From Chitinophaga pinensis (lineage in GTDB: Bacteria > Bacteroidota > Bacteroidia > UKL13-3): DNA of 64,000 bases. The notes beneath the pieces were generated by a model. That model was not told where the DNA came from, searched no databases, and was given only the letters and a program-made list of their open reading frames with translations. This document shows, piece after piece, positions 1 to 64,000 of the stretch; position 1 is the stretch's first letter; each line of letters starts with the position of its first letter. The DNA is taken from positions 62,001-126,000 of the forward strand of contig CAMDHZ010000001.1 of assembly GCA_945898275.1 (NCBI GenBank). The letters run 5' to 3'. A program made the translations under genes and the position numbers.

Positions 1-279
1 TTCGATGCGGTATTTATCGGCAAGGCTTTTAAGTGCTTCGATGTAACCAAGCCCATCGTGTTCCATTACAAAATTAACGGAGTTACCTGCCTTGCCACAG
101 CCAAAGCATTTGTAAATTCCTTTGGCCGGCGACACAGAAAAACTAGGTGTCTTTTCATTATGAAAGGGGCATAACCCCGTAAGGTTAGCCCCTCTCCTTT
201 TTAACCTTACATAATCGCCAACCACATCTTCAATCGTGGCCGCTTGTAAGATTTCATCTATTTTACTTTGAGGAATCAA
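1..279 (-). CDS. dnaG: DNA primase DnaG, N-terminal part (cut by window edge)
   Basis: Primase makes RNA primers at the replication fork. The 93 visible codons hold the zinc-binding domain: Cys37 and His40 in LCPFHNEKTPSF, then Cys58 and Cys61 in YKCFGCGKAGN, which is the CHC2 finger of DnaG. The start must be TTG at 279, because an in-frame TAA lies two codons upstream and the first in-frame ATG falls after the zinc finger. The protein then begins with IPQSKIDEIL, as in other Bacteroidota primases. The gene continues beyond position 1, so the TOPRIM catalytic core is not visible. Confidence 0.95.
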   Translation of the reverse strand, partial: MIPQSKIDEILQAATIEDVVGDYVRLKRRGANLTGLCPFHNEKTPSFSVSPAKGIYKCFGCGKAGNSVNFVMEHDGLGYIEALKSLADKYRIE

Positions 280-312
280 AGGTTAATTTGAACACTTGAA
301 GTGTTGTCCTTA

Positions 313-1194
313 CTAGAAGTTAAACTCACTCTTGTAGGTATCAAAATTTGGGTTCACACAAAAAATTGGCACATTACCAGAGTCGTTTACAATTTGTTGC
401 GCATACGTTTCAATGATATATTCTCTGATAGATTTATCATCTTCTTGTTGCGTCATAATCATAATTAAATCTGCCAATTTAATTTCAGCAAACTCAAGTG
501 TTTTACGTGCGAAATCGTCGTTATCCTCAAGAATGGTAACTTCACTCGCTACACCTACCTCATTAAACAAACCTTGTATTTGGCGCAAATTGGCCATCAG
601 TTTATTGTTTAAGAACTCGTCTGAAACTTTGTAAGTTAAAATATGGATGGTTGATTTGTAAGATTTACCTAAGTGAATAGCCCATTTAACTTTTTGCTTA
701 GATTCTGCAGAAAGGTCTAATGGAAACACGATATTTTTATAGGCATTAGGATTTTTATCCGTTTTAACCACAATCACAGGCATAGTTGAATAACTGATGG
801 TACGGCTAGCATTTGAGCCCAATACACGCTCAACACCACTTGCACCATGGGTTCCCATGATTACGCAATCGCAACCAAATTCTTCTGCAGTTTCGATGAT
901 GGTTTTATAAATCTTGCCAGATTTAACGATGGTATGACAAGTAATTCCAAACTTATCTTTTATGTCTTTGGCTCTGTCGTTTAGGCGAGTTAACATGGCC
1001 TCTTTGGCCAAATTGTCTTTTATATCACTTTTGCTAAAACTGAAAATATTGCTTAAAAAATCTTCTTCTAAAATACTTAATAATACTAGGTCATTGTCAA
1101 AATGTTTAGCAACTTGTGCTGCATGACCAAGTGCATTGAGGGAGATTTCAGAGAAATCAACCGGAACGAGCATAATGTTTTTTTTCTTTTCCAT
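313..1194 (-). CDS. Tandem universal stress protein (two UspA domains)
   Basis: This 293-residue cytoplasmic protein has two UspA folds in tandem, at about residues 5-145 and 150-285. The first domain carries the ATP-binding signature GTHGASGVERVLGSNA near residues 114-129. The second has no clear copy of it, so probably only one half binds nucleotide. UspA proteins are linked to stress survival, but the exact role cannot be read from sequence. Met8 (MLVPVDFSE) is a possible alternative start. A TAnnTTTG-type promoter lies just upstream, so the gene is probably transcribed alone. Confidence 0.9.
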   Translation of the reverse strand: MEKKKNIMLVPVDFSEISLNALGHAAQVAKHFDNDLVLLSILEEDFLSNIFSFSKSDIKDNLAKEAMLTRLNDRAKDIKDKFGITCHTIVKSGKIYKTIIETAEEFGCDCVIMGTHGASGVERVLGSNASRTISYSTMPVIVVKTDKNPNAYKNIVFPLDLSAESKQKVKWAIHLGKSYKSTIHILTYKVSDEFLNNKLMANLRQIQGLFNEVGVASEVTILEDNDDFARKTLEFAEIKLADLIMIMTQQEDDKSIREYIIETYAQQIVNDSGNVPIFCVNPNFDTYKSEFNF

Positions 1195-1215
1195 TTTTAG
1201 TTTCTATTTTCATTG

Positions 1216-1244
1216 CAAATGTAAATTTTTTAATTAGGATGCAA
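1216..1244 (-). promoter_or_regulatory. Bacteroidota-type promoter for the universal stress gene
   Basis: On the minus strand TACATTTG (1216-1223) matches the TAnnTTTG -7 box. A TTG (1242-1244) sits 18 bp upstream as the -33 element. The box lies 21 bp before the ATG at 1194. Confidence 0.6.
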
Positions 1245-1260
1245 CGATTAAAATTCGATT

Positions 1261-2109
1261 ATGAAAATTGAGGAAAGTGAATTGATTTTAAACTCAGATG
1301 GTTCTGTTTACCACCTTCATTTATTGCCAGAAGACATCGGGGATACTATTATTTTGGTGGGCGATCAAGACCGTGTGCCTGAGGTTTCTAAGCATTTCGA
1401 CCAAATCTATCTAAAAAAACAGCACCGAGAATTTATTACCCACACAGGAAGGATTGGTTCAAACCGAATTAGTGTTATTTCTACGGGCATTGGCACAGAT
1501 AACATTGATATTGTGCTCAATGAACTTGACCAATTATGCAATATTGATTTGCAGACAAGGGCGCTTAAATCCAACAAACACGATTTAACTATCATTCGTG
1601 TGGGCACTAGTGGGGCGCTGCAAACAGACATTTCGGTAGATAGTATTTTGGTGTCTACACATGGGTTGGGCTTGGATGGCTTATTATGGTATTATTCGCA
1701 TTCCCCTAAATTTGAGTTAGGAAACTTACAAGAACAATTGGGTATTCCATTTGTGAAACCCTACCTTTTTGAAGCCAATCCTGAGCTGCTAGCCAAGTTC
1801 GACAATCGCTCCTTAAGAGGCATTACGGCTACCTGCCAAGGCTTTTACGCCCCGCAAGGTAGAAGCTTAAGAAAACCTATTGTTGAACCAAACTTGCCGC
1901 AAAAACTAAGTGAAATTAGAATTGACAACCAAAGAATAACCAATTTTGAAATGGAAACTGCCGCCATATTAGGCTTAAGTGAGATATTTGGCTTTAAAGC
2001 CATCTCTGTAAATGCAATTTTAGCCAATAGGATCAACCATACGTTTAGTTTGAACCCAAGCAAAATCATTGAAAATGCAATTGTTTACACCCTCGACAGT
2101 ATTTTTTGA
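1261..2109 (+). CDS. Nucleoside phosphorylase (uridine/purine phosphorylase superfamily)
   Basis: This is a 282-residue member of the PNP/UDP phosphorylase superfamily, which splits nucleosides with phosphate into base and ribose-1-phosphate. Visible signatures are the N-terminal phosphate loop ILVGDQDRVPEVSKHF (31-46), RVGTSGALQ (113-121) and the ribose/base-binding NFEMETAAI (228-236). It is closest in style to Bacteroidota uridine phosphorylase-like enzymes, but substrate choice between uridine and purines is not certain. The stop codon TGA overlaps the ATG of dprA by one base, so the two genes are probably translationally coupled. Confidence 0.85.
   Translation: MKIEESELILNSDGSVYHLHLLPEDIGDTIILVGDQDRVPEVSKHFDQIYLKKQHREFITHTGRIGSNRISVISTGIGTDNIDIVLNELDQLCNIDLQTRALKSNKHDLTIIRVGTSGALQTDISVDSILVSTHGLGLDGLLWYYSHSPKFELGNLQEQLGIPFVKPYLFEANPELLAKFDNRSLRGITATCQGFYAPQGRSLRKPIVEPNLPQKLSEIRIDNQRITNFEMETAAILGLSEIFGFKAISVNAILANRINHTFSLNPSKIIENAIVYTLDSIF
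1456..1470 (+). repeat. Dispersed word GGTTCAAACCGAATT, copy 1
   Basis: Exact 15-mer inside the nucleoside phosphorylase gene, read there as Gly-Ser-Asn-Arg-Ile (residues 66-70). It is one of five identical 15-mers in the window. Confidence 0.8.
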
Positions 2110-3218
2110 TGCACGAGGAAGAAGTTTTAAAATATCGAATTTCGCTGAACCTAATTCCGGGTATTGGCGACGTTTTAATTAAAAACCTGTTAAGTTATTG
2201 TGGCAGTGAGGAAGCTGTTTTCAAGGAAAGTGCAGCCAAACTGCAAAGAATACCGGGTATTGGTCAAGTTTTGGCTAACAATATCAAGCGCTTCAAAGAT
2301 TTTGGAAGAGCCGAAGAAGAAATAGCGTTTTTAAAAAAGCATCAAATTAAACCGCTTTTTTACCTTGACCCCAACTACCCAAAAAGACTTTTGGAATGCG
2401 CTGATGCGCCAAATTTGCTGTATTCATTAGGCAACCATGAGCTAAACAATGCCTATGTGGTGGCTATTGTGGGAACACGCAAAGCCAGCGAATATGGAAG
2501 GCAGTTTACCGAAAAATTAATTGAGGTACTCAAAGATAAAAACGTATTGGTGGTAAGCGGACTTGCAGCGGGCATTGACGGCATGGCGCATAAATATGCC
2601 TTGGAAGCAGGTTTGCAAACCACAGGTGTTTTGGCCCACGGCTTAGATAGGATATATCCCGTTCAACATAAGGCTATTGCCAGAAAAATGATACAACAAG
2701 GAGGCTTGCTAACGGAGTACAAAAGCTTTACCGTGCCAGACAAGGAGAATTTCCCCAAACGAAACAGAATTGTAGCAGGTATGTGTGATGCACTTGTATT
2801 GGTTGAAACTGCGATTAAAGGAGGGTCTAGGATAACTGCAGAAATTGCACATTCCTATAACAAAGATGTTTTTTGCGTACCGGGCAGGGTAAGTGATTAT
2901 TATTCGCAAGGTTGCAATTACTTAATTCAGGCCAACAAAGCAACGATGTTGTGTGAGCCAAAAGACTTGCTCGACTTCATGAATTGGGGAAAGAAAACCG
3001 AGTTTAATGCATCCAAAAATCAATTGCAATTGTTTGAAGCCTTACCCGAGAACGACAGGGCCTTGTTGCAATTCATTAGGCAAAAATTAAAAATTAGCAT
3101 AGACGACATGGCCTTTGAACTACAAATAGACCCAGGAACTTTAGCCCTCAAACTGCTCGAACTAGAATTTTCTGGTTACTTAAGAGCCTTGCCAGGGAAA
3201 ATGTATGAGTTGAGTTAG
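2109..3218 (+). CDS. dprA: DNA processing protein DprA
   Basis: DprA loads RecA onto incoming single-stranded DNA during natural transformation. The 369 residues start with a helix-hairpin-helix segment (NLIPGIGDVLIKNLL). The Rossmann-like DprA core follows, with VAIVGTRKASEYG, VVSGLAAGIDGMAHKYAL and GGSRITAEIAHSYNKDVFCVPG. The C-terminal winged-helix-like part is present. The ATG at 2109 overlaps the preceding stop as TGATG; a TTG three bases earlier is an unlikely start. Transformation genes are widespread in non-competent bacteria, so presence alone does not prove competence. Confidence 0.95.
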   Translation: MHEEEVLKYRISLNLIPGIGDVLIKNLLSYCGSEEAVFKESAAKLQRIPGIGQVLANNIKRFKDFGRAEEEIAFLKKHQIKPLFYLDPNYPKRLLECADAPNLLYSLGNHELNNAYVVAIVGTRKASEYGRQFTEKLIEVLKDKNVLVVSGLAAGIDGMAHKYALEAGLQTTGVLAHGLDRIYPVQHKAIARKMIQQGGLLTEYKSFTVPDKENFPKRNRIVAGMCDALVLVETAIKGGSRITAEIAHSYNKDVFCVPGRVSDYYSQGCNYLIQANKATMLCEPKDLLDFMNWGKKTEFNASKNQLQLFEALPENDRALLQFIRQKLKISIDDMAFELQIDPGTLALKLLELEFSGYLRALPGKMYELS

Positions 3219-3266
3219 AAAGCATAATTTACACCTTCCAATCTTTTCTTGCATATTTGCAGGGTT

Positions 3267-4358
3267 ATGAAAAGAATATTCACTATGAAGTTGCTAAGTT
3301 TATTGGCATTCCTATTAACCCTTAATGCAAGCGCTTGGGCTGGCCCAAAGAAGCCTAAAAAACCAAAACATGTAATTTTCTTAATTGGCGATGGCATGGG
3401 TTTGGCGCAAATCTCTGGCGCCATGAGCACTTATAAAGGTCAGAATGCATTTGAAAGATTTAAGGTGATTGGTTTTAGCAAAACATCTTCTGCTGATAAT
3501 TATGTAACAGACAGCGGTGCTGGGGCAACCGTTTTTTCAATTGGCAAAAAAGCCAAAAACGGCGCAATTGGCGTGGATAGTGCAGAAAAAAGCAAAGATG
3601 GTTTGTTTGAACTGCTAAAAATAAAAGGTTGGGGCACAGGGGTAGTTGCCACCAGCAGCATTACACATGCCACTCCTGCAGCTTTTTACGCCCATGTGAT
3701 TAGTAGAAAATCTCAAGACGAAATTTCTGAATTTCTGGTGCGCAAAACTTGCGATATCGCTATTGGCGGTGGCAATCAATTCTTCCTTAAAAGAAAAGAC
3801 AACAGAAACTTATACAACGAATTAACCGAGTTTGGTTATTTAACACTTCACGACACATCGTGGGTTGAACCATTGGCCAATAAACTTATTTATACCCTTG
3901 CAGAAGATGGCATGCCTAAAATGAGTGAAGGTAGAGGGGATTTTTTACTTAAAGCAACCAAACTCGCCTCACGTAATTTGCAACATCATTATGGCAATTA
4001 TTTTTTGATGGTGGAAGGCTCTCAAATAGATTGGGGCGGGCACGACAATGATTATGAATATATGGCAGCCGAATTATACGATTTTAACGAAGTAATCAAT
4101 GCTGTTTTAGATGCGGCTATTAAAGATGGAAATACCTTGGTGGTGGTAACTGCCGACCATGAAACGGGAGGCCTAAGTTTGCTCGAAAACAAAGAGGATA
4201 AAAGTACTTTTAAACCTAATTATGCGAGCAAAGGACATAGCGGCATTATGGTTCCAGTTTTCGCCTTCGGTCCAGGTGCTGAAGAATTTGCTGGCATCTA
4301 TGAAAACACTGCCATTCATTATAAATTCTTAAAGCTGTTAGGCCTCAATGGAAAATAA
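3267..4358 (+). CDS. Secreted alkaline phosphatase
   Basis: This 363-residue periplasmic phosphomonoesterase has a signal peptide (MKRIFTMKLLSLLAFLLTLNASAWA). Metal and catalytic motifs are all visible: LIGDGMGLAQ, VTDSGAGATVFSIG with the nucleophilic Ser after the Asp, VEGSQIDWGGHDND, VVVTADHETGG and SKGHSG with the late zinc-ligand His. An upstream in-frame TTG at 3249 would add six residues and spoil the signal peptide, so ATG 3267 is chosen; ATG 3285 is also possible. It overlaps the next small membrane gene by 11 bp. Confidence 0.93.
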   Translation: MKRIFTMKLLSLLAFLLTLNASAWAGPKKPKKPKHVIFLIGDGMGLAQISGAMSTYKGQNAFERFKVIGFSKTSSADNYVTDSGAGATVFSIGKKAKNGAIGVDSAEKSKDGLFELLKIKGWGTGVVATSSITHATPAAFYAHVISRKSQDEISEFLVRKTCDIAIGGGNQFFLKRKDNRNLYNELTEFGYLTLHDTSWVEPLANKLIYTLAEDGMPKMSEGRGDFLLKATKLASRNLQHHYGNYFLMVEGSQIDWGGHDNDYEYMAAELYDFNEVINAVLDAAIKDGNTLVVVTADHETGGLSLLENKEDKSTFKPNYASKGHSGIMVPVFAFGPGAEEFAGIYENTAIHYKFLKLLGLNGK

Positions 4359-4605
4359 TACAAGTTGGATTTGGATGTTGGTCGCGATTGGTGCAATCGT
4401 TCTATTTGTTTATGTTTTGCTACCCAAGTTGTTTAAACACAACTATAACAAAGAAAAGATAATCAAGATAGTGCTAGCCGTTGCCGCCTTAGGCTATTTG
4501 GCATATGACAATTACCTGAAAGAAAAATATTTATTTGCAGGAATAATGGTCCTAGGAGCTGTGCTTTTTTCATACCTTATCAGTGTTTCTAAGCGCAAGT
4601 CCTAA
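4348..4605 (+). CDS. Small membrane protein, unknown function
   Basis: This 85-residue protein starts inside the alkaline phosphatase gene and so is probably co-transcribed with it. Hydrophobic stretches at about 7-26, 38-54 and 63-80 suggest two or three membrane helices, with a basic C-terminal tail (SVSKRKS). I do not recognise a family. It converges on the DUF5606 gene with an 11-bp gap. Confidence 0.7.
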   Translation: MENNTSWIWMLVAIGAIVLFVYVLLPKLFKHNYNKEKIIKIVLAVAALGYLAYDNYLKEKYLFAGIMVLGAVLFSYLISVSKRKS

Positions 4606-4616
4606 GACCAAATAAC

Positions 4617-5183
4617 TTAAACAGATTTTTGTCTGAAAGTAGTTTTATTGCTGTTGTTGCCTTTGGTATTGGCTTTTGGCGCTGGTGTTTTTGCCACCTT
4701 TTTAGCTTCAGGATTTTTAGGGGCAGCGGCCTTTTTAACTTTCTTTTCTTTTGCTTCTTCACCCGCTGCTTCAGTATTTTCTACTTCAGCTTCTTCAGTT
4801 TCGGTTTGAGCCAATTTCTCAAAATTGAGCACATCTTTTAACATATGAAACCAGTTGATTAGTTTCTTAATGTCATTGTCATACACCCTTTCGCTGTCTA
4901 AATTGATTGCGCCAATAAGGAATTCTCTTACTTGCTTAAGGTCAGTTTTTGCTTCTGGCACATTGCCAATTTCATTTAACTTAACAAAAACATCTGATAA
5001 ACGCATATCCTCGCCTGAGGTATAAACTGAAATATCTTCTAAAACCGAAACTTTGTCTTGAAAGCTGGTAGAGAACCTTTTACCAGTGCCTATAGTTTCC
5101 ACGATTAAGCCATTTTTGCTTCTACCTACCACCTTGTGAAGGCCACTTTGGCCAGCTATTGCTACTACGTCTTTTAATTCCAT
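4617..5183 (-). CDS. DUF5606 family protein
   Basis: This 188-residue protein of a Bacteroidota-specific family begins MELKDVVAIAGQSGLHKVVGR. A compact N-terminal domain (about 1-130) is followed by a low-complexity tail rich in Glu, Lys, Ala and Pro (about 135-188). Its function is unknown. An open frame extends upstream to 5279, but the family start is MELKDV at 5183, and a TAnnTTTG box lies just upstream, which rules out the extension. Confidence 0.85.
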   Translation of the reverse strand: MELKDVVAIAGQSGLHKVVGRSKNGLIVETIGTGKRFSTSFQDKVSVLEDISVYTSGEDMRLSDVFVKLNEIGNVPEAKTDLKQVREFLIGAINLDSERVYDNDIKKLINWFHMLKDVLNFEKLAQTETEEAEVENTEAAGEEAKEKKVKKAAAPKNPEAKKVAKTPAPKANTKGNNSNKTTFRQKSV

Positions 5184-5201
5184 ATTTTGAAAAATGAAGG
5201 G

Positions 5202-5209
5202 CAAATGTA
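5202..5209 (-). promoter_or_regulatory. -7 box for the DUF5606 gene
   Basis: TACATTTG on the minus strand, 18 bp before the ATG at 5183. It matches TAnnTTTG, but no clear -33 element is seen. Confidence 0.5.
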
Positions 5210-5240
5210 ATAAAATTTCCTTTGACCGATGATTCCTACT

Positions 5241-5248
5241 TATTTTTG
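5241..5248 (+). promoter_or_regulatory. -7 box for the DUF2490 gene (leaderless)
   Basis: TATTTTTG matches TAnnTTTG and has a TTTG at 5221-5224 about 16 bp upstream. It ends 6 bp before the proposed TTG start at 5255, so the transcript would have almost no leader. Confidence 0.5.
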
Positions 5249-5254
5249 CACCGC

Positions 5255-6010
5255 TTGAAACGTGTAATATTACTGTCAATACTCGCTATTTCCTGCCTCA
5301 AAGATGTTTGGGCGCAACAAGTTATTAATGTTGAAAGCCGGAAATACGACCAAAGAGATAGCAGTTTTCATGGAGAATTAGAGTTTAGCCTTAACCTCAT
5401 TAAGAACCAAAATCAATTTGTGGCTTTTGGAAATAAGTTCTTTTTGCAGAAAAATTTAAATGTAAATACCTATTTGTTGCTGAATGAATTTAATTTTATT
5501 CAGGCCAACCAAACAAACCTTGATTACAATACCTACCAACATTTTAGGTATAAAAGAAACATCAATCCCTGGCTTAATGGCGAAGCTTTCGTCCAAACGC
5601 AGTTTAACCAGCAGATGGGTATAAAGTTTAGGGGACTGCTGGCTGGAGGGCCGCGAATTAGGTTACTTTATTCGGATAGCATGAAAGCATTTATTGTTCC
5701 AATGTGGATGTATGAATATGAGGAAACAACTTTGCAAACAGAAAAAAATGTAAAAAACCGTTTGAACCTATATGCCACATTTTCATACTTTAAGGTGAGA
5801 AATTTCACCTTAGATTTAGTCATATACTATCAACCAGATTTTATCAACCTCAGCGATTTTCGCTTATTATCAGAACTGCATGCGGATATGCTGCTAACCC
5901 CAAAAATTAATTACCGAGTTAGCTTTAGTCAAAACTACAATACCAACCCTCCACCCTATATTCCTTCGAATTCGGTAAACATGCGAAATTCCTTAATCTA
6001 CAGATTTTAG
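5255..6010 (+). CDS. DUF2490 family outer-membrane beta-barrel-like protein
   Basis: This is a 251-residue secreted protein. With TTG 5255 as start the N-terminus is [21 protein letters not shown], a good signal peptide; a longer frame from TTG 5222 would overlap the promoter box. The mature part is rich in alternating aromatic and polar residues, typical of an outer-membrane barrel (for example [15 protein letters not shown] near the end), and ends in Phe (YRF) as barrel proteins often do. DUF2490 has no assigned function. Confidence 0.75.
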
Positions 6011-6048
6011 TCTACTTATTTCCTGCTTCTTTTATTGGGTCAAAAGTC

Positions 6049-6056
6049 TATTTTTG
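6049..6056 (+). promoter_or_regulatory. -7 box upstream of icmF
   Basis: TATTTTTG fits TAnnTTTG and lies 27 bp before the ATG at 6084. It argues against the upstream TTG (6054) as start. Confidence 0.45.
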
Positions 6057-6083
6057 CGTTTTAATCCTAAATCTGTATCTCGT

Positions 6084-9000
6084 ATGGAAATCATTGAAAA
6101 ATATACGCCAATCAACAAAATCAGGGTAGTTACTGCAGCAAGTTTGTTCGACGGCCACGATGCAGCTATCAATATCATGCGCAGAATTATTCAGGCCAGC
6201 GGCGCAGAAGTGATTCACCTTGGACATGATAGAAGCGCTGAAGAAGTGGTGGATACTGCCATCCAAGAAGATGCGAATGCCATTGCCTTAACGAGTTACC
6301 AAGGTGGACATGTTGAATATTTTAAATACATGTACGACCTACTCAAGGAAAAAGGATGCAGCCATATTAAAATATTTGGGGGTGGTGGTGGAACCATTTT
6401 GCCTGATGAAATTGCAGAGCTACAAGCATATGGCATTACACGCATTTATCACCCAGATGACGGTCGTGCCATGGGCTTGCAAGGCATGATCAATGACATG
6501 TTGCAGAAATGTGATTTCCCTACAGGTGCAAACCTTAATGGAGAAGTTAAACACCTGAAGGATAAAGATTATAAATCTATTGCCAAACTAATCTCTGCCG
6601 CAGAAAATTTCCCTGAAGACTTTAATAAAATTGCAGGTAGTATTGATAGCGCTAGTTCAACCACCCCTATTCTTGGAATTACAGGGACAGGTGGCGCCGG
6701 TAAATCTTCATTGGTAGATGAATTGGTGAGAAGGTTTTTACTCGACTTTAAAGATAAATCTATCGCAATCATTTCGGTTGACCCAAGTAAAAGAAAAACG
6801 GGTGGCGCTTTGTTAGGGGATAGAATTAGAATGAATGCCATACGCAACCCTCGTGTTTACATGCGCTCACTGGCTACAAGACAAAGTAACCTAGCCCTTT
6901 CTAAATATGTGAAAGAAGCAGTGGATATTGTAAAAGCAGCAGGCTTTGATTTGGTCATCCTAGAAACTTCTGGCATTGGCCAAAGTGATACAGAAATTAT
7001 TGAGCATAGCAATGTTAGCTTGTACGTAATGACCCCAGAATATGGCGCAGCTACGCAACTTGAAAAGATTGACATGCTTGATTTTGCAGATATCATTGCC
7101 TTAAACAAGTTTGACAAAAAAGGCGCATTGGATGCCTTGAGGGATGTTAAAAAACAATACCAACGCAACCATGTATTGTTTGACAAAGACCCAGAGACTA
7201 TGCCAGTTTATGGCACCATTGCCTCGCAGTTTAACGACCCAGGCATGAACAGACTTTACAAAGCAGTAATGGAAAAAATAGTAGAGAAAACTGGCGCATC
7301 GCTAGGTTCAACCTACCACATTACCGAAGAAATGTCTGAGAAGATATACATCATTCCACCCGCTAGAAATAGATACTTATCTGAGATTTCTGAAAACAAT
7401 AGAAACTATGATAAGTGGGTTCAAAAACAAGCAGCAATTGCCGATAAATTATTTGGCCTCCATGTCTCGGTTCAAACCATAAAAGAAAGTAATTTAGACG
7501 ATAAAGATAGATTGGTAAAAGGCTTACAAGAATCTTACACCCAATTGGCTTTAGACTTAGACCCACGCAACAGGATTTTATTAGAAACTTGGGACGAAAA
7601 AACTCAGCAATACCGCAACGAACACTTTATTTTTAAAGTAAGAGACAAAGAAATAAAGATTAAAACGCATACCGAATCACTTTCTCATTCGCAAATACCA
7701 AAGGTGGCCACGCCTAAGTTCAAAGGTTGGGGAGACATTCTTCGTTGGGCTTTGCAAGAGAATTTCCCTGGAGATTTCCCTTATACTTCTGGAATTTATC
7801 CTTTTAAACGCGAAGGCGAAGACCCAACCCGCATGTTTGCAGGAGAAGGCGGACCAGAACGCACCAACAAGCGTTTCCATTACGTAAGTTTAGGCATGCC
7901 TGCAGCGCGCTTGAGCACAGCATTTGATTCGGTTACCTTATATGGCAACGACCCAGACCATCGCCCAGATATTTATGGTAAGATTGGCAACTCAGGCGTG
8001 AGCGTTTGGAGTTTAGATGCTGCCAAGAAATTGTATTCTGGCTTTAATTTGGCTGATCCAAAGACTTCAGTATCGATGACCATAAACGGACCAGCTGCCA
8101 TTATCTGTGCCTTTTTTATGAATGCGGCCATCGACCAACAATGCGAAATTTACATTAAACAAAATGGCTTAGAAGCGGAAGTTGACCAAAATATAAATGA
8201 TATTTTTAAGGCAAGAGGCACTTCTAGACCAACTTATAACGAAACTTTGCCAGAAGGAAACGACGGCTTAGGATTGATGTTACTAGGTGTAAGTGGCGAT
8301 ATGGTATTGCCACAAGAGGTGTATCAAAAAATTAAAGTAGATACACTAAAGCAAGTGAGAGGAACGGTTCAAGCCGATATTTTAAAAGAAGACCAAGCAC
8401 AAAACACCTGCATATTTTCTACCGAATTTAGCTTGCGTGTAATGGGTGATGTGCAACAGTATTTTATCAATAGCGGGGTAAGAAACTTCTATTCTGTTTC
8501 TATCAGTGGTTATCATATTGCAGAAGCAGGTGCTAACCCTATAACACAGTTGGCCTTAACGCTTTCAAATGGTTTTACATTTGTAGAGTACTATTTGAGC
8601 AGAGGCATGAACATTGATGATTTTGCACCAAACTTATCCTTCTTTTTCTCGAATGGTGTTGACCCAGAATACGCAGTTATTGGAAGAGTTGCGAGAAGAA
8701 TTTGGGCCAAAGCCATGAAGTTAAAATATGGTGCCAATGAAAGAAGTCAGATGTTGAAATACCACATCCAAACTAGTGGTAGAAGTTTACATGCACAAGA
8801 AATTGACTTTAACGATATCCGTACTACGCTGCAAGCTTTGTATGCCATTTATGATAATTGCAACTCACTGCATACAAACGCATACGACGAGGCCATCACA
8901 ACGCCTACTGAGGAATCGGTAAGAAGAGCAATGGCCATCCAGTTAATTATTAATAGAGAACTAGGCTTGGCTAAGAATGAAAATCCGCTGCAAGGCTCGT

Positions 9001-9458
9001 TTATCATTGAGGAACTTACTGAATTAGTAGAAGAAGCAGTACTAACAGAATTTGATAGAATCACAGAAAGAGGTGGCGTTTTAGGAGCTATGGAAACCAT
9101 GTACCAACGCACCAAAATACAGGAAGAGAGTTTGTATTACGAAATGCAAAAACATTCGGGAGAGTACCCAATTATTGGGGTAAATACCTTCTTGTCTTCT
9201 AAAGGTTCTCCAACTATTATTCCGCAAGAAGTGATACGTTCTACCACTGAGGAAAAAGAGTTTCAAATAAAAATGTTGAACGAGTTAAAGCAAGGCAACA
9301 AAGAAAAAGGAGACGCTTGTTTGAAGCGACTACAGCAAATTGCTATTCATAACGGAAACATTTTTGAAGAATTAATGGAAACTGTGAAGTATTGTTCTTT
9401 GGGTCAAATCACAGCAGCCTTGTTCGAAGTTGGCGGGCAGTATAGAAGGAATATGTAA
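6084..9458 (+). CDS. icmF: Fused isobutyryl-CoA mutase (IcmF)
   Basis: IcmF is a coenzyme B12-dependent radical enzyme that interconverts isobutyryl-CoA and n-butyryl-CoA, with its own G-protein chaperone fused in. The 1124 residues show three parts. The first is a B12-binding domain with [13 protein letters not shown] (His near residue 25). The second is a MeaB-like GTPase with Walker [10 protein letters not shown] (about 201-209). The third is a large mutase domain from about residue 550 containing [20 protein letters not shown]. The length and order B12-GTPase-mutase set it apart from ordinary methylmalonyl-CoA mutase. Start ATG 6084 gives [20 protein letters not shown]. Related substrates such as isovaleryl/pivalyl-CoA are possible. 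Confidence 0.92.
7469..7478 (+). repeat. Dispersed word GGTTCAAACC, copy 2
   Basis: Exact 10-mer inside icmF, in a different reading frame from copy 1 (read as Val-Gln-Thr). Confidence 0.7.
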
Positions 9459-9482
9459 ATTATAAAAATAACTACTTTTTAA

Positions 9483-9522
9483 AATGCAGGGCATTTCAAT
9501 TAAGATTGAGGTGCCCTGTATT
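9483..9522. terminator. Bidirectional terminator between icmF and the histidine kinase
   Basis: A strong hairpin of GCAGGGCA and TGCCCTGT arms, with inner CAAT/ATTG pairs, has T-rich flanks on both sides. It sits between convergent genes and overlaps the last codons of the kinase gene. Confidence 0.75.
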
Positions 9523-12040
9523 TGTTAATATGGCTATTGTATAAGGCATACCCTAAACGCTCTTTTAAATCTTCTGGGTTAAACGGTTTAAAGATGTAAT
9601 CATTCATGCCTACTTCGTAAACCCTTTGTCTAAACTGCATTTCATTTTCTGCGGTAAGGGCAATGATTGGTACATTCCTTTTGCGCTCTTCAGGGAGTTT
9701 TCTAATCTCAATAGTAGCTTCAATACCGTCCATTTCTGGCATGTGAATATCCATTAGCACCGCATCAAAATGTGCTTCTTTGATTCTGTCTATAGCTTCC
9801 CTGCCATTCATAGCAATTTCTGCTTTTACGCCCCATCTTTCTAAAAACTGTCTTAATACCATAATGTTCATCATGTTATCCTCAACAATTAAGATGCGTT
9901 TACCTTCAATAGAATCTTCGAAAGAGGCTGTTTTTGCGCTTTTGCCAAGGCTTGCATTTCTGCTTACCTCAAAATTAATGGTAAAGTAAAAGGTTGAACC
10001 AACGCCAATAGTACTTTCTAATTGTAAACGACTGTGTAAGGTTTCAAGAATCCTTTTGCAGATGGATAGTCCTAAACCTGTTCCGCCATATTTGCGAGTT
10101 GTATTTGCATCTGCTTGGGTAAAGCTATCAAAAATTTGCTTTTGCTTGTTTTGGTGAATACCAATACCTGTATCTGCAACAGAAAAATAAACCAAGGCAT
10201 GGTTAATGGTGCTCAACTGCAAGCTAACTTCTATTTTCACATAACCAGACTCAGTAAACTTTATAGCATTTCCAACTAAGTTAATGAGCAATTGATTGAT
10301 GCGTAAAGAATCTCCCTTTAAAACATTTGGTATCTTGTCATCAAAAGCTATCAATAGTTGAATATTTTTTTCAGCAGCTTTAACAGAAAACAAATCTCTT
10401 ACATCTTGTACCAATGCCTTTAAATTAAACTCAATGTTCTCTAGTTGAATTTTGCCTGATTCTAATTTGCTAAAATCAAGAATATTGTTCACCAAACCCA
10501 AAAGATTATCCGAACTTATTTTTAAAATATTTAGATTCTCAAGTTGCTCTTGGGAAGGATTAGATTGGTGTAACAAATTTGTAACTCCGATGATAGCATT
10601 TAGGGGCGTTCTAATTTCGTGGCTAATGGTAGAAATAAACTGTGTTTTAAGATTTGCGGCTTCTTCTGCAGCCTCTTTGGCTTGCATTACTTCGATATTT
10701 TTAACCTGCAAGATTTTATTTTGCACTTCAATCTTTTTCTGGTTTTGTTGCAAGGTTTTGTTAATCGCCTTAATCTTTCTGGTATGAAAAATCATGGATA
10801 CGAGCGCCGCCAGAACTGAAATAGCTATTAAGATAAACAATCCATATCTCAGGTATTTTCGTTCTTTTTCGCTATTGGTTTGATCCAACTCTTTTGTTTG
10901 AATAAGTTGTTCAAAATTCTCCTCAAACGTTTTCAATTGAACTGCACTTTCAGCGGTAGACAAACTATCTTTAAGCGCAGCATATTTTTTCATCCAACTC
11001 ACTGCTTCTGGATAATTCTTTTTTGCTTCAGCTAACAATGAATATTCTAAATACACCTCAACTAAAGTTTCATTTGCAGATTCTTTTTTGGCTAATAGGT
11101 AGGCTTTGTTTAAGAAATAAAATGCAGAATCATAGATTTTTTGTTTTCTATAAACTGTTGCGATATTTCCATAAGTATTTCCTAAACCACTACCCTTGCC
11201 ATTGGCTTCCTTAATAAAAATAGCTTTTTGGAAAAAAGTTTTTGCCTTTTCTAAATGTCCATTCTCACTTTCGACAACTCCTAAATTATTATAACTACTC
11301 GAAATATTATCTGGCTCGCCTTGCTTGATATCTATTGCAAGTACCTTTAAGAAATAGGTTCGAGCCAATTCCATGTTTTTCTGTTCTTGGTAGCAAATAG
11401 CTAAATTATTGTAAGCATTAGCCAAAATGGTTTCATTTCGTAATTCTTGCCCAAGCTTCATCGCTTCTTCAAAAAACTTAATCGCGTTTTTATACTGCTT
11501 TTGCAATTGATATATTAAACCAATATTATTTATTTCATTTGCAATGCCTTCTTTATCTTCTAGTCTTCTAAAAATAATTAGGCTGCTATAATATAATTCC
11601 AATGCTTTTTTATATCGGCCAACTCTTTCATTTACTATCCCTAAACTATTTCTAGCGTAGGCTTCCTTTTCTTCTAAACCAGCAATAGAAAAAGCAGAAA
11701 TTGCTTCTTTGTATAGAAAATCAATACTATCAAAAGATACTTTTCCTTCTTTGGATTGGGCTAACATAAAGTAGGTTTGACCCAAACCTTTATCATACTT
11801 AAGTTTTTTGGATAGCTCGTGTGCCTCCAAAACATACTTTTGAGCAGAAGGATTGCCTTCTTCATTGTAAACTGAAGCTATTTTAACCAATACATCTACC
11901 TTATCTTTTGGTTTAAGATTTTTCTGAAGCAAAAAATTTAAACTATCAAGATTGTAAGAAGGCATTGTAGCCCCTACCTTGGTGAGTTGCAATAAGGCAA
12001 GAACTACAAAAATTGTAATATATTTTAATTGTTTTGCCAA
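9500..12040 (-). CDS. TPR-containing hybrid sensor histidine kinase
   Basis: This 846-residue two-component sensor starts at TTG (no early ATG) with a signal or anchor sequence (MAKQLKYITIFVVLALLQL). A periplasmic array of tetratricopeptide repeats (about 50-360) follows, for example NEINNIGLIYQLQKQYKNAI. A membrane helix lies at about 396-418, then a coiled coil. The HisKA domain has phospho-acceptor His474 in STISHEIRTPLN, followed by an HATPase domain with NAIKFTESG and GGTGLGLSICK. A C-terminal receiver has the phospho-Asp in AVLMDIHMPEMDG. No separate regulator is adjacent, so its output is unknown. Bacteroidota often use this layout for nutrient or envelope sensing. Confidence 0.92.
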   Translation of the reverse strand: MAKQLKYITIFVVLALLQLTKVGATMPSYNLDSLNFLLQKNLKPKDKVDVLVKIASVYNEEGNPSAQKYVLEAHELSKKLKYDKGLGQTYFMLAQSKEGKVSFDSIDFLYKEAISAFSIAGLEEKEAYARNSLGIVNERVGRYKKALELYYSSLIIFRRLEDKEGIANEINNIGLIYQLQKQYKNAIKFFEEAMKLGQELRNETILANAYNNLAICYQEQKNMELARTYFLKVLAIDIKQGEPDNISSSYNNLGVVESENGHLEKAKTFFQKAIFIKEANGKGSGLGNTYGNIATVYRKQKIYDSAFYFLNKAYLLAKKESANETLVEVYLEYSLLAEAKKNYPEAVSWMKKYAALKDSLSTAESAVQLKTFEENFEQLIQTKELDQTNSEKERKYLRYGLFILIAISVLAALVSMIFHTRKIKAINKTLQQNQKKIEVQNKILQVKNIEVMQAKEAAEEAANLKTQFISTISHEIRTPLNAIIGVTNLLHQSNPSQEQLENLNILKISSDNLLGLVNNILDFSKLESGKIQLENIEFNLKALVQDVRDLFSVKAAEKNIQLLIAFDDKIPNVLKGDSLRINQLLINLVGNAIKFTESGYVKIEVSLQLSTINHALVYFSVADTGIGIHQNKQKQIFDSFTQADANTTRKYGGTGLGLSICKRILETLHSRLQLESTIGVGSTFYFTINFEVSRNASLGKSAKTASFEDSIEGKRILIVEDNMMNIMVLRQFLERWGVKAEIAMNGREAIDRIKEAHFDAVLMDIHMPEMDGIEATIEIRKLPEERKRNVPIIALTAENEMQFRQRVYEVGMNDYIFKPFNPEDLKERLGYALYNSHINKYRAPQS

Positions 12041-12098
12041 ACTTTCAAATTATGAATGATATACACTTATTTTGAGAAAAAAAATACAGAACTTACCT

Positions 12099-12824
12099 AT
12101 GGCAAATCTGAGTGTAAACATAAATAAACTTGCATTAATACGCAATTCAAGAGGCGGAAATAATCCAAATGTCATAAACTGGGCTGTTAACTGCGAAAAA
12201 TTTGGTGCAGAAGGCATTACCATTCACCCTAGACCCGATGAACGACACATCAGATATGCCGATGCAATCGCTTTAAAAGACCTTGTTAAAACAGAATTTA
12301 ACATTGAAGGGAATCCAAAAGAGAGCAAGTTTGTAGAATTAGTGTTGCTTACAAAACCCACTCAAGTTACTTTGGTGCCAGATAACACCAACCAATTAAC
12401 CAGTGACCATGGATGGGATACCTTTAAAGAAAAAGTTTTTTTAAAGGAGATGATTATGCTTTTTCAATCACATGGCATTCGAACTTCTATTTTTGTTGAC
12501 CCAATTCCCCAAATGGTAGAAGGAGCGGCAATACTAGGTTCAAACCGAATTGAACTGTATACCGAAAGTTATGCAAGTGACTATGCAGCAAACAGAAATT
12601 TGGCCATAGCACCTTACAAATTAACAGCTAAAATTGCACAAGAGGTTGGGCTTGGATTAAATGCTGGCCATGATTTAAGTCTAGAAAACCTACATTTCTT
12701 TGCGCAAGAAATTCCAAATTTATTAGAAGTTTCTATTGGCCATGCGCTCGTTTGTGATGCATTAACGTATGGCATGGAAAACACTATTCAATTGTACAAA
12801 AGACAGCTGAAAGTTATTTCATAA
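12099..12824 (+). CDS. pdxJ: Pyridoxine 5'-phosphate synthase
   Basis: PdxJ condenses 3-amino-2-oxopropyl phosphate and deoxyxylulose phosphate to pyridoxine 5'-phosphate in vitamin B6 synthesis. The 241 residues begin MANLSVNINKLALIRNSRGG and include GAEGITIHPRPDERHI, a TIM-barrel substrate site, and GLGLNAGHDLSLENL near the C-terminus. ATG 12099 is chosen over an upstream in-frame TTG at 12072. The gene overlaps purA tail to tail by 11 bp. PdxH, which acts later in the pathway, is encoded at 21058. Confidence 0.95.
   Translation: MANLSVNINKLALIRNSRGGNNPNVINWAVNCEKFGAEGITIHPRPDERHIRYADAIALKDLVKTEFNIEGNPKESKFVELVLLTKPTQVTLVPDNTNQLTSDHGWDTFKEKVFLKEMIMLFQSHGIRTSIFVDPIPQMVEGAAILGSNRIELYTESYASDYAANRNLAIAPYKLTAKIAQEVGLGLNAGHDLSLENLHFFAQEIPNLLEVSIGHALVCDALTYGMENTIQLYKRQLKVIS
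12537..12551 (+). repeat. Dispersed word GGTTCAAACCGAATT, copy 3
   Basis: Exact 15-mer inside pdxJ, read as Gly-Ser-Asn-Arg-Ile in ILGSNRIEL. In PdxJ this is near the phosphate-binding end of the barrel, so protein constraint may also act here. Confidence 0.75.
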
Positions 12825-14076
12825 TGGTTTCTTCTCTATCCGGACCTACAGAGATTACATTTACAGGAACCCCAATTTGTGCTTCTACATAATCCATATA
12901 GGTTTTAAATGTAGCAGGTAAATCTTGGTAATTTCTAATTTTAGTTAAGTCTTCTGTCCAACCTGCGAATGAGCGGTACAAAGGCAAAATATCTTTTCTG
13001 CTTAAATCAAATGGAATTTCGGAGGTGGTTTTCCCATTCATATCATATCCATCGCAAACCAAAACTTCTTCAAAGCCACTGAGCACATCACTTTTAGTGC
13101 AAATTAAATCGGTAACACCATTAAGCATGATGGCATATTTTAAGGTAGGCAAATCTAACCAACCTGTTCTTCTTGGTCTGCCTGTTGTTGCGCCAAATTC
13201 ATGACCTAACTTTCTAAGCTTTTCGCCCGTTTCATTTTCTTGTTCGGTTGGAAAAGGTCCATTTCCCACACGTGTGCAATAAGCTTTAAAAATTCCATAC
13301 ACCTTATTGATATGTTGAGGTGCAATACCAAGTCCACTGCAAGCCCCACCTGTAATGGTATTTGAGGAAGTAACAAATGGGTATGAACCAAAATCTATAT
13401 CAAGCAAAGTTCCTTGAGCGCCTTCTGCCAGAACTTTTTTACCTTCTTTGATAAGGCTATTTACGTAGTATTCAGAGTTGATAATTTTGAATTGTTTTAA
13501 GAATTCCACCGCCTCAAAAAACGCAGGTTCATGGTCGGAAAGGTTATACTCATAGTTAAAACTATCCAATAATTTCTTGTGGTTAGCTACTACTTGGGCA
13601 TACTTTTCATTGAAATTTGGGTCGAGCAAATCCCCAATACGCAAACCACTTCTACCAATTTTATCTTGGTAGGTTGGACTAATACCTCTAAGTGTTGAAC
13701 CAACTTTATGCTCACCTTTATGGGCTTCGCTGGCAGCATCTACTAAACGATGCGTGGGCAAAATCACATGTGCTTTTTCTGAAATATAAAGGTTCTTTTT
13801 AATGTCAACCCCTGTGGTCATGGCTTTTTCAATTTCCTTTTTCAACTGAACAGGATCCACCACCACACCATTTCCAATGATATTGATACAGTGTTCATGA
13901 AAAATACCAGAAGGAATAGTATTCAAAACATATTTATTCCCGCCAAACTCTAGAGAATGTCCTGCATTTGGGCCACCTTGAAACCTAGCCACAACATCGT
14001 AGCGAGGCGTTAACACATCTACAATCTTACCTTTGCCTTCATCACCCCATTGAAGCCCTAATACTACATCTACCAT
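12814..14076 (-). CDS. purA: Adenylosuccinate synthetase
   Basis: PurA joins IMP and aspartate using GTP, the first committed step to AMP. The 420 residues begin with VVLGLQWGDEGKGKIVD, the GTP P-loop-like motif with the catalytic Asp and Lys. They contain FQGGPNAGHS, STLRGISPTYQDKIGR, EGAQGTLLDIDFGSYPFVT and TTGRPRRTGWLDLPTLKY, all signatures of the family. It lies 7 bp downstream of fur and follows rsh on the same strand, an arrangement common in Bacteroidota. This places AMP synthesis and the ppGpp enzyme in one transcription unit. Confidence 0.97.
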   Translation of the reverse strand: MVDVVLGLQWGDEGKGKIVDVLTPRYDVVARFQGGPNAGHSLEFGGNKYVLNTIPSGIFHEHCINIIGNGVVVDPVQLKKEIEKAMTTGVDIKKNLYISEKAHVILPTHRLVDAASEAHKGEHKVGSTLRGISPTYQDKIGRSGLRIGDLLDPNFNEKYAQVVANHKKLLDSFNYEYNLSDHEPAFFEAVEFLKQFKIINSEYYVNSLIKEGKKVLAEGAQGTLLDIDFGSYPFVTSSNTITGGACSGLGIAPQHINKVYGIFKAYCTRVGNGPFPTEQENETGEKLRKLGHEFGATTGRPRRTGWLDLPTLKYAIMLNGVTDLICTKSDVLSGFEEVLVCDGYDMNGKTTSEIPFDLSRKDILPLYRSFAGWTEDLTKIRNYQDLPATFKTYMDYVEAQIGVPVNVISVGPDREETIMK

Positions 14077-14082
14077 ACCCTT

Positions 14083-14580
14083 TTATATATTGATTTTTTT
14101 CTTACAAGATAAACATTTTCCTTCCGCATCTAAAAGCGGATTTCCAAACAAATAAAGCGAGTGATTTGTAATTTCAAACTGCATCAACTCACCCATTGTG
14201 GTTTTAATTTGCTGAATGCGTGGGTCGCAAAATTCCAAAACTTCATTGCATTGGTTGCAAATAAGGTGATCATGTTGCCTAAACCCATAAGCGCGCTCGA
14301 ATCTGGAAATATTTTTTCCAAACTGATGTTTAATTACCAAACCACAATCTAACAATAAGTCTAAAGTATTATAAACAGTTGCTCTGCTCACGCGGTAGTT
14401 TCTATCCTTCATGTGCTCAAAAAGCGTTTCAACATCAAAATGCTCTTTGTTAGAATAGATTTCGTCTAAAATGGCAAATCTTTCAGGAGTTTTGCGCTGC
14501 TGCTGCTGCTCAAGGTACTCCACAAACTTTTGCTTTACCTCTTCCTTTATTTTTAACGCTGCCTGATTATCTGTGCTCAT
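14083..14580 (-). CDS. fur: Fur family metal-responsive repressor
   Basis: This is a 165-residue transcription factor. The winged helix lies at about 25-95 with VSRATVYNTLDLLLDCGLV as recognition region. The C-terminal metal/dimer part shows HDHLICNQCNEVLEFCDPRI and CLSCKKK, giving two CxxC pairs for a structural zinc. Whether it responds to iron, peroxide (PerR) or zinc (Zur) is not clear from sequence. It lies 40 bp downstream of rsh and 7 bp upstream of purA on the same strand. Confidence 0.9.
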   Translation of the reverse strand: MSTDNQAALKIKEEVKQKFVEYLEQQQQRKTPERFAILDEIYSNKEHFDVETLFEHMKDRNYRVSRATVYNTLDLLLDCGLVIKHQFGKNISRFERAYGFRQHDHLICNQCNEVLEFCDPRIQQIKTTMGELMQFEITNHSLYLFGNPLLDAEGKCLSCKKKINI

Positions 14581-14620
14581 TCAAAATTTGAAAGGTACGA
14601 AAATACACAAATCTTTGTTA

Positions 14621-16837
14621 TCAATTCAAATCAACTCTTTGCACACTGATAAGATTACTTGCTTCCTTAATGGCGTTAATAATGTTTTCGAGTTGTTGCG
14701 TATCATGCACCTCTAAAAAAATATTTCCTTCAAAGGTTCCTTCATTACTAGAAATACTAATAGATTTCATATTGATATTCAACTGCTTTGATATGATATC
14801 TGTGATAATACTCACAATACCAACGCTATCAATTCCAGAAACTCGTATAGAAGAAAGAAATCCTTTTTGAGAAACCGCGGCTCCACCTGCCCATTTAGCT
14901 TTTATGATACGATAACCATAATTACTCATGAGGGCAACAGCATTAGAGCAACTGGTTCTGTGTATTTTAACGCCTTCACCAATAGTAATAAAACCAAAAA
15001 TTTCATCGCCAGGAATTGGATTGCAACATTTGGCAAAACCATATTCCATAGCAGCTTCATTTTCACTTAAAACAACCACGTCATTTGGCACATTTGGAAT
15101 GGCTGGCTTGGGTTTAACTGGCTGATTTTGGTCTGAAATCTTATTGTGCTCATTCGCCAAAATCGACTCAATATCCATTTTAGTTCGGTCTATGGTCTCT
15201 TGCGCCAATTGGTAATATAGGTCGCTTACAGATTTTAGCTTATAAAACTTAATGAGTGAATTTAAAGCATCAGAGGTAAAAGAAATCTTGGCATTTTTAA
15301 ACTTACGCTCCAAAATTTCTTTACCCATGGAAGAAGCTTTGAGCCTAATTTGCTTAAAGTACTCTCTGATTTTGGATTTTGCCTTGGCAGTAATTACAAA
15401 GTTCGACCATTCTTCACCTGGCTTTTGCTTGCTACTGGTAAGAATTTCCACCTGATCCCCATTATTTAGTTTATGGTTGATTGGAACTAGTTTATTATTG
15501 AGTTTTGCCCCAATGCATTGCAAACCAATATCTGAATGAATATCAAACGCAAAATCTAAAACAGTGGCATTTGCAGGCATTTTCTTCAAATCCCCTTTTG
15601 GAGTAAACACAAAAATTTCATCGGCATACAAAGCCAATTTAAAATCATCCAAAAATTCTAGGGCTGTCGCATCTGGATTTTCAAGAATTTCTCTAACCCT
15701 GCCTATCCAACCTTCCAAGCTGCTATCTTGCCCTGCGGCCGCTTTTTCTTTGTACTTCCAATGCGCAGCAAAGCCTTTTTCAGCAATTTCGTCCATTCGC
15801 TTGGTTCTAATCTGAACCTCTACCCAACGACCCTTAGGGCCCATTACCGTAGTGTGCAAACTTTCATAGCCATTTGCCTTGGGAGTGCTCACCCAATCGC
15901 GCAGCCTATCTGGATTAGGCGTATAATTGTCAGTAACTATGGAATAAACGCGCCAGCAATCACTTTTCTCGCGCTCAAACTCAGAATCTATGATAATTCT
16001 AATAGCAAATAAATCATATACCTCTTCAAATTGCACATTCTGCGACTTCATCTTATTTAAAATAGAATGAATGCTTTTGGGGCGGCCTTTAATTTCAAAA
16101 TTAAAGCCCTCATTTTCCATTTGTTCCTCTATTGGGTCAATAAAAGTGCGAATGTATTTGTTACGCTGAATTTTGGTTTCTGAAAGTTTATTTTTAACAA
16201 AAGTGTAATTCTCGGTTTGCAGGTATTTGGTTGAAAGGTCTTCAAGTTCAGATTTTAATGCATAAAGCCCTAAACGATGCGCCAAGGGAGCATAAACATA
16301 AGCAGTTTCTGAGGCAATTTTCAGTTGAGATTTAGGGCTCATGCTGTCGAGGGTGCGCATATTATGAAGTCTATCCGCAAGCTTGATAAGAATTACACGC
16401 ACATCATCGCTGAGAGTAAGAAGCATTTTCTTGAAATTCTCTGCTTGAATGCTTCGGTCGGGTTGGTCAAAAACACCAGAAATTTTGGTTAATCCATCAA
16501 TAATTCTGGCAACCTTTTCTCCAAATTTGAGTTGAACTAATTCGAGGGTTATTTCTGTATCTTCTACCGTATCATGCAATAATGCACAAATAACAGAAGT
16601 AACACCAAGGCCAATTTCTTCTGCACAAATTTGAGCCACAGCAAGTGGATGAAAAATATAAGGCTCACCACTTTTTCTGCGCATGTTTTTATGCGCTTCA
16701 AGGGCGAGTTTAAAGGCAGATTTTATCAGCGCTTTATCCTCTTTTGTAACAGCGCGCCTAATACTGCGCAAGAGCTGTTGATAGGCTTTGACAATTTCTT
16801 TGTTTTCTTGTTCGGTATTGAATTCCTTTAGGACCAT
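14621..16837 (-). CDS. Bifunctional (p)ppGpp synthetase/hydrolase (RelA/SpoT homologue)
   Basis: RSH enzymes make and break the alarmone (p)ppGpp. The 738 residues show an HD hydrolase domain (HPLAVAQI, then ALLHDTVEDT) and the synthetase domain with KANGYESLHTTVMGP and EVQIRTKRMDEIAE. A TGS domain (FVFTPKGDLKKMPANATVLDFAF), a zinc-finger region with AKCCNPIPGDEIFGF and a C-terminal ACT domain follow. Intact HD residues suggest the SpoT-like bifunctional class. ATG 16837 (MVLKEFNTEQ) is chosen. A 26-residue upstream extension to 16915 is rejected because it crosses the dispersed repeat and looks intergenic. Confidence 0.95.
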   Translation of the reverse strand: MVLKEFNTEQENKEIVKAYQQLLRSIRRAVTKEDKALIKSAFKLALEAHKNMRRKSGEPYIFHPLAVAQICAEEIGLGVTSVICALLHDTVEDTEITLELVQLKFGEKVARIIDGLTKISGVFDQPDRSIQAENFKKMLLTLSDDVRVILIKLADRLHNMRTLDSMSPKSQLKIASETAYVYAPLAHRLGLYALKSELEDLSTKYLQTENYTFVKNKLSETKIQRNKYIRTFIDPIEEQMENEGFNFEIKGRPKSIHSILNKMKSQNVQFEEVYDLFAIRIIIDSEFEREKSDCWRVYSIVTDNYTPNPDRLRDWVSTPKANGYESLHTTVMGPKGRWVEVQIRTKRMDEIAEKGFAAHWKYKEKAAAGQDSSLEGWIGRVREILENPDATALEFLDDFKLALYADEIFVFTPKGDLKKMPANATVLDFAFDIHSDIGLQCIGAKLNNKLVPINHKLNNGDQVEILTSSKQKPGEEWSNFVITAKAKSKIREYFKQIRLKASSMGKEILERKFKNAKISFTSDALNSLIKFYKLKSVSDLYYQLAQETIDRTKMDIESILANEHNKISDQNQPVKPKPAIPNVPNDVVVLSENEAAMEYGFAKCCNPIPGDEIFGFITIGEGVKIHRTSCSNAVALMSNYGYRIIKAKWAGGAAVSQKGFLSSIRVSGIDSVGIVSIITDIISKQLNINMKSISISSNEGTFEGNIFLEVHDTQQLENIINAIKEASNLISVQRVDLN

Positions 16838-16873
16838 TAAACTTAAATAGGAGTTTTCCCAAAAATAGTTTTT

Positions 16874-16888
16874 AATTCGGTTTGAACC
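16874..16888 (-). repeat. Dispersed word GGTTCAAACCGAATT, copy 4
   Basis: Exact 15-mer on the minus strand in the leader upstream of the rsh start, so it is not under protein constraint. It is flanked by two direct copies of TAAATAGGAGT about 40 bp apart. Confidence 0.75.
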
Positions 16889-16967
16889 TAAATAGGAGTA
16901 AAATCTTGTAATCATAAATTTACAAATCCTTTTATAATGCTTTTAAAGAAGATTTTTCGTATGTGCA

Positions 16968-16995
16968 TTGTTTTTAAAAAATATCCCTATATTTG
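16968..16995 (+). promoter_or_regulatory. Promoter of tRNA-Leu
   Basis: TTG (16968-16970), 17 bp spacer, TATATTTG (16988-16995). It matches the Bacteroidota consensus well and ends 21 bp before the tRNA. Confidence 0.65.
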
Positions 16996-17016
16996 CCCTC
17001 CCTTTTCGAAGGAAAG

Positions 17017-17098
17017 GCGCATGTGGCGTAATTGGTAGCCGTGCCAGACTTAGGATCTGGTGCCGAGAGGCGTGGGGGTTCGAGTCCCTCCATGCGCA
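17017..17098 (+). tRNA. tRNA-Leu (anticodon TAG)
   Basis: Class II tRNA of 82 nt. The acceptor stem GCGCATG pairs with CATGCGC. The anticodon stem CCAGA/TCTGG encloses CTTAGGA with TAG at 17051-17053. A variable arm (TGCCGAGAGGCG) and the T-arm with GGTTCGAGTCC follow. CCA is not encoded. Confidence 0.95.
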
Positions 17099-17122
17099 CA
17101 GTATGCAGCTTGCTGCAAAATC

Positions 17123-17153
17123 AAATAAGACTGACCCCTCGTCAGTCTTATTT
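17123..17153 (+). terminator. Terminator after tRNA-Leu
   Basis: AAATAAGACTGAC and GTCAGTCTTATTT form a 13-bp stem around a 5-base loop, with T-rich flank. It separates the tRNA from the trigger factor gene. Confidence 0.85.
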
Positions 17154-17181
17154 GTTATTATGTCCTTGTAAATAAAGTATA

Positions 17182-18567
17182 ATGAACGTTACATTCGAAA
17201 AAAAAGATGATTTAAACGGAACCATTTCCGTAAAAATTAGTACTGAAGACTACTTAGCTAACTACGACAAAAGACTAAGAGATTACAGCAAAAAGGCTAA
17301 TATTCCTGGCTTCCGCGCGGGACATGCCCCAAAAAGCATGATTGAAAAAATGGTTGGAAACAACCTTTTACTCGAAGAAATAAATACACTTGCCAGCAAA
17401 GGTCTTTTTGATTATATCGAAGAAAATAAACTCAATGTATTGGGTCAACCCGTAATGAACGATGATACCAAGATTGATGAATTAACTAAAACTGCAGAAT
17501 ATACCTTTAGTTTTGATATTGGCCTAAGCCCAGATATCGAATTAAATATCAGTGCTGCTGATTCCTTTACAAAATATACTGTTGAGGTTACTCCAGAAAT
17601 GATAGACGACGAAGTGGAACGCATGACCAAACGTTTTGGAAACCTTGTAGATGTAGACGTTGTTGGCGAAAATGACATGGTTTATGTTGGACTAACAGAA
17701 TTATTAGAATCGGGTGAGGCTTTAGAAGGTGGAGTAGATGCTGAAAGTGTTCCAGTTGCGGTTAATACTATCACTAATGAAGAAATTAAAGCAAAAGTTT
17801 TAGCCGCTAAAAAAGGTGATACTTTTACGGTAAATATCTTTGGTCTATTCAACAATGATGAAGGTGAAATGAGCCATGCCCTTGGTGTTCAAAAACAAAC
17901 CATTGGCGATTTAAGTCCAGATTTTAAATTGGAACTTAAAGAAATTAAACACACAGAAAAAGCTGAATTGAACCAAGAGTTGTTTGATAAACTTTATGGT
18001 GAAAATACCATTACAAGTGAAGAAGAATTGAGAGAGAAATTAAAAGCAGAAATTCTTGGGTATTTTGATCAACAGGCGCAGCATTTGTTGGAACATGAAT
18101 TATTCGACCATTTGGTTGCTAAACATAATATTACCCTTCCAGATGCATTCTTAAAGCGTTGGTTAATAGATCGTCATGCTGATAAATTTAACCAAGACAA
18201 TATTGAAGAAGGTTATATTCCTGAGGCCAACTATTTAAAGAACCACATTTTAGAAGAAAAAATTCTTTTGAGTGCTGGTATCAAAATAGATGAAGCTGAT
18301 ATTAGAGATGCTGCATTTGCTTATACAAAAAACATGTTTGGAGCTTACGGCAACCAAGGCATCAGTGACGAGGTAATGATGAGTATTGTAGAGCCACAAT
18401 TAAAGAAAGAAGACTTTAGAAGCAGAATGATAAATGTGGCTGCAAGAACTAAAGTAAATGAGTACATTTTAAACACCGTTACCATCAAAACCAAAGCGGT
18501 TCCAACTGAGGAGTTTAACCAAATCATTTCTCAACATAACAACAAGCATCACCATTCTCACGAATAG
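17182..18567 (+). CDS. tig: Trigger factor
   Basis: Trigger factor is a ribosome-bound chaperone that meets nascent chains at the exit tunnel. The 461 residues start MNVTFEKKDDLNGTISVKIS. The N-terminal ribosome-binding loop reads IPGFRAGHAPKSMIEKMVG, a variant of the GFRxGKxP signature. A divergent PPIase-like insert and a long helical C-terminal domain follow, ending in a His-rich tail (HNNKHHHSHE). Charged helical segments such as SEEELREKLKAEILGYFDQ fit the C-terminal arms. The His tail may bind metal, which is an inference. Confidence 0.92.
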   Translation: MNVTFEKKDDLNGTISVKISTEDYLANYDKRLRDYSKKANIPGFRAGHAPKSMIEKMVGNNLLLEEINTLASKGLFDYIEENKLNVLGQPVMNDDTKIDELTKTAEYTFSFDIGLSPDIELNISAADSFTKYTVEVTPEMIDDEVERMTKRFGNLVDVDVVGENDMVYVGLTELLESGEALEGGVDAESVPVAVNTITNEEIKAKVLAAKKGDTFTVNIFGLFNNDEGEMSHALGVQKQTIGDLSPDFKLELKEIKHTEKAELNQELFDKLYGENTITSEEELREKLKAEILGYFDQQAQHLLEHELFDHLVAKHNITLPDAFLKRWLIDRHADKFNQDNIEEGYIPEANYLKNHILEEKILLSAGIKIDEADIRDAAFAYTKNMFGAYGNQGISDEVMMSIVEPQLKKEDFRSRMINVAARTKVNEYILNTVTIKTKAVPTEEFNQIISQHNNKHHHSHE

Positions 18568-18586
18568 GATTTGATAAAATAAGAAC

Positions 18587-18621
18587 AAAAAAACCCACTG
18601 CTAAACACAGTGGGTTTTTTT
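18587..18621. terminator. Bidirectional terminator after tig
   Basis: AAAAAAACCCACTG and CAGTGGGTTTTTTT form a perfect stem. It serves tig on plus and the convergent desaturase gene on minus. Confidence 0.9.
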
Positions 18622-18640
18622 ATTGAATATAGTTTGGAGG

Positions 18641-19624
18641 TTACGCTCTAATCCAACTGAATTTGAATTGTTGGTCGTTAGGTTTTGCTCTTTCAGCAAT
18701 TCTAGCCATTCTATCAGGTAAGCCCATCAAGAAATCTCTAGCCTTTTCACCATCTTCCTGTAAATTTCGGATACTTTCAAGCTTCCAATCTGTAACAAGG
18801 TTTCTTAACAAATCAACGTAATCCATTGAGGTGTAAACACCTAACCGTTGCGCTGCAATGCTAAAGTTTGAAAAAGTATTGAGTTCGCCACCTAATTCTT
18901 TAAGACATTGTGCAGGCATTAAAATTTTCTTGCGCATCATGTCTTCAAAGGCAAGCATCATTTCATTTGGGTCTATTTCAAAAATCCTGCTTACAAAAGA
19001 TTTGTAAGCTTTTGCGTGTCTGGCTTCATCAGCTGCTACCATTCCGCAAAGTTTAGACAACATATTATTGCCATCTTTTTTAACCAAAGTAGCAACCCTT
19101 CTATGAGAAATATTGGTTGCCATTTCTTGGAAACTGGTGTACACAAAATTGCGGTAAGGGTCACTTCCAGCGCCGTTATCAAAACCATCCACAATTAGAT
19201 ATTGGGTACTAGCTTCAAACTCACGCATGTTAATTCTGCCACATAAGTAAAGGTAACGGTTTAGCACATCGCCATGTCTATTTTCTTCGGCAGTCCAGGA
19301 GCGAAGCCATTTCATCCAAATATTATCCTGACCTTGGTTTACGCCAGTCATGCCTGCCAACCAAGTTTCATAGGTTGGCAAAGCCTCTTCTGTAATTGTA
19401 TCCGCAACTAAAACTGCCATCAAATCATAAGAATGATTTTGGGCTACTTCTTGGATCTCTTTTAAATCCTCAACGAAGGTATCGTCAGAGGTAAGTGGCA
19501 ATAATTCAGAGGCTTGCCAATTAACATCAACTGGATTCAAATACGTTTGTATATCCTGTTCAATTTCTCTGCCGACGAAATTCATCACTTCTAAGCGGCT
19601 TGGTTTGAGTGGTATTGCATTCAT
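18641..19624 (-). CDS. Acyl-ACP desaturase (soluble diiron, FAB2-like)
   Basis: This 327-residue soluble diiron enzyme introduces a double bond into acyl chains bound to acyl carrier protein, an oxygen-dependent route to unsaturated membrane lipids. The two iron-binding motifs are visible as EENRHG (in SWTAEENRHGDVLNRYLYL) and DEARHAKAYKSF, together with further Glu ligands. The length and ferritin-like helical content fit plant-type stearoyl-ACP desaturases found in some Bacteroidota and actinobacteria. It is transcribed alone. Confidence 0.9.
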   Translation of the reverse strand: MNAIPLKPSRLEVMNFVGREIEQDIQTYLNPVDVNWQASELLPLTSDDTFVEDLKEIQEVAQNHSYDLMAVLVADTITEEALPTYETWLAGMTGVNQGQDNIWMKWLRSWTAEENRHGDVLNRYLYLCGRINMREFEASTQYLIVDGFDNGAGSDPYRNFVYTSFQEMATNISHRRVATLVKKDGNNMLSKLCGMVAADEARHAKAYKSFVSRIFEIDPNEMMLAFEDMMRKKILMPAQCLKELGGELNTFSNFSIAAQRLGVYTSMDYVDLLRNLVTDWKLESIRNLQEDGEKARDFLMGLPDRMARIAERAKPNDQQFKFSWIRA

Positions 19625-19699
19625 AATCTGCTAAGATAAGGTTTCAAATTTAGTATTTCTTATTAATTTGCAAATCTTACAAAATCAACACACACTCCC

Positions 19700-20362
19700 T
19701 TGAATTATTATAATGTCCATTCTCACTTTAAACCACTTGCAAAAAATGAAGTGATTATAAGAAATGCATACCATTTTCCTATCTCAAAAAATAGACTAAA
19801 CCAATTTCTTAGTATTGGAATTCATCCTTGGTATGTGGGTAAATTTAACATAGATAAAATACCTGATATCCTTCAACCATTGCTTAAAAATCCTGAGGTC
19901 GTTGCCATTGGAGAAATCGGTTTAGATAAATTAAAACCAGATTTCGAGTTGCAATGCGTTGCATTTTTGGTTCAAACCGAAATAGCCTTGGCTGCTAAAT
20001 TGCCAATTATTATTCATTGTGTAAAAGCTTATCCAGAAATAGTAAGCATGTTAAAAAACTTTCAAGGGCGAGTGATACTGCATAACTATTATACTTCAGA
20101 AGTTTTGACGGAAGCATTTCTTAAACTGCCAAACGTATATTTTTCTTTAGGCAAAAGGTTTAGGTTGGCAAGCGGTTTGAACCAAAAGTATGCTCAAAAA
20201 ATACCATTAGAAAGGTTATTTGTAGAAACAGACCAAACTAGAGAACCCGTTAGTATTGCTTATGAGGAAATTTCTGGCAAATTACACATCGATAGATTGG
20301 CATTTGCCACTCAGGTGGAAAGTAATTTTAAGCAGGTTTTTAAAAGTACATTTATTAATTAA
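19700..20362 (+). CDS. TatD family metal-dependent hydrolase
   Basis: This 220-residue TIM-barrel hydrolase is related to TatD DNases. The HxH metal motif is at the very N-terminus (NVHSHF), followed by AIGEIGLDKLKPDFELQ, IIIHCVKAYPEIVSML and LFVETDQTREPV, the usual order of metal ligands. The start is TTG 19700, because no in-frame ATG precedes the HxH motif. Short Bacteroidota members of this family have no proven substrate. The stop overlaps that of the convergent AlgH gene by 4 bp. Confidence 0.85.
   Translation: MNYYNVHSHFKPLAKNEVIIRNAYHFPISKNRLNQFLSIGIHPWYVGKFNIDKIPDILQPLLKNPEVVAIGEIGLDKLKPDFELQCVAFLVQTEIALAAKLPIIIHCVKAYPEIVSMLKNFQGRVILHNYYTSEVLTEAFLKLPNVYFSLGKRFRLASGLNQKYAQKIPLERLFVETDQTREPVSIAYEEISGKLHIDRLAFATQVESNFKQVFKSTFIN
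19969..19978 (+). repeat. Dispersed word GGTTCAAACC, copy 5
   Basis: Exact 10-mer within the TatD-like gene, followed by GAAAT (close to the GAATT extension). A second, inverted copy lies only 205 bp downstream. Confidence 0.7.
20174..20183 (-). repeat. Dispersed word GGTTCAAACC, copy 6 (inverted)
   Basis: GGTTTGAACC on plus within the same TatD-like gene as copy 5, in opposite orientation. Confidence 0.7.
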
Positions 20363-20934
20363 TTCCAGAGAAAATCTTCTGGCGAGTCAGCCAAATAGGC
20401 AAAATCGGGCCCAAGATTTCGCACTGCGGTAGGCCAAATTTCTTCAGTATTTTCTAGAAATACTAAGTTAACACTTGGTTTGGCAAGCCACCAAGCTTTT
20501 TGTTCTATTTCAAATTCAAGTTGGCCTTCTCCCCAACCGCTATATCCAACAAAAAACTTAAAGTCGGAAATTTTAGCCTGACCAGAATTAATAACTTGGT
20601 TGATGGTTTCAATGTTTCCACCCCAATACAATCCGTTTCCAATAGGAAATGCATCTTCTATTAGCAATCCACATTTATGAATAAAGTGCAAGGTATTGGG
20701 TTCAACGGGTCCTCCAAAATAAACTGGAAAATCACTCTGCAATAAATCAGGTATTATATCAGAGGTTTGCATGTCTAACAAACGATTAAGAATAAAGCCA
20801 AAGCTTCCTTCTCTTTCGTGTTCGCAAAGTAAAACCACTGTTTTTCTAAAGTTTGGGTCATTTAAAAAAGGTTCACTAATAAGTATTCGCCCACCTTCTG
20901 GAGTAAAGTTATATTGCTTTTTGCTTATTTCCAT
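20359..20934 (-). CDS. YqgE/AlgH family protein (UPF0301)
   Basis: This 191-residue member of the conserved AlgH family shows the N-terminal GRILISEPFLNDPNFRKTVVLLCEH and PVYFGGPVEPNTLHFIH signatures. The molecular function is not settled; in Pseudomonas the name comes from alginate regulation. ATG 20934 (MEISKKQYNF) is taken as start, because the three-residue extension uses TTG. Confidence 0.9.
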   Translation of the reverse strand: MEISKKQYNFTPEGGRILISEPFLNDPNFRKTVVLLCEHEREGSFGFILNRLLDMQTSDIIPDLLQSDFPVYFGGPVEPNTLHFIHKCGLLIEDAFPIGNGLYWGGNIETINQVINSGQAKISDFKFFVGYSGWGEGQLEFEIEQKAWWLAKPSVNLVFLENTEEIWPTAVRNLGPDFAYLADSPEDFLWN

Positions 20935-21045
20935 TTTCTGCAAACTAGGAAAGAAGTATCAATTTTTTTGACTTTTTTTTGAGGTTATAAAATTTAATAT
21001 TTCGCTCGGCTGATTTTTATCAAGTTATGTTTATAAACAATAATA

Positions 21046-21053
21046 TAGTTTTG
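21046..21053 (+). promoter_or_regulatory. -7 box of pdxH (leaderless)
   Basis: TAGTTTTG fits TAnnTTTG and ends only 4 bp before the ATG at 21058, which predicts a leaderless mRNA. Confidence 0.5.
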
Positions 21054-21057
21054 AGTT

Positions 21058-21705
21058 ATGATAGATTCTAAAAAAATAGCTAGCATTCGAAAAGATTACT
21101 CTTTAAGAGAGTTTGATGAAACACATGTAAATCCAAACCCAATTATTCAATTTAACGAATGGTTTAATGAGGCCTTAGATGCTGAAGTAATGGAGCCAAA
21201 TGCCATGACACTAGCAACTGTAGGTTTTGATGGAAAACCTTGCGGGCGCATTGTACTATTAAAAGGAATTGAAGAAAATGGATTTGTTTTTTATACAAAC
21301 TATGATTCAAACAAGGGCAAACAATTAAGAACTAATCCTTACGCAGCATTAGTGTTTTTTTGGCCAGAATTGCAGCGTCAGGTTCGTATTGAAGGTGAAG
21401 TTAAAAAGAATTCGGAAAAGGATGCTGATGCTTATTTTCTAAGTAGACCATTTGAAAGTCAAGTGGGTGCGCATGCCTCTAACCAAAGCCAACCGCTTAA
21501 AAATAGAGAAGAATTAGAAAATGAATTCATTAGGTTAAAAGCAATATTTTCAACAGAACCGCCAGTTCGACCAAAACACTGGGGAGGCTTCAAAGTTATT
21601 GCACATAAAATTGAGTTTTGGCAAGGCCGTCCTAATAGACTTCATGATAGATTTGAATTTACATTTTCAAAAGGAGCTTGGGTTAATAAAAGGTTATCTC
21701 CATAA
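21058..21705 (+). CDS. pdxH: Pyridoxamine/pyridoxine 5'-phosphate oxidase
   Basis: PdxH is an FMN enzyme that oxidises pyridoxine or pyridoxamine phosphate to the active cofactor PLP. The 215 residues include AMTLATVGFDGKPCGRIVLLKG, FYTNYDSNKGKQL (FMN phosphate site), RQVRIEGEVKK, SRPFESQVGAHAS and the C-terminal signature EFWQGRPNRLHDRFEF. Length and motifs are standard. Together with pdxJ (12099) it shows that the cell makes its own vitamin B6. Confidence 0.97.
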   Translation: MIDSKKIASIRKDYSLREFDETHVNPNPIIQFNEWFNEALDAEVMEPNAMTLATVGFDGKPCGRIVLLKGIEENGFVFYTNYDSNKGKQLRTNPYAALVFFWPELQRQVRIEGEVKKNSEKDADAYFLSRPFESQVGAHASNQSQPLKNREELENEFIRLKAIFSTEPPVRPKHWGGFKVIAHKIEFWQGRPNRLHDRFEFTFSKGAWVNKRLSP

Positions 21706-21770
21706 AAAATAATTATTAAAATTTTTGTTTTAAGAACTTTTTAATAAATTGCCCTATATCTTACTCACTC

Positions 21771-22883
21771 ATGATTGATATAATCCTGCTAGTATCTACT
21801 TCATTTTTGATATGCATTTATGCAATACCTTCAATTATTACTGTAGCCAAATTAAAGAACCTATATGATAAACCTGAAGAACGTAAAATTCATACAATAA
21901 AAATTCCACGCTTAGGTGGGGTGGCTATTTTTGCAGCCTTTTCCATTTCCATGCTTATTTTTGGAGATGTTGCTCAAATTGAAGGAATTAAGTTTATCAC
22001 TGCGGGAGGATTAATTTTATTTATAAGTGGATTAAAAGATGATATTGTAATTTTATCACCTTTGAAAAAGTTAATGGCTCAACTTTTAGCTGCAGGTTTT
22101 GTAACCATTTTAGCAGGTGTAAGAATAAATGATTTGCAGGGAGTTTTTGGAATCAATGAAATTCCAAGCTATGTAAGCATTCTGTTAAGCATGTTTATGA
22201 TTATAGTGATAACAAATTCTTTGAATCTTATTGATGGAGCTGATGGCTTAGCTGGAAGTTTAGGTTTAATTATCAGCTTAACTTTTGCCTATTTTTTCAC
22301 CACGTTAAATGATACAAACTGGGCAATTTTGGCTTTTGCTTTAAGTGGTGCTTTACTTGGATTTTTGTTTTTCAATTTTAATCCAGCCAAAATTTTTATG
22401 GGTGATGCTGGGTCTTTAACCTTAGGATTTTTGTTATCTGTTTTTGCCATTCACTTTATTGAATCCCATAGCCCTGGGGCAGGAAACTATTTACGTTTAA
22501 AATCTGCACCTGGAATTGCTGTAGCCATTTTAATCGTTCCTTTATATGATACGCTTAGAGTTTTTTTATTAAGAGCCTATAAAAGAACCTCACCATTTAA
22601 AGCCGATAAAAATCACTTACATCATTGGTTAATGAAAATTGGTTTGGGTCACAAACAAGTAAGTTTGATATTAAGTGGAATCAATTTACTTTTTATCTTA
22701 ATTGCTTATGCTATTAAGGATCAACCTGCTTATGTAGTGCTTTCTGTGGTAGTTGGGCTAACTATAATAGCTGGCCAATTGCCAGTTTATATTTATAGTC
22801 ATAAAATAACAGATATAGAGGTAGACGATTCGGTTCAAGAAGAAATCACCCAATCTTTATTTGAAAACCGCGTTAGAAAATAA
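21771..22883 (+). CDS. Undecaprenyl-phosphate sugar-1-phosphate transferase (WecA/MraY family)
   Basis: This 370-residue integral membrane enzyme transfers a sugar phosphate, usually GlcNAc-1-P, from a UDP sugar to undecaprenyl phosphate, starting a cell-surface glycan. About ten hydrophobic helices are visible. The cytoplasmic catalytic motifs are KIPRLGGVAIF, NLIDGADGLAGSLG, FNFNPAKIFMGDAGSLTLGF and the His motif KNHLHHWL. This set fits WecA/TagO rather than MraY. It probably primes the exopolysaccharide whose operon lies at 25-36 kb, although it is not in that operon. Confidence 0.92.
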   Translation: MIDIILLVSTSFLICIYAIPSIITVAKLKNLYDKPEERKIHTIKIPRLGGVAIFAAFSISMLIFGDVAQIEGIKFITAGGLILFISGLKDDIVILSPLKKLMAQLLAAGFVTILAGVRINDLQGVFGINEIPSYVSILLSMFMIIVITNSLNLIDGADGLAGSLGLIISLTFAYFFTTLNDTNWAILAFALSGALLGFLFFNFNPAKIFMGDAGSLTLGFLLSVFAIHFIESHSPGAGNYLRLKSAPGIAVAILIVPLYDTLRVFLLRAYKRTSPFKADKNHLHHWLMKIGLGHKQVSLILSGINLLFILIAYAIKDQPAYVVLSVVVGLTIIAGQLPVYIYSHKITDIEVDDSVQEEITQSLFENRVRK

Positions 22884-22885
22884 GC

Positions 22886-23464
22886 TTAAGATTTCCCTTT
22901 TAAAAAATCCAACATTTTCATAAAAGCTTTTGCTCTATGACTGATTGCATTTTTTTCTTCTAAGGACATTTCAGCCAAAGATTTTGCAAACCCATTTGGA
23001 ATGAAAATTGGATCATACCCAAAACCATTTGAACCACTATATTCCATAGCAATTCTACCTTCCAATTCACCTTTAAAGAAGTGCTTTTCGCCTGCTACAA
23101 TCATGCAAATAATGGTAACAAATTTTGCGCTTCTGTTTTCGGTTTGAACCAAATCCTGAAGCAATTTATGATTATTTGCTTCTGCGCTTCTTTCTGGTCC
23201 GGCAAACCTGGCAGAATACACACCCGGAGCGCCACCAAGCGCTTCTACCAATAAACCTGTATCATCTGCAAAACAGCTTAAGCTGGTGGTGTTGTAAACT
23301 GCTGTTGCCTTAATGTCGGCATTCTCTTCTAAAGTTGAACCAGTTTCGGCAATTTCTTCAAAAAATCCAATATCTTCTAAGGAGCTTACCTCTGCAAAAC
23401 CTTGAAAAATTGCAGCAATTTCCTTTGTTTTATTTTTGTTGTGAGAGGCAAAAATGAGTTTCAT
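22886..23464 (-). CDS. rdgB: dITP/XTP pyrophosphatase (RdgB/HAM1)
   Basis: This 192-residue house-cleaning enzyme hydrolyses non-canonical purine triphosphates such as dITP and XTP. Motifs are LIFASHNKNKTKEI (substrate loop), SCFADDTGLLVEALGGAPGVYSARFAG, FKGELEGRI, GFGYDPIFIPNG and the C-terminal SHRAKAF. ATG 23464 is the family start; an open frame upstream to 23617 lies inside the preceding gene. Its start is 1 bp from the stop of the upstream gene, so the two are an operon. Confidence 0.95.
   Translation of the reverse strand: MKLIFASHNKNKTKEIAAIFQGFAEVSSLEDIGFFEEIAETGSTLEENADIKATAVYNTTSLSCFADDTGLLVEALGGAPGVYSARFAGPERSAEANNHKLLQDLVQTENRSAKFVTIICMIVAGEKHFFKGELEGRIAMEYSGSNGFGYDPIFIPNGFAKSLAEMSLEEKNAISHRAKAFMKMLDFLKGKS
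23141..23150 (-). repeat. Dispersed word GGTTCAAACC, copy 7
   Basis: GGTTTGAACC on plus inside rdgB, preceded on plus by TTTTC, so the complement reads GGTTCAAACCGAAAA. Confidence 0.7.
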
Positions 23465-23465
23465 A

Positions 23466-23945
23466 TCAATTAAAAAATAATTTCTGCATGGCCGACCAAA
23501 GTTTAGACTTTTGTGCAGGCTCAAGGATATATTGCCCAAGAGGAAGTGCTTGCAAAATTTCAACCCCATCAAACAAGGCACTTTTATGAACTGATACATT
23601 ACATCCTTGTGCGCCAATCCAAGTATCTAGCCCCCAAACAATGATGTGTGTTGGTTCAAAATAACCTAACATGGATGTAAGATTTTTATCAGGAAATCTG
23701 TCGTAATTAACCACCCAAACATCTTCCATGGTTCTTCTAAGACCCTTTTCTACAATGGTTTGAAGAAGTTTCAATTCATCAGTTTCAAGAAATTCAGTTG
23801 TTTTAGAGTTTACTAACATCAATAATTTTTGCCGACCTTCCCCCATAGGATTGTATTCTATGGAAAAATCTCTTTCTTTGACCACGAAAATTTCTCCAAA
23901 AAGGGGAGCTAGAAACGAATCATCTATTTCAAAACCATCTTGCAT
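23466..23945 (-). CDS. Conserved hypothetical protein, possibly HolD-like
   Basis: This 159-residue protein immediately precedes rdgB, separated by 1 bp. The middle is hydrophobic and glycine-rich (THIIVWGLDTWIGAQ). The end, LEPAQKSKLWSAMQKLFFN, resembles the tail of the DNA polymerase III psi subunit, where Pro-Ala-x-Lys-x-x-Leu-Trp is typical. That is a weak similarity by eye, and I do not claim the function. Its ATG is only 3 bp from the divergent ilvE ATG, so its promoter must lie inside ilvE coding sequence, or one of the two starts is wrong. Confidence 0.75.
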   Translation of the reverse strand: MQDGFEIDDSFLAPLFGEIFVVKERDFSIEYNPMGEGRQKLLMLVNSKTTEFLETDELKLLQTIVEKGLRRTMEDVWVVNYDRFPDKNLTSMLGYFEPTHIIVWGLDTWIGAQGCNVSVHKSALFDGVEILQALPLGQYILEPAQKSKLWSAMQKLFFN

Positions 23946-23948
23946 ACC

Positions 23949-25010
23949 ATGGCAATTTCAATAAAAATAAATAAAACACAAAGCTCAAGGATTCATTTAT
24001 GTGATTTTGATAATATTGAGTTTGGGAAAATCTTCTCAGACCACATGTTTAGGGTTGACTATAAAGATGGTGAATGGCAAAAAGGAGAGATTAGTCCATA
24101 TGGCGAAATTTCGATGGCGCCAAGTATTTCTGCATTGCATTATGGCCAAGCCATTTTTGAAGGTATGAAAGCTTTTAAAGGGGCAGATGGCAATCCGCAA
24201 TTATTTAGACCCTTAGAAAACTTCAAAAGATTCAACATCAGTGCTCAACGCATGGGTATGCCATCAATTACGGAGGAGTTGTTTATGAATGGTTTGAAGG
24301 AGTTAATTAATATAGATAGAAATTGGATTCCAACCAAAGAAGGTTCAGCATTATATATTAGGCCTTTTATGTTTGCTACAGATGATTTTGTAGGGGTAAG
24401 ACCTAGTAGCAATTATAGTTTCATTATATTTTGTTGCCCCGTAAACTCATACTACCCAAAACCTATTAAAGTAAAAGTTGAGCAAAAATATGTAAGGGCA
24501 TCAGAAGGAATGGCTGGTTATGCAAAAGCCGCAGGGAACTATGGCATTAGCATGTTACCCTCCATGGAAGCCAAAAAACTAGGTTATGATCAAATCATCT
24601 GGACTGATGGCAGAACCCATGAGCATGTTGAAGAGTCTGGCACTACAAATTTATTCTTTGTAGTGGATGACAATTTAATTTTAACTCCAGCCTTAGATGG
24701 AAATATTTTGCAAGGAATCACAAGAGATTCTTGCATCAAATTATTGAAGAAAGAAGGTTATACTGTTGAAGAGAGAAAAATCAGCATAAAAGAAATAATA
24801 TCCTTTGCCAAGGAAGGCCGACTTACAGACTGCTTTGGAACAGGCACAGCGGCCATTATTGCAAAAATTGAGGCGATAGGATATGAAGGCGAAGATTATA
24901 TATTACCAGAAGCAGACAAGCGTAAAGTAAGTAATTGGCTATACAGCACAATTTATGGTATTCAAACTTCTAAAGTTGAAGATAGCTTTAGTTGGATAGA
25001 AAAGGTTTAA
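23949..25010 (+). CDS. ilvE: Branched-chain amino acid aminotransferase
   Basis: This PLP enzyme makes and degrades leucine, isoleucine and valine by transamination with glutamate. The 353 residues are of fold-type IV: SALHYGQAIFEGMKAFKG, RPLENFKRFNISAQRM, GSALYIRPFMFATDD, GYAKAAGNYGISMLPS with the PLP-binding Lys region, and ESGTTNLFFV. The length fits the IlvE type II group of Bacteroidota. ATG 23949 is preferred over TTG 23940. It could feed IcmF chemistry through branched-chain catabolism, which is an inference. Confidence 0.95.
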   Translation: MAISIKINKTQSSRIHLCDFDNIEFGKIFSDHMFRVDYKDGEWQKGEISPYGEISMAPSISALHYGQAIFEGMKAFKGADGNPQLFRPLENFKRFNISAQRMGMPSITEELFMNGLKELINIDRNWIPTKEGSALYIRPFMFATDDFVGVRPSSNYSFIIFCCPVNSYYPKPIKVKVEQKYVRASEGMAGYAKAAGNYGISMLPSMEAKKLGYDQIIWTDGRTHEHVEESGTTNLFFVVDDNLILTPALDGNILQGITRDSCIKLLKKEGYTVEERKISIKEIISFAKEGRLTDCFGTGTAAIIAKIEAIGYEGEDYILPEADKRKVSNWLYSTIYGIQTSKVEDSFSWIEKV

Positions 25011-25016
25011 AGCAAA

Positions 25017-26186
25017 TTAAGCGCGCTTCGCGCGCTCCCAATTTGCACTTTGCTTACCTCTAATAAACCTTACAAATCCAAGGTACATGCACAAATTCAT
25101 GATAAAAAAGTAATACGGCACAAACAATGCCTTCACTTTTATCTGCTTATTAGCTAGGTACCAGCCCAATAAAGCCATACTATAGAAAATTACTTGTCCT
25201 ATCATCAGCAAAATATACAAAGTGCCTGCATTTATGGCCAATGGAATATTTATCAAAAATAATAGCAAAAGAGATAAAGGAGCCAAGGTCCATCTAAGCA
25301 CGCGATGGGAAATAAACAAAAAGCTCACTTTAAAATTTCCAATAAGATTAAACGCCTTTGGAAGCCTAGACATACTTTGAAAGGCCCCAGCAGCAATTCT
25401 AACTTTACGCTTTAATTCCTCCCCAACATTAGCACTAGCTGTTTCGGCTGCATACGCATTCTTTTCGTAAATAACTCTATAACCATCTGTAGCAATTAAC
25501 ATGCTTTGCATTAAATCATCCAGAAGGGTGTCTTTAGGCAGTGGCCTAAACAACTCAGTTCTATAACTCATCAACTCCCCTGCTGCGCCAACAATGGTAT
25601 AAAAATCAGAATCAAGTTGCTTTAAGAAACTTTCGTATTTCCAATAAATACCCTCCCCTGCGCCACTTGCATTTTCTTTGTCTTTGGTAATGATTCTTTT
25701 TTCGCCAGTAACTGCACCAACACCAGGATCTGCATAGTGTTTAACCATTTCTTTAATAGCTTCAGGATTTAGGTCTGTGTTGGCATCGCAAAATACTACA
25801 ATAGGCGCTTTAACAAATTGCATTGCTCTGTTCATTGCAGCAGCTTTACCATTTCTTGCAGGTTCGTGTAAAGCAAGCACCTCAGGATATTTTTTTACCC
25901 TTTCATATGTATCATCATTTGAGCCATCACTAATAAATATTAACTGTAGTTTATCTTTAGGATATACCAGTTGTAAGCTATTTATAATCTTATCCTCGAT
26001 GTATTCTGCTTCATTAAAACACGGCACCACCAAGGCTACTGGAGGTTCAAAGTTTGGTTCAAACCGAATTGCCTTACTCACTGCCTTTTTAATTTTTACC
26101 AAAAAATAAAGCAGAACGCCATAACCAATATAGCTGTATAAAACCACTGCAATTCCAATCCAAAAAATCCATTCTAATACATTCAT
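25017..26186 (-). CDS. Membrane glycosyltransferase family 2
   Basis: This 389-residue processive-type GT2 has an N-terminal helix (VLEWIFWIGIAVVLYSYIGYGVLL), a GT-A catalytic domain and three or more C-terminal helices. Catalytic features are VALVVPCFNEAEYIEDKI, LIFISDGSNDDT, PIVVFCDANTDLNPEAI and an acceptor-site DDLMQSMLI. It is the last gene of the exopolysaccharide operon. The final codons (WERAKRA) lie over a perfect hairpin that may act as terminator. Confidence 0.9.
   Translation of the reverse strand: MNVLEWIFWIGIAVVLYSYIGYGVLLYFLVKIKKAVSKAIRFEPNFEPPVALVVPCFNEAEYIEDKIINSLQLVYPKDKLQLIFISDGSNDDTYERVKKYPEVLALHEPARNGKAAAMNRAMQFVKAPIVVFCDANTDLNPEAIKEMVKHYADPGVGAVTGEKRIITKDKENASGAGEGIYWKYESFLKQLDSDFYTIVGAAGELMSYRTELFRPLPKDTLLDDLMQSMLIATDGYRVIYEKNAYAAETASANVGEELKRKVRIAAGAFQSMSRLPKAFNLIGNFKVSFLFISHRVLRWTLAPLSLLLLFLINIPLAINAGTLYILLMIGQVIFYSMALLGWYLANKQIKVKALFVPYYFFIMNLCMYLGFVRFIRGKQSANWERAKRA
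25020..25036. terminator. GC-rich hairpin at operon end
   Basis: AGCGCGC, TTC loop, GCGCGCT: a perfect 7-bp stem over the last codons of the glycosyltransferase, next to the end of ilvE. On minus it is followed by TTAATTTGCTTT, a weak T tract. Confidence 0.5.
26056..26070 (+). repeat. Dispersed word GGTTCAAACCGAATT, copy 8
   Basis: Exact 15-mer on plus, antisense to the glycosyltransferase gene, where the protein reads Ile-Arg-Phe-Glu-Pro. The peptide therefore differs from the other copies while the DNA is the same. Confidence 0.75.
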
Positions 26187-26228
26187 TACAATTACAATTA
26201 GTAGGTTAAAAAATCATGCAATAGGAAA

Positions 26229-27359
26229 TTAGCTTAGAACCTCTTCATATACCTTTAAAGTAAGCGCTGCATTTGCATCCCAGTTAAAATATTTAGCTCT
26301 TTCTAGCCCTTTATTTACGAGTAAATTTTGCAGTTCTTTATCAGCCCATAAGTTTTCAACTGCGGTTGCAATGGCTTCGGGATTAAATGGATCAACAAGA
26401 ATTGCGGCATCTACAGCTATTTCTGGCATGGAAGAGGTATTTGAAGTTATCACAGGAACACCACATCCCATTGCCTCAACAAGTGGAATTCCAAAACTTT
26501 CGCGCAAAGAAGGATATAAAAACAAATTGGCTAAACTATAAATGGCGGGTAATTCTTTGTTGGGCACATATCCAGTAAAATGTATATGGTTTAATATTTC
26601 TGCATCACCAATCTCTGTGGCCAACTTACTTAAATAATCTTTATTTATGTCTAGCATTACTAAAGGAGCTGGTAAAGCATTTCTTTTCCTAAGGATACTA
26701 AGTGCTTGCAAAACGCCTTTTACATTCTTTTTTGGGTCTGTATTTCCTAAAAAGAAAATAAACTCGTCAGGCAAATTGTATTTGGCTTTGGCATTGTTTA
26801 ACTCGGTTTGATCCAAAACCCTTTTGAAGTGTGAACCCACTCCGTTGTAAGCTGTGATAACGCGTTGGTTGTCTAGCTTAAAATAATTTTGAATGCGTTC
26901 CTTTTCAAAATCTGAAACCGTAAGGATTCGCTTTGCATGCGGAACTATGCGAGGAACATTAAGCTTTCTATAGATGTTTCCAAACTTTTGATAAGCTGTG
27001 CCTTGATCCAAGGAAATTTTTTCTAAATAAATTATATCATGTAACGTTAAAACCAAAGGCATTGATAGGTATAAAGGAGCAGTATTACTTGTACAATGCA
27101 ACAAATCTACCTTTTCTTTAGCAGCGGCCTTAGGGAGATAAATTTGCTCCCAAATAGGATAGGGCGCTGATTTAACCTTTACAATTTTAACTTTTTCTGA
27201 GGCTTGAAGGCAGTTTTCATCTTCATCTGCCTGCACAAAAACTACAAATTCATGTTTAGAATTGCTGCGTTGCAAAGCTTTAATAAGCTCCAGGGCAACC
27301 ATATCCATGCCATGTTTTTTTTTGCGAAAAATTCTTTGCGCCTCAATTCCTATTTTCAT
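26229..27359 (-). CDS. Glycosyltransferase family 4 (GT-B)
   Basis: This 376-residue retaining glycosyltransferase has two Rossmann-like halves. Visible motifs are the N-terminal KIGIEAQRIFRKKKHGMDMVALEL, ILTVSDFEKERI with VITAYNGVG, and the C-terminal nucleotide-sugar site FLYPSLRESFGIPLVEAMGCGVPVI with the EX7E pattern. It probably adds one sugar to the lipid-linked repeat on the cytoplasmic face. It overlaps the upstream GT2 gene by 4 bp, showing tight operon structure. Confidence 0.93.
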   Translation of the reverse strand: MKIGIEAQRIFRKKKHGMDMVALELIKALQRSNSKHEFVVFVQADEDENCLQASEKVKIVKVKSAPYPIWEQIYLPKAAAKEKVDLLHCTSNTAPLYLSMPLVLTLHDIIYLEKISLDQGTAYQKFGNIYRKLNVPRIVPHAKRILTVSDFEKERIQNYFKLDNQRVITAYNGVGSHFKRVLDQTELNNAKAKYNLPDEFIFFLGNTDPKKNVKGVLQALSILRKRNALPAPLVMLDINKDYLSKLATEIGDAEILNHIHFTGYVPNKELPAIYSLANLFLYPSLRESFGIPLVEAMGCGVPVITSNTSSMPEIAVDAAILVDPFNPEAIATAVENLWADKELQNLLVNKGLERAKYFNWDANAALTLKVYEEVLS

Positions 27360-28549
27360 GCATTGGGATTTTTAACAGTGGCCGTATGTTCCGTTTGCAC
27401 AAACTTTTTACTATTTCCCTTACTCTTAACCATTGCAAAAAACATTAGGAAAAATGCCAATGGCAACCGCAAGGCAGCTTTAAGTGTATTAACATTAAAA
27501 TAAGAAGAAGGTATCGCAACGATATAACTTAAGCAATTGATGATAAACAAGGTGAGGAAATACTTGCCTAATTGTATGAATGGTATAAAAAACAATAAAG
27601 CACAAAAGAATGAAAAACCTAGCAGCAACACACGTGGAAGAATTATTCTTTGCAATCCCTTATCGAAAAAATCAAATTTTCCTTTGAAGACTAAATCCTT
27701 TAATCCTTCACCCAAAACTTTATTCATTTCATGAAATTGCGAAGAAATCCAACGTTTTCTTTGGGAGGTAAATACTTTCGAGTTTTGCACTTTTTCATCA
27801 AAAACTAAGGCATCATTCTCGTATAAAACTTTAAATTTATTTCTCAATAAATAATATTCTAGGTCTTTATCTTCTACAGCAGAATGAATGCCAGACATAG
27901 CGGTTTTGAACTCATGAATACGCATTGCTTGACCAGAACCAGAGAGCGCAGAGGTTACCCCAAGGGCTACATGTCCTTTTCTAAAAATATGATTATTAAT
28001 TTCCTCACTAATTCCATCTAAAATAGAAAACGGAGTATCCAGATTTTTCGCAGTTCTATGTCCTTGGATAACCATTTGATCCTCTTGAAGCCGCGCATTA
28101 ATTTTGGAGAGGAAATTTTTCTCCATGATATTATCTACATCTAATACCAAACAATAGTCGTAATTTTCTAAAGTCAATTGAGATAAGGCTGTATTAATTG
28201 AATTTGCCTTAGTACTCACCTCAAAAGAAACTTCAATTAATCTAATTGGCATTACCTTAAGTTCTGCCAAGGTTAATCGCTCTAAAGAGTCAGCAATAAC
28301 AATTACCTCGAATTTATCCTGAGGATAATTTTGGTTCAAACAATGCCCTACTGTGTTTAAAACAACATCATCGTGTTTGTATGTTGGAATTAAAATTGCA
28401 AATCTTTGGTGTTTTGAAATAGTAATAGTTTTGAAGTTGGTAGATTTATATAAGATTCCACCAAAGCTAAAAACAGCCACATAAACCACATTAAATGCCA
28501 GATAAGCAAGTATAAAAATCTCTATTATTAGCAGCAAAATGGCTATCAT
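27356..28549 (-). CDS. Membrane glycosyltransferase family 2, paralogue A
   Basis: This 397-residue GT2 has an N-terminal membrane helix, a catalytic domain (FAILIPTYKHDDVVLNTVG, YDYCLVLDVDNIMEKNFL, QRKRWISSQFHEMNKVLG) and C-terminal helices. The QRKRW motif is the QxxRW signature of processive synthases such as hyaluronan or cellulose synthase. It is clearly paralogous to the next gene upstream, sharing AKNxDTxFSxLDGISEE and NNHIFRKGH. The spacing between them is 2 bp. Confidence 0.9.
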   Translation of the reverse strand: MIAILLLIIEIFILAYLAFNVVYVAVFSFGGILYKSTNFKTITISKHQRFAILIPTYKHDDVVLNTVGHCLNQNYPQDKFEVIVIADSLERLTLAELKVMPIRLIEVSFEVSTKANSINTALSQLTLENYDYCLVLDVDNIMEKNFLSKINARLQEDQMVIQGHRTAKNLDTPFSILDGISEEINNHIFRKGHVALGVTSALSGSGQAMRIHEFKTAMSGIHSAVEDKDLEYYLLRNKFKVLYENDALVFDEKVQNSKVFTSQRKRWISSQFHEMNKVLGEGLKDLVFKGKFDFFDKGLQRIILPRVLLLGFSFFCALLFFIPFIQLGKYFLTLFIINCLSYIVAIPSSYFNVNTLKAALRLPLAFFLMFFAMVKSKGNSKKFVQTEHTATVKNPNA

Positions 28550-28551
28550 GT

Positions 28552-29736
28552 TTAATTTTTATTTTCTTTCTGGCTAGTTGAATGTGGGGTATGAATAAAC
28601 TTCTTATTGGCTCCTCTAAGTTTAAATAAGTTCATGAACATTAAAAAGAAACCATAGGGTAATCTTGCCATTGAAGACAAGCCTTTTTCATTGAAATACT
28701 TTTTAGGGGTGGAAATAAGTAATACAATAATCTGGGCAATAAGTGTAAATAAAAAGAATTTACCAAACCAAGGATTTAAGAAATAACTTATAATCATTAA
28801 GCCTGTTAAGCCTAAATTTATCACCCTTGGCAATAATATTAACTGAACGCATTTATCTAGGTAATCAATGTTAAAAGTAATGATTGATTTAACAATTCCT
28901 TTTAAAGCATACTTTCGCATGAACACCAATTGAGCCGACATCCAGCGTCTTCTTTGATTTTGAAAGATTTCTGCAAATTGAACTTTCTCATCATAAACGA
29001 TAATATCATCAGCATAATCTATATTGATTCTGCGGGAGATGAGTAAGATTTCCATTTCTTTATCAAAACCTCCCACTGCTGTAATCTCACTCATGATTTC
29101 TACAAACAAAGGATATTTTAAGGCCTTTCCTGAACCAATTAGCGCCGCAGATAATCCAACTGTTTTGTGTCCCTTTCTAAAAATATGATTATTTACTTCC
29201 TCGCTTATGCCGTCCAAAACAGAAAACTGTGTATCTTCATTTTTAGCAGCTCTATGTGTTTGAATTACTTGCTGTCCAAGCTGCAAGCGCTCATTTAGCT
29301 TAGTTAAATAAGAAGGCTCCATAACATTGTCAATGTCCAAAATAACCGCATAGTCATAATGGTTATTTTGTACGGCCTTTATACCTGCATTTAAGGATTT
29401 TCCTTTGGTACTGTTTTCAAATTTAACCTCAACCACAATAATTGGACTCTTCCTAAGTTCAAGAATAGTTTCTGGCATTAGAGAATCTGCAATAACTACA
29501 ACATCAAATAAAGCGCTATCATAATCTTGCTTTAATACCTCTTTGGCTGTATTTAAAATTACTTCATCTCCTTTATAGGAAGGCATGAAGATGGCAAACT
29601 TATTCTTTTTTGTAATCGGCAATTTGGGTGGTTTGGGCAATAAATGCCCCATAATGGAAAAAAACAACATATATAACAAATTGAATCCCAGCATAACTGC
29701 AAAGAATCCAAGTATGATGTTAATGAGTAAATCCAT
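28552..29736 (-). CDS. Membrane glycosyltransferase family 2, paralogue B
   Basis: This 394-residue paralogue of the downstream GT2 has FAIFMPSYKGDEVILNTAKE, YAVILDIDNVMEPSYL and NQRRRWMSAQLVFMRK (QxxRW signature), with membrane helices at both ends. The matched lengths, shared insertion NNHIFRKGHK and adjacency indicate tandem duplication followed by divergence. The two copies may add different sugars or work as a pair; neither acceptor nor donor can be read from sequence. Confidence 0.9.
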   Translation of the reverse strand: MDLLINIILGFFAVMLGFNLLYMLFFSIMGHLLPKPPKLPITKKNKFAIFMPSYKGDEVILNTAKEVLKQDYDSALFDVVVIADSLMPETILELRKSPIIVVEVKFENSTKGKSLNAGIKAVQNNHYDYAVILDIDNVMEPSYLTKLNERLQLGQQVIQTHRAAKNEDTQFSVLDGISEEVNNHIFRKGHKTVGLSAALIGSGKALKYPLFVEIMSEITAVGGFDKEMEILLISRRINIDYADDIIVYDEKVQFAEIFQNQRRRWMSAQLVFMRKYALKGIVKSIITFNIDYLDKCVQLILLPRVINLGLTGLMIISYFLNPWFGKFFLFTLIAQIIVLLISTPKKYFNEKGLSSMARLPYGFFLMFMNLFKLRGANKKFIHTPHSTSQKENKN

Positions 29737-29739
29737 ATG

Positions 29740-30657
29740 CTATTTAATTATTAGACCTGTATTGTGATGAATATTAAAGTGCGTGAGATTCCATAACGCA
29801 CCCTTTATAAAAGCTTGGAGCAATATAAAATCTTTCTTTATTAAATACTTAAAAATCCCTTTTGGGAATGAAAAAATAAAGAAAAAAAACAGTGCTGCTA
29901 TCTTTTGAAAACCTTTAGCATTTCTCCGAGTGTATATCAATCGGTTTCTGGTAAGGTAGTAAGTTTTCATTGGACTTTCTTTACCAACAGTCATTGACTC
30001 TTTGTGCAACACAACTGACTTTCCACAATACCAAATTTCGAAACCAGCCCTTTTCACTCTTTCACAAAAATCGGTTTCTTCATAGTAAAGGAAATACAAT
30101 TCTGCCATCAAGCCAATTTTCTCAACAACTGCTCTAGAAATAAGCATAGCGGCACCATGTGCCAATTCACTTTTATAATTTTGGTTATATGCTTCTTTAT
30201 CTTTATCCATATATCCTATGGAAAAACCCCTACCGGTATACATATTTATGCCTTTACTTCCAGCAAACTGCAGTGTATCTGGGGCATTAAAGTATTTGAG
30301 TTTTGAGCTTGCAACACCAATGAGTGGATTGCTTTCCATTAATGCAACTATGGGTTCAAGAAAATCAGGCAGCGGTTCTGTATCATTATTGATGAGAAAA
30401 AAATATTTCCCTTTGGCTTGTTCAATAGCAATGTTATTACCACCTGCAAATCCCAAGTTTTCTTTACTTTCTATAAAATTAACGTTTCTAAACTCTTCCT
30501 TTAAAGGCAAAATAGATTCGGTTGAAGCATTATCAACCACCCAAACTTCATAATTGGGGTAAGAAACTTTCTCTAGCGATTTTAAAAATGCTCTTGTATG
30601 AATTACACCATTAAAATTAACTGTGATAAGGCTAACTAAAGGGTAGTTTTGATTCAT
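29740..30657 (-). CDS. Glycosyltransferase family 2, rhamnosyltransferase-like
   Basis: This 305-residue GT-A enzyme is of the WbbL/rhamnosyltransferase type: LITVNFNGVIHTRAFL, YEVWVVDNASTES, GFAGGNNIAIEQAKG, FFLINNDTEPLPD and YYEETDFCERVKRAGF. A hydrophobic basic tail (about 250-285) probably associates with the membrane. Rhamnosyl transfer is the usual activity of close relatives but is not proven by sequence. It shares one base with the end of the upstream polymerase gene. Confidence 0.9.
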   Translation of the reverse strand: MNQNYPLVSLITVNFNGVIHTRAFLKSLEKVSYPNYEVWVVDNASTESILPLKEEFRNVNFIESKENLGFAGGNNIAIEQAKGKYFFLINNDTEPLPDFLEPIVALMESNPLIGVASSKLKYFNAPDTLQFAGSKGINMYTGRGFSIGYMDKDKEAYNQNYKSELAHGAAMLISRAVVEKIGLMAELYFLYYEETDFCERVKRAGFEIWYCGKSVVLHKESMTVGKESPMKTYYLTRNRLIYTRRNAKGFQKIAALFFFFIFSFPKGIFKYLIKKDFILLQAFIKGALWNLTHFNIHHNTGLIIK

Positions 30658-32105
30658 TAGGTTAATTTTTTAAGGGGTACTTCTTCTGGTTCATCGTATC
30701 GATAAGCAACTGACAACATGGTCATTGACATGTACATTAAGGCTCCCAAGGGTGCCTGACCAAATACTGGGTTACCAAAAGAAGCTGAAATAATCCCAAG
30801 GAATCCACCATATAATGCCAACATTTTTTGTTTGGCATCGCGGTTCTTCATATTTCGAATATTCACTACACCAAAAACAATTACGAACGCTAAACCAAAT
30901 GAATAAACTGATAAACCTACGATTCCATTTTCTACCCAAATTTTCACAAACCAGCTATCTGTTGGTACATTCACCAAATAACTAGTTGGATAAAAACGTG
31001 TTGCCCATGTATCTGTAGTTCCAATACCTGCACCAAAAGGTCTTGTTTGAAGGTATTCTCTAAGCTTGGCTTGGTTACTTAAACGAACCAAAAGTGAAGC
31101 ATCTTTTGGATCAAGCGCAGTTCTTACCCTAAAAATTTGATAGTTAGTATTACCAATATAGGTAAATTTAAGGAATGCAAATACTACTAAAATACCTATA
31201 ACGCCTGGAATTAGAATTCGAAAATTTCTTATCATCAAAAGGTAAGAAACTAAACCAATAAATACTACGAAAATAGGCCCCCTAGAACCTGAAGTTCCCA
31301 TACCAAGTATACAAACAATAAACGCTACAAAATACCAAAACCTTTTAGAAGCTTTATAGGGTCCTAATGCCATAATTAAGGCTAAGAAAGCAACATAGGC
31401 CATGGTTGCACCAAACTGTCCTGCATCTGAGAAAAAGGAAAAAGCCCTTAGCTGACCGTCCAAAACGTGGGTTACCTTTCCACCAGCTTCTAACCAACCA
31501 TTTTCAAAAGGGTCTAAGCCAATATTAATCTGCTTCCATCCCCAAATTGCGCCAACTACCCCCCAAATTAAAACCAATCTAAAGAATTGATCCAAATCGC
31601 GTTTTGTGGCAAACAACACCAAGGTCAATGGAACAGTTTGAACCGCATAAAATGTAATACCACGAGCCGCGTATGCCCAAGCAGATAAATTACCTGCTTC
31701 TGGATTAATTGCTTCAAACAAAGAATATAAAAACCAAAGACCCGTTACTGCAAAAAAACCATTTTGCAATCTACTTGCGCTATCTTTTGTGAGTCTAAAT
31801 ACCATTGACAAGGTAGTTAGAGCCAAAAGTCCATCAACCATCAAACCAAGCGGAATGGCTGGAACATATCGGTTCAACCCGATAAAGAAAAATGAATAGT
31901 TAACGTAAAATATTAATCCATAATAAGGATTAGAAATAATAAGCGCAATCAACCCAACAATGGCTGGTAAGAAAGCCACCAAACTCCCAATACCCAAATC
32001 ACCAATAGATAAGACCACACCCATAGTTATACCAGTTACCACTATCAGTAGGGCAATGATAAAATTATTGGTACGTTGACTTACACTGCTGGTATTAGGT
32101 CTCAC
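30657..32105 (-). CDS. O-antigen ligase/polymerase (Wzy-like)
   Basis: This 482-residue membrane protein has about 11-12 helices. A large periplasmic loop near residues 330-400 contains a Wzy_C-like RPFGAGIGTTDTWATRFYP segment. Position between the flippase and the glycosyltransferases supports polymerisation of the exported repeat, although ligases share the same fold. It overlaps the upstream flippase gene by 11 bp. Confidence 0.85.
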   Translation of the reverse strand: MRPNTSSVSQRTNNFIIALLIVVTGITMGVVLSIGDLGIGSLVAFLPAIVGLIALIISNPYYGLIFYVNYSFFFIGLNRYVPAIPLGLMVDGLLALTTLSMVFRLTKDSASRLQNGFFAVTGLWFLYSLFEAINPEAGNLSAWAYAARGITFYAVQTVPLTLVLFATKRDLDQFFRLVLIWGVVGAIWGWKQINIGLDPFENGWLEAGGKVTHVLDGQLRAFSFFSDAGQFGATMAYVAFLALIMALGPYKASKRFWYFVAFIVCILGMGTSGSRGPIFVVFIGLVSYLLMIRNFRILIPGVIGILVVFAFLKFTYIGNTNYQIFRVRTALDPKDASLLVRLSNQAKLREYLQTRPFGAGIGTTDTWATRFYPTSYLVNVPTDSWFVKIWVENGIVGLSVYSFGLAFVIVFGVVNIRNMKNRDAKQKMLALYGGFLGIISASFGNPVFGQAPLGALMYMSMTMLSVAYRYDEPEEVPLKKLT

Positions 32106-33435
32106 TTCTCTTTATTTTTAAAATTCGAACAATATAGCCTTTATAATCTATCCATCCAAGATTTAACATACTTCTAAAGCTAATATCCATATGCTTTTTC
32201 AAATGGTAATAGCCAAAAATCATCCCAGATAAAAATGTAGCTGATGAAACAAATGCAACAGATTCAACATTTTGAAAAATTGAAATTGCAATAATATCGC
32301 CAATAATATTTACCAAAAGCATGAGAAGCACTTTGTAGAAATTTAGATCAGGTTTGTTGATGGTATCAAGCATAACACCACTGAATTTGTCCAATGGGAG
32401 AATCGCCATATAACTTGCAAAAAACCTTAAGGTTAAGGCAGCATCTGCATATTGATTTCCACCTATCAATAAAACCAAATAATCTGCAAAAACAAAGCAA
32501 AATATAGCAATTGGAAGCAACAAATAAAATACCATACCCGATTTGCGTTCAAATTCATTCTTCAAAGCCACAAAATTACCATCCGCATATTGTCTGGCAA
32601 ATTGAGGTAAAGCCGTTACCGCAAAGCTGCGTAAAGGCATTTCCATCACCTCTAATAATCTTGCTGGCACGTTAAACTTCGCAACCCCTTGATTTCCTAA
32701 TGCGCTAAAACCTATAATGAAGGTATCAGAACTTCTTAAAAGATTTGAACCAAGCAATGTTCCCATGCTGTATTTTCCAAAATGAAAAATATCCAACACA
32801 GTCTTTCTTGTATATTTTAATAAATTTACAAAACCAGACCATCCCATTATTATGGCTATTAAACTTACTAATAAATGTGATAATAAATATCCATTTACCA
32901 CATTATAAATTGTCTTCTCTTCGAGGATAAAAAAGTATATATAAGCAATAAAGGCTAATTGACTAACAATCCGAATTACACTCATGCTTTTTATCATAAG
33001 TTTTGCATTTAGCAACCATGTAGCATAATTATTTGGCAAGGAAAGAAATGCCAAACCAATCCACCATTTAAAGAAAAACAAATACTCCCCAAACAGTCCA
33101 AATTGCTTAAAAATGTAATACAAAATGAACATTACAATTGCATATACAAGGGTCAAAGCAATTGTCATAAAAAGGGTTGAACCAATCACCATTTCTTCCT
33201 CTTCTATGGTTTTGCATTGTGATAAATTTCGAACAAGTGCATTCATGACCATCCCGATTCTTAGGTTCTCAAAAATCCCGTAAATGGCTAAAAAAATGAT
33301 ATATGGCCCAAAAATGCCTTTTGGTAAAACTCTGGCTAGGTAGGCAAATGTAATTACACCAAGTAAGGCTCCTAATCCATTCCCAATAAGCGAAGAGAAA
33401 CTTTTACTTTTAATAATTTGTAAAACAGCTTGCAT
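32095..33435 (-). CDS. Polysaccharide flippase (Wzx/MATE-like)
   Basis: This is a 446-residue membrane protein with 12 or more predicted helices in the order of PST/MOP-type transporters. The start KSFSSLIGNGLGALLGVITFAYLARVL is characteristic of the family. The mid-part RSSDTFIIGFSALGNQGVAKFN matches the second half-repeat. It would flip the lipid-linked repeat unit across the inner membrane for polymerisation by the downstream Wzy-like protein. Confidence 0.9.
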   Translation of the reverse strand: MQAVLQIIKSKSFSSLIGNGLGALLGVITFAYLARVLPKGIFGPYIIFLAIYGIFENLRIGMVMNALVRNLSQCKTIEEEEMVIGSTLFMTIALTLVYAIVMFILYYIFKQFGLFGEYLFFFKWWIGLAFLSLPNNYATWLLNAKLMIKSMSVIRIVSQLAFIAYIYFFILEEKTIYNVVNGYLLSHLLVSLIAIIMGWSGFVNLLKYTRKTVLDIFHFGKYSMGTLLGSNLLRSSDTFIIGFSALGNQGVAKFNVPARLLEVMEMPLRSFAVTALPQFARQYADGNFVALKNEFERKSGMVFYLLLPIAIFCFVFADYLVLLIGGNQYADAALTLRFFASYMAILPLDKFSGVMLDTINKPDLNFYKVLLMLLVNIIGDIIAISIFQNVESVAFVSSATFLSGMIFGYYHLKKHMDISFRSMLNLGWIDYKGYIVRILKIKRSET

Positions 33436-33447
33436 TCCTTAACTCAA

Positions 33448-35655
33448 TTAATCTGCTTCAACAGCCTCATCAAGTTCTTGTTTTAAGGCAGGCTTAGATT
33501 GATTACGTTTAGGTTTAGGGATATTTCCCACCATGTTTTCCAAGTTCTCAGCTTCCACGTAATTCAACCAACACATTATTTTCGTATCTTCTGTTGAAGC
33601 TTTTCTAAATAATTTCAGGATGTTTTCATCTGCAGCCGACCATGACCTTCTTGCATCAACTACAAGCAAAGATAACCTTGAATTCTTGATTAATTGATTT
33701 GGAATTGCATTGATACTAATTGCAGGAATTTCAACAATAATAAAGTTATATGAACTTCTGTTCACACGAGAAAATTCTGGTAGAAGATTTTCTTCTGTTT
33801 TAGCTGAAAAGAATCTTGAAGTTACATCATATCTCAAAGTTCTGAACTTTCTGTCTTCTGTTTCGGCGTCTTCCATATTATCATCATTTGAAATGAATAA
33901 TACAGAGTAATCTAGATTATATAACTTTTCTGCCAATTTCTGAGCAGCATAGGTTTTACCTTCCTGTTCGCGCGTACTTAGGAATGTAATCAGATAATTA
34001 TTAGCAACAAGTGGATTGTTTTCAAGTTCAATCTTAAGATTGGTGGCAGCATAATCTAATAAGGTATTTTCAATTCTGCCTATTTGCAAGCTATTATTCA
34101 AAGACAATCTATTTGGTAAGGCACTAAAGGTTTTAAGTCCAATAATATCTTCTGCTCTTTGTGTATTCTTAATTGAACTATCCAATAATTCTTTAGCAAT
34201 GAAATATACTAATAAGAAAAAGAAAGTAGCTAAAAATGCAAGAACTACTAATAGTGGCGCTCTACTTGCCAGTGGTTTCGTAGGAAACACCGGTTCATCC
34301 ATAACTTGTAAGTTATTAGACATCTCGATATTTTGCTGACGAAGTTTAGCTAAATGGTAACCATGTAAAATCTCTAAATATTGACGTTCATTTACACTGA
34401 TTTCGCGTTCAAGCCTGCTTACTTGCATGTTTAATGGAGAAAACTCATTGTATCTTCTATCAAATTCTTTTCTTCTATCAATGTAGATTTGAAGACGGGC
34501 CTCAGATGCATCCATTTGAAGCACCTCTTTGAGCCAATTTTCTAAAACAATATTGGCAGGAACAGATTCAATGGTGTTATTAAGACTATAATATTGAAGT
34601 ACCCACAACCTCAACTCTTGTTTTATGGCATCAACTTTTGTGGCTAGTTTTTCAATTTTCTCTGGTGAATTACTATAAATTTTCGCACGCTCATACTCCT
34701 CATGCGCAATTGCAAGGTCTTTCCTCAATTTATTTAACTCAGTGTTATTCCTGAGTAAAATTTCACGACTTTCAAGTTGATCTTCTAACCTGGCTACAGC
34801 GCGCTTATGCGACTCATACGCCATTAATTCTTTGTAGTAATCTGTTTCGTTGGTTTCATTTTCAATGGCAACTGCTTTTGCTTGCTCATAGTAGTTAATG
34901 ATTTTATTACGAATACCAAAGTCTTTCAGCTTATTCTCAGAATTATTTAAAGCAGAAGAAGATTCCTTCAAACGTGCCTCAAACCATTTCAAAACGTTAA
35001 CAGTTTCAGCACCTTTAAGTGACTTATACTTTAGAATAAATACTTCTGTTATGAATTTTAAAGTATTTAAACATACTCCTTGGTCATCCGACTTGTAGGT
35101 TAAATCGATAAAATCGGAGGTGGATTTTCTAGAAGCTGTTAGATTTTTATTGATTTGGGTAAGACTATAATGACCTTTTGGCCTAGAAAGTAAATCTACG
35201 ATGATATTATCGGTGGATGCATTCTTAAACTTAATAATTTTTTCTACAGTGGCAGAAAAATTACCAGGTACTACAATTAATGCCCTTTCTTCTGTGATAG
35301 TGTTTTTTAATTCTGCAAAACTTTTCTCACTTAGAATAAGCGGGTCAGGCATTTCAAGCAATAAATGCTGGGCTAACAATTTAATTGCAACATCTTCTAG
35401 CGTTTGCCTTGCGGTAATGGTTGCCAATAAATTATCAAATGCATTATTGATGGTAAAATAATCTGCCCTAGGAGCATTTTCATCAGATGTGATTCCATAA
35501 CCTGAGGCAATACCTGTGTAAACTATTGTTGCTGCTGCATATTCTTTGGGTAACCTAGAAGTTAGGAAATAAACCAAAATTGCCACGAGAAGTGGGAATA
35601 TTATTAACCATTTAAGGTTTTTACTTAATACGCGTAAAAACTGTACAAGTGTCAT
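33448..35655 (-). CDS. Wzc/GumC-like chain-length protein with fused BY-kinase-like domain
   Basis: This 735-residue polysaccharide co-polymerase has a first helix at about 15-32, then a long periplasmic region with coiled coil (about 230-440) and a second helix at about 480-500. A cytoplasmic ATPase domain follows with Walker A STREQEGKTYAAQK and a VVDARRSW segment. Members of this family set chain length and couple export to tyrosine phosphorylation. The C-terminal tyrosine cluster of classic BY-kinases is missing; the tail is acidic/basic (KPKRNQSKPALKQELDEAVE). The kinase activity is therefore doubtful. Confidence 0.9.
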   Translation of the reverse strand: MTLVQFLRVLSKNLKWLIIFPLLVAILVYFLTSRLPKEYAAATIVYTGIASGYGITSDENAPRADYFTINNAFDNLLATITARQTLEDVAIKLLAQHLLLEMPDPLILSEKSFAELKNTITEERALIVVPGNFSATVEKIIKFKNASTDNIIVDLLSRPKGHYSLTQINKNLTASRKSTSDFIDLTYKSDDQGVCLNTLKFITEVFILKYKSLKGAETVNVLKWFEARLKESSSALNNSENKLKDFGIRNKIINYYEQAKAVAIENETNETDYYKELMAYESHKRAVARLEDQLESREILLRNNTELNKLRKDLAIAHEEYERAKIYSNSPEKIEKLATKVDAIKQELRLWVLQYYSLNNTIESVPANIVLENWLKEVLQMDASEARLQIYIDRRKEFDRRYNEFSPLNMQVSRLEREISVNERQYLEILHGYHLAKLRQQNIEMSNNLQVMDEPVFPTKPLASRAPLLVVLAFLATFFFLLVYFIAKELLDSSIKNTQRAEDIIGLKTFSALPNRLSLNNSLQIGRIENTLLDYAATNLKIELENNPLVANNYLITFLSTREQEGKTYAAQKLAEKLYNLDYSVLFISNDDNMEDAETEDRKFRTLRYDVTSRFFSAKTEENLLPEFSRVNRSSYNFIIVEIPAISINAIPNQLIKNSRLSLLVVDARRSWSAADENILKLFRKASTEDTKIMCWLNYVEAENLENMVGNIPKPKRNQSKPALKQELDEAVEAD

Positions 35656-35678
35656 AAGTTGTAATTATTCTCTAAAAA

Positions 35679-36449
35679 TTAGTTAGGTTTAATCATTATG
35701 GTATTCAAAGGCACACCTAAAACTGCCTCCATTTGTTCTAATGCACTGTAAAAGAACCTGAACGCTTCATTATATGCTGCCTCAGCATCTGCCAATACAT
35801 TCTTTTGACGTGCATATTCAGAAATATGTATGGTTCCTTCTCTGTATTCTTTCTCTGCAACTTGACAAGCTACAATTTGGGTCAATAAATCCTCATTTCT
35901 TCCTCTATACAACTTACCATACCCAACTGCATCGGTATAGTACAAACTCAATTTTCTTCTTAACTCCATGGCCTCAGCATCTCTTAGATATCGACTAATC
36001 AAAGCTCTTTCTTTGTGCTCATTAACCCTACCTCTATGTCCCATGATATCAAAAATCGAAAATTGAATATTTATACCTGCACGATAACCTTCTCTTACCT
36101 GAACCAAGTTTTGCCTTGCTGGTTGCGTTGGGTCTTGCTCTGTGTAGGCAAAGAATGGTAAACTACCAAAAGAATAATTTGCAAAAACATACACATTCTG
36201 ACCCCAAATCCACTTGTTGTAATCTGCTGCCCATAAACTAGCCCTCATGGCAGCATTCTGTTGCTTGAGTGTTGGATTAACAGAAATAGCTATTTCGTAC
36301 AAAGAGTCCAAAGTAGGAAGTAGCATTTCTATTTCATATTTAGGATTCAAGAATAAAGTGTCCTCCTGCGCATTAACAGAACCTAAAAAACCAATTAGGA
36401 CCAGAATGACCAAAAAATGTTTTTTATAGATTTTTCCCAAATTTGACAT
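35679..36449 (-). CDS. TolC family outer-membrane protein, short form
   Basis: This 256-residue protein has a signal peptide (KKHFLVILVLIGFLGSVNAQ). Helical and strand segments are like one repeat of TolC: ANPTL-type VNPTLKQQNAAMRAS, then LYYTDAVGYGKLY and EYREGTIHISEYARQKNVLADAEAAYNEA. Usual TolC proteins are about 450 residues with two repeats, so this is a one-repeat form, possibly assembling with more subunits. As first gene of the operon it may form the outer-membrane export channel for the polysaccharide. Confidence 0.8.
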   Translation of the reverse strand: MSNLGKIYKKHFLVILVLIGFLGSVNAQEDTLFLNPKYEIEMLLPTLDSLYEIAISVNPTLKQQNAAMRASLWAADYNKWIWGQNVYVFANYSFGSLPFFAYTEQDPTQPARQNLVQVREGYRAGINIQFSIFDIMGHRGRVNEHKERALISRYLRDAEAMELRRKLSLYYTDAVGYGKLYRGRNEDLLTQIVACQVAEKEYREGTIHISEYARQKNVLADAEAAYNEAFRFFYSALEQMEAVLGVPLNTIMIKPN

Positions 36450-36491
36450 AGTTATTAATTTTTCAAATGTTCACTCAACAAAGTAAAACGA

Positions 36492-36499
36492 CAAATATA
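36492..36499 (-). promoter_or_regulatory. -7 box of the exopolysaccharide operon
   Basis: TATATTTG on minus fits TAnnTTTG, 42 bp before the first ATG (36449). It is the only good candidate promoter seen for the 11-kb operon. Confidence 0.45.
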
Positions 36500-36605
36500 T
36501 AAGAAAACAAACCAAATATGAACCATTTCACAAAGTTGTACACTTTTTTATTTAAGTAGGATTTTTAAATTATTTTTATATCTTTTGGCTGTTAAACTAA
36601 TTCAT

Positions 36606-37805
36606 ATGACAGGTTATGATATTGTTTTGGTAGGATTGCAGCCCTATGACAGTGATATTGGGACGAATACAATAAACATTGCGGAGGAATTTTCTAAGCA
36701 AAATCGAGTACTTTATGTCAATTACCCCTTAGACAAAAAGTCATTTAGGCTCGATAAACATCTCCCAAATGTTCAAAAACGGGCTAAAATGAGGTCCAAA
36801 GAAATCCCAAATTTATTGGAAGTTAAGCCTAATCTTTGGAATTTATATCCTAACAGTTTGCTCGAATCAATTAATGGAATTCCACTCACAAGCATATTCC
36901 GTATTTTCAATTATTTCAATAACAAAAAATTTGCAGCCGACATACAAGAAGCAATAAATACCTTAGGCTTCAAGGACTTTATTCTTTTCAATGACACCGT
37001 TATGTTAAGGGGATTTCACCTTCAAGAATTCCTCAAACCTAAAATGAGTATTTATTATACCCGAGACAATATGATGTCGGTACCTTATTGGTATAAACAC
37101 GGTAGGGTGCTTGAACCAATATTAATGGCCAAATCTGAATTGGTTTGCGCAAACTCTACCTACCTCGCAGAAATTGCTTCCGAATACAATAAAAATACTT
37201 TTTATGTGGGTCAAGGTTGTGATATTTCAGCGTTTGACCCCAACAAACAAGTTGAAAAACCTAAAGATATAGCGCATCTCAAGGGTCCAATTATAGGGTA
37301 CATTGGGACCTTATTTACCTTGCGACTAGACATAAACATCCTTAAAGAAATTGCTACTCATCCATCCAATTGGACGGTAGTATTGATAGGACCAGAAGAT
37401 GAAGTTTTTAAGCGTTCAGAGCTCCATAATTTACCAAATGTCCATTTTCTTGGGTTTAAAGAAAGTTCTGAATTACCAACCTACCTCAAATATTTTGATG
37501 TTGCCATAAACCCCCAAATTCTTAACCCAACTACCATTGGAAATTACCCAAGGAAAGTAGATGAATATTTAGCCATGGGAAAACCTGTAGTTGCCACAGA
37601 AACAAAAGCAATGAGCATTTTTAAGGACCATACCTATTTGGCCAAATCAGCCGAAGAATATGTATCTTTAATTGAAAAAGCACTAATTGAAAATTCTCCC
37701 CAATTAGAAGCGCAAAGAATTAAATTTGCTAGGTCGCACACCTGGGAAAATAGTGTGAAAGAAATCTATAAAGCCATTCAAATTGTGAACCCAAATATTA
37801 ATTAA
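36606..37805 (+). CDS. Glycosyltransferase (GT-B, GT1/GT4-like)
   Basis: This 399-residue glycosyltransferase starts MTGYDIVLVGLQPYDSDIGTN. The C-terminal half carries GPIIGYIGTLFTLRLDINIL and VDEYLAMGKPVVATETKAM, a typical donor-binding region. The N-terminal half has ELVCANSTYLAEIASEY. ATG 36606 is chosen over TTG 36585. It runs divergently from the exopolysaccharide operon across a 156-bp spacer and is followed within 2 bp by an acyltransferase, so both probably decorate the same glycan. Confidence 0.85.
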   Translation: MTGYDIVLVGLQPYDSDIGTNTINIAEEFSKQNRVLYVNYPLDKKSFRLDKHLPNVQKRAKMRSKEIPNLLEVKPNLWNLYPNSLLESINGIPLTSIFRIFNYFNNKKFAADIQEAINTLGFKDFILFNDTVMLRGFHLQEFLKPKMSIYYTRDNMMSVPYWYKHGRVLEPILMAKSELVCANSTYLAEIASEYNKNTFYVGQGCDISAFDPNKQVEKPKDIAHLKGPIIGYIGTLFTLRLDINILKEIATHPSNWTVVLIGPEDEVFKRSELHNLPNVHFLGFKESSELPTYLKYFDVAINPQILNPTTIGNYPRKVDEYLAMGKPVVATETKAMSIFKDHTYLAKSAEEYVSLIEKALIENSPQLEAQRIKFARSHTWENSVKEIYKAIQIVNPNIN

Positions 37806-37807
37806 TT

Positions 37808-38422
37808 ATGTCTTTTATTACTTACATCAAAACCAACCCTAACTTAAAAAAGTTAGCACATTGGATGCTTATTCCCAAAGGCCAAGCCAGACCAAGAACT
37901 TGGGTTTCTTGGTTTGTAAATCCCTTTTTTCACAAAGTTGCAAGGGGGAGCAGAATCAATAGAAGAACCAGAATTGATGTGTTACCTTTTAATGAATTTG
38001 AGCTAGGTAAATTGAGTACGGTGGAAGATTACAGTACAATCAATAATGGTGTTGGTTCTGTGATAATTGGAGAAAGCTGTAGAATAGGAATTGCCAATGT
38101 AATCATCGGACCTGTTACAATTGGAAATCATGTGATTTTGGCGCAAAACATTGTGGTGAGTGGACTAAACCATACATACGAACGAATTGACATCCCTATT
38201 AAATACCAAAAAGTTACTACGTCTAGAATTACCATTGAAGATGAAGCTTGGATTGGCGCAAACGTAGTGGTAACTGCAGGCGTTACTATAGGAAAACACT
38301 CAGTTGTAGCAGCTGGAGCTGTGGTAACAAAGGATATTCCACCTTACTCTATTGCTGTTGGTAACCCTGCGAGGGTAATCAAACATTATGACTTTGAACA
38401 AAAAGCTTGGGTAAAGGTTTAG
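37808..38422 (+). CDS. Left-handed beta-helix acyltransferase (LbH/hexapeptide family)
   Basis: This 204-residue acetyltransferase of the WbbJ/Maa type has hexapeptide repeats from about residue 70 to 195 (IGESCRIGIANVIIGPVTIG, then IEDEAWIGANVVVTAGVTIG and HSVVAAGAVVTKDIPPYSI). The insertion LNHTYERIDIPI carries the probable catalytic His. It would acetylate a sugar hydroxyl. The 2-bp gap to the glycosyltransferase upstream indicates a two-gene operon. Confidence 0.9.
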   Translation: MSFITYIKTNPNLKKLAHWMLIPKGQARPRTWVSWFVNPFFHKVARGSRINRRTRIDVLPFNEFELGKLSTVEDYSTINNGVGSVIIGESCRIGIANVIIGPVTIGNHVILAQNIVVSGLNHTYERIDIPIKYQKVTTSRITIEDEAWIGANVVVTAGVTIGKHSVVAAGAVVTKDIPPYSIAVGNPARVIKHYDFEQKAWVKV

Positions 38423-38423
38423 G

Positions 38424-38455
38424 TTTGGTGTAACACTCTTTCTACCTTACCTTTG
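38424..38455 (+). promoter_or_regulatory. Consensus promoter of the MORN/VWA gene, leaderless
   Basis: TTTG (38424-38427), 20-bp spacer, TACCTTTG (38448-38455). This is a full match to the Bacteroides consensus. The box ends 5 bp before the ATG at 38461. Confidence 0.75.
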
Positions 38456-38460
38456 GCACT

Positions 38461-39603
38461 ATGATTAGGATACTATTTACCCTTATTATTCTGCTCTTAT
38501 GCGCTCATGTAAAGTCGCAAACCTTTGTTATCAATGATGGCGATACCATCAACTTAACCTTAGCCAATGGAAAAAAGCAAGGTTTCTGGAGATATTTTTG
38601 GTCTAATGGCGACCTTAAATATGAAGTTTACTACGAGAATGGAGAAAAAGAAGGCCTAGAAATTAGCTACTATGATGGCCAAGATTGCATAGAATATTCT
38701 AATACCTACAACAAGGGAGTTCTTGATGGCCCGAGGGTTATGTTTTATCCAAATTGCAGCACCAGGGTTGAAGAAATGTACAAAAATGGTTTGAAAGATG
38801 GTTACGAAAGAAACTTTGACCAAACCGGTGTCTTGCTTACTGAAGGGAATTTTCTAAAAGGAGAACTTGATGGTAGTTATGCCCATTTCGATAAAAAAGG
38901 ATATGTAACTTATGAAAGTCCATCTAAAGAAACTACCTTAAAATTCGACAAATTCCTTAGTGGAGAATATAAAATTAAAGACTCCACCCTATTCTTTGTT
39001 TTCAAAAGAAATAAAGAATGGAAAAAAATGATGCTTGTAGTTGACATGACAGGAAGCATGTTTCCTTATATCGGTCAAATGTTGGTTTGGTATAGACAAA
39101 ACTATGAGGATGGCAGGGTAAAATATTATGTCCTGTTTAATGATGGCGACAATTTAACAGATGACAAAAAAGTTTTAGGAAGAACAGGCGGTGTGCATCC
39201 TTTTGAAGCCAAAGATTACCGCAAACTTAAAAAGGACATTGAAGATGTAAGAAAACTAGGTGAAGGCGGCGATGACCCTGAAAATGACATAGAAGCACTT
39301 ACTGCTGCAATGGTAGCCTTTAGAGATTACTCTGATATAATATTGATTGCTGATGAAAGCAATGTGCGAGACATGGCCCTTCTTAAACGTATCAAAAAAC
39401 CTATCCATGTGATTATGTGTGGTACCAAAAAAGGTATCAACGAACAATACCTGCGCATTGCCTTTCAAACTAAAGGCTCCTTTCATACCATAAGCAATGA
39501 TATTGACATGAAAAAACTCAAAGATGGAGAGGAGTTTCAAGTAGATAATGACATTTTTAGATTAAGTGGCGGAAACTTTATTTGGGTAGATGCCGTTGAA
39601 TAA
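38461..39603 (+). CDS. Secreted MORN-repeat and VWA-domain protein
   Basis: This 380-residue protein has a signal peptide (MIRILFTLIILLLCAHVKSQ). YwqK/MORN-type repeats lie at about 28-150 (GFWRYFWSNGDLKYEVYYENGEKEG and similar). A von Willebrand A-like domain follows from about 190, with the MIDAS-like sequence VVDMTGSMFPYIGQ. A later acidic GEGGDDPENDIEALTAAM looks like a metal loop. The combination suggests a secreted or surface protein with metal-dependent binding; partner and role are unknown. The strong consensus promoter suggests regular expression. Confidence 0.85.
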   Translation: MIRILFTLIILLLCAHVKSQTFVINDGDTINLTLANGKKQGFWRYFWSNGDLKYEVYYENGEKEGLEISYYDGQDCIEYSNTYNKGVLDGPRVMFYPNCSTRVEEMYKNGLKDGYERNFDQTGVLLTEGNFLKGELDGSYAHFDKKGYVTYESPSKETTLKFDKFLSGEYKIKDSTLFFVFKRNKEWKKMMLVVDMTGSMFPYIGQMLVWYRQNYEDGRVKYYVLFNDGDNLTDDKKVLGRTGGVHPFEAKDYRKLKKDIEDVRKLGEGGDDPENDIEALTAAMVAFRDYSDIILIADESNVRDMALLKRIKKPIHVIMCGTKKGINEQYLRIAFQTKGSFHTISNDIDMKKLKDGEEFQVDNDIFRLSGGNFIWVDAVE

Positions 39604-39606
39604 ACC

Positions 39607-41550
39607 ATGGAAATAATTTTAGCCTCAAAATCACCAAGAAGACAAGAATTGGTTAAACATTTAGATATCCCTTTCCGCCTAGCGCTTTATGATGTGGATG
39701 AATCTTTCGATGCTAACCTAACTCCAAACCTAATTGCAGAAAGATTGGCCATAAAAAAAGCTAGCTTTTATCCTGAACCAATTAAAGATAACGAAGTTTT
39801 GCTAACAGCAGACACCATTGTTTGGGTCAACCAAAAAGTTTTAAATAAGCCACAAGATAAACATGAGGCCATGGAAATGTTAACTCAAATTTGTGGCAAT
39901 ACACACAGTGTTTATACTGGTGTATGTCTTAAATCTGCCAGTAAAGAAGTTAGTTTTGCCGAGCAAACGGAAGTAACTTGTAGTAATATTAGCATGAAAG
40001 AAATGGAACATTATATTAACAAACACCAACCTTTTGATAAAGCAGGAAGCTATGGCATTCAGGATTGGTTTGGCCTTACAGTGGTAGAAAAAATTGAAGG
40101 TTGCTATTATAATGTAATGGGTTTGCCTGTTAATAAGATTTATGCAACCTTAAAAAAAGAATTTGGTCTTCTACTCACGCTAATATTTTTAGGCTTAGGC
40201 GCTTTGGCTCAAACCGAAACCACGATAAGTGGCGTATTACCTGAAAAGGCAGGGCAAGCCATGTTGCAATATTTTTCTAACCCTTATAGCAGCAACCCTG
40301 ATAATTTAAACTTTATGATTGCTACCGATGGCAGTTTTAAAGAAAAAATCAACATCTCAGAAGGCCAAATGTTGGTGTTTGTAACGGCTATTGACTATTT
40401 TAAAGTTTATGTAAAACCTGGAGACAGCTTGTTTTTTAGGGTTGATCCAAAGCAGCCCAAATCCATCCTAATTTCTGGAAATGGAGCCAAAGAAGCATTG
40501 TATGGCTACAATTACTTTCAATTTTTTAAAACGAGCACAGAGGCTACCGATTTTCAAAAACAGATTGGTTTGCAAATTTCCAATAGAACGCCAGAAGGCT
40601 TTAAATTTTGGGCAGATAGCATCATCAAAATAAAGTTAGCCTATTTAGAAAAGAATGGCAAAGACTTATCTCCCAATACCAAAAATCAATTGCAAGCAGA
40701 ATATATTTTTGAATATCAAAACCTAAAATTAAGCTACCCTCAATATTACCAAAGTAAGAAAAAAAGCAATCCTGGTTTACCTGCCTTAGATAGCTCCTAT
40801 TTTAACTTTATTAATGGAATTGATTTGAACCAAAGCAAATACATGCAATCTTTACAGTATAGAACCTTTCAAAAATTATTCTTAATCAGAGCCATTACAG
40901 CCTTAGGAAGACGTCTAGAAATGGAAGAAATTTGGAACATGTGTGCACAGTATTTCAAAGGAGATATCTTGCCTCAATTTAGGTTAAACATTTGGTCGGA
41001 TATAGTTTTTAATGGAAGTAATGAAGATGCTTCAAAGCTTTATAAATTGGCACAAAAAGATTGTGCAAACACACCTGGATTTAAGTTTATAGAAGAAGGA
41101 TATTTGGATAAGCTGCCGTTTTTACCCGGCTCTAAAGCATTTCCGTTTGTGATGAAAGATGATCAAGGAAAAGTAATTAGTTTAGAAAGCTTAAAAGGAA
41201 AAGTGGTTTACTTAGACTTTTGGGCCAGTTGGTGCCGACCATGCCTAGGAGAAATTCCGGCAGGCGAAGAATTAAAGAAACGCTTTGAAGGTAAAGATGT
41301 CGTGTTTATTAATATATCAATTGATGAAGGCGAACAGAACTGGGTGGCAGCAAAAGCTAAATACAATATTAATGGTATCCATGCACTTTCAAATAATCGC
41401 AATCATCAAGAGGTTCAAAAGAAATATAAAGTAGAAAGCATTCCTTCCTATTTTTTAATTGACAAAGAAGGAAACTTTATTTCTGCACCTGCACCAAGAC
41501 CTAGTAACCCTTCGATTTACCAACTCATTGAAGAGGCACTTAAAAAGTAA
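39607..41550 (+). CDS. Maf nucleotide pyrophosphatase fused in frame to a TlpA-like thioredoxin
   Basis: One 647-residue frame holds two proteins. Residues 1-185 are a complete Maf protein (LASKSPRRQELVKHL, LLTADTIVW, DKAGSYGIQDW, GCYYNVMGLPV), which hydrolyses modified nucleotides. At about 186 a signal-like segment (FGLLLTLIFLGLGALAQ) begins. A Bacteroidota AhpC/TSA-TlpA protein follows, with DUF4369-like sequence and a CxxC thioredoxin site LDFWASWCRPCLGEIP near 540. The join lies just after an A7 tract (40152-40158). Removing one A would stop Maf at 40181. A real fusion, ribosomal or polymerase slippage, and a sequencing error are all possible. Confidence 0.8.
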   Translation: MEIILASKSPRRQELVKHLDIPFRLALYDVDESFDANLTPNLIAERLAIKKASFYPEPIKDNEVLLTADTIVWVNQKVLNKPQDKHEAMEMLTQICGNTHSVYTGVCLKSASKEVSFAEQTEVTCSNISMKEMEHYINKHQPFDKAGSYGIQDWFGLTVVEKIEGCYYNVMGLPVNKIYATLKKEFGLLLTLIFLGLGALAQTETTISGVLPEKAGQAMLQYFSNPYSSNPDNLNFMIATDGSFKEKINISEGQMLVFVTAIDYFKVYVKPGDSLFFRVDPKQPKSILISGNGAKEALYGYNYFQFFKTSTEATDFQKQIGLQISNRTPEGFKFWADSIIKIKLAYLEKNGKDLSPNTKNQLQAEYIFEYQNLKLSYPQYYQSKKKSNPGLPALDSSYFNFINGIDLNQSKYMQSLQYRTFQKLFLIRAITALGRRLEMEEIWNMCAQYFKGDILPQFRLNIWSDIVFNGSNEDASKLYKLAQKDCANTPGFKFIEEGYLDKLPFLPGSKAFPFVMKDDQGKVISLESLKGKVVYLDFWASWCRPCLGEIPAGEELKKRFEGKDVVFINISIDEGEQNWVAAKAKYNINGIHALSNNRNHQEVQKKYKVESIPSYFLIDKEGNFISAPAPRPSNPSIYQLIEEALKK

Positions 41551-41556
41551 TTCGAT

Positions 41557-42780
41557 TTGAAGATAAAAGCAGCAGTAAGCTTTTGGTTGGTTTGCATACT
41601 TGCAAGCGCGCTTATTGGTTTTGGTTCTTCTCTTTTTCTACAAAGTTTAGATTGGGTAACCAAACAACGTATTCAAAATGATAATTGGCTGCTGCTGCTG
41701 CCCTTGGCTGGATTATTAATTGGGTATGTTTATCATAGGTGGGGTCAAACAATTACCAAAGGAAATAATCTTTTACTGGATGAGTTTCATGTGCCCCAAG
41801 GAGGCATTCCTTTTAAAATGTCGGTGTTTATATTTGGGTCTACCCTACTCACCCATTTGGTTGGCGGATCTGCAGGCCGAGAAGGAACTGCTGTACAAAT
41901 GGGAGGCGCAATTGCCCACCCTTTTAAACATTTTTTAAAAGCAAATTCCTATCCCACCAAAATATTAATAGTGATTGGCATTAGTGCCGGATTTGCGGCT
42001 GTGTTTGGAACTCCGTGGGCTGCAACCATTTTTGCCTTAGAAGTAATTTGGGTGGGTAAAAGCTGGTATAAATATTTGTTACCAAGTTTAGTTTCCGCAA
42101 TTGTTGCGCATTACAGTTGCTTGTTTTTTGGTTCAAACCATACCGAATATTTAAACCCTATTCTTCCTGCTATTTCATTTACCACCTTTTTATGGATTAT
42201 TCCAGCGGCAATTGCATTTGGATTAACTGCTAGGCTTTTTACTTCTTGTGTACATTGGGTTCAAACCTTATTTAAAAAACAAGTGAGCTACCCCCCGCTC
42301 AGACCTGCAATGGGTGGCGTTATTATATTAATATTTGCATTATTGTTTAACCTAAAACCCTACTTGGGCTTAGGCATTCCAAGTATTATAGATTCGTTTG
42401 AGTACGCACAAAGTTACGAAGTGTGGCTACTGAAATTGGGATTAACCGCTTTAACCTTAGGCAGTGGCTTTAAAGGCGGAGAGGTGACTCCCCTATTTTT
42501 TATTGGCGCAACTTTAGGCAGTGCACTTTCCTTATGGCTTCCTCTACCTGTGTCGTTTTTAGCCGCAATAGGATTTGTAGCAGTATTTGCAGGAGCAGCC
42601 AATACACCAATTGCCTGTGCCATAATGGGTATGGAATTGTTTGGATTTGAAATAGGATTATTTGTTTTACTGAGTACAATTATTGCATATTATTTTTCTG
42701 GGAAACAAGGTATTTATGCCTCTCAAAAACTGCTTATCCCAAAGTTTGATTTACCTTTGAACCGAAATAGAAACAAATAA
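41557..42780 (+). CDS. ClC family chloride channel or transporter
   Basis: This 407-residue membrane protein has the ClC selectivity motif GGSAGREGTAVQ (103-114), in which Glu109 corresponds to the gating glutamate. GSGFKGGEVTPLFFIGATLG and a final AGAANTPIACAIMGMELFG match the second-half motifs. The third position of the usual GREGP is Thr instead of Pro. The start is TTG 41557, because no nearby ATG exists. The 6-bp gap to the Maf-TlpA frame indicates co-transcription. Channel versus Cl/H exchanger is not determined. Confidence 0.9.
   Translation: MKIKAAVSFWLVCILASALIGFGSSLFLQSLDWVTKQRIQNDNWLLLLPLAGLLIGYVYHRWGQTITKGNNLLLDEFHVPQGGIPFKMSVFIFGSTLLTHLVGGSAGREGTAVQMGGAIAHPFKHFLKANSYPTKILIVIGISAGFAAVFGTPWAATIFALEVIWVGKSWYKYLLPSLVSAIVAHYSCLFFGSNHTEYLNPILPAISFTTFLWIIPAAIAFGLTARLFTSCVHWVQTLFKKQVSYPPLRPAMGGVIILIFALLFNLKPYLGLGIPSIIDSFEYAQSYEVWLLKLGLTALTLGSGFKGGEVTPLFFIGATLGSALSLWLPLPVSFLAAIGFVAVFAGAANTPIACAIMGMELFGFEIGLFVLLSTIIAYYFSGKQGIYASQKLLIPKFDLPLNRNRNK
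42130..42139 (+). repeat. Dispersed word GGTTCAAACC, copy 9
   Basis: Exact 10-mer in the ClC gene, read as Gly-Ser-Asn. Confidence 0.7.
42258..42267 (+). repeat. Dispersed word GGTTCAAACC, copy 10
   Basis: Exact 10-mer 128 bp after copy 9 in the same gene but in another reading frame (Val-Gln-Thr). Confidence 0.7.
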
Positions 42781-42792
42781 AATTGACTAAAT

Positions 42793-43335
42793 ATGAGCGA
42801 CCACAAACACCCTTGGCATGATGTAAGCATTGGCGATAATATTCCTGAACTGGTGAACGGAATTATTGAAATACCTAAAGGAACTCGCGCAAAATATGAA
42901 CTTGATAAAGACAGCGGTTTGCTAAAGCTAGATAGAGTGTTGTATTCGTCGGTGTATTATCCTGCCAACTATGGCTTTATTCCGCGCACCTACTGTGATG
43001 ACAAAGACCCTTTAGATATTTTAGTTTTGTCTCAAATTGATATTGTTCCAATGTGCATTGTTGAAGCCAAAATTATTGGGGTAATGCGCATGCTAGACAA
43101 CAATGAAGCTGATGATAAATTGATTGCTGTAGCCTCAGGCGACCCAAGTGTAAATCATTACAACGATATTTCAGAATTGCCTCCGCATTTTATATCTGAA
43201 ATGAAAAACTTTTTTGAAGATTACAAAAAACTTGAAAATAAAACAGTAGTTGTTGAGGAGTTTTTTGGCAAAGACTTAGCACAAAGAATATTGATGGAAA
43301 GCATTGATTTATATAATAAGACCTTTAGAAAATAG
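42793..43335 (+). CDS. ppa: Inorganic pyrophosphatase (family I)
   Basis: Soluble pyrophosphatase pulls biosynthetic reactions forward by splitting pyrophosphate. The 180 residues include [52 protein letters not shown] with the metal-binding Asp cluster, and [18 protein letters not shown]. The fold and length are family I. It follows the ClC gene by 12 bp. Confidence 0.96.
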
Positions 43336-43425
43336 TTGGTTCAAGCATATTATCCTAACCCTTCTAAAGGAACTGAGGAAAATCAATCCTTGCTATTAGT
43401 TTAATGTGCTTACATTCGTACGCAT

Positions 43426-43770
43426 ATGAGTGATACGATAATACCTTGCCCTATTTGCAAATGTGAATATACCTATGCCATGGATCATTTAATGGTTTGC
43501 CCAGAATGTGGCCATGAGTGGAATGCAACTGATATTGTAGAGGCTACCAATGATGGTTTAATTGTTAAAGATGCACATGGCAATTTGTTAAAAGACGGCG
43601 ATTCTGTGAGCATCATCAAAGATTTACCCGTAAAAGGTTTTGCAAAATCTATTAAGGTTGGAACAAAGGTTACCAATATTAGATTAGTTGAAGGCGACCA
43701 TAATATTGATTGCAAAGTACCAGGCTTTGGTGGCATGGCGCTAAAAAGCGAGTTTGTAAAGAAGGTTTAA
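43426..43770 (+). CDS. PhnA/YjdM zinc-ribbon protein
   Basis: This 114-residue protein has an N-terminal zinc ribbon ([26 protein letters not shown]) and a C-terminal SH3-like barrel ([16 protein letters not shown]). Despite the historic name, no phosphonate genes are near, and the true function of this widespread family is unclear. Confidence 0.9.
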
Positions 43771-43787
43771 CCTATTGTTAATGGTTC

Positions 43788-43797
43788 GGTTTGAACC
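43788..43797 (-). repeat. Dispersed word GGTTCAAACC, copy 11 (intergenic)
   Basis: GGTTTGAACC on plus, immediately preceded by GGTTC. The 15 bp GGTTCGGTTTGAACC can fold as a 5-bp stem with a 5-base loop. Confidence 0.7.
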
Positions 43798-43888
43798 TAA
43801 TAGAATTATTGGCAGTCAATCCTTTAACGATTTTAGTCAATATTAAAGGGAAATTAGGAAAAATGCTTTTATGTTGGTTCAATTAAAA

Positions 43889-43896
43889 TAAATTTG
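43889..43896 (+). promoter_or_regulatory. -7 box for the Ntn-hydrolase gene
   Basis: TAAATTTG fits TAnnTTTG, 24 bp before the ATG at 43921. Confidence 0.4.
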
Positions 43897-43920
43897 TTCT
43901 AAATTGAATAAATTCATCGA

Positions 43921-45057
43921 ATGAAGACTTTAATAAAAAGGATTGCTTTACTATCTCTTGCGTTTTTAATGCTAAACACCAATGCCTTTCCCTGTACTGG
44001 AATTACACTCAAATCAAAAGATGGCGGTGTAGTGGTGGCACGAACAGTAGAATGGGCATTAAATGATGCACAGCACAATCAAATTTTGGTAGTGCCAAGA
44101 AATAAGAAGTTTGTTGGACAAACACCTGAAGGCTATAACGGAAAACGCTGGGACGGAAAATATGGATTTGTTACCTTAACAGCCTACGGGCAACCTTACG
44201 GACCAGATGGGTTGAATGAGGAAGGTTTATATGTTGGCGTTTATTATTTACCAGATTTTGCTGAATATGGCGTTTATGATTCTACAAAGTCGGAAAAATC
44301 TATGAGTGTAGGAGATTTGATGCAGTGGATGTTATCCTCCTTTAAAACTGTGGATGAAGTTATAGCCAATCTAAATTCTGTGCTTGTGGTGAATGTAGAA
44401 AATAAAGAATTTGGCGGTGCCGCTTTACCTTTCCACTTTAAAATTGTTGATCCTAGTGGCAATAGTAAAGTAATTGAAATTGTAAATAAGGGTGAAGTAA
44501 AGGTTTACGACCCTTATATTGGCGTTATTACCAATTCTCCTACCTATGATTGGCACATAATTAATCAAAGGAACTACCTTAACCTTTCTCCCATTCCAAA
44601 CAATTCTATTAACTTAGAGGCTTACTCCCTTAAACCATTAGGTGGTGGTTCAGGATTAATTGGGCTGCCGGGCGACTTTACACCGCCTTCAAGGTTTGTT
44701 AGGGCAGCAGCTTTTACGGCATCATGCAGGCCGTTAGAATCGAGTCTTGATGCCGTGTTTGAATCGTTTAGGATTTTAGATAACTTTAATATCCCACTTG
44801 GTGCCCAAGTACCAAAAGACAATTTGCCAACTGATATTGTGAGCGCAACTCAAATTACCTCCTCTTCTGATTTGAAAAATAAAGTTTATTACTACCACAC
44901 CATGTGGAATAGACAAATTAGAAAAATTGATTTAACAGCAATTGATTTCGCTACAGTTTCAGAACAAATAATTGATGACGATGCACCTAAAACGAATACT
45001 GTAAAAGATGTTACGCCTATTTTAAACCCTAAAAAAAGCAAGGCAAAGAAAAAATAG
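43921..45057 (+). CDS. Secreted linear amide C-N hydrolase (choloylglycine hydrolase/penicillin acylase family)
   Basis: This is a 378-residue Ntn hydrolase. A signal peptide (MKTLIKRIALLSLAFLMLNTNAFP) ends just before Cys25 in PCTGITLKSKDGGVVVARTVEWA, so cleavage would expose the N-terminal nucleophile. Further family residues include GLNEEGLYVGVYYLP, GVITNSPTYDWHIIN and the late Arg. Substrates could be bile salts, penicillin V or acyl-homoserine lactones. A non-gut organism makes the last two more likely, but this is an inference. The C-terminus is a Lys-rich tail. Confidence 0.88.
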   Translation: MKTLIKRIALLSLAFLMLNTNAFPCTGITLKSKDGGVVVARTVEWALNDAQHNQILVVPRNKKFVGQTPEGYNGKRWDGKYGFVTLTAYGQPYGPDGLNEEGLYVGVYYLPDFAEYGVYDSTKSEKSMSVGDLMQWMLSSFKTVDEVIANLNSVLVVNVENKEFGGAALPFHFKIVDPSGNSKVIEIVNKGEVKVYDPYIGVITNSPTYDWHIINQRNYLNLSPIPNNSINLEAYSLKPLGGGSGLIGLPGDFTPPSRFVRAAAFTASCRPLESSLDAVFESFRILDNFNIPLGAQVPKDNLPTDIVSATQITSSSDLKNKVYYYHTMWNRQIRKIDLTAIDFATVSEQIIDDDAPKTNTVKDVTPILNPKKSKAKKK

Positions 45058-45105
45058 CCAATGCTTGTTGAATCATTAATTGCATAAGCCAATAAATAAT
45101 CCCTA

Positions 45106-46272
45106 ATGAAACTAGCAAGTTATGCTTTAATTCTAATGCTATACTTTCAATTTAATGTATTTGATGCTACAGCTCAAACCTCAAAATTGAAACCAGGATT
45201 CGATAAAGATGAATTTCTAGAGTTGCTTAAAGTTTCTAGCAGACAGGGAGATTCTTTATATAATCCCAACTTACCAGCACCTCAATTTTTTGAGAAAGTA
45301 TATCGTTCAAATGTAATTGGATTAGCCAATAGGTGGGATCTTTGGTTGTCTGATGAATCTACTGCTGTTATAAGTTTACGGGGCACAACCATGGAAACCA
45401 TTAGTTGGCTAGAAAACTTCTATGCAGTAATGGTTCCGGCCAAAGGACAACTTAAATTATCAAATGAGTTTGTATTTGATTATCACTTATGCGATGATGA
45501 AAAAGCGGCAGTTCATGCTGGCTGGTTAATTGCCACAGCCTTTCTTTCAAGAGACATTTTGCCAAAACTGGATTCGCTGAGCAATGCAGGAATTAAGGAC
45601 TTTTACATTATGGGGCATAGCCAAGGTGGTGCCATTGCCTATCTCTTGACTGCTCATTTCTTAAATCTCCAAAAGCATAACAAAATTGCTAAAGACCTGG
45701 TGTTTAAAACCTATTGCAGCGCCGCACCTAAGCCGGGTAATTTGCATTTTGCCTATGCTTATGAAAACATGACACAAGGGGGTTGGTCTTACACAGTTGT
45801 AAATTCTGCCGATTGGGTTCCAGAGGCTCCTTTTTCTATTCAAACTACACTAGATTTCAATCCTGCCAATCCATTTGCAAATGCAAAAAAGGTAATTAAA
45901 AAGGCTCCCCTTCTAAAACGAATTGGATTGAATTACTTTTATAATAGTTTAGACAAGCCAACTAAAAAAGCCAATAAACGTTACCAGAAACAATTGGGAA
46001 ATACCTTGGGAAAGTTTGTTAAGAAGAGTCTTCCTGAATATGTTGCTCCTACTTTTTTTAACTCAAACAATTATGTTAGAACGGGAGATAATATTGTTCT
46101 ATTTGCAGATTCTAATTATTACAAATTATTTCCTATTGATAAGGATAAAATATGGACGCACCATGCGTTTGAACCCTACCTATACTTATGCGAAAAATAT
46201 CCTATTACCACATCCAAAACTAGCCTTCAGCAAAGTCCTTCCAATTCGTTCATAAATCTAGAAACGAAATAG
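45106..46272 (+). CDS. Secreted lipase (class 3, alpha/beta hydrolase)
   Basis: This 388-residue protein has a signal peptide (MKLASYALILMLYFQFNVFDATAQ). The nucleophile elbow IMGHSQGGAIAYLL (GxSxG) occurs in the context of a lipase 3 domain, with GTTMETISWLENFYA upstream and SAADWVPEAP-like later segments supplying the possible Asp. Triacylglycerol or phospholipid substrates are likely, but the exact one is unknown. It is separated by 48 bp from the amidohydrolase and may form an exported-hydrolase pair with it. Confidence 0.82.
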   Translation: MKLASYALILMLYFQFNVFDATAQTSKLKPGFDKDEFLELLKVSSRQGDSLYNPNLPAPQFFEKVYRSNVIGLANRWDLWLSDESTAVISLRGTTMETISWLENFYAVMVPAKGQLKLSNEFVFDYHLCDDEKAAVHAGWLIATAFLSRDILPKLDSLSNAGIKDFYIMGHSQGGAIAYLLTAHFLNLQKHNKIAKDLVFKTYCSAAPKPGNLHFAYAYENMTQGGWSYTVVNSADWVPEAPFSIQTTLDFNPANPFANAKKVIKKAPLLKRIGLNYFYNSLDKPTKKANKRYQKQLGNTLGKFVKKSLPEYVAPTFFNSNNYVRTGDNIVLFADSNYYKLFPIDKDKIWTHHAFEPYLYLCEKYPITTSKTSLQQSPSNSFINLETK

Positions 46273-46273
46273 C

Positions 46274-46600
46274 TTAAAGCACCACTACAGATTTTGAAAT
46301 TTTACGAGTAGACTTTGAGTTAGATAATGTTAATTCTACTGTTCTAGAAAGTGTGCCTTGCAAAGAAAGAACAATAAAGCGTTCTGTAGAGGTATTTCCG
46401 CCTCCTAGCATTTGCAAACCCGCCTGAGGCTGCCACAAATAGGTGTCTACATTTTCACTACAAGAGGCATTTAGCGTAATGGTATCATTTACGAGGTAAG
46501 CAGATTTATCGGAGTTAGCGCATGCCTCAATTTTCTTTCCACATGAACTTATCATTATTAGCGTCATTAGCAACGCTGAAGAAATTAACAGGTGTTTCAT
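46274..46600 (-). CDS. Small lipoprotein with PKD-like domain
   Basis: This 108-residue protein has a lipobox (MTLIMISSC, Cys at about residue 20). A single Ig/PKD-like beta domain follows, with DTITLNASCSENVDTYLWQP resembling the PKD pattern. Two further Cys (CAN and NASC) may form a disulfide. No function is known. It converges on the lipase gene with 1 bp between stops. Confidence 0.75.
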   Translation of the reverse strand: MKHLLISSALLMTLIMISSCGKKIEACANSDKSAYLVNDTITLNASCSENVDTYLWQPQAGLQMLGGGNTSTERFIVLSLQGTLSRTVELTLSNSKSTRKISKSVVVL

Positions 46601-46699
46601 TTTTTAGTGTTTCTATTTCAAACAAATAAAAAGAAATACTCTTAATAAAAAAACATAAAAGCAATCATCAATATTTATTAATGGAAAAATTGCCTGAAC

Positions 46700-47614
46700 C
46701 TAAAAGAAATAATTTAACTGCAATTGAATGCGTGGACCAGCAGTGGGTAAATCGGCAGGTGAATTTATAGTTAAGGCATGAATATATTTGCTGCCTAGCA
46801 TGAAATTCCTGTAGAAGAAATCTGTACCCAAAGAACCATACCAAACGCTGCCGCCAGAAAGCTTATTTACCTTTTCAAAGTTATAATCTTTTTCAAAGTG
46901 CTCGTAGCTTGAACCAACATGTATGAGTAGGGAATTGAATCCAAATTTTTTCCAATAAAATACATTTACCTCACCTAATAGTTGGTTACCTAATTTAAAA
47001 CTCAATTCATTTTCAAAATGAAACAGGTATCTTAACTCTGTGCTTAATCCAAACTTCTTATACCTAAGTACGCCGCCTGCATTTAAAGCTGTTCCCCAAG
47101 CTCCTGTTCCTGGTTGTATGCCAATTGGGTGCATTAGCTTGTCTATGTTTCTTACTTGGTACTTTCCTGTAGGAAGTTTAAGACTTGCACCTCCATACAA
47201 CATCAACTTAGTATTTCTATTAATACTGTCTCCAGAGTTATAGAAAATGTAATTTAAGGTGGTACTAATGTCTCCAATTCCCTTGATAGGATTATCATTG
47301 ATGTTGTCTACCCGCTTGTTAAACACATAAGGTACTGCGGCAAAAAACTGCAATCTATTGTTAAAATTGTACCTACTCCAAAGTTCGGCCGATTGATAAA
47401 CATCACTTAGCACGCGTTTGGTGCCGCTTAACGAATAGGAAACATTTTGATGGTTGAACTTTTGGTATCGGTATCGAACACCAATGATGTTGGTATTGAA
47501 TTGCGGCACAATGCCAATTAAACTACCACCCATTCCGCAACCACAGATATCGCAGGCAGAAAGACTGCCCGAAAAGAGCATTGAAATCATTGTAAGGAAC
47601 AGCAGCTTTCTCAT
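46700..47614 (-). CDS. Cys-rich outer-membrane barrel protein of the MbnP/MbnH locus
   Basis: This 304-residue secreted barrel-like protein has a mature N-terminus starting just after the signal peptide with CDICGCGMGGSLIGIVPQF (Cys21, Cys24, Cys26), a likely metal-binding cluster. The remainder alternates aromatic and polar residues and ends in YFF, like an outer-membrane barrel. Its start overlaps the MbnH stop by 4 bp. Proteins of this type often accompany MbnP and MbnH, so a role in copper uptake or sensing is an inference. Confidence 0.75.
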   Translation of the reverse strand: MRKLLFLTMISMLFSGSLSACDICGCGMGGSLIGIVPQFNTNIIGVRYRYQKFNHQNVSYSLSGTKRVLSDVYQSAELWSRYNFNNRLQFFAAVPYVFNKRVDNINDNPIKGIGDISTTLNYIFYNSGDSINRNTKLMLYGGASLKLPTGKYQVRNIDKLMHPIGIQPGTGAWGTALNAGGVLRYKKFGLSTELRYLFHFENELSFKLGNQLLGEVNVFYWKKFGFNSLLIHVGSSYEHFEKDYNFEKVNKLSGGSVWYGSLGTDFFYRNFMLGSKYIHALTINSPADLPTAGPRIQLQLNYFF

Positions 47615-48618
47615 CTATAAAAAGGATTAGCAATAAAGGTGTTATCGTTTAGGGTATTTAAGAACGCTTTCAAGGCATTTACTTCGGTCTCTGTCAACTT
47701 CATTCCATTTACAATTGAGGGTTCTGCATTGAGGGCATCGGGCTTGGGAAGTTGGTAATGTGCTATCACGGCATCCAAATTCCAAAGTTTTCCATTGTGC
47801 ATGTATGGATAAGTGAATTTTAAATTTCTTAAAGAAGGCACTTTAAACAAATTTCTATCTTTCTCAAGTTGTGTTATGCGCATTCTCCCAAGCTCCTTGG
47901 CATCCTTATTAAATCCATTGCTTTTGTATTCGGGCGAGGTAAACAATGGTTCTACATGGCAACTGCTGCAATGGTTTTGGTAAACCAAATAGCCCTCCTG
48001 CTCCTGCGCTGTAAACGCTGCAGTTCCCCTTTTTACTTGATCATATTTTGCATCATCCGAGACAATCATAAGCATGTATTGGGTGAGTGCGAGCATCATT
48101 TGCTTATCTTCAATTTTGTCTGAACCAAAGGCGGCTTTAAACCCAACTTGATAGGATTGGCTTTGATTTAACTTTCTAAGTACATTTTTCAAATCCTCTC
48201 CCATTTCCAATTCATTGGTAATGGGTGCAATTGGAAATACTTCAAGGTGGTTTACCCCACCATCCCAATTGAAGGAACGCATCCAAGCTAAATTAAACAG
48301 CGCGGGAGAATGTCTAGTTCCAACCTTTCCATTTATGCCCTTGCTTAAGGCAAGGTTATGGTCGGCAAAGGCATGTTCTGGCGCATGACAAGAGGCACAA
48401 GAAATACTGCTATCGATGGACAAAATTGGGTCAAAAAAGAGACGCTTACCCAATATATATTTTTGCTGGGTAATTTCATTCTCTGGGTTATTGTATGCAA
48501 TAGCAGGAAAATGTACTGGCTTATTTAATTGGTATGGATTGGTAGTTTGCACCTGCTCTGCTTCCTTTTTACATGCAAACAATAACAATAGAAAAAAAAC
48601 AATGATAGAATTTTTCAT
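47611..48618 (-). CDS. Diheme cytochrome c peroxidase-like protein (MbnH/MauG family), lipoprotein
   Basis: This 335-residue protein has a lipobox at Cys16 (LLLLFAC). Two CxxCH heme sites are seen: C74-x-x-C77-H78 (SCASCHAPEHAF) and C217-x-x-C220-H221 (HCSSCHVEP). MbnH enzymes are MauG-like and convert a tryptophan of the partner MbnP into kynurenine. Its placement next to an MbnP-like gene supports MbnH rather than a plain peroxidase. ATG 48618 gives the lipoprotein signal; a 29-residue upstream extension is rejected. Confidence 0.88.
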   Translation of the reverse strand: MKNSIIVFFLLLLFACKKEAEQVQTTNPYQLNKPVHFPAIAYNNPENEITQQKYILGKRLFFDPILSIDSSISCASCHAPEHAFADHNLALSKGINGKVGTRHSPALFNLAWMRSFNWDGGVNHLEVFPIAPITNELEMGEDLKNVLRKLNQSQSYQVGFKAAFGSDKIEDKQMMLALTQYMLMIVSDDAKYDQVKRGTAAFTAQEQEGYLVYQNHCSSCHVEPLFTSPEYKSNGFNKDAKELGRMRITQLEKDRNLFKVPSLRNLKFTYPYMHNGKLWNLDAVIAHYQLPKPDALNAEPSIVNGMKLTETEVNALKAFLNTLNDNTFIANPFYR

Positions 48619-48650
48619 CAATGGATCACGAATTGAAACATGGTAATTTA

Positions 48651-48686
48651 CAACAGCTATCCCCGCAAAATGCAGGGATAGTGTTG
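48651..48686. other. Intercistronic hairpin between mbnP and mbnH
   Basis: CAACAgCTATCCC and GGGATAGTGTTG form a 12-bp stem with one bulge and an 11-base loop. It has no T tract and lies between MbnP and MbnH, so it may stabilise or attenuate the transcript. Confidence 0.5.
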
Positions 48687-48723
48687 CAGAAATTAAGAAA
48701 CTCAAGCTTATGCTTGAATATTA

Positions 48724-49506
48724 TTATTTATGCAAATGGTCAAATCTTACCCAGCTTGTAAAGTCATCGGCTGAGATTTTAGCATTTGCGCCGGGCATGT
48801 GAATGGTTGTAATGCCATTGGCTAAGGTTCCTAAGGTATGTCTGAACCTAGCAGGGTTTGCTAATAAATGAACAACAGGTTTTGCAGTTGAATTTACTGT
48901 CATTACCTCATTTCCAAAGCTTGCAGTTTTACTCGCAATAACATTGTTATCACCTGAGAAGCCACCTAGGTGAAAAGCAAAGCCACCGGTAGAAGAATTT
49001 GGTGATTCTCCTTCTGCTTTGAGCATGATATAACCGGTAGTCCAGCTCCAGAACATTCCGTTAGAAGGAGCAAGTACACCACCTTGAATGCCTGAAACAT
49101 TTCTTGCGCTGTCTACCCCAATGGTATAAGCCATTTCTGTATAATCAGCACTTGGCACATCTTTAATTTCTATTATATTACCATTGGTAAGAGAAGCATC
49201 AATTAAGTAATAACTATCAGGAATAGTAACCCATTCTCCTTTGGTGTTTTTAAGCTTCACATTAGAGATATAATAGCGCAACATGGTAAATTTCATGCTG
49301 TCTTTAGACATGGGATGAACATACCATTGGTTCAAAGAAAAGGGTTCTAAGGTAGTACCCCATACATGTTCAAACTCAATTTGAAACGCACCTGTTGTAG
49401 GTGTGTTGTCGTCATTTTTTGTATCTTCTTTTTTACAAGAAGCTAAAATGGTTAAAGAAAGTAGCAATACGGCTACATAAGATTTATAATTTAAAATCGA
49501 TTTCAT
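48724..49506 (-). CDS. MbnP-like copper-binding lipoprotein
   Basis: This 260-residue lipoprotein has its lipobox at Cys24 (LTILASC). The MbnP signature MFWSWTTGYIMLKAEG is at 151-166, with Trp153 and Trp155 as candidate modified residues. The start VWGTTLEPFSLNQWYVHPMSKD and a later FAFHLGGFSG fit the family, as does the final DFTSWVRFDHLHK with His residues. In characterised MbnP, a kynurenine made by MbnH contributes to copper binding. It is followed by the MbnH gene on the same strand. Confidence 0.87.
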   Translation of the reverse strand: MKSILNYKSYVAVLLLSLTILASCKKEDTKNDDNTPTTGAFQIEFEHVWGTTLEPFSLNQWYVHPMSKDSMKFTMLRYYISNVKLKNTKGEWVTIPDSYYLIDASLTNGNIIEIKDVPSADYTEMAYTIGVDSARNVSGIQGGVLAPSNGMFWSWTTGYIMLKAEGESPNSSTGGFAFHLGGFSGDNNVIASKTASFGNEVMTVNSTAKPVVHLLANPARFRHTLGTLANGITTIHMPGANAKISADDFTSWVRFDHLHK

Positions 49507-49670
49507 TTTGTTTGTTATTAAGATTGGTCAGCAATAAAAACCATGCAATAACATAGGTTCAAACAGCCACTAAACAGAACCGCTGTTAGCCTTGTGAACC
49601 ACATAAGATTGCAGGACAATACACTCCTTTGCTGATAAAAGCGCATGTCCCCTAAGATAAAATAATTAAA

Positions 49671-50042
49671 TTAGCAGGTGGGTGGCTTGACAAGATTCAA
49701 AGAAAAACCATCTTTAATAGGACCAAAATAATACGCACTAAATGAAGTTTCAATAGCTGAAACTAATAGTAAATTTTCTTTAAGTGGATGGATATTCCAA
49801 TCAAAATCAAATTTAAATTTGAAGCTATTTAATGGCGTATTGCTTTCTTTGGATGCCGTTTTATCTAAGCGCATTTTTAGGTAGCAAGTACCATTACAGG
49901 TGTTTTTCACTTCCTTTCTTTTAATACACAGAGCCTTTGCAATGTAATCTTGCTTTAGTAAAAAGCTAGAAAGCACATAAATCTGACTTAAGTACTGAAA
50001 CTGAAGTATAAAAACAAATGATATGATTAGCAAACGCTTCAC
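49671..50042 (-). CDS. Small exported Cys-rich protein, Bacteroidota type
   Basis: This 123-residue protein starts at GTG 50042. It has an N-terminal hydrophobic segment (LLIISFVFILQFQYLSQIYVL) and a characteristic LCIKRKEVKNTCNGTCYLKMRL with three Cys. The pattern CNGxCYLxxxL is seen in small Bacteroidota proteins near metal loci; the function is unknown. A promoter box lies only 4 bp upstream. It precedes the mbnP gene by 164 bp. Confidence 0.7.
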   Translation of the reverse strand: MKRLLIISFVFILQFQYLSQIYVLSSFLLKQDYIAKALCIKRKEVKNTCNGTCYLKMRLDKTASKESNTPLNSFKFKFDFDWNIHPLKENLLLVSAIETSFSAYYFGPIKDGFSLNLVKPPTC

Positions 50043-50046
50043 TTTA

Positions 50047-50054
50047 CAAATGTA
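50047..50054 (-). promoter_or_regulatory. -7 box of the small Cys-rich gene
   Basis: TACATTTG on minus, 4 bp before the GTG start at 50042, again predicting a leaderless mRNA. Confidence 0.5.
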
Positions 50055-50130
50055 ATTAAACTATAAGGATGTTAGAAAATTTTAAGAATGATTTATGTCA
50101 TTTCGGCTCCGCTCAATGACCGATAGACAT

Positions 50131-50170
50131 TCACCGAGCTTGTCCGGTCACCGAGCTTGTCGAGGTGGTG
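50131..50170. repeat. REP-like palindromic element
   Basis: Two direct copies of TCACCGAGCTTGTC (50131-50144 and 50148-50161) are followed by GAGGTGG, so CACC and GGTG pair. CACCGAGCTTGTCGAGGTG-like palindromes are common intergenic repeats in Bacteroidota. Confidence 0.6.
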
Positions 50171-50223
50171 GCTGTTAAAAAAAATGCAACTCACAGATTT
50201 ACACAATCTAATTTACACTACTA

Positions 50224-50489
50224 GGGGGTGTAAACATGTTGTACCAAGGGGGTACCTATGTTAATCCAAGGGGGTACCCATGTTACACGGAGGGGGTACC
50301 CATGTTATACGGAGGGGGTACCCATGTTACACCAAGGGGGTATACATGTTACATGGAGGGGGTACCCATGATGTACCAAGCAGGTACCCATGTTAATCCA
50401 AGCAGGTACCCATGTTGTACCTAGCAGGTACCCATGATACACCAAGGGGGTACCCATGTTACACCAAGGGGGTACCCATGTTGTACCAA
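50224..50489. repeat. 22-bp tandem repeat array, 12 units
   Basis: Twelve units have consensus GGGGGTACCCATGTTACACC plus AA. The first is 24 bp, the others are all 22 bp. Variation is confined mainly to bases 1-3 (ggg or gca), 15-19 and 20-22 (caa, gga, cta). Each unit contains the palindrome GGTACC. The period is not a multiple of 3, so an open frame across it is not a protein. Confidence 0.95.
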
Positions 50490-50514
50490 GCTACTCTACA
50501 AATGTTGGACACCA

Positions 50515-50555
50515 TCCCATTAAGTGTGTAAGGAAGCGTCCCATTAAGTGTGTAA
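50515..50555. repeat. Direct repeat TCCCATTAAGTGTGTAA, two copies
   Basis: Identical 17-mers at 50515-50531 and 50539-50555. Read in reverse, TTACACACTTAATGGGA resembles the ends of IS256-type elements, so this may be a scar; no transposase is present. Confidence 0.6.
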
Positions 50556-50860
50556 AGTGCTAACAGAAGGAGAAAGAGTGCGAGTGCTTTGGAAGAACCC
50601 TTTTAAGCTAAAAAAAGAATAAAATTCAAGAAGCGTCTCATTAAAGCCTGTTACACAGACTGGACTTTAAAGTCTAAGCAAAAATGGTGTAAAATATGTT
50701 AAAGTTTTATTTGTACATGTTATACAACCGACACTCTTGATTATTAAAATTATAGAAAAGTTATTTTTCTTTAAACTAAATACGCTGAGAAAGAATTGGG
50801 AAATTAAATATTTTAATTGTGTTAAAGAATTTAGGTAGATGGAAGGGTGACGATTAATCT
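50556..50860. other. Gene-free interval
   Basis: About 300 bp of AT-rich sequence. The only structure seen is the perfect palindrome GACTTTAAAGTC (50663-50674). No supported gene or RNA is seen. Confidence 0.6.
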
Positions 50861-51361
50861 TTATGCATATTCAAGGAAAACACCCTCAATTGCTTTTTTC
50901 AGTTCCCCTAATTTAGAATTTTTAGCCTTCAATAAATCGGAAATTAATCCAATATAGATGTTGGAGCTTGAAATGGAGCTAGCCTTTAAATATCGTCCTA
51001 ATTTCTTAGGGTCATTGTTTACATGAAAATATTCCTTTAAGTCAATATTGGCTTCTTTGCAAGAATCAATTAAGAATTTCTCAAGGGCAGGTTTTAAAAT
51101 AATAAAATGTTTGTTTTCATCAATCCGGTGTTCAAATAAGCCATAATCCTTGATGCAAGTTAATTGATTGAAAAAGGTCTGTTCTTTTTTATCATTATCC
51201 ATTACACCAACCACCACTGGATACTTCAATGCCAAAGCATTCATGGTAATTTTCACGTTGGCGATTCCCTTTTGATGTTTAGGACTTTTGCCTCCAAATA
51301 TTGTTTTAATTAAAATTGTATCTCCATAACATTCGGGAACAATGCATTCCATATTAATCAT
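50861..51361 (-). CDS. TOPRIM-like partner of an AAA ATPase
   Basis: This 166-residue protein has the minimal TOPRIM pattern: a Glu near the start (IVPECYGDTILI, Glu10) and a DxD after a hydrophobic strand (VVVGVMDNDKK, Asp55 and Asp57). Its start overlaps the ATPase stop as ATGA, so the two are translationally coupled. OLD nucleases and the AriB subunit of PARIS pair the same two folds. This protein is shorter than AriB and I could not match it to a named family. Nuclease activity is an inference. Confidence 0.75.
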   Translation of the reverse strand: MINMECIVPECYGDTILIKTIFGGKSPKHQKGIANVKITMNALALKYPVVVGVMDNDKKEQTFFNQLTCIKDYGLFEHRIDENKHFIILKPALEKFLIDSCKEANIDLKEYFHVNNDPKKLGRYLKASSISSSNIYIGLISDLLKAKNSKLGELKKAIEGVFLEYA

Positions 51362-52485
51362 GCAGAAACCTCCTCTAATAATTGATCTAAATTGAAGAAA
51401 ACATCATAACTAAATGCTTGAAGATTTTTTAATAATTGATGTGGAATAAGCTTAACCTTTGTCTCATGGTCTTCATAATAAGTTAGCCAAATGCTCAGTT
51501 CTTCTTCATTAGATTTCTCCATTAAAGCTTCGAGCATGTAAGGGCTATGCGTTGCTATAAAAAATTGATTTTGATCTGCATTTACAATTCTTTCCGCCAA
51601 ATTCCTAGTATAAGGAGGGAATGAATGTACCTCAGGCTCTTCCAAAATCAAAATAGAATTGGCATTACTATCGATGGCTGCAAAATAGAAAATCAATCTT
51701 TGCAATGTATCGGCCATGCTTGAATAAGGGGTGGTAAAATCACTCAATCCTTTTTCTTTTACAATGGTGAAGTTCGAATTCTTTTCGTCAAATCTGAACT
51801 TCAAACCATAACTCTCAAAAATATATTTGATTTCCAAACTTAGGTCTGTGTCTCTTTTAACAATTTGAAAAAGGTTGGGGCCAAAAGGAGGAATCAAAAA
51901 TGAAGGAAATCTATTTGAAATATCATTTGACTTTTTAAAATCGTATTTTTTGAAAGGGGAGTTATTCTTAAAAATAATTCTGAAATCTTGATTTGCAGTA
52001 TAGGATTTCGGAATTGAATACACTAGTGGGTTAAATTCTGCAACTATGTTTCTATTTGAAAAATTATCTAATGCAGTAGAAACAAGATTCACGCATTCAT
52101 TGGAATCATTGCTTTCCTTTATCGCATCAAAAATATCCGGAAATTGCGTGTTAGCTGGGAAAGTTGAAAAAATGAAAGGGTTACCTTGGTGTGAAAACAA
52201 TTTACCTAAAGCTATAACTTGATTGGTAATAATTTCAAATTCGGTTTCGGTTTTATCATCGTAAAAAAGATTTGAAGGCTCCTCGTAGCGAACATAGTTT
52301 TTTAGAATCTCGTCATTAACACTTTCCACTCCATAAGCGAACCCTAATAGCCCTATAGCCTCAAGAATATTTGATTTACCTACATTTGGTTCACCAATGA
52401 ATACATTGATCCTGCTTGGTTTAATGTCCAAATTTTCAATAGATTTAAAATGCCTGATTCTTAATTGATCAACCTGATTTTTCAT
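51358..52485 (-). CDS. SMC/RecF-like AAA ATPase (AAA_15/AAA_21)
   Basis: This 375-residue ABC-type ATPase has Walker A GEPNVGKSN (31-39), a degenerate signature PYSSMADTLQRL, Walker B SILILEEPEVHSFP and a switch His in FFIATHSPYMLEAL. The central part is divergent. Such ATPases act with TOPRIM or nuclease partners in anti-phage systems (OLD, PARIS, Septu). It lies in an accessory region, next to repeats and GIY-YIG remnants, and overlaps its TOPRIM-like partner by 4 bp. Confidence 0.88.
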   Translation of the reverse strand: MKNQVDQLRIRHFKSIENLDIKPSRINVFIGEPNVGKSNILEAIGLLGFAYGVESVNDEILKNYVRYEEPSNLFYDDKTETEFEIITNQVIALGKLFSHQGNPFIFSTFPANTQFPDIFDAIKESNDSNECVNLVSTALDNFSNRNIVAEFNPLVYSIPKSYTANQDFRIIFKNNSPFKKYDFKKSNDISNRFPSFLIPPFGPNLFQIVKRDTDLSLEIKYIFESYGLKFRFDEKNSNFTIVKEKGLSDFTTPYSSMADTLQRLIFYFAAIDSNANSILILEEPEVHSFPPYTRNLAERIVNADQNQFFIATHSPYMLEALMEKSNEEELSIWLTYYEDHETKVKLIPHQLLKNLQAFSYDVFFNLDQLLEEVSA

Positions 52486-52545
52486 TTAAACGAAGGTATG
52501 ATATAATAGGTAGAAAGTAAATAAAGAGGGAAACAGGATTTTTAA

Positions 52546-52629
52546 TTATTTATCTCCTGAGTTACTCAAATGCTTCACAAATCTAGACCAAGGGTCTGTG
52601 GAATGACCTACATAATTAATGGCAACAAA
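52546..52629 (-). pseudogene. GIY-YIG nuclease fragment
   Basis: A 27-codon open stretch bounded by stops reads AINYVGHSTDPWSRFVKHLSN. YVGHSTDPxxRFxxH is the YIG strand and catalytic Arg region of GIY-YIG proteins. The N-terminal GIY part is gone. It is a relic of the family still intact at 55.9-56.6 kb. Confidence 0.55.
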
Positions 52630-52750
52630 TCATATTGATGCTATTATTGTAAAAAGAGATTTAGTAAAAGAATTAAGGCCGTAGCTAAACCAAATAATTG
52701 ATTTAAACCTACTAATATATCGATATTAGATATTGTACTAAATGATTTAA

Positions 52751-52825
52751 GTGTTGTATATAATAATAATAGCTGTAGCATTAGTATTTATAGGCATTTC
52801 AGATGCTTTATTATGTAAAAATTAA
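52751..52825 (+). CDS. Possible tiny hydrophobic peptide
   Basis: A 24-codon frame from GTG 52751 gives MLYIIIIAVALVFIGISDA followed by LLCKN. It is a single membrane helix with a short polar end, like type I toxin-type peptides. There is no ATG, no good promoter and no homologue known to me, so it may be chance in AT-rich DNA. Confidence 0.2.
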   Translation: MLYIIIIAVALVFIGISDALLCKN

Positions 52826-52848
52826 GCCTAATAACATTGAATTAGACA

Positions 52849-52856
52849 TACCTTTG
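52849..52856 (+). promoter_or_regulatory. -7 box for the 108-residue orphan gene
   Basis: TACCTTTG fits TAnnTTTG and lies 25 bp before the ATG at 52882. No clear -33 element is seen. Confidence 0.45.
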
Positions 52857-52868
52857 GAACCTTAAAGA

Positions 52869-52876
52869 AAGGAGGT
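52869..52876 (+). promoter_or_regulatory. Perfect Shine-Dalgarno AAGGAGGT
   Basis: AAGGAGGT lies 5 bp before the ATG at 52882. Such a site is unusual in this window, where other starts lack it. Confidence 0.7.
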
Positions 52877-52881
52877 GTAAA

Positions 52882-53208
52882 ATGAACGTAATTAATGGAA
52901 GTGACTTCGATGTATCAATGAGATTTGAAGGTCTTGCAAGAACTGTATTTCAGTGTAATCGCTGGGAGGACCCTTGGGCCTATTCGCAAGCTGGTATTTT
53001 TGATTCTGCATTAGTCCAGGTGCCTGGAAAGAAATCTAAAGAGATGCTTTTGACTGTAATTGATTTACTTATCTGGCAGAATAAAGAAAACAATGGTTTA
53101 GTAGTATTACTGCGACCAATTAAGGATGAGATTTGGGCGATTGAAGAACAGGAAGATGCAGTCAAAATTGTAGACAAACTAATAGCATTGGTTGAAGGTA
53201 TAGTGTAA
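52882..53208 (+). CDS. Orphan protein, unknown function
   Basis: This 108-residue soluble protein has no family I recognise. It begins MNVINGSDFDVSMRFEGLAR, has an aromatic centre (WEDPWAYSQAGIFDSALVQV) and a helical acidic C-terminus (EEQEDAVKIVDKLIALVEGIV). It has its own promoter box, a consensus Shine-Dalgarno and a good terminator, so it is a real monocistronic gene. The Shine-Dalgarno suggests transfer from another lineage or very strong expression. Confidence 0.75.
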   Translation: MNVINGSDFDVSMRFEGLARTVFQCNRWEDPWAYSQAGIFDSALVQVPGKKSKEMLLTVIDLLIWQNKENNGLVVLLRPIKDEIWAIEEQEDAVKIVDKLIALVEGIV

Positions 53209-53236
53209 ATCTAAATTCTAAATGATTTATTTTCTC

Positions 53237-53273
53237 AAAAATGGGGCTTTCTTTTTAAGTAGGCTCCATTTTT
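53237..53273 (+). terminator. Terminator after the 108-residue gene
   Basis: AAAATGGGGC and GCTCCATTTT pair (one G-T), with a T run following. Confidence 0.75.
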
Positions 53274-53312
53274 GTTTTCAACTTCAGGAATTATTTATGA
53301 TGAATTTAAGAG

Positions 53313-53340
53313 TTGAATCTTAAATCCCTTTTTATCTTTG
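53313..53340 (+). promoter_or_regulatory. Promoter of the 85-residue gene
   Basis: TTG (53313-53315), 17-bp spacer, TATCTTTG (53333-53340). It lies 19 bp before ATG 53360. Confidence 0.6.
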
Positions 53341-53359
53341 GCACATAATAAATATCAAG

Positions 53360-53617
53360 ATGCTAATAGAAACAATTCAACAGTTAGTTCACACTGCATT
53401 TAACGGGCAATATAGGCTTTCGTCTACCCAAACGGTCTTCAATATTGAAAATGAATGGATGCTAAAAATCGAACCAGTGGGCAACCCAGATTTAGCTGTG
53501 GATTATCGAATGTTAAATGAAGGTGGTGTGGCCTCAGAATTGCAAATTATTAATGCTATTATTGATTTGGCGAAAGACGAACTGAACTTTAGTCAAAGTC
53601 CCGTATTCCATAATTAA
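53360..53617 (+). CDS. Small orphan protein
   Basis: This 85-residue acidic soluble protein has a strand-rich beginning (STQTVFNIENEWMLKIEPVG) and a helical end (ASELQIINAIIDLAKDELN). I do not recognise a family. A clean promoter upstream and a candidate terminator downstream (53657-53690) support it as a single gene. Confidence 0.65.
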   Translation: MLIETIQQLVHTAFNGQYRLSSTQTVFNIENEWMLKIEPVGNPDLAVDYRMLNEGGVASELQIINAIIDLAKDELNFSQSPVFHN

Positions 53618-53652
53618 AATGAATAGTCTATTTAATCGAGTATTATTAATAG

Positions 53653-53799
53653 TTAATAAAAACGGTTAAAAAAAGAATCGTTTTTTTTTCTAGAACGTTT
53701 TCTCCAATAATCAATGTACCATGGCCAATCTGGATAGTTATTTGGTTTATAAATGAATAATCCATTCGCTTTCAGACTTGTCTGAATGGCTCCAATCAA
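53653..53799 (-). CDS. Possible small Trp-rich basic protein
   Basis: A 48-codon frame from TTG 53797-53799 reads IGAIQTSLKANGLFIYKPNN, then YPDWPWYIDYWRKRSRKKND and a Phe-rich end. The composition (three Trp, three Tyr, basic cluster) is protein-like and not what random AT-rich DNA gives. No ATG is present, so it may be a remnant. The flanking interval 53618-53953 holds otherwise only an A/T-rich hairpin near 53657-53690. Confidence 0.35.
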   Translation of the reverse strand: MIGAIQTSLKANGLFIYKPNNYPDWPWYIDYWRKRSRKKNDSFFNRFY

Positions 53800-53953
53800 T
53801 TTGGTAATCTCCCATTAATAACCTTATGCTTTGTACTATCGTTGATCTAAGAAATAAATAATGAAATCATTATTATTGTAGTATTCAATTTTTAGCCATT
53901 CAATTGAAAAAGCAATCAACGAAAGAATTTTCAAGATAAATTGTCAACACCAA

Positions 53954-55069
53954 ATGAGAACAATAACTTTTATACTTTTTTATTTTTCATTCCTTCAAGC
54001 TATCTGCTCTCAAAACTTGAATCCGAAAACAGAGAAAGATGTTTATGATTATCTCAATTCAAAAAATACTAGTTTAGACAAAATTGAAGGCATTTATAAA
54101 AAATATAATATGCTATCTATTGATAACGGGGCATGGAGAGATAAAGGTAAAGTGCTGAAAAAAGCCATAATTAGGTCAACTGTTGATACAAGTGAATTTT
54201 TAATCTATGAAATTGAATCTAGCGGCATTCTTAAAATAAATGAGGATAAAATTAACAAATCATATGCTTATAAATATATAATCCCTGTAAAAAAGGATCC
54301 AATTAAGGATTTAGAATTCATCAATGGCAACTCATTTCAATCCATAGTTGTAGAACAATATGATACTGAATTAGGACTATTAAGAGTAAATGTAAATTAT
54401 GATCGCATTTATCCTACAAAGGAGGACATTCAAGTTTGGAATTTGAATTCAAAACCTAAAATTGGAACTGGAACTGGATTTTTGATTAATGAAAGTCTAA
54501 TTATAACCAATTATCATGTTATTAAGGATGCAAAAAAGATTGAACTTACAAATAGTGTTAATAATAAAGAAATAGAACTAAAATTAATAGGGTATGATAA
54601 AGCAAATGATTTAGCCATATTAAAACCTGAGCAGCCATTAAATAAAAAAAAGAATCCAATTTCAATTACTTTCACTTCTCAATTGCAAGGAAAGTCAATT
54701 TTTGTTCTTGGGTATCCTCTTGTTGAAACAATGGGTAAAGAGGTAAAGCTAACAAATGGCATAATAAGCTCTCAGAATGGATTTCAGGATGATATTACAT
54801 CCTACCAGATAAGCGCTCCAATACAACCAGGAAACAGCGGCAGTCCCGTATTCAGCATGGAAGGTAAATTAATAGGAATTGCATCATCTAAGCATTCAGA
54901 AGCAGAAGGTGTTGGATATTGTATAAAGACTTCTTATCTTAAACTATTATTGGAATCTTATTCTATTTCAATAGATAATACTAGAGGATTGGAACTTTCG
55001 AAGCTTAAGTTTGAAGATAAAATTAAAACATTAAAAGATTACGTTTTTAACATTCAAGTTGAATATTAG
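53954..55069 (+). CDS. Secreted trypsin-like serine protease
   Basis: This 371-residue protein has a signal peptide (MRTITFILFYFSFLQAICSQ). An N-terminal domain of unknown type (about 20-165) is followed by a trypsin-like domain. The catalytic triad is visible: His188 in ITNYHVIKDA, Asp219 in KANDLAIL and Ser295 in QPGNSGSPVF. No PDZ domain follows, so it is not a full HtrA. The gene is AT-rich, stands alone and is in the accessory region; its substrate is unknown. Confidence 0.88.
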   Translation: MRTITFILFYFSFLQAICSQNLNPKTEKDVYDYLNSKNTSLDKIEGIYKKYNMLSIDNGAWRDKGKVLKKAIIRSTVDTSEFLIYEIESSGILKINEDKINKSYAYKYIIPVKKDPIKDLEFINGNSFQSIVVEQYDTELGLLRVNVNYDRIYPTKEDIQVWNLNSKPKIGTGTGFLINESLIITNYHVIKDAKKIELTNSVNNKEIELKLIGYDKANDLAILKPEQPLNKKKNPISITFTSQLQGKSIFVLGYPLVETMGKEVKLTNGIISSQNGFQDDITSYQISAPIQPGNSGSPVFSMEGKLIGIASSKHSEAEGVGYCIKTSYLKLLLESYSISIDNTRGLELSKLKFEDKIKTLKDYVFNIQVEY

Positions 55070-55397
55070 TTGTGTGGCATGCACGAAATGAAATTTACGA
55101 AATCTAATAACAATATTACATTTAAGTTTTAGTTGATTTAAAACTTAGGATTTCATATTAAAGTTATGGAATCCATCTTTGATTAAATAATCTAAAACAA
55201 AAAAAGATTTTCCTTAATATACAAAATTCAACTAAACTTAGCTAAATCGGAACTACCAACATAAAATAAATTCATTAGATCCATCAACTTTTTTCACCCA
55301 TTCTGAGCCAATTAAGGCCTATTATCAATTAGGTAAAATAGTCTTTAATAAGTTAATTATTATATACAATTTAAAGAGATAGGAATATGGATAAACT
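55070..55397. other. Gene-free interval
   Basis: AT-rich, with no promoter, terminator or supported gene. A 20-codon protein-like stretch on minus near 55253-55315 (IGSEWVKKVDGSNEF) may be a decayed gene but is too short to call. Confidence 0.5.
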
Positions 55398-55598
55398 TTA
55401 CAAGGTATTTTTCCTTTTAGTTGCTTCCAGACGAGCTTCGTCTAACTCCTTATCATTGAAAAATGTCTTTCCACATTTGGTGCAAATTTTATCACCAGTA
55501 TCGCCCCCAAGATAATACTCCTTTGTAACTTCAAAATGCTCACAAATCATTCCTTTTGGCCAATCAGCCCTTAACTGTTTTCCTTCATCAAATTGCAT
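55398..55598 (-). CDS. Small zinc-ribbon-like protein
   Basis: This 66-residue protein has Cys-x-His (MICEHFEV) and a Cys-x-x-Cys (KICTKCGKTF) that could bind one zinc, with a charged helical tail (DKELDEARLEATKRKN). It is predicted cytoplasmic. No family is assigned. Confidence 0.6.
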   Translation of the reverse strand: MQFDEGKQLRADWPKGMICEHFEVTKEYYLGGDTGDKICTKCGKTFFNDKELDEARLEATKRKNTL

Positions 55599-55957
55599 AA
55601 CTATTCATATTTATTTACACAAAGATGTGGATTCAAGAACTGATAATCCAAAACTATTCTGGCCTAAAACTTTCTTCTTTAGAATGTCAAGGAATTAAAT
55701 AATTCACTTAATAATTTAATTGGAATTGATTCTGTCATCGTTCATTATTTTGTTGTCCCAAAAAATTGAACCTTTAATTTTTTCCTCCACAACTTTTGCG
55801 TTTGATCCAACTTTTGTGTTTGATTCAAAAAAAAATCGTGCCAAAACAGTATGCAAATAGTATGCAAAAAAAAAGGGTTTAAAGCGGACATGCTCTAAAC
55901 CCTTGATTTTACTGCTCCCTCTCCTGCCCCGATAGCAATGGGGGTCGAACCAGTAGT
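55599..55957. other. Interval with short direct repeats, downstream of the GIY-YIG array
   Basis: It contains AGTATGCAAA twice (55848-55857, 55859-55868), two GTTTGAT-type repeats near 55800-55826, and the minus-strand terminator at 55866-55904. No gene is supported. Confidence 0.5.
55866..55904 (-). terminator. Terminator after GIY-YIG gene A
   Basis: AAGGGTTTA and TAAACCCTT pair, followed on minus by a run of nine T. It ends the tRNA-Asn/GIY-YIG array. Confidence 0.8.
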
Positions 55958-56245
55958 TTACTGATATTTTAAACGGAGATTCTCGATAATTTCTGGGTGC
56001 AAAATCAAATTCTCTATGTATTTCCTAGATTTCATATTTTTAATATGTCTCTCTATAGAATATGCTTGTTGGGAAGTGAGATTATTGATAAGTAAAAATT
56101 TAATCCATGGTATACCTTTAGCTGTAAATGCATTTGGATAGGCTAAAGTATTATGTTCATCTAATCGCTGAGAAAAATTTGCACAAGTTCCGATGTAATA
56201 CCTATTAAGTTTGCCTGAGAAAATTATATATACTTCATATGTCAT
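55958..56245 (-). CDS. GIY-YIG nuclease family protein, copy A
   Basis: This 95-residue single-domain protein has the first strand EVYIIFSGKL, the YIG strand YYIGTC, the catalytic Arg region RLDEHN and Glu66 in SIERHIKNMKSRKYIE. It differs from copy B at seven positions. The gene is in the duplicated unit downstream of tRNA-Asn; a hairpin copied from the tRNA trailer lies between each gene and the next. DNA cleavage at tRNA sites is an attractive inference but not shown. Confidence 0.88.
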   Translation of the reverse strand: MTYEVYIIFSGKLNRYYIGTCANFSQRLDEHNTLAYPNAFTAKGIPWIKFLLINNLTSQQAYSIERHIKNMKSRKYIENLILHPEIIENLRLKYQ

Positions 56246-56251
56246 TTCATG

Positions 56252-56292
56252 AAAAAAGGCCGCTTCCGATGACTATCGGAATGCGGCCTTTT
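56252..56292 (-). terminator. Hairpin copy between GIY-YIG genes
   Basis: AAAAGGCCGC and GCGGCCTTTT arms, a copy of the tRNA-Asn trailer terminator 379 bp away. Confidence 0.75.
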
Positions 56293-56336
56293 GCTCCCTC
56301 TCCTGCCCCGATAGCAATCGGGGTCGAACCAGTAGT

Positions 56337-56624
56337 TTACTGATATTTTAAACGGAGATTCTCGATAATTTCTGGGTGCAAAATCAAATTCTCGATGTAT
56401 TTCCTAGATTTCATTTTTTTAATATGTCTCTCTATTGAATATGCTTGTTGGGAAGTGAGATTATCAATAAGTAAAAATTTAATCCATGGTATACCTTTGG
56501 TTGTAAATGCATTTGGATAGGCTAAATTATTATGTTCATCTAATCGCAGAGAAAAATTTGCACAAGTTCCGATATAATACCTATTAAGTTTGGCTGAGAA
56601 AATTATATATACTTCATAAATCAT
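56337..56624 (-). CDS. GIY-YIG nuclease family protein, copy B
   Basis: This 95-residue near-twin of copy A (88 of 95 identical by eye) has the same motifs: EVYIIFSAKL, YYIGTC, RLDEHNN, SIERHIKKMKSRKYIE. It is the unit next to tRNA-Asn. The seven substitutions leave the catalytic residues intact in both copies, so both are probably under selection or the duplication is recent. Confidence 0.88.
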   Translation of the reverse strand: MIYEVYIIFSAKLNRYYIGTCANFSLRLDEHNNLAYPNAFTTKGIPWIKFLLIDNLTSQQAYSIERHIKKMKSRKYIENLILHPEIIENLRLKYQ

Positions 56625-56630
56625 TTCATG

Positions 56631-56671
56631 AAAAAAGGCCGCTTCTGAGGACTATCGGAATGCGGCCTTTT
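56631..56671 (-). terminator. tRNA-Asn trailer terminator
   Basis: AAAAGGCCGC and GCGGCCTTTTTT arms, on minus directly after the tRNA 3' end. Confidence 0.8.
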
Positions 56672-56672
56672 G

Positions 56673-56746
56673 CTCCCTCTCCTGGGCTCGAACCAGGGAC
56701 CCCATGATTAACAGTCATGTGCTCTAACCAGCTGAGCTAAGAAGGA
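56673..56746 (-). tRNA. tRNA-Asn (anticodon GTT)
   Basis: 74 nt on minus. The acceptor TCCTTCT pairs with AGAGGGA (one G-T) and has discriminator G. The anticodon loop CTGTTAA has GTT. The T-arm is CCTGG TTCGAGC CCAGG. CCA is not encoded. The 3' end is the boundary of the accessory region. Confidence 0.95.
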
Positions 56747-56832
56747 ATATATTTCCCTTTCGGGGATGCAATGATAGGAATTGATTTTAAAAAACGCAAT
56801 ATTTGCGACATAATTTTTTAAAAAATATTTGC

Positions 56833-57771
56833 ATGAGTTTATTAGTCGTTGGTAGTGTGGCATTTGACGCCATTGAAACACCCTTTGGGAAAACAGATAA
56901 AATTGTTGGTGGTGCCGCTTCTTACATTTCTTTAGCTGCTTCTTACTTTACCAGAAGCACAAATCTTGTAGCGGTTGTTGGGGATGATTTCCCACACAAC
57001 TTCATTCAACACCTCAACAAACACGGTGTAAATACCGAAGGGCTGCAAATTAAAGAAGGTGAAAAATCTTTTTTCTGGAGTGGCAAGTATCATACTGATA
57101 TGAACTCAAGAGACACATTAATTACAGAGCTAAATGTATTAGGTAGTTTTGACCCAATTGTACCTGCATCTTACCAAGATTGCGAATACTTAATGTTAGG
57201 AAATTTAACCCCTAAAGTTCAACAAACTGTAATTGAGCGTTTAACTAAAAGACCAAAGCTTATTGTAATGGATACCATGAATTTTTGGATGGAGGTAGCC
57301 ATGGATGATTTACGTCAAACGCTTAAAATGGTTGATGTTCTAACCATTAACGATGAAGAAGCTCGTCAACTTTCTGGTGAATATTCTTTAGTGAAAGCGG
57401 CTGCAAAAATCCAAGAAATGGGCCCTAAATACCTAATCATTAAAAAGGGCGAAAATGGCGCTTTATTATTTCATGGTAAACAAGTTTTCTTTGCTCCAGC
57501 TTTGCCATTAGAAGAGGTGTTTGACCCAACTGGTGCAGGTGATACTTTCGCAGGAGGATTTATTGGATACTTGGCGAAAACAGATGATATTAGTTTCGAA
57601 AACATGAAGAATGCAATCATCTTTGGTTCAGCCATGGCCTCTTTTTGTGTGGAACGCTTTGGCACTGAAAGAATCATAGATTTGAGCCAACGTGAATTAG
57701 ATGATCGTATCCAAGCTTTCAAAAACCTAGTTAGGTTCAATATTGGCGCTAACTTGAGTCAAGACAATTAA
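56833..57771 (+). CDS. PfkB family carbohydrate or nucleoside kinase
   Basis: This 312-residue ribokinase-like enzyme has the N-terminal GGAASYISLAASYF glycine motif, GDDFPHNFIQHL and the catalytic C-terminal motif DPTGAGDTFAGGFIGYL with the base Asp. KYLIIKKGENGALL adds to the family pattern. The substrate may be a sugar or adenosine. ATG 56833 (MSLLVVGSVAFD) is chosen over a TTG at 56803. It lies next to tRNA-Asn but on the other strand. Confidence 0.92.
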   Translation: MSLLVVGSVAFDAIETPFGKTDKIVGGAASYISLAASYFTRSTNLVAVVGDDFPHNFIQHLNKHGVNTEGLQIKEGEKSFFWSGKYHTDMNSRDTLITELNVLGSFDPIVPASYQDCEYLMLGNLTPKVQQTVIERLTKRPKLIVMDTMNFWMEVAMDDLRQTLKMVDVLTINDEEARQLSGEYSLVKAAAKIQEMGPKYLIIKKGENGALLFHGKQVFFAPALPLEEVFDPTGAGDTFAGGFIGYLAKTDDISFENMKNAIIFGSAMASFCVERFGTERIIDLSQRELDDRIQAFKNLVRFNIGANLSQDN

Positions 57772-57813
57772 TATACATTTTTTTACACGGGTTTACACCC
57801 ACAAACAAATAAT

Positions 57814-58293
57814 ATGCAAATAAGTGCACAAAAGGTAGTGTCCATCCACTACACGCTTACAGACAATGATGGTAATGTTCTTGACACCTCTAGCAATGGA
57901 GAACCTTTGAATTATATTCAAGGTGTTGGTGCCTTAATAGCTGGTATGGAAGAAGGTTTGGAAGGCAAGTTAAAAGGAGACAAACTTCAATTAAAAATAG
58001 CGCCAGAAAAAGGCTATGGCATTCACCAACCTGAAATGATACAGCAAGTTCCTTTGAGCGCATTTGGCGGTCAAATGGTTAGCCCTGGTATGCAGTTTGA
58101 AGCTGGTACAGAGGAGCAAAGATTTATCGTAACGGTTACAGATGTAAATGATGAATTTGCAACAATAGATGGTAATCATCCATTGGCAGGCGTAGAGTTG
58201 AATTTTGATGTGGAAGTATTAGAAGTACGTGAAGCAAGTGAAGAAGAATTAGACCATGGACATGTTCATGGTCCGGGTGCCCATCACCACTAA
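57814..58293 (+). CDS. SlyD-like FKBP peptidyl-prolyl isomerase
   Basis: This 159-residue prolyl isomerase and chaperone is of the SlyD type: QKVVSIHYTLTDNDGNVLDTS, EGLEGKLKGDKLQLKIAPEKGYG, then the IF-domain insert, NHPLAGVELNFDVEVLEV and a His-rich tail (DHGHVHGPGAHHH) that probably binds nickel or another metal. It is cytoplasmic and follows the PfkB kinase by 42 bp. Confidence 0.93.
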   Translation: MQISAQKVVSIHYTLTDNDGNVLDTSSNGEPLNYIQGVGALIAGMEEGLEGKLKGDKLQLKIAPEKGYGIHQPEMIQQVPLSAFGGQMVSPGMQFEAGTEEQRFIVTVTDVNDEFATIDGNHPLAGVELNFDVEVLEVREASEEELDHGHVHGPGAHHH

Positions 58294-58321
58294 TTAAGAT
58301 TAAATTTCATTATATAAAAAA

Positions 58322-58367
58322 GACTTTCTTTTCTGGTTTGAACCAAGATAAGAAAGTCTTTTTTTTG
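58322..58367. terminator. Bidirectional terminator with the dispersed word in its loop
   Basis: AAAGACTTTCTT and AAGAAAGTCTTT pair across a 20-base loop that contains GGTTTGAACC, with T runs on both sides. It separates the FKBP and PntB genes. Confidence 0.85.
58335..58344 (-). repeat. Dispersed word GGTTCAAACC, copy 12 (terminator loop)
   Basis: GGTTTGAACC on plus, inside the loop of the terminator, so no protein constrains it. Confidence 0.75.
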
Positions 58368-58369
58368 CC

Positions 58370-59827
58370 TTATCCTAAGGCTTTTATCTCACTCACCAAT
58401 TGGTTGAGTGCTTTTTTAGCGTCTCCAAACAACATGCTGGTTTTTGGTTTATAGAATAATTCATTTTCTATTCCTGCATAACCAGCCTTCATACTTCTTT
58501 TGTTTACAATCACATGTGCTGCTGCTTCTACATCTAAAATTGGCATACCATAAATTGGGGAGCTTGGGTCTGTTTTAGCAGCAGGATTAACTACGTCATT
58601 AGCTCCAACTACCAGCACCACATCGGTTGTTGCAAACTCTGGGTTTATTTCCTCCATTTCAACTAACTTATCGTAGCTTACATTACTTTCTGCAAGCAAT
58701 ACATTCATATGTCCGGGCATTCGACCAGCAACTGGGTGAATGGCATATTTTACTTCTACGCCTTCAGATTCTAGCAATGTTTCTAATTCGTGCACCACAT
58801 GTTGTGCTTGGGCTACAGCAAGTCCATAGCCAGGCACGATAATTACTTTTTTGGCATACTTCATCAAGATAGCGGTATCTGAGGCATTTACTTCTTTGAT
58901 AGCGCCTTCGAAGCCTGCGGAAGAAGATGCGGCGGCGGCTTTGCCGCCGCCTCCAAAATTACCTATCAGCACATTTAACAAGGAGCGATTCATGGCTTTA
59001 CACATTACTATGGTTAATAAAGTTCCGGCAGAGCCTACCAAAATCCCTCCTACCAACATCACTTTGTTGTCGTATAAAAATCCGCCAAAGGCTGCTGCAA
59101 CACCTGTAAATGAATTCAACAATGATATAACTACAGGCATGTCTGCTCCACCAATTGGCATCACAAATAAAATTCCATACAACAAGGAAAGTGCTAATAC
59201 CAAATAAAACCAAAACTCTTGGTTGCTCTCACCCATCATGGCCATCCAAGTAAAAGCAAGAATAACTGCCAGCAATCCAATATTAATAAATTGTTGAAAG
59301 CCAAAAGATTTATCCTTTACCTTACCACTTAGCTTGCCATAAGCAATCATACTGCCCGAGAAAGAAATTGAACCAATGATCATTCCTAACAATATAATTA
59401 GTAACCTACCTTTTAACGCAGCAGACGCACCCGGTATTAATAAGGCTGCAATTGCCATTGGTTCAGCAAAAGTTGATTGAATATGCTGAAACTCAATAAT
59501 AGAAATCAACATGGCACAAGCACCTCCCATTCCATTAAATAAACTTACCATTTCTGGCATGGCTGTCATTTGAACTTTCTTTGCCGCAAGCCAACCTATT
59601 ACCGTTCCTACGGCCAATCCACCAAAAATTAAGGGGAGATTTTTTAAATGATGGCCATTGGCATCTGTATATAAAAAAATGGTTCCAAAAATGGCTATTC
59701 CCATTCCAAATGCTGCAATTAAGTTTCCTTTACGCGCAGTGCTTGGGTTGCCAAGAAACTTCAATCCAAGAATAAAAGTAACTGAGGCAATTAAGTATAT
59801 TATTTGTAGTGTAATCTGTAATGTCAT
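58370..59827 (-). CDS. pntB: NAD(P) transhydrogenase subunit beta
   Basis: This 485-residue membrane subunit couples proton import to hydride transfer from NADH to NADP. The N-terminal half has about nine helices. The C-terminal NADP-binding domain has VIIVPGYGLAVAQAQH, VKYAIHPVAGRMPGHMNVLLAE, VGANDVVNPAA and the end ELFYKPKTSMLFGDAKKALN. It is the third gene of the pntAA-pntAB-pntB operon. The spacing from the pntAB gene is 4 bp. Confidence 0.96.
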   Translation of the reverse strand: MTLQITLQIIYLIASVTFILGLKFLGNPSTARKGNLIAAFGMGIAIFGTIFLYTDANGHHLKNLPLIFGGLAVGTVIGWLAAKKVQMTAMPEMVSLFNGMGGACAMLISIIEFQHIQSTFAEPMAIAALLIPGASAALKGRLLIILLGMIIGSISFSGSMIAYGKLSGKVKDKSFGFQQFINIGLLAVILAFTWMAMMGESNQEFWFYLVLALSLLYGILFVMPIGGADMPVVISLLNSFTGVAAAFGGFLYDNKVMLVGGILVGSAGTLLTIVMCKAMNRSLLNVLIGNFGGGGKAAAASSSAGFEGAIKEVNASDTAILMKYAKKVIIVPGYGLAVAQAQHVVHELETLLESEGVEVKYAIHPVAGRMPGHMNVLLAESNVSYDKLVEMEEINPEFATTDVVLVVGANDVVNPAAKTDPSSPIYGMPILDVEAAAHVIVNKRSMKAGYAGIENELFYKPKTSMLFGDAKKALNQLVSEIKALG

Positions 59828-59831
59828 AATC

Positions 59832-60125
59832 TTACTTCTTCTTTTTAAACATTTCTAACATTCTATCTGTAACCACAAAGCCACCCACCACATTTAGTGT
59901 TCCCAATACCACTGCCAAAAATCCTAGTACCAAAGAAATAGTGTGCGTTGCCTCCCCCATTACAATGATAGAACCAATGATAACTACGCCATGTATGGCA
60001 TTTGCGCCGCTCATTAAAGGTGTATGTAAAACAGATGGCACATGCCCAATTAACTCAATGCCCACAAAAACCATCAACACAATGAGGTAAATGAGCTGTA
60101 AATGTTCGTTTATAAATGATAGCAT
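59832..60125 (-). CDS. pntAB: NAD(P) transhydrogenase subunit alpha-2
   Basis: This 97-residue membrane subunit has three helices (LIYLIVLMVFVGIELIG, NAIHGVVIIGSIIVMG, SLVLGFLAVVLGTLNVVGGF) and ends with DRMLEMFKKKK. It corresponds to the membrane part of alpha, which is a separate gene in this split arrangement. It sits 12 bp after pntAA. Confidence 0.95.
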   Translation of the reverse strand: MLSFINEHLQLIYLIVLMVFVGIELIGHVPSVLHTPLMSGANAIHGVVIIGSIIVMGEATHTISLVLGFLAVVLGTLNVVGGFVVTDRMLEMFKKKK

Positions 60126-60137
60126 ATTTTATTATAG

Positions 60138-61241
60138 TTATTTTTTTAATACCTCGCCTTTGTGCGTAATCAAAGTTCCTTTGGTAATCTCTTCTTCCAT
60201 TTCCCATTTAAAGCTATCTTTTGTGGCTAAATGATTCAATAAATTTTGAATATTCTTAGCATAAAGTTCACTTGCATTGGTTGCTAAAGTAGAAGGTAAG
60301 TTACTCTTACCAATAATGGTTACACCGTTTTTGGTTACGGTTTGATCCAACTCACTTAAAGCACAGTTACCACCCTGTTCTACTGCCATATCAACAATGA
60401 CACTTCCCAATTTCATTTGTTTCACTTGGTCTTCAGTAATTAGAACTGGTGCTTTCTTTCCCATCACCAAAGCAGTGGTTATAACTAAATCTGCCTGAAA
60501 CAAACTTTTATTTACCGCTTCCTTTTGCTTGGCTAAGTATTCTGCCGACACTTCTTTGGCATAACCACCTTCCACCTTTGCAGCTTCTTCTGACTTAACC
60601 TCAATGTATTTTCCTCCCAAACTCTCTACCTGTTCTTTGGTTTCTGGTCGAACATCTGTTACCTCCACAACGGCCCCAAGTCTCTTTGCTGTTGCTATGG
60701 CTTGCAAACCAGCAACACCTGCTCCATATATTAAAACCCTCGCAGGTGTAACTGTTCCAGCGGCAGTCATTAGCAAAGGAAAAATTTTACTAAGCGCCTC
60801 CGCTCCAATTATTACGGCTTTGTATCCAGCCAAATTAGCTTGAGAACTTAAAGCATCCATGTTTTGGGCACGAGAGATCCTTGGAATAGCATCCATGCTG
60901 AAGGCACTTATTTGCTTTGCAGCCAATTGTTGCACCATGGCCTCATTAAAAGCTGCGTACAAGTATGAAATTAAAGCCATGCCTGAACGCATTGAATTTA
61001 TCTCCTCCTCATCTGGGGCATTTACCTTGGCTAAGATATCAGCATTTTGAAGCAATTCCTGCTTAGGCTTTATCAAGCAACCTGCTTTCTCGTAGGCGCC
61101 ATCATCAAAGTTGGAAGCGTATCCTGCGTTGGGTTCAACCCAAACTTCATACCCTGCTTTAATAAGTTGCTGCGCCACTGTAGGTGTTATGGCAACACGA
61201 TTTTCAGCTACTCGTTTTTCTTTTACTACTGCAATCTTCAT
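60138..61241 (-). CDS. pntAA: NAD(P) transhydrogenase subunit alpha-1
   Basis: This 367-residue soluble NAD-binding subunit shows MKIAVVKEKRVAENRVAITP, VEPNAGYASNF, ARVLIYGAGVAGLQAIATAKRLGAVVEVTDVRPE (NAD fold) and MAVEQGGNCALSE. The length and motifs match the soluble domain of PntA, which includes the alanine-dehydrogenase-like fold. It is the first gene of the operon; a weak TAGATTTG box lies at 61284-61291 on minus. Confidence 0.96.
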   Translation of the reverse strand: MKIAVVKEKRVAENRVAITPTVAQQLIKAGYEVWVEPNAGYASNFDDGAYEKAGCLIKPKQELLQNADILAKVNAPDEEEINSMRSGMALISYLYAAFNEAMVQQLAAKQISAFSMDAIPRISRAQNMDALSSQANLAGYKAVIIGAEALSKIFPLLMTAAGTVTPARVLIYGAGVAGLQAIATAKRLGAVVEVTDVRPETKEQVESLGGKYIEVKSEEAAKVEGGYAKEVSAEYLAKQKEAVNKSLFQADLVITTALVMGKKAPVLITEDQVKQMKLGSVIVDMAVEQGGNCALSELDQTVTKNGVTIIGKSNLPSTLATNASELYAKNIQNLLNHLATKDSFKWEMEEEITKGTLITHKGEVLKK

Positions 61242-61336
61242 TTGATAAGTTAAAACATTATTTTGGCCAGACTGTTCCTAAACCAAATCTATTTCAATTA
61301 TACAGAATTATACGCATTTACAAACTAATTTATATC

Positions 61337-62242
61337 ATGCTCAAGATTGCCTATCATCCCATCTATCAACATCCCTTGCCCGAAGGTCATCGTTTTCCAA
61401 TGTTGAAGTATGAATTAATTCCAAAGCAGTTGCTGTATGAGGGTATTATTACTGAATTAAATTTGTTTGAACCTAAACCAGCTGCGGATGAAGATATTCT
61501 TTTAACACATGCGCAGTCCTATGTGAATGATTTAAAAAGTCTTTCCCTTGATGCCTCGCATATAAGACGCATTGGATTTCCACTTTCTCAGGAGCTAATC
61601 TCTAGGGAATGGATCTTGGTTCAAGGAACCATAGATGCTGCAATTTTTGCCTTAGAAAATGGCGTAGCCTTAAATGTTGCTGGTGGCACACACCACGCCT
61701 TTGCGAACAAAGGGGAAGGATTTTGCTTATTAAATGATATTGCTGTGGCTGCAAATGTTTTGCTTCATAAAAAACTAGTAAATAAAATTGCCATCATAGA
61801 TTTAGATGTTCATCAGGGTAACGGAACAGCTTCCATTTTTGCCAAAAACCCTCATGTTTATACTTGTAGTATGCATGGCAAAAACAACTATCCTTTTCAT
61901 AAAGAAGCATCAGATTTAGACATAGAACTCGAAGATGGTACAACCGATGAAGTTTATTTAAATCTACTTGAAAATTCTCTTAACAAAATTTTCGAAAAAA
62001 TAAAGCCCGATTTTGTATTTTATTTATCGGGTGTTGACATTTTATTTACAGATAAATTTGGCAAATTAAACATTTCAAAAGAAGCTTGCATAGGCAGAGA
62101 TGCACTAGTTTTTGAATATAGCAAAAAGCGCCAAGTGCCTGTTGCTGTGGCGATGGGCGGCGGTTATTCGCCAAATATTAAAGACATTGTGGAGGCGCAT
62201 TGCAATACTTTTAAAATGGCCACTTCAATTTTTTTTAACTAA
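61337..62242 (+). CDS. Histone deacetylase superfamily hydrolase
   Basis: This 301-residue zinc hydrolase of the AcuC/HDAC type has GTHHAFANKGEGFCLLNDIAVAA (active-site His pair), IAIIDLDVHQGNGTASIF with the zinc-binding Asp and His, DVxYxSG-like FYLSGVDILFTDKFG and the final VAVAMGGGY. In bacteria it deacetylates acetyl-lysine or polyamines. ATG 61337 (MLKIAYHPIYQHPLP) is chosen; a longer frame from 61184 overlaps the pntAA start. Confidence 0.9.
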   Translation: MLKIAYHPIYQHPLPEGHRFPMLKYELIPKQLLYEGIITELNLFEPKPAADEDILLTHAQSYVNDLKSLSLDASHIRRIGFPLSQELISREWILVQGTIDAAIFALENGVALNVAGGTHHAFANKGEGFCLLNDIAVAANVLLHKKLVNKIAIIDLDVHQGNGTASIFAKNPHVYTCSMHGKNNYPFHKEASDLDIELEDGTTDEVYLNLLENSLNKIFEKIKPDFVFYLSGVDILFTDKFGKLNISKEACIGRDALVFEYSKKRQVPVAVAMGGGYSPNIKDIVEAHCNTFKMATSIFFN

Positions 62243-62336
62243 TTGAAACTTTCTGTTGATTTTTTAAAACTTGTGAATTTATTTCACGAGCTCAATTGTT
62301 AGTAAAAGCAATTGAAAATTTCGATTTTTAAACACA

Positions 62337-62344
62337 TAAATTTG
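62337..62344 (+). promoter_or_regulatory. -7 box of the Asp-rich gene
   Basis: TAAATTTG fits TAnnTTTG, with a TTG 22 bp upstream (62312-62314). It lies 20 bp before ATG 62365. Confidence 0.5.
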
Positions 62345-62364
62345 TAAGAACAATTACTACGAAC

Positions 62365-62628
62365 ATGACCAGGCCTAAAAAGTCAACAGAGCAAAATGTA
62401 ACACCTAAGAAAGTAGCTTCTAAGGGTAAAAATCCAACTTCTCAAAAGAAGAGTTACATGGTAGATGATGAAGAAGATGAGGATGACGATGAAGAAACCA
62501 AAAAATCTCGTTCAATTGAAGAAGATGATGATGACGATGATGATTTGGACACAGACTTGGACGATTCTAAAATCGTAATTAAGAACTTTGATCCATTTGA
62601 TGATGATGACGACGACGATGATTTTTAA
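62365..62628 (+). CDS. Asp-rich low-complexity protein
   Basis: This 87-residue protein has a basic start (MTRPKKSTEQNVTPKKVASKG) followed by long Asp/Glu runs and a final FDPFDDDDDDDDF. Similar short acidic proteins occur in Bacteroidota, but the function is unknown. A charged disordered tail could bind basic proteins or metals. Clean promoter and codon use support a real gene. Confidence 0.65.
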   Translation: MTRPKKSTEQNVTPKKVASKGKNPTSQKKSYMVDDEEDEDDDEETKKSRSIEEDDDDDDDLDTDLDDSKIVIKNFDPFDDDDDDDDF

Positions 62629-62646
62629 TCATCGCTCCTCTTAATA

Positions 62647-63195
62647 CTATCTGTTCCAAATTAAAGGAATGGTAATGGCGGTATTGCTTTTATTCAAAGC
62701 TCTATCATATATGTAAAACTGATACATTACTGTATCTGAAGGATTTGGAAAAGGTGAAGAACTAATCTTAATTTCAATATCCCCTCTTATGGCTTTGTGC
62801 CTACCTTCTGGAGTAATGTTTTCAAACCTAAATGAATATCTCAATGTATCAGAAGAAAAAGGCAAGGTTACATGTTGAAATGTCCCATTTATTTTCTCTA
62901 AATAATCAACTTTTAAGTTGTAGTAATAAGGATTCAAATTTTTGCCATTGGCATCTAAAACCGCATTAAAGGGAGCAAGTGTATCTTTTCCATCAAGGCC
63001 CAAATCTCCGTCGCCATCTTTAAAACTAAACACCAAAACCATTGCAGTATCAACGCCTTCAGCATTTTGATAAAAATATGCTGCCTTATATTCAATGGAA
63101 GGAATGGGAGGATAGACCTCCTTTTTTTTGCAGGCAAACATTCCAAGCACTAGGGCAAGGAACAGCAGAAATGTATATTTGCGTACTTGATGCAT
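62647..63195 (-). CDS. Lipoprotein, Bacteroidota family, unknown function
   Basis: This 182-residue protein has a lipobox (FLALVLGMFAC, Cys22). The acidic loop FSFKDGDGDLGLDGKD resembles the calcium or SusE-like segment of many Bacteroidota lipoproteins, and a beta-rich ending (YQFYIYDRALNKSNTAITIPL) follows. ATG 63195 (MHQVRKYTF) is chosen; a frame to 63240 is rejected. Its start codon overlaps that of the divergent LuxE-like gene. Confidence 0.8.
   Translation of the reverse strand: MHQVRKYTFLLFLALVLGMFACKKKEVYPPIPSIEYKAAYFYQNAEGVDTAMVLVFSFKDGDGDLGLDGKDTLAPFNAVLDANGKNLNPYYYNLKVDYLEKINGTFQHVTLPFSSDTLRYSFRFENITPEGRHKAIRGDIEIKISSSPFPNPSDTVMYQFYIYDRALNKSNTAITIPLIWNR
63174..63181 (+). promoter_or_regulatory. 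-7 box of the LuxE-like gene, inside the lipoprotein gene
   Basis: TATATTTG fits TAnnTTTG and ends 8 bp before ATG 63190. It lies in the coding start of the divergent lipoprotein. Confidence 0.45.
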
Positions 63196-64000
63196 GTTAA
63201 ACCAAATATCTTTGAAACGAAAGTAGAGAATTTTGAGCAAAACTCATTAGCAGCTTTTCAGTATCAATTTCAAAAAAACGCGGTTTACCAAAGCTATTGC
63301 AAGCATATTGGTTTGCTTGACCCAAATAGTGTGACGAGCCTTTTACAAATTCCCTTCCTCCCTATCTCATTTTTTAAAACGCATGCGGTAAAATCCTTTC
63401 CAGAAAAACCAAGCTTATCTTTCCAAAGTTCAGCAACCGGAAATATGGGACGCAGTCAGCACCACATTTCAGATATATCCTTTTACGAGAAAAGCTTCAT
63501 CCATACATTTGAGCACCAGTTTGGTTCAATCCAAAACACTTGTATACTAGGATTGCTGCCTTCTTACTTAGACAGAGAAGGCTCTTCGCTCATTTACATG
63601 GTTCAACACCTCATGAAAATTTCTGCTCATCCACTCAATGGTTTTTTTCTGTTTGAACACAAACAATTGCTGGAGCGTATTGCGTTATTGGAAAGGAAAC
63701 AAACGCCCTACTTTATATTTGGCGTTAGTTTTGCCTTGCTAGATTTTGCAAAAAAACAACAGTTGCAACTTCAATATGGCAAAGTAATTGAAACCGGTGG
63801 CATGAAAGGACGTAAAAAAGAAATTACAAGGGATGAATTAATGGCTGTGCTCGAATCAGGGTTTGGTTCAAACCGAATTTTTAGTGAATATGGTATGACA
63901 GAGCTCTTGAGCCAAGCTTATGCTGCAAGAGATGGAAAATACATTCCGGCACCTTGGATGAAAGTGCTAATTACCGACCTCAATGACCCCTTTTGCATTT
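63190..64000 (+). CDS. LuxE-like acyl-protein synthetase (partial, runs off the window)
   Basis: 270 codons are visible without a stop. The sequence has SATGNMGRSQHHI, GGMKGRKKEITRDEL and FSEYGMTELLSQAY, the order of the ATP/AMP-forming LuxE acyl-protein synthetase family. Such enzymes activate a fatty or aromatic acid as acyl-adenylate and transfer it. The GSNRI segment of the dispersed word lies at GFGSNRIFS. ATG 63190 overlaps the divergent lipoprotein start by 6 bp. Confidence 0.85.
   Translation, partial: MHVKPNIFETKVENFEQNSLAAFQYQFQKNAVYQSYCKHIGLLDPNSVTSLLQIPFLPISFFKTHAVKSFPEKPSLSFQSSATGNMGRSQHHISDISFYEKSFIHTFEHQFGSIQNTCILGLLPSYLDREGSSLIYMVQHLMKISAHPLNGFFLFEHKQLLERIALLERKQTPYFIFGVSFALLDFAKKQQLQLQYGKVIETGGMKGRKKEITRDELMAVLESGFGSNRIFSEYGMTELLSQAYAARDGKYIPAPWMKVLITDLNDPFCI
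63865..63879 (+). repeat. Dispersed word GGTTCAAACCGAATT, copy 13
   Basis: Exact 15-mer in the LuxE-like gene, read as Gly-Ser-Asn-Arg-Ile in GFGSNRIFS. Confidence 0.75.

Follow-up and report, generated by a model that had tools for sequence, protein, structure and literature searches.

Two tandem units of 379 bp are located directly 3' of the tRNA-Asn gene in the window (the whole 64,000-nt stretch of DNA analysed here), on the strand of the tRNA (Table 1). Each unit is composed of a terminator, a promoterless GIY-YIG ORF in the direction of the tRNA, and a hairpin-masked copy of part of the cognate tRNA. According to the comparison between genomes, such units insert at the tRNA 3' end, spare the tRNA, and form tandem arrays and tRNA-type lineages. 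Our preferred explanation, to which we give slightly better than even chances, is that the unit is a nuclease-driven, integrase-free minimal selfish cassette, which is dedicated to one tRNA type and carries a masked copy of that tRNA. The architecture appears to represent a class of selfish element not described before; it lacks the immunity of homing elements, and it matches neither integrase elements, nor integrons, nor REP/RAYT.

The sequence TGCTCCCTCTCCTG (the reverse complement of CAGGAGAGGGAGCA) is found at 55913, 56292, and 56671, with spacings of 379 and 379. The coordinates and spacing of the two tandem units downstream of tRNA-Asn, reported in an earlier note on this DNA, were thus reproduced. 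The two units are 96% identical (300-nt core). In the direction of the tRNA, the order within a unit is the terminator-like hairpin (GGCCGC...GCGGCC-T6), the 95-aa ORF, and the copy of the tRNA 3' end, and the ORFs start a few bases past the T-run of the hairpin. Both 95-aa ORFs match the Pfam GIY-YIG family, as the earlier note had read them, and the hairpins that it had likened to the tRNA trailer are present 3' of tRNA-Asn and of the first tRNA copy. The copy of the tRNA 3' end assigned to each unit is also present, but it is longer than had been stated, as CTGGTTCGA matches the T-arm too, and it is not intact. According to the alignment, tRNA-Asn itself corresponds to CTGGTTCGA-GCC-CAGGAGAGGGAGC, and the copy corresponds to CTGGTTCGA-CCCCGATTGCTATCGGGG-CAGGAGAGGGAGC. 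The 18-nt hairpin CCCCGATTGCTATCGGGG substitutes for nt 60–62 in the copy, and in the distal unit it has decayed by one base. The units had been proposed to rebuild the tRNA 3' end. In this wording the proposal was not supported; the copy carries the hairpin interruption, and elsewhere the anticodon arm, variable loop, T-arm, or D-arm is broken. In a genome-wide search, the palindrome of the window was absent from the rest of the 3.5-Mb genome (expected chance matches in the window, 0.03).

Table 1. Features of the tRNA-Asn locus and its two cassettes (positions in the window).
Feature	Position	Strand	Basis
tRNA-Asn(GTT), intact anchor gene	56672..56746	(-)	ARAGORN; Rfam tRNA 64 bits; identical to element-free congeners
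Proximal 379-bp cassette: terminator, GIY-YIG ORF, interrupted tRNA copy	56292..56670	(-)	Direct repeat, 379-bp spacing
Distal 379-bp cassette	55913..56291	(-)	Direct repeat, 379-bp spacing
Terminator-like hairpin, proximal cassette (GGCCGC/GCGGCC + T6), directly 3' of tRNA	56631..56671	(-)	Sequence
Terminator-like hairpin, distal cassette	56252..56291	(-)	Sequence
GIY-YIG gene, proximal, 95 aa	56337..56624	(-)	Pfam PF01541 E 6e-8
GIY-YIG gene, distal, 95 aa	55958..56245	(-)	Pfam PF01541 E 8e-8; dN/dS 0.27 vs proximal
Hairpin-interrupted copy of tRNA-Asn T-arm/acceptor 3' end, proximal	56292..56332	(-)	Alignment to tRNA
Masking hairpin CCCCGATTGCTATCGGGG in place of tRNA nt 60–62	56306..56323	(-)	Alignment to tRNA; genome search
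Hairpin-interrupted tRNA-Asn copy, distal; hairpin one base off perfect	55913..55953	(-)	Sequence; direct repeat
Native tRNA-Asn trailer/terminator, displaced by cassettes	55867..55912	(-)	90% over 102 bp to post-tRNA-Asn sequence in element-free G010 (L098)

Synteny between tRNA-Asn and the pfkB gene next to it extends throughout the host family. The congener G010 (L098) lacks a GIY-YIG gene at tRNA-Asn; there, tgaaaatcaagggtttagagc... is located directly 3' of the tRNA, and the matching terminator ends the window array after the last unit. Thus, the cassettes lie exactly between the tRNA 3' end and the native terminator; at base resolution, the comparison uses this one clean site. The window's genome (G000) has two units between tRNA-Asn and the native trailer. 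In the genome G009, a single unit with a much more diverged nuclease (45% amino-acid identity) occupies this position, and the native trailer comes after it as well. The simplest reading is that the units of G000 and G009 result from independent insertions at one tRNA-Asn site. The site is filled in G000, G009, G024, G062, and G063 and empty in most congeners, and such sporadic presence at a fixed site is seen with homing elements.

In the case of typical homing elements, the insertion interrupts or alters the recognition site, and the carriers become immune. The tRNA-Asn of the carriers here has the same sequence as that of the non-carriers, and only the junction between tRNA and trailer is altered. 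Thus, the immunity of a homing endonuclease element was not found, and the carriers would seem to be still cleavable, which is the main weakness of a nuclease-driven model. A resistant tRNA-Asn in the carriers was considered and rejected, because the sequence is the same as in the non-carriers.

Homologues were detected in 41 of the 64 genomes of the host family, often in tandem at a spacing of 355–416 bp and in arrays of up to eight units. Using a profile built from 56 members, they were detected in 225 of the 395 sampled genomes of the phylum Bacteroidota. Nearly all intact loci examined adjoin a tRNA, mostly on its 3' side and often in tandem. The partner tRNAs are Asn, three Met-CAT types, Asp, Ala, Val, Pro, Phe, Arg, Ser, Leu, Gly, and Thr. 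Under a strict position rule (first nuclease gene directly preceded by a tRNA on the same strand), 79 of 114 loci were counted; a tRNA on the 3' side was counted once, and one on the opposite strand four times. The other 35 loci mostly have the tRNA within the stop-to-stop extension of the ORF, a contig end, or intervening IS-like sequence. L204 and L205 lie behind IS-like sequence, yet retain Phe or Asn tRNA copies. Rfam gave no match in 20 loci without an ARAGORN tRNA, and on inspection many of these were found to have masked tRNA copies or to lie at contig ends. The proposed link of the family to tRNA 3' ends holds across the phylum, and the test for the alternative, homologues scattered away from tRNAs, spoke for this link. 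A distinct GIY-YIG clade (L040, L041, and L081–L086), set apart by a highly supported split, has no tRNA linkage and serves as an internal control. L081–L086 are a group of their own in the same family, unlinked to tRNAs, and L082–L086 are located within other dispersed repeats (CTCGAGTG...ATCGAGAGG). By tblastn, the window protein had no plasmid or phage match.

The nuclease tree was constructed from 125 proteins, and its single forks are unreliable because only 84 columns are usable. On this tree the 15 tRNA labels show 27 changes (minimum 14; shuffled mean 88; none of 200 shuffles as low), and the host-family labels show 31 changes as compared with 52 after shuffling. These results indicate that the nuclease lineage follows the tRNA type better than the host. 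On this sequence evidence, tRNA-type-specific nuclease lineages cross host families.

The copy located after the ORF was aligned to the intact neighbouring tRNA at 66 loci. A perfect hairpin of at least 6 bp is present in 58 of the 66 copies, as compared with 10.7% of dinucleotide shuffles and 18 of the 66 parent tRNAs. The copies range from ~23 nt of tRNA in the window to nearly the whole tRNA (L005, L210, L214, and L224). Within the partial cognate copy, the palindromic hairpin takes the place of one or two arm segments, and all inspected cases have at least one native arm broken. Within a lineage, the replaced interval is constant and base-exact. In the initiator tRNA-Met, 10 nt are replaced (nt 37–46, or 38–47 with the numbering shifted by one) at six loci from more than one host family. 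The mask is located at nt 39–48 in the Ile-k2C tRNA (four loci) and at nt 58–61/62 in the elongator tRNA-Met (five loci), and in tRNA-Val the whole anticodon arm, nt 29–45, is replaced (three loci). Some of the Val, Ala, and Pro copies swap the 17-nt anticodon arm for a hairpin of similar length. The mask sequences differ by lineage, and their stems covary (0.435 versus 0.128; 0 of 500 shuffles), with 97.4% of the cells paired; the 17 aligned sequences were hand-picked as hairpins, which favours pairing, and the variety of compensating pairs is stronger evidence than the pairing percentage.

Nuclease-free cassettes of ~100 bp, composed of a terminator and a masked copy, are located at L015, L077, and L121, beside Pro, Ala, and one further tRNA. 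Thus, the repeat unit can multiply without a nuclease of its own. At L227 the order is masked copy, GIY-YIG gene, and intact tRNA, and the element lies 5' of the tRNA. Masked copies are present on both sides of the intact tRNA at L046, L207, L213, and L224. The window's genome also has a nuclease-free, two-hairpin masked copy of tRNA-Arg(TCT) (L145:1389–1465, contig C25); it is preceded by an Ile-k2C-type tRNA-Met(CAT), and the intact tRNA-Arg(TCT) follows it closely.

The GIY-YIG protein belongs to PF01541. Y6, G19, R27, H31, and E65 are invariant, and Y17 nearly so, in 56 relatives, which show 22–51% identity to the query except for its 93% identical twin. The AF2 model of the distal protein, 93% identical to the proximal protein, has a pLDDT of 94.6. 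The predicted fold is closest to SLX1, a branched-DNA nuclease, followed by UPF0213 and I-TevI, and no match reaches an E value below 0.001. SLX1 and UPF0213 are minimal GIY-YIG proteins, either structure-specific and housekeeping or uncharacterised, and we know of no tRNA cassette for them. The 95-aa protein has little beyond the catalytic domain, without a separate DNA-binding domain. Against NCBIfam, the sole match, to group I intron endonucleases, was below threshold, and the PADLOC defence models gave no match for the window protein and one weak match (E 6e-4) for a relative. The dN/dS values are 0.07–0.27 in 11 of the 12 near pairs, including units of the same array, and the twelfth pair shows 0.62 with four differences. 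The window pair has six synonymous and seven non-synonymous differences. The low values indicate that the predicted nuclease is kept active; judged by these ratios, the ORF is under purifying selection.

The preferred cassette explanation can be described as follows. The small SLX1-like nuclease would break the cognate tRNA gene, or a structure that an arm of this gene adopts. Repair of the break through the short homology between tRNA and copy on both sides would then install or amplify the cassette. The hairpin mask would destroy the recognised arm, and the copy could be neither cut nor used for a clean deletion. If the cassette were lost by recombination through the segment 5' of the mask, the only working tRNA would acquire the mask. 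The leading terminator would permit a normal tRNA transcript and keep the expression of the nuclease low. In carriers with an unaltered tRNA, terminator-limited expression and sister-chromosome repair may suffice. Unequal recombination would expand and contract the arrays, those of nuclease-free ~100-bp cassettes included; the near-identical tandem units fit such growth, which the earlier note had suggested. Hairpins in single-stranded DNA, or the tRNA itself, might be the alternative substrate; what the nuclease targets, DNA or RNA, and where it cuts are both inferred. Against the cassette, homology arms of 9–50 bp are short for RecA, and the mask is a palindrome rather than any substitution. 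In addition, the 5' element of L227 and the two-sided masks of L046, L207, L213, and L224 are unpredicted by simple 3' insertion.

A stronger form of the cassette explanation is a phylum-wide 'tRNA-hostage' class, which we consider doubtful. Type-specific minimal nucleases would attack one essential tRNA gene in genomes without the element and spread by repair through tRNA homology. The hairpin-masked copies would resist cutting and make deletion lethal. Sometimes a recoded, resistant replacement tRNA would be present, and the class would thus be a natural bacterial cleave-and-rescue drive.

An RNA-level system is unlikely. The GIY-YIG protein would be a tRNA-type-specific tRNA nuclease, and the masked copy would be a decoy or antitoxin RNA in which the cleaved arm is swapped for a hairpin, with a logic like that of type III toxin-antitoxin arrays. 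The broken native arms of the inspected copies, the 17-nt anticodon arm swapped for a hairpin of similar length (Val, Ala, and Pro), the linkage of each to a single tRNA type, and the location of the copies downstream of the ORF and in tandem are all consistent with it. However, many copies, including those of the window (~23 nt), are without most of the tRNA and cannot fold as tRNA, and the nearest folds (SLX1, UPF0213, and I-TevI) are DNA nucleases. Nuclease-free cassettes and 5' copies also occur, and the empty-site insertion and the tRNA-type lineages across host families suggest mobility.

The palindrome CCCGATAGCTATCGGG, which has no perfect match in the window's genome, is dispersed in some relatives (43 copies in G009 and 52 in G062; also G052 and G028; range 26–52). 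Thus, the hairpins may have a life of their own. That the masks are a plain genome-wide repeat was rejected for the window's genome, and this rejection does not hold for all relatives. CCCGATAGCTATCGGG also breaks up other repeats, for example GTCAGTTCGAGCGGAGTCGAGAAC (L119–L138), and it is found three times in a 95-bp tandem repeat in which no tRNA was seen (L135:20–230; contig C93 of G002).

The dispersal of CCCGATAGCTATCGGG, its interruption of other repeats, and the near-identity of the tandem units would fit a passive origin, in which tRNA ends are duplicated in tandem with a domesticated structure-specific nuclease, and the surplus copies are later invaded by REP-like palindromes. This origin is quite unlikely, because in the window's genome the palindrome of the mask is confined to the element, the mask position is base-exact within lineages across host families, and the masks are lineage-specific with covarying stems. 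The nuclease clades also track the tRNA type, and the dN/dS values are low.

In G009 (L046/L252, contig C35), the intact elongator tRNA-Met shows seven changes at the acceptor/T-stem junction. The seven positions are otherwise invariant in the genus, and the changes preserve base pairs as far as inspected. The genus-type tRNA-Met is left only as masked pieces around the changed tRNA-Met, and the flanking copies belong to other tRNA-Met sequence types. In this one case, the changed tRNA-Met could be a foreign or escape-mutated tRNA. Such masked pieces around a changed tRNA, and the two-sided masked copies of L207, L213, and L224, would be expected of natural cleave-and-rescue, in which the cassette brings a working, cleavage-resistant tRNA and the native tRNA gene is split and masked. 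We consider this very unlikely, since there is one clear case, and the tRNA-Asn of the carriers, and likewise the tRNA-Met of the carrier G011, are unchanged.

On the 245-kb contig of the array (C1), no tyrosine recombinase (PF00589) was detected, and no integrase recurs in the immediate flanks of the relatives. The view that the cassette acts without any integrase was supported by this test for a linked integrase. Six PF00589 genes are located elsewhere in the genome. The 379-bp unit has one ORF, the GIY-YIG gene, and encodes neither an integrase nor the HUH Y1 protein of REP/RAYT or IS200/IS605. The linked IntI and attI of integron cassettes were not found, with no PF00589 on the array contig and a tRNA as the anchor in the loci examined. 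A tyrosine recombinase acting in trans on integron-like or tRNA-att cassettes, with the folded masked copy as the att site and the GIY-YIG gene as cargo, is the least probable explanation: the gene-cassette-like build (promoterless ORF, folded 3' site, tandem, one orientation, and ORF-less cassettes), the six recombinases of the genome, and the common use of tRNA 3' ends by tyrosine integrases are in its favour, whereas none of the six is on the array contig, and the cargo is always one nuclease family matched to the tRNA type, unlike the varied cargo of integrons.

For the cassette mechanism, the nearest demonstrated parallel is the phage GIY-YIG homing endonuclease SegB, which cleaves tRNA loci and brings about tandem amplification via homologous recombination (PMC13096335). 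The free-standing GIY-YIG homing endonucleases of T-even phages, SegB above all, share with the cassette the tRNA-linked nuclease and the tandem amplification of tRNA and nuclease through homologous recombination (PMC13096335). No tRNA-type bias is reported for SegB (PMC13096335). SegB is phage-borne, and neither masked tRNA copies nor a precise 3'-end cassette is reported, whereas the protein described here is of 95 aa, chromosomal, and tRNA-type-specific. The cassette may work like a free-standing homing endonuclease.

Integrase-encoding islands at tRNA 3' ends likewise insert there, spare the tRNA, and bring along a copy of its 3' end, but the unit described here has no linked integrase, is 379 bp in length, carries a hairpin-interrupted copy, and is repeated head to tail. 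Integron cassettes (attC) also combine a small promoterless ORF with a foldable 3' site, in tandem and in one orientation, and have ORF-less forms. In contrast, the tRNA-linked cassettes have no linked integron integrase, a single cargo family, a tRNA instead of attI as the anchor, and a tRNA fragment as the folded site. REP/RAYT and IS200/IS605 share the hairpins tied to a small nuclease and the non-autonomous relatives; however, they use a Y1 HUH transposase, whereas here the protein is GIY-YIG and the hairpins lie within tRNA copies. In the open-licence literature, no description of tRNA-linked GIY-YIG cassettes in Bacteroidota was found.

tRNA genes are among the most conserved bacterial DNA and are classical landing sites of integrase-borne elements. 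If the cassette explanation is true, an integrase-free family of 300–400 bp with single-tRNA lineages would rank with the smallest known autonomous mobile units. It would also be a new answer to the question of how a selfish element is housed in an essential gene and does it no harm. The masked copies offer a concrete signature that can be tested, and the mask position would predict the putative site of action of the nuclease.

The elements also mislead annotation and break assemblies. ARAGORN calls masked tRNA-Val copies tRNA-Lys(TTT) (L213:771–865 and L224:751–831), since it takes the swapped arm for a new anticodon loop. Masked copies are thus a likely source of false tRNA annotations. Assembly contigs break at the tRNA/cassette junction at L091 (G007), L094 (G002), and many more loci, and therefore the array counts in draft genomes are too low.
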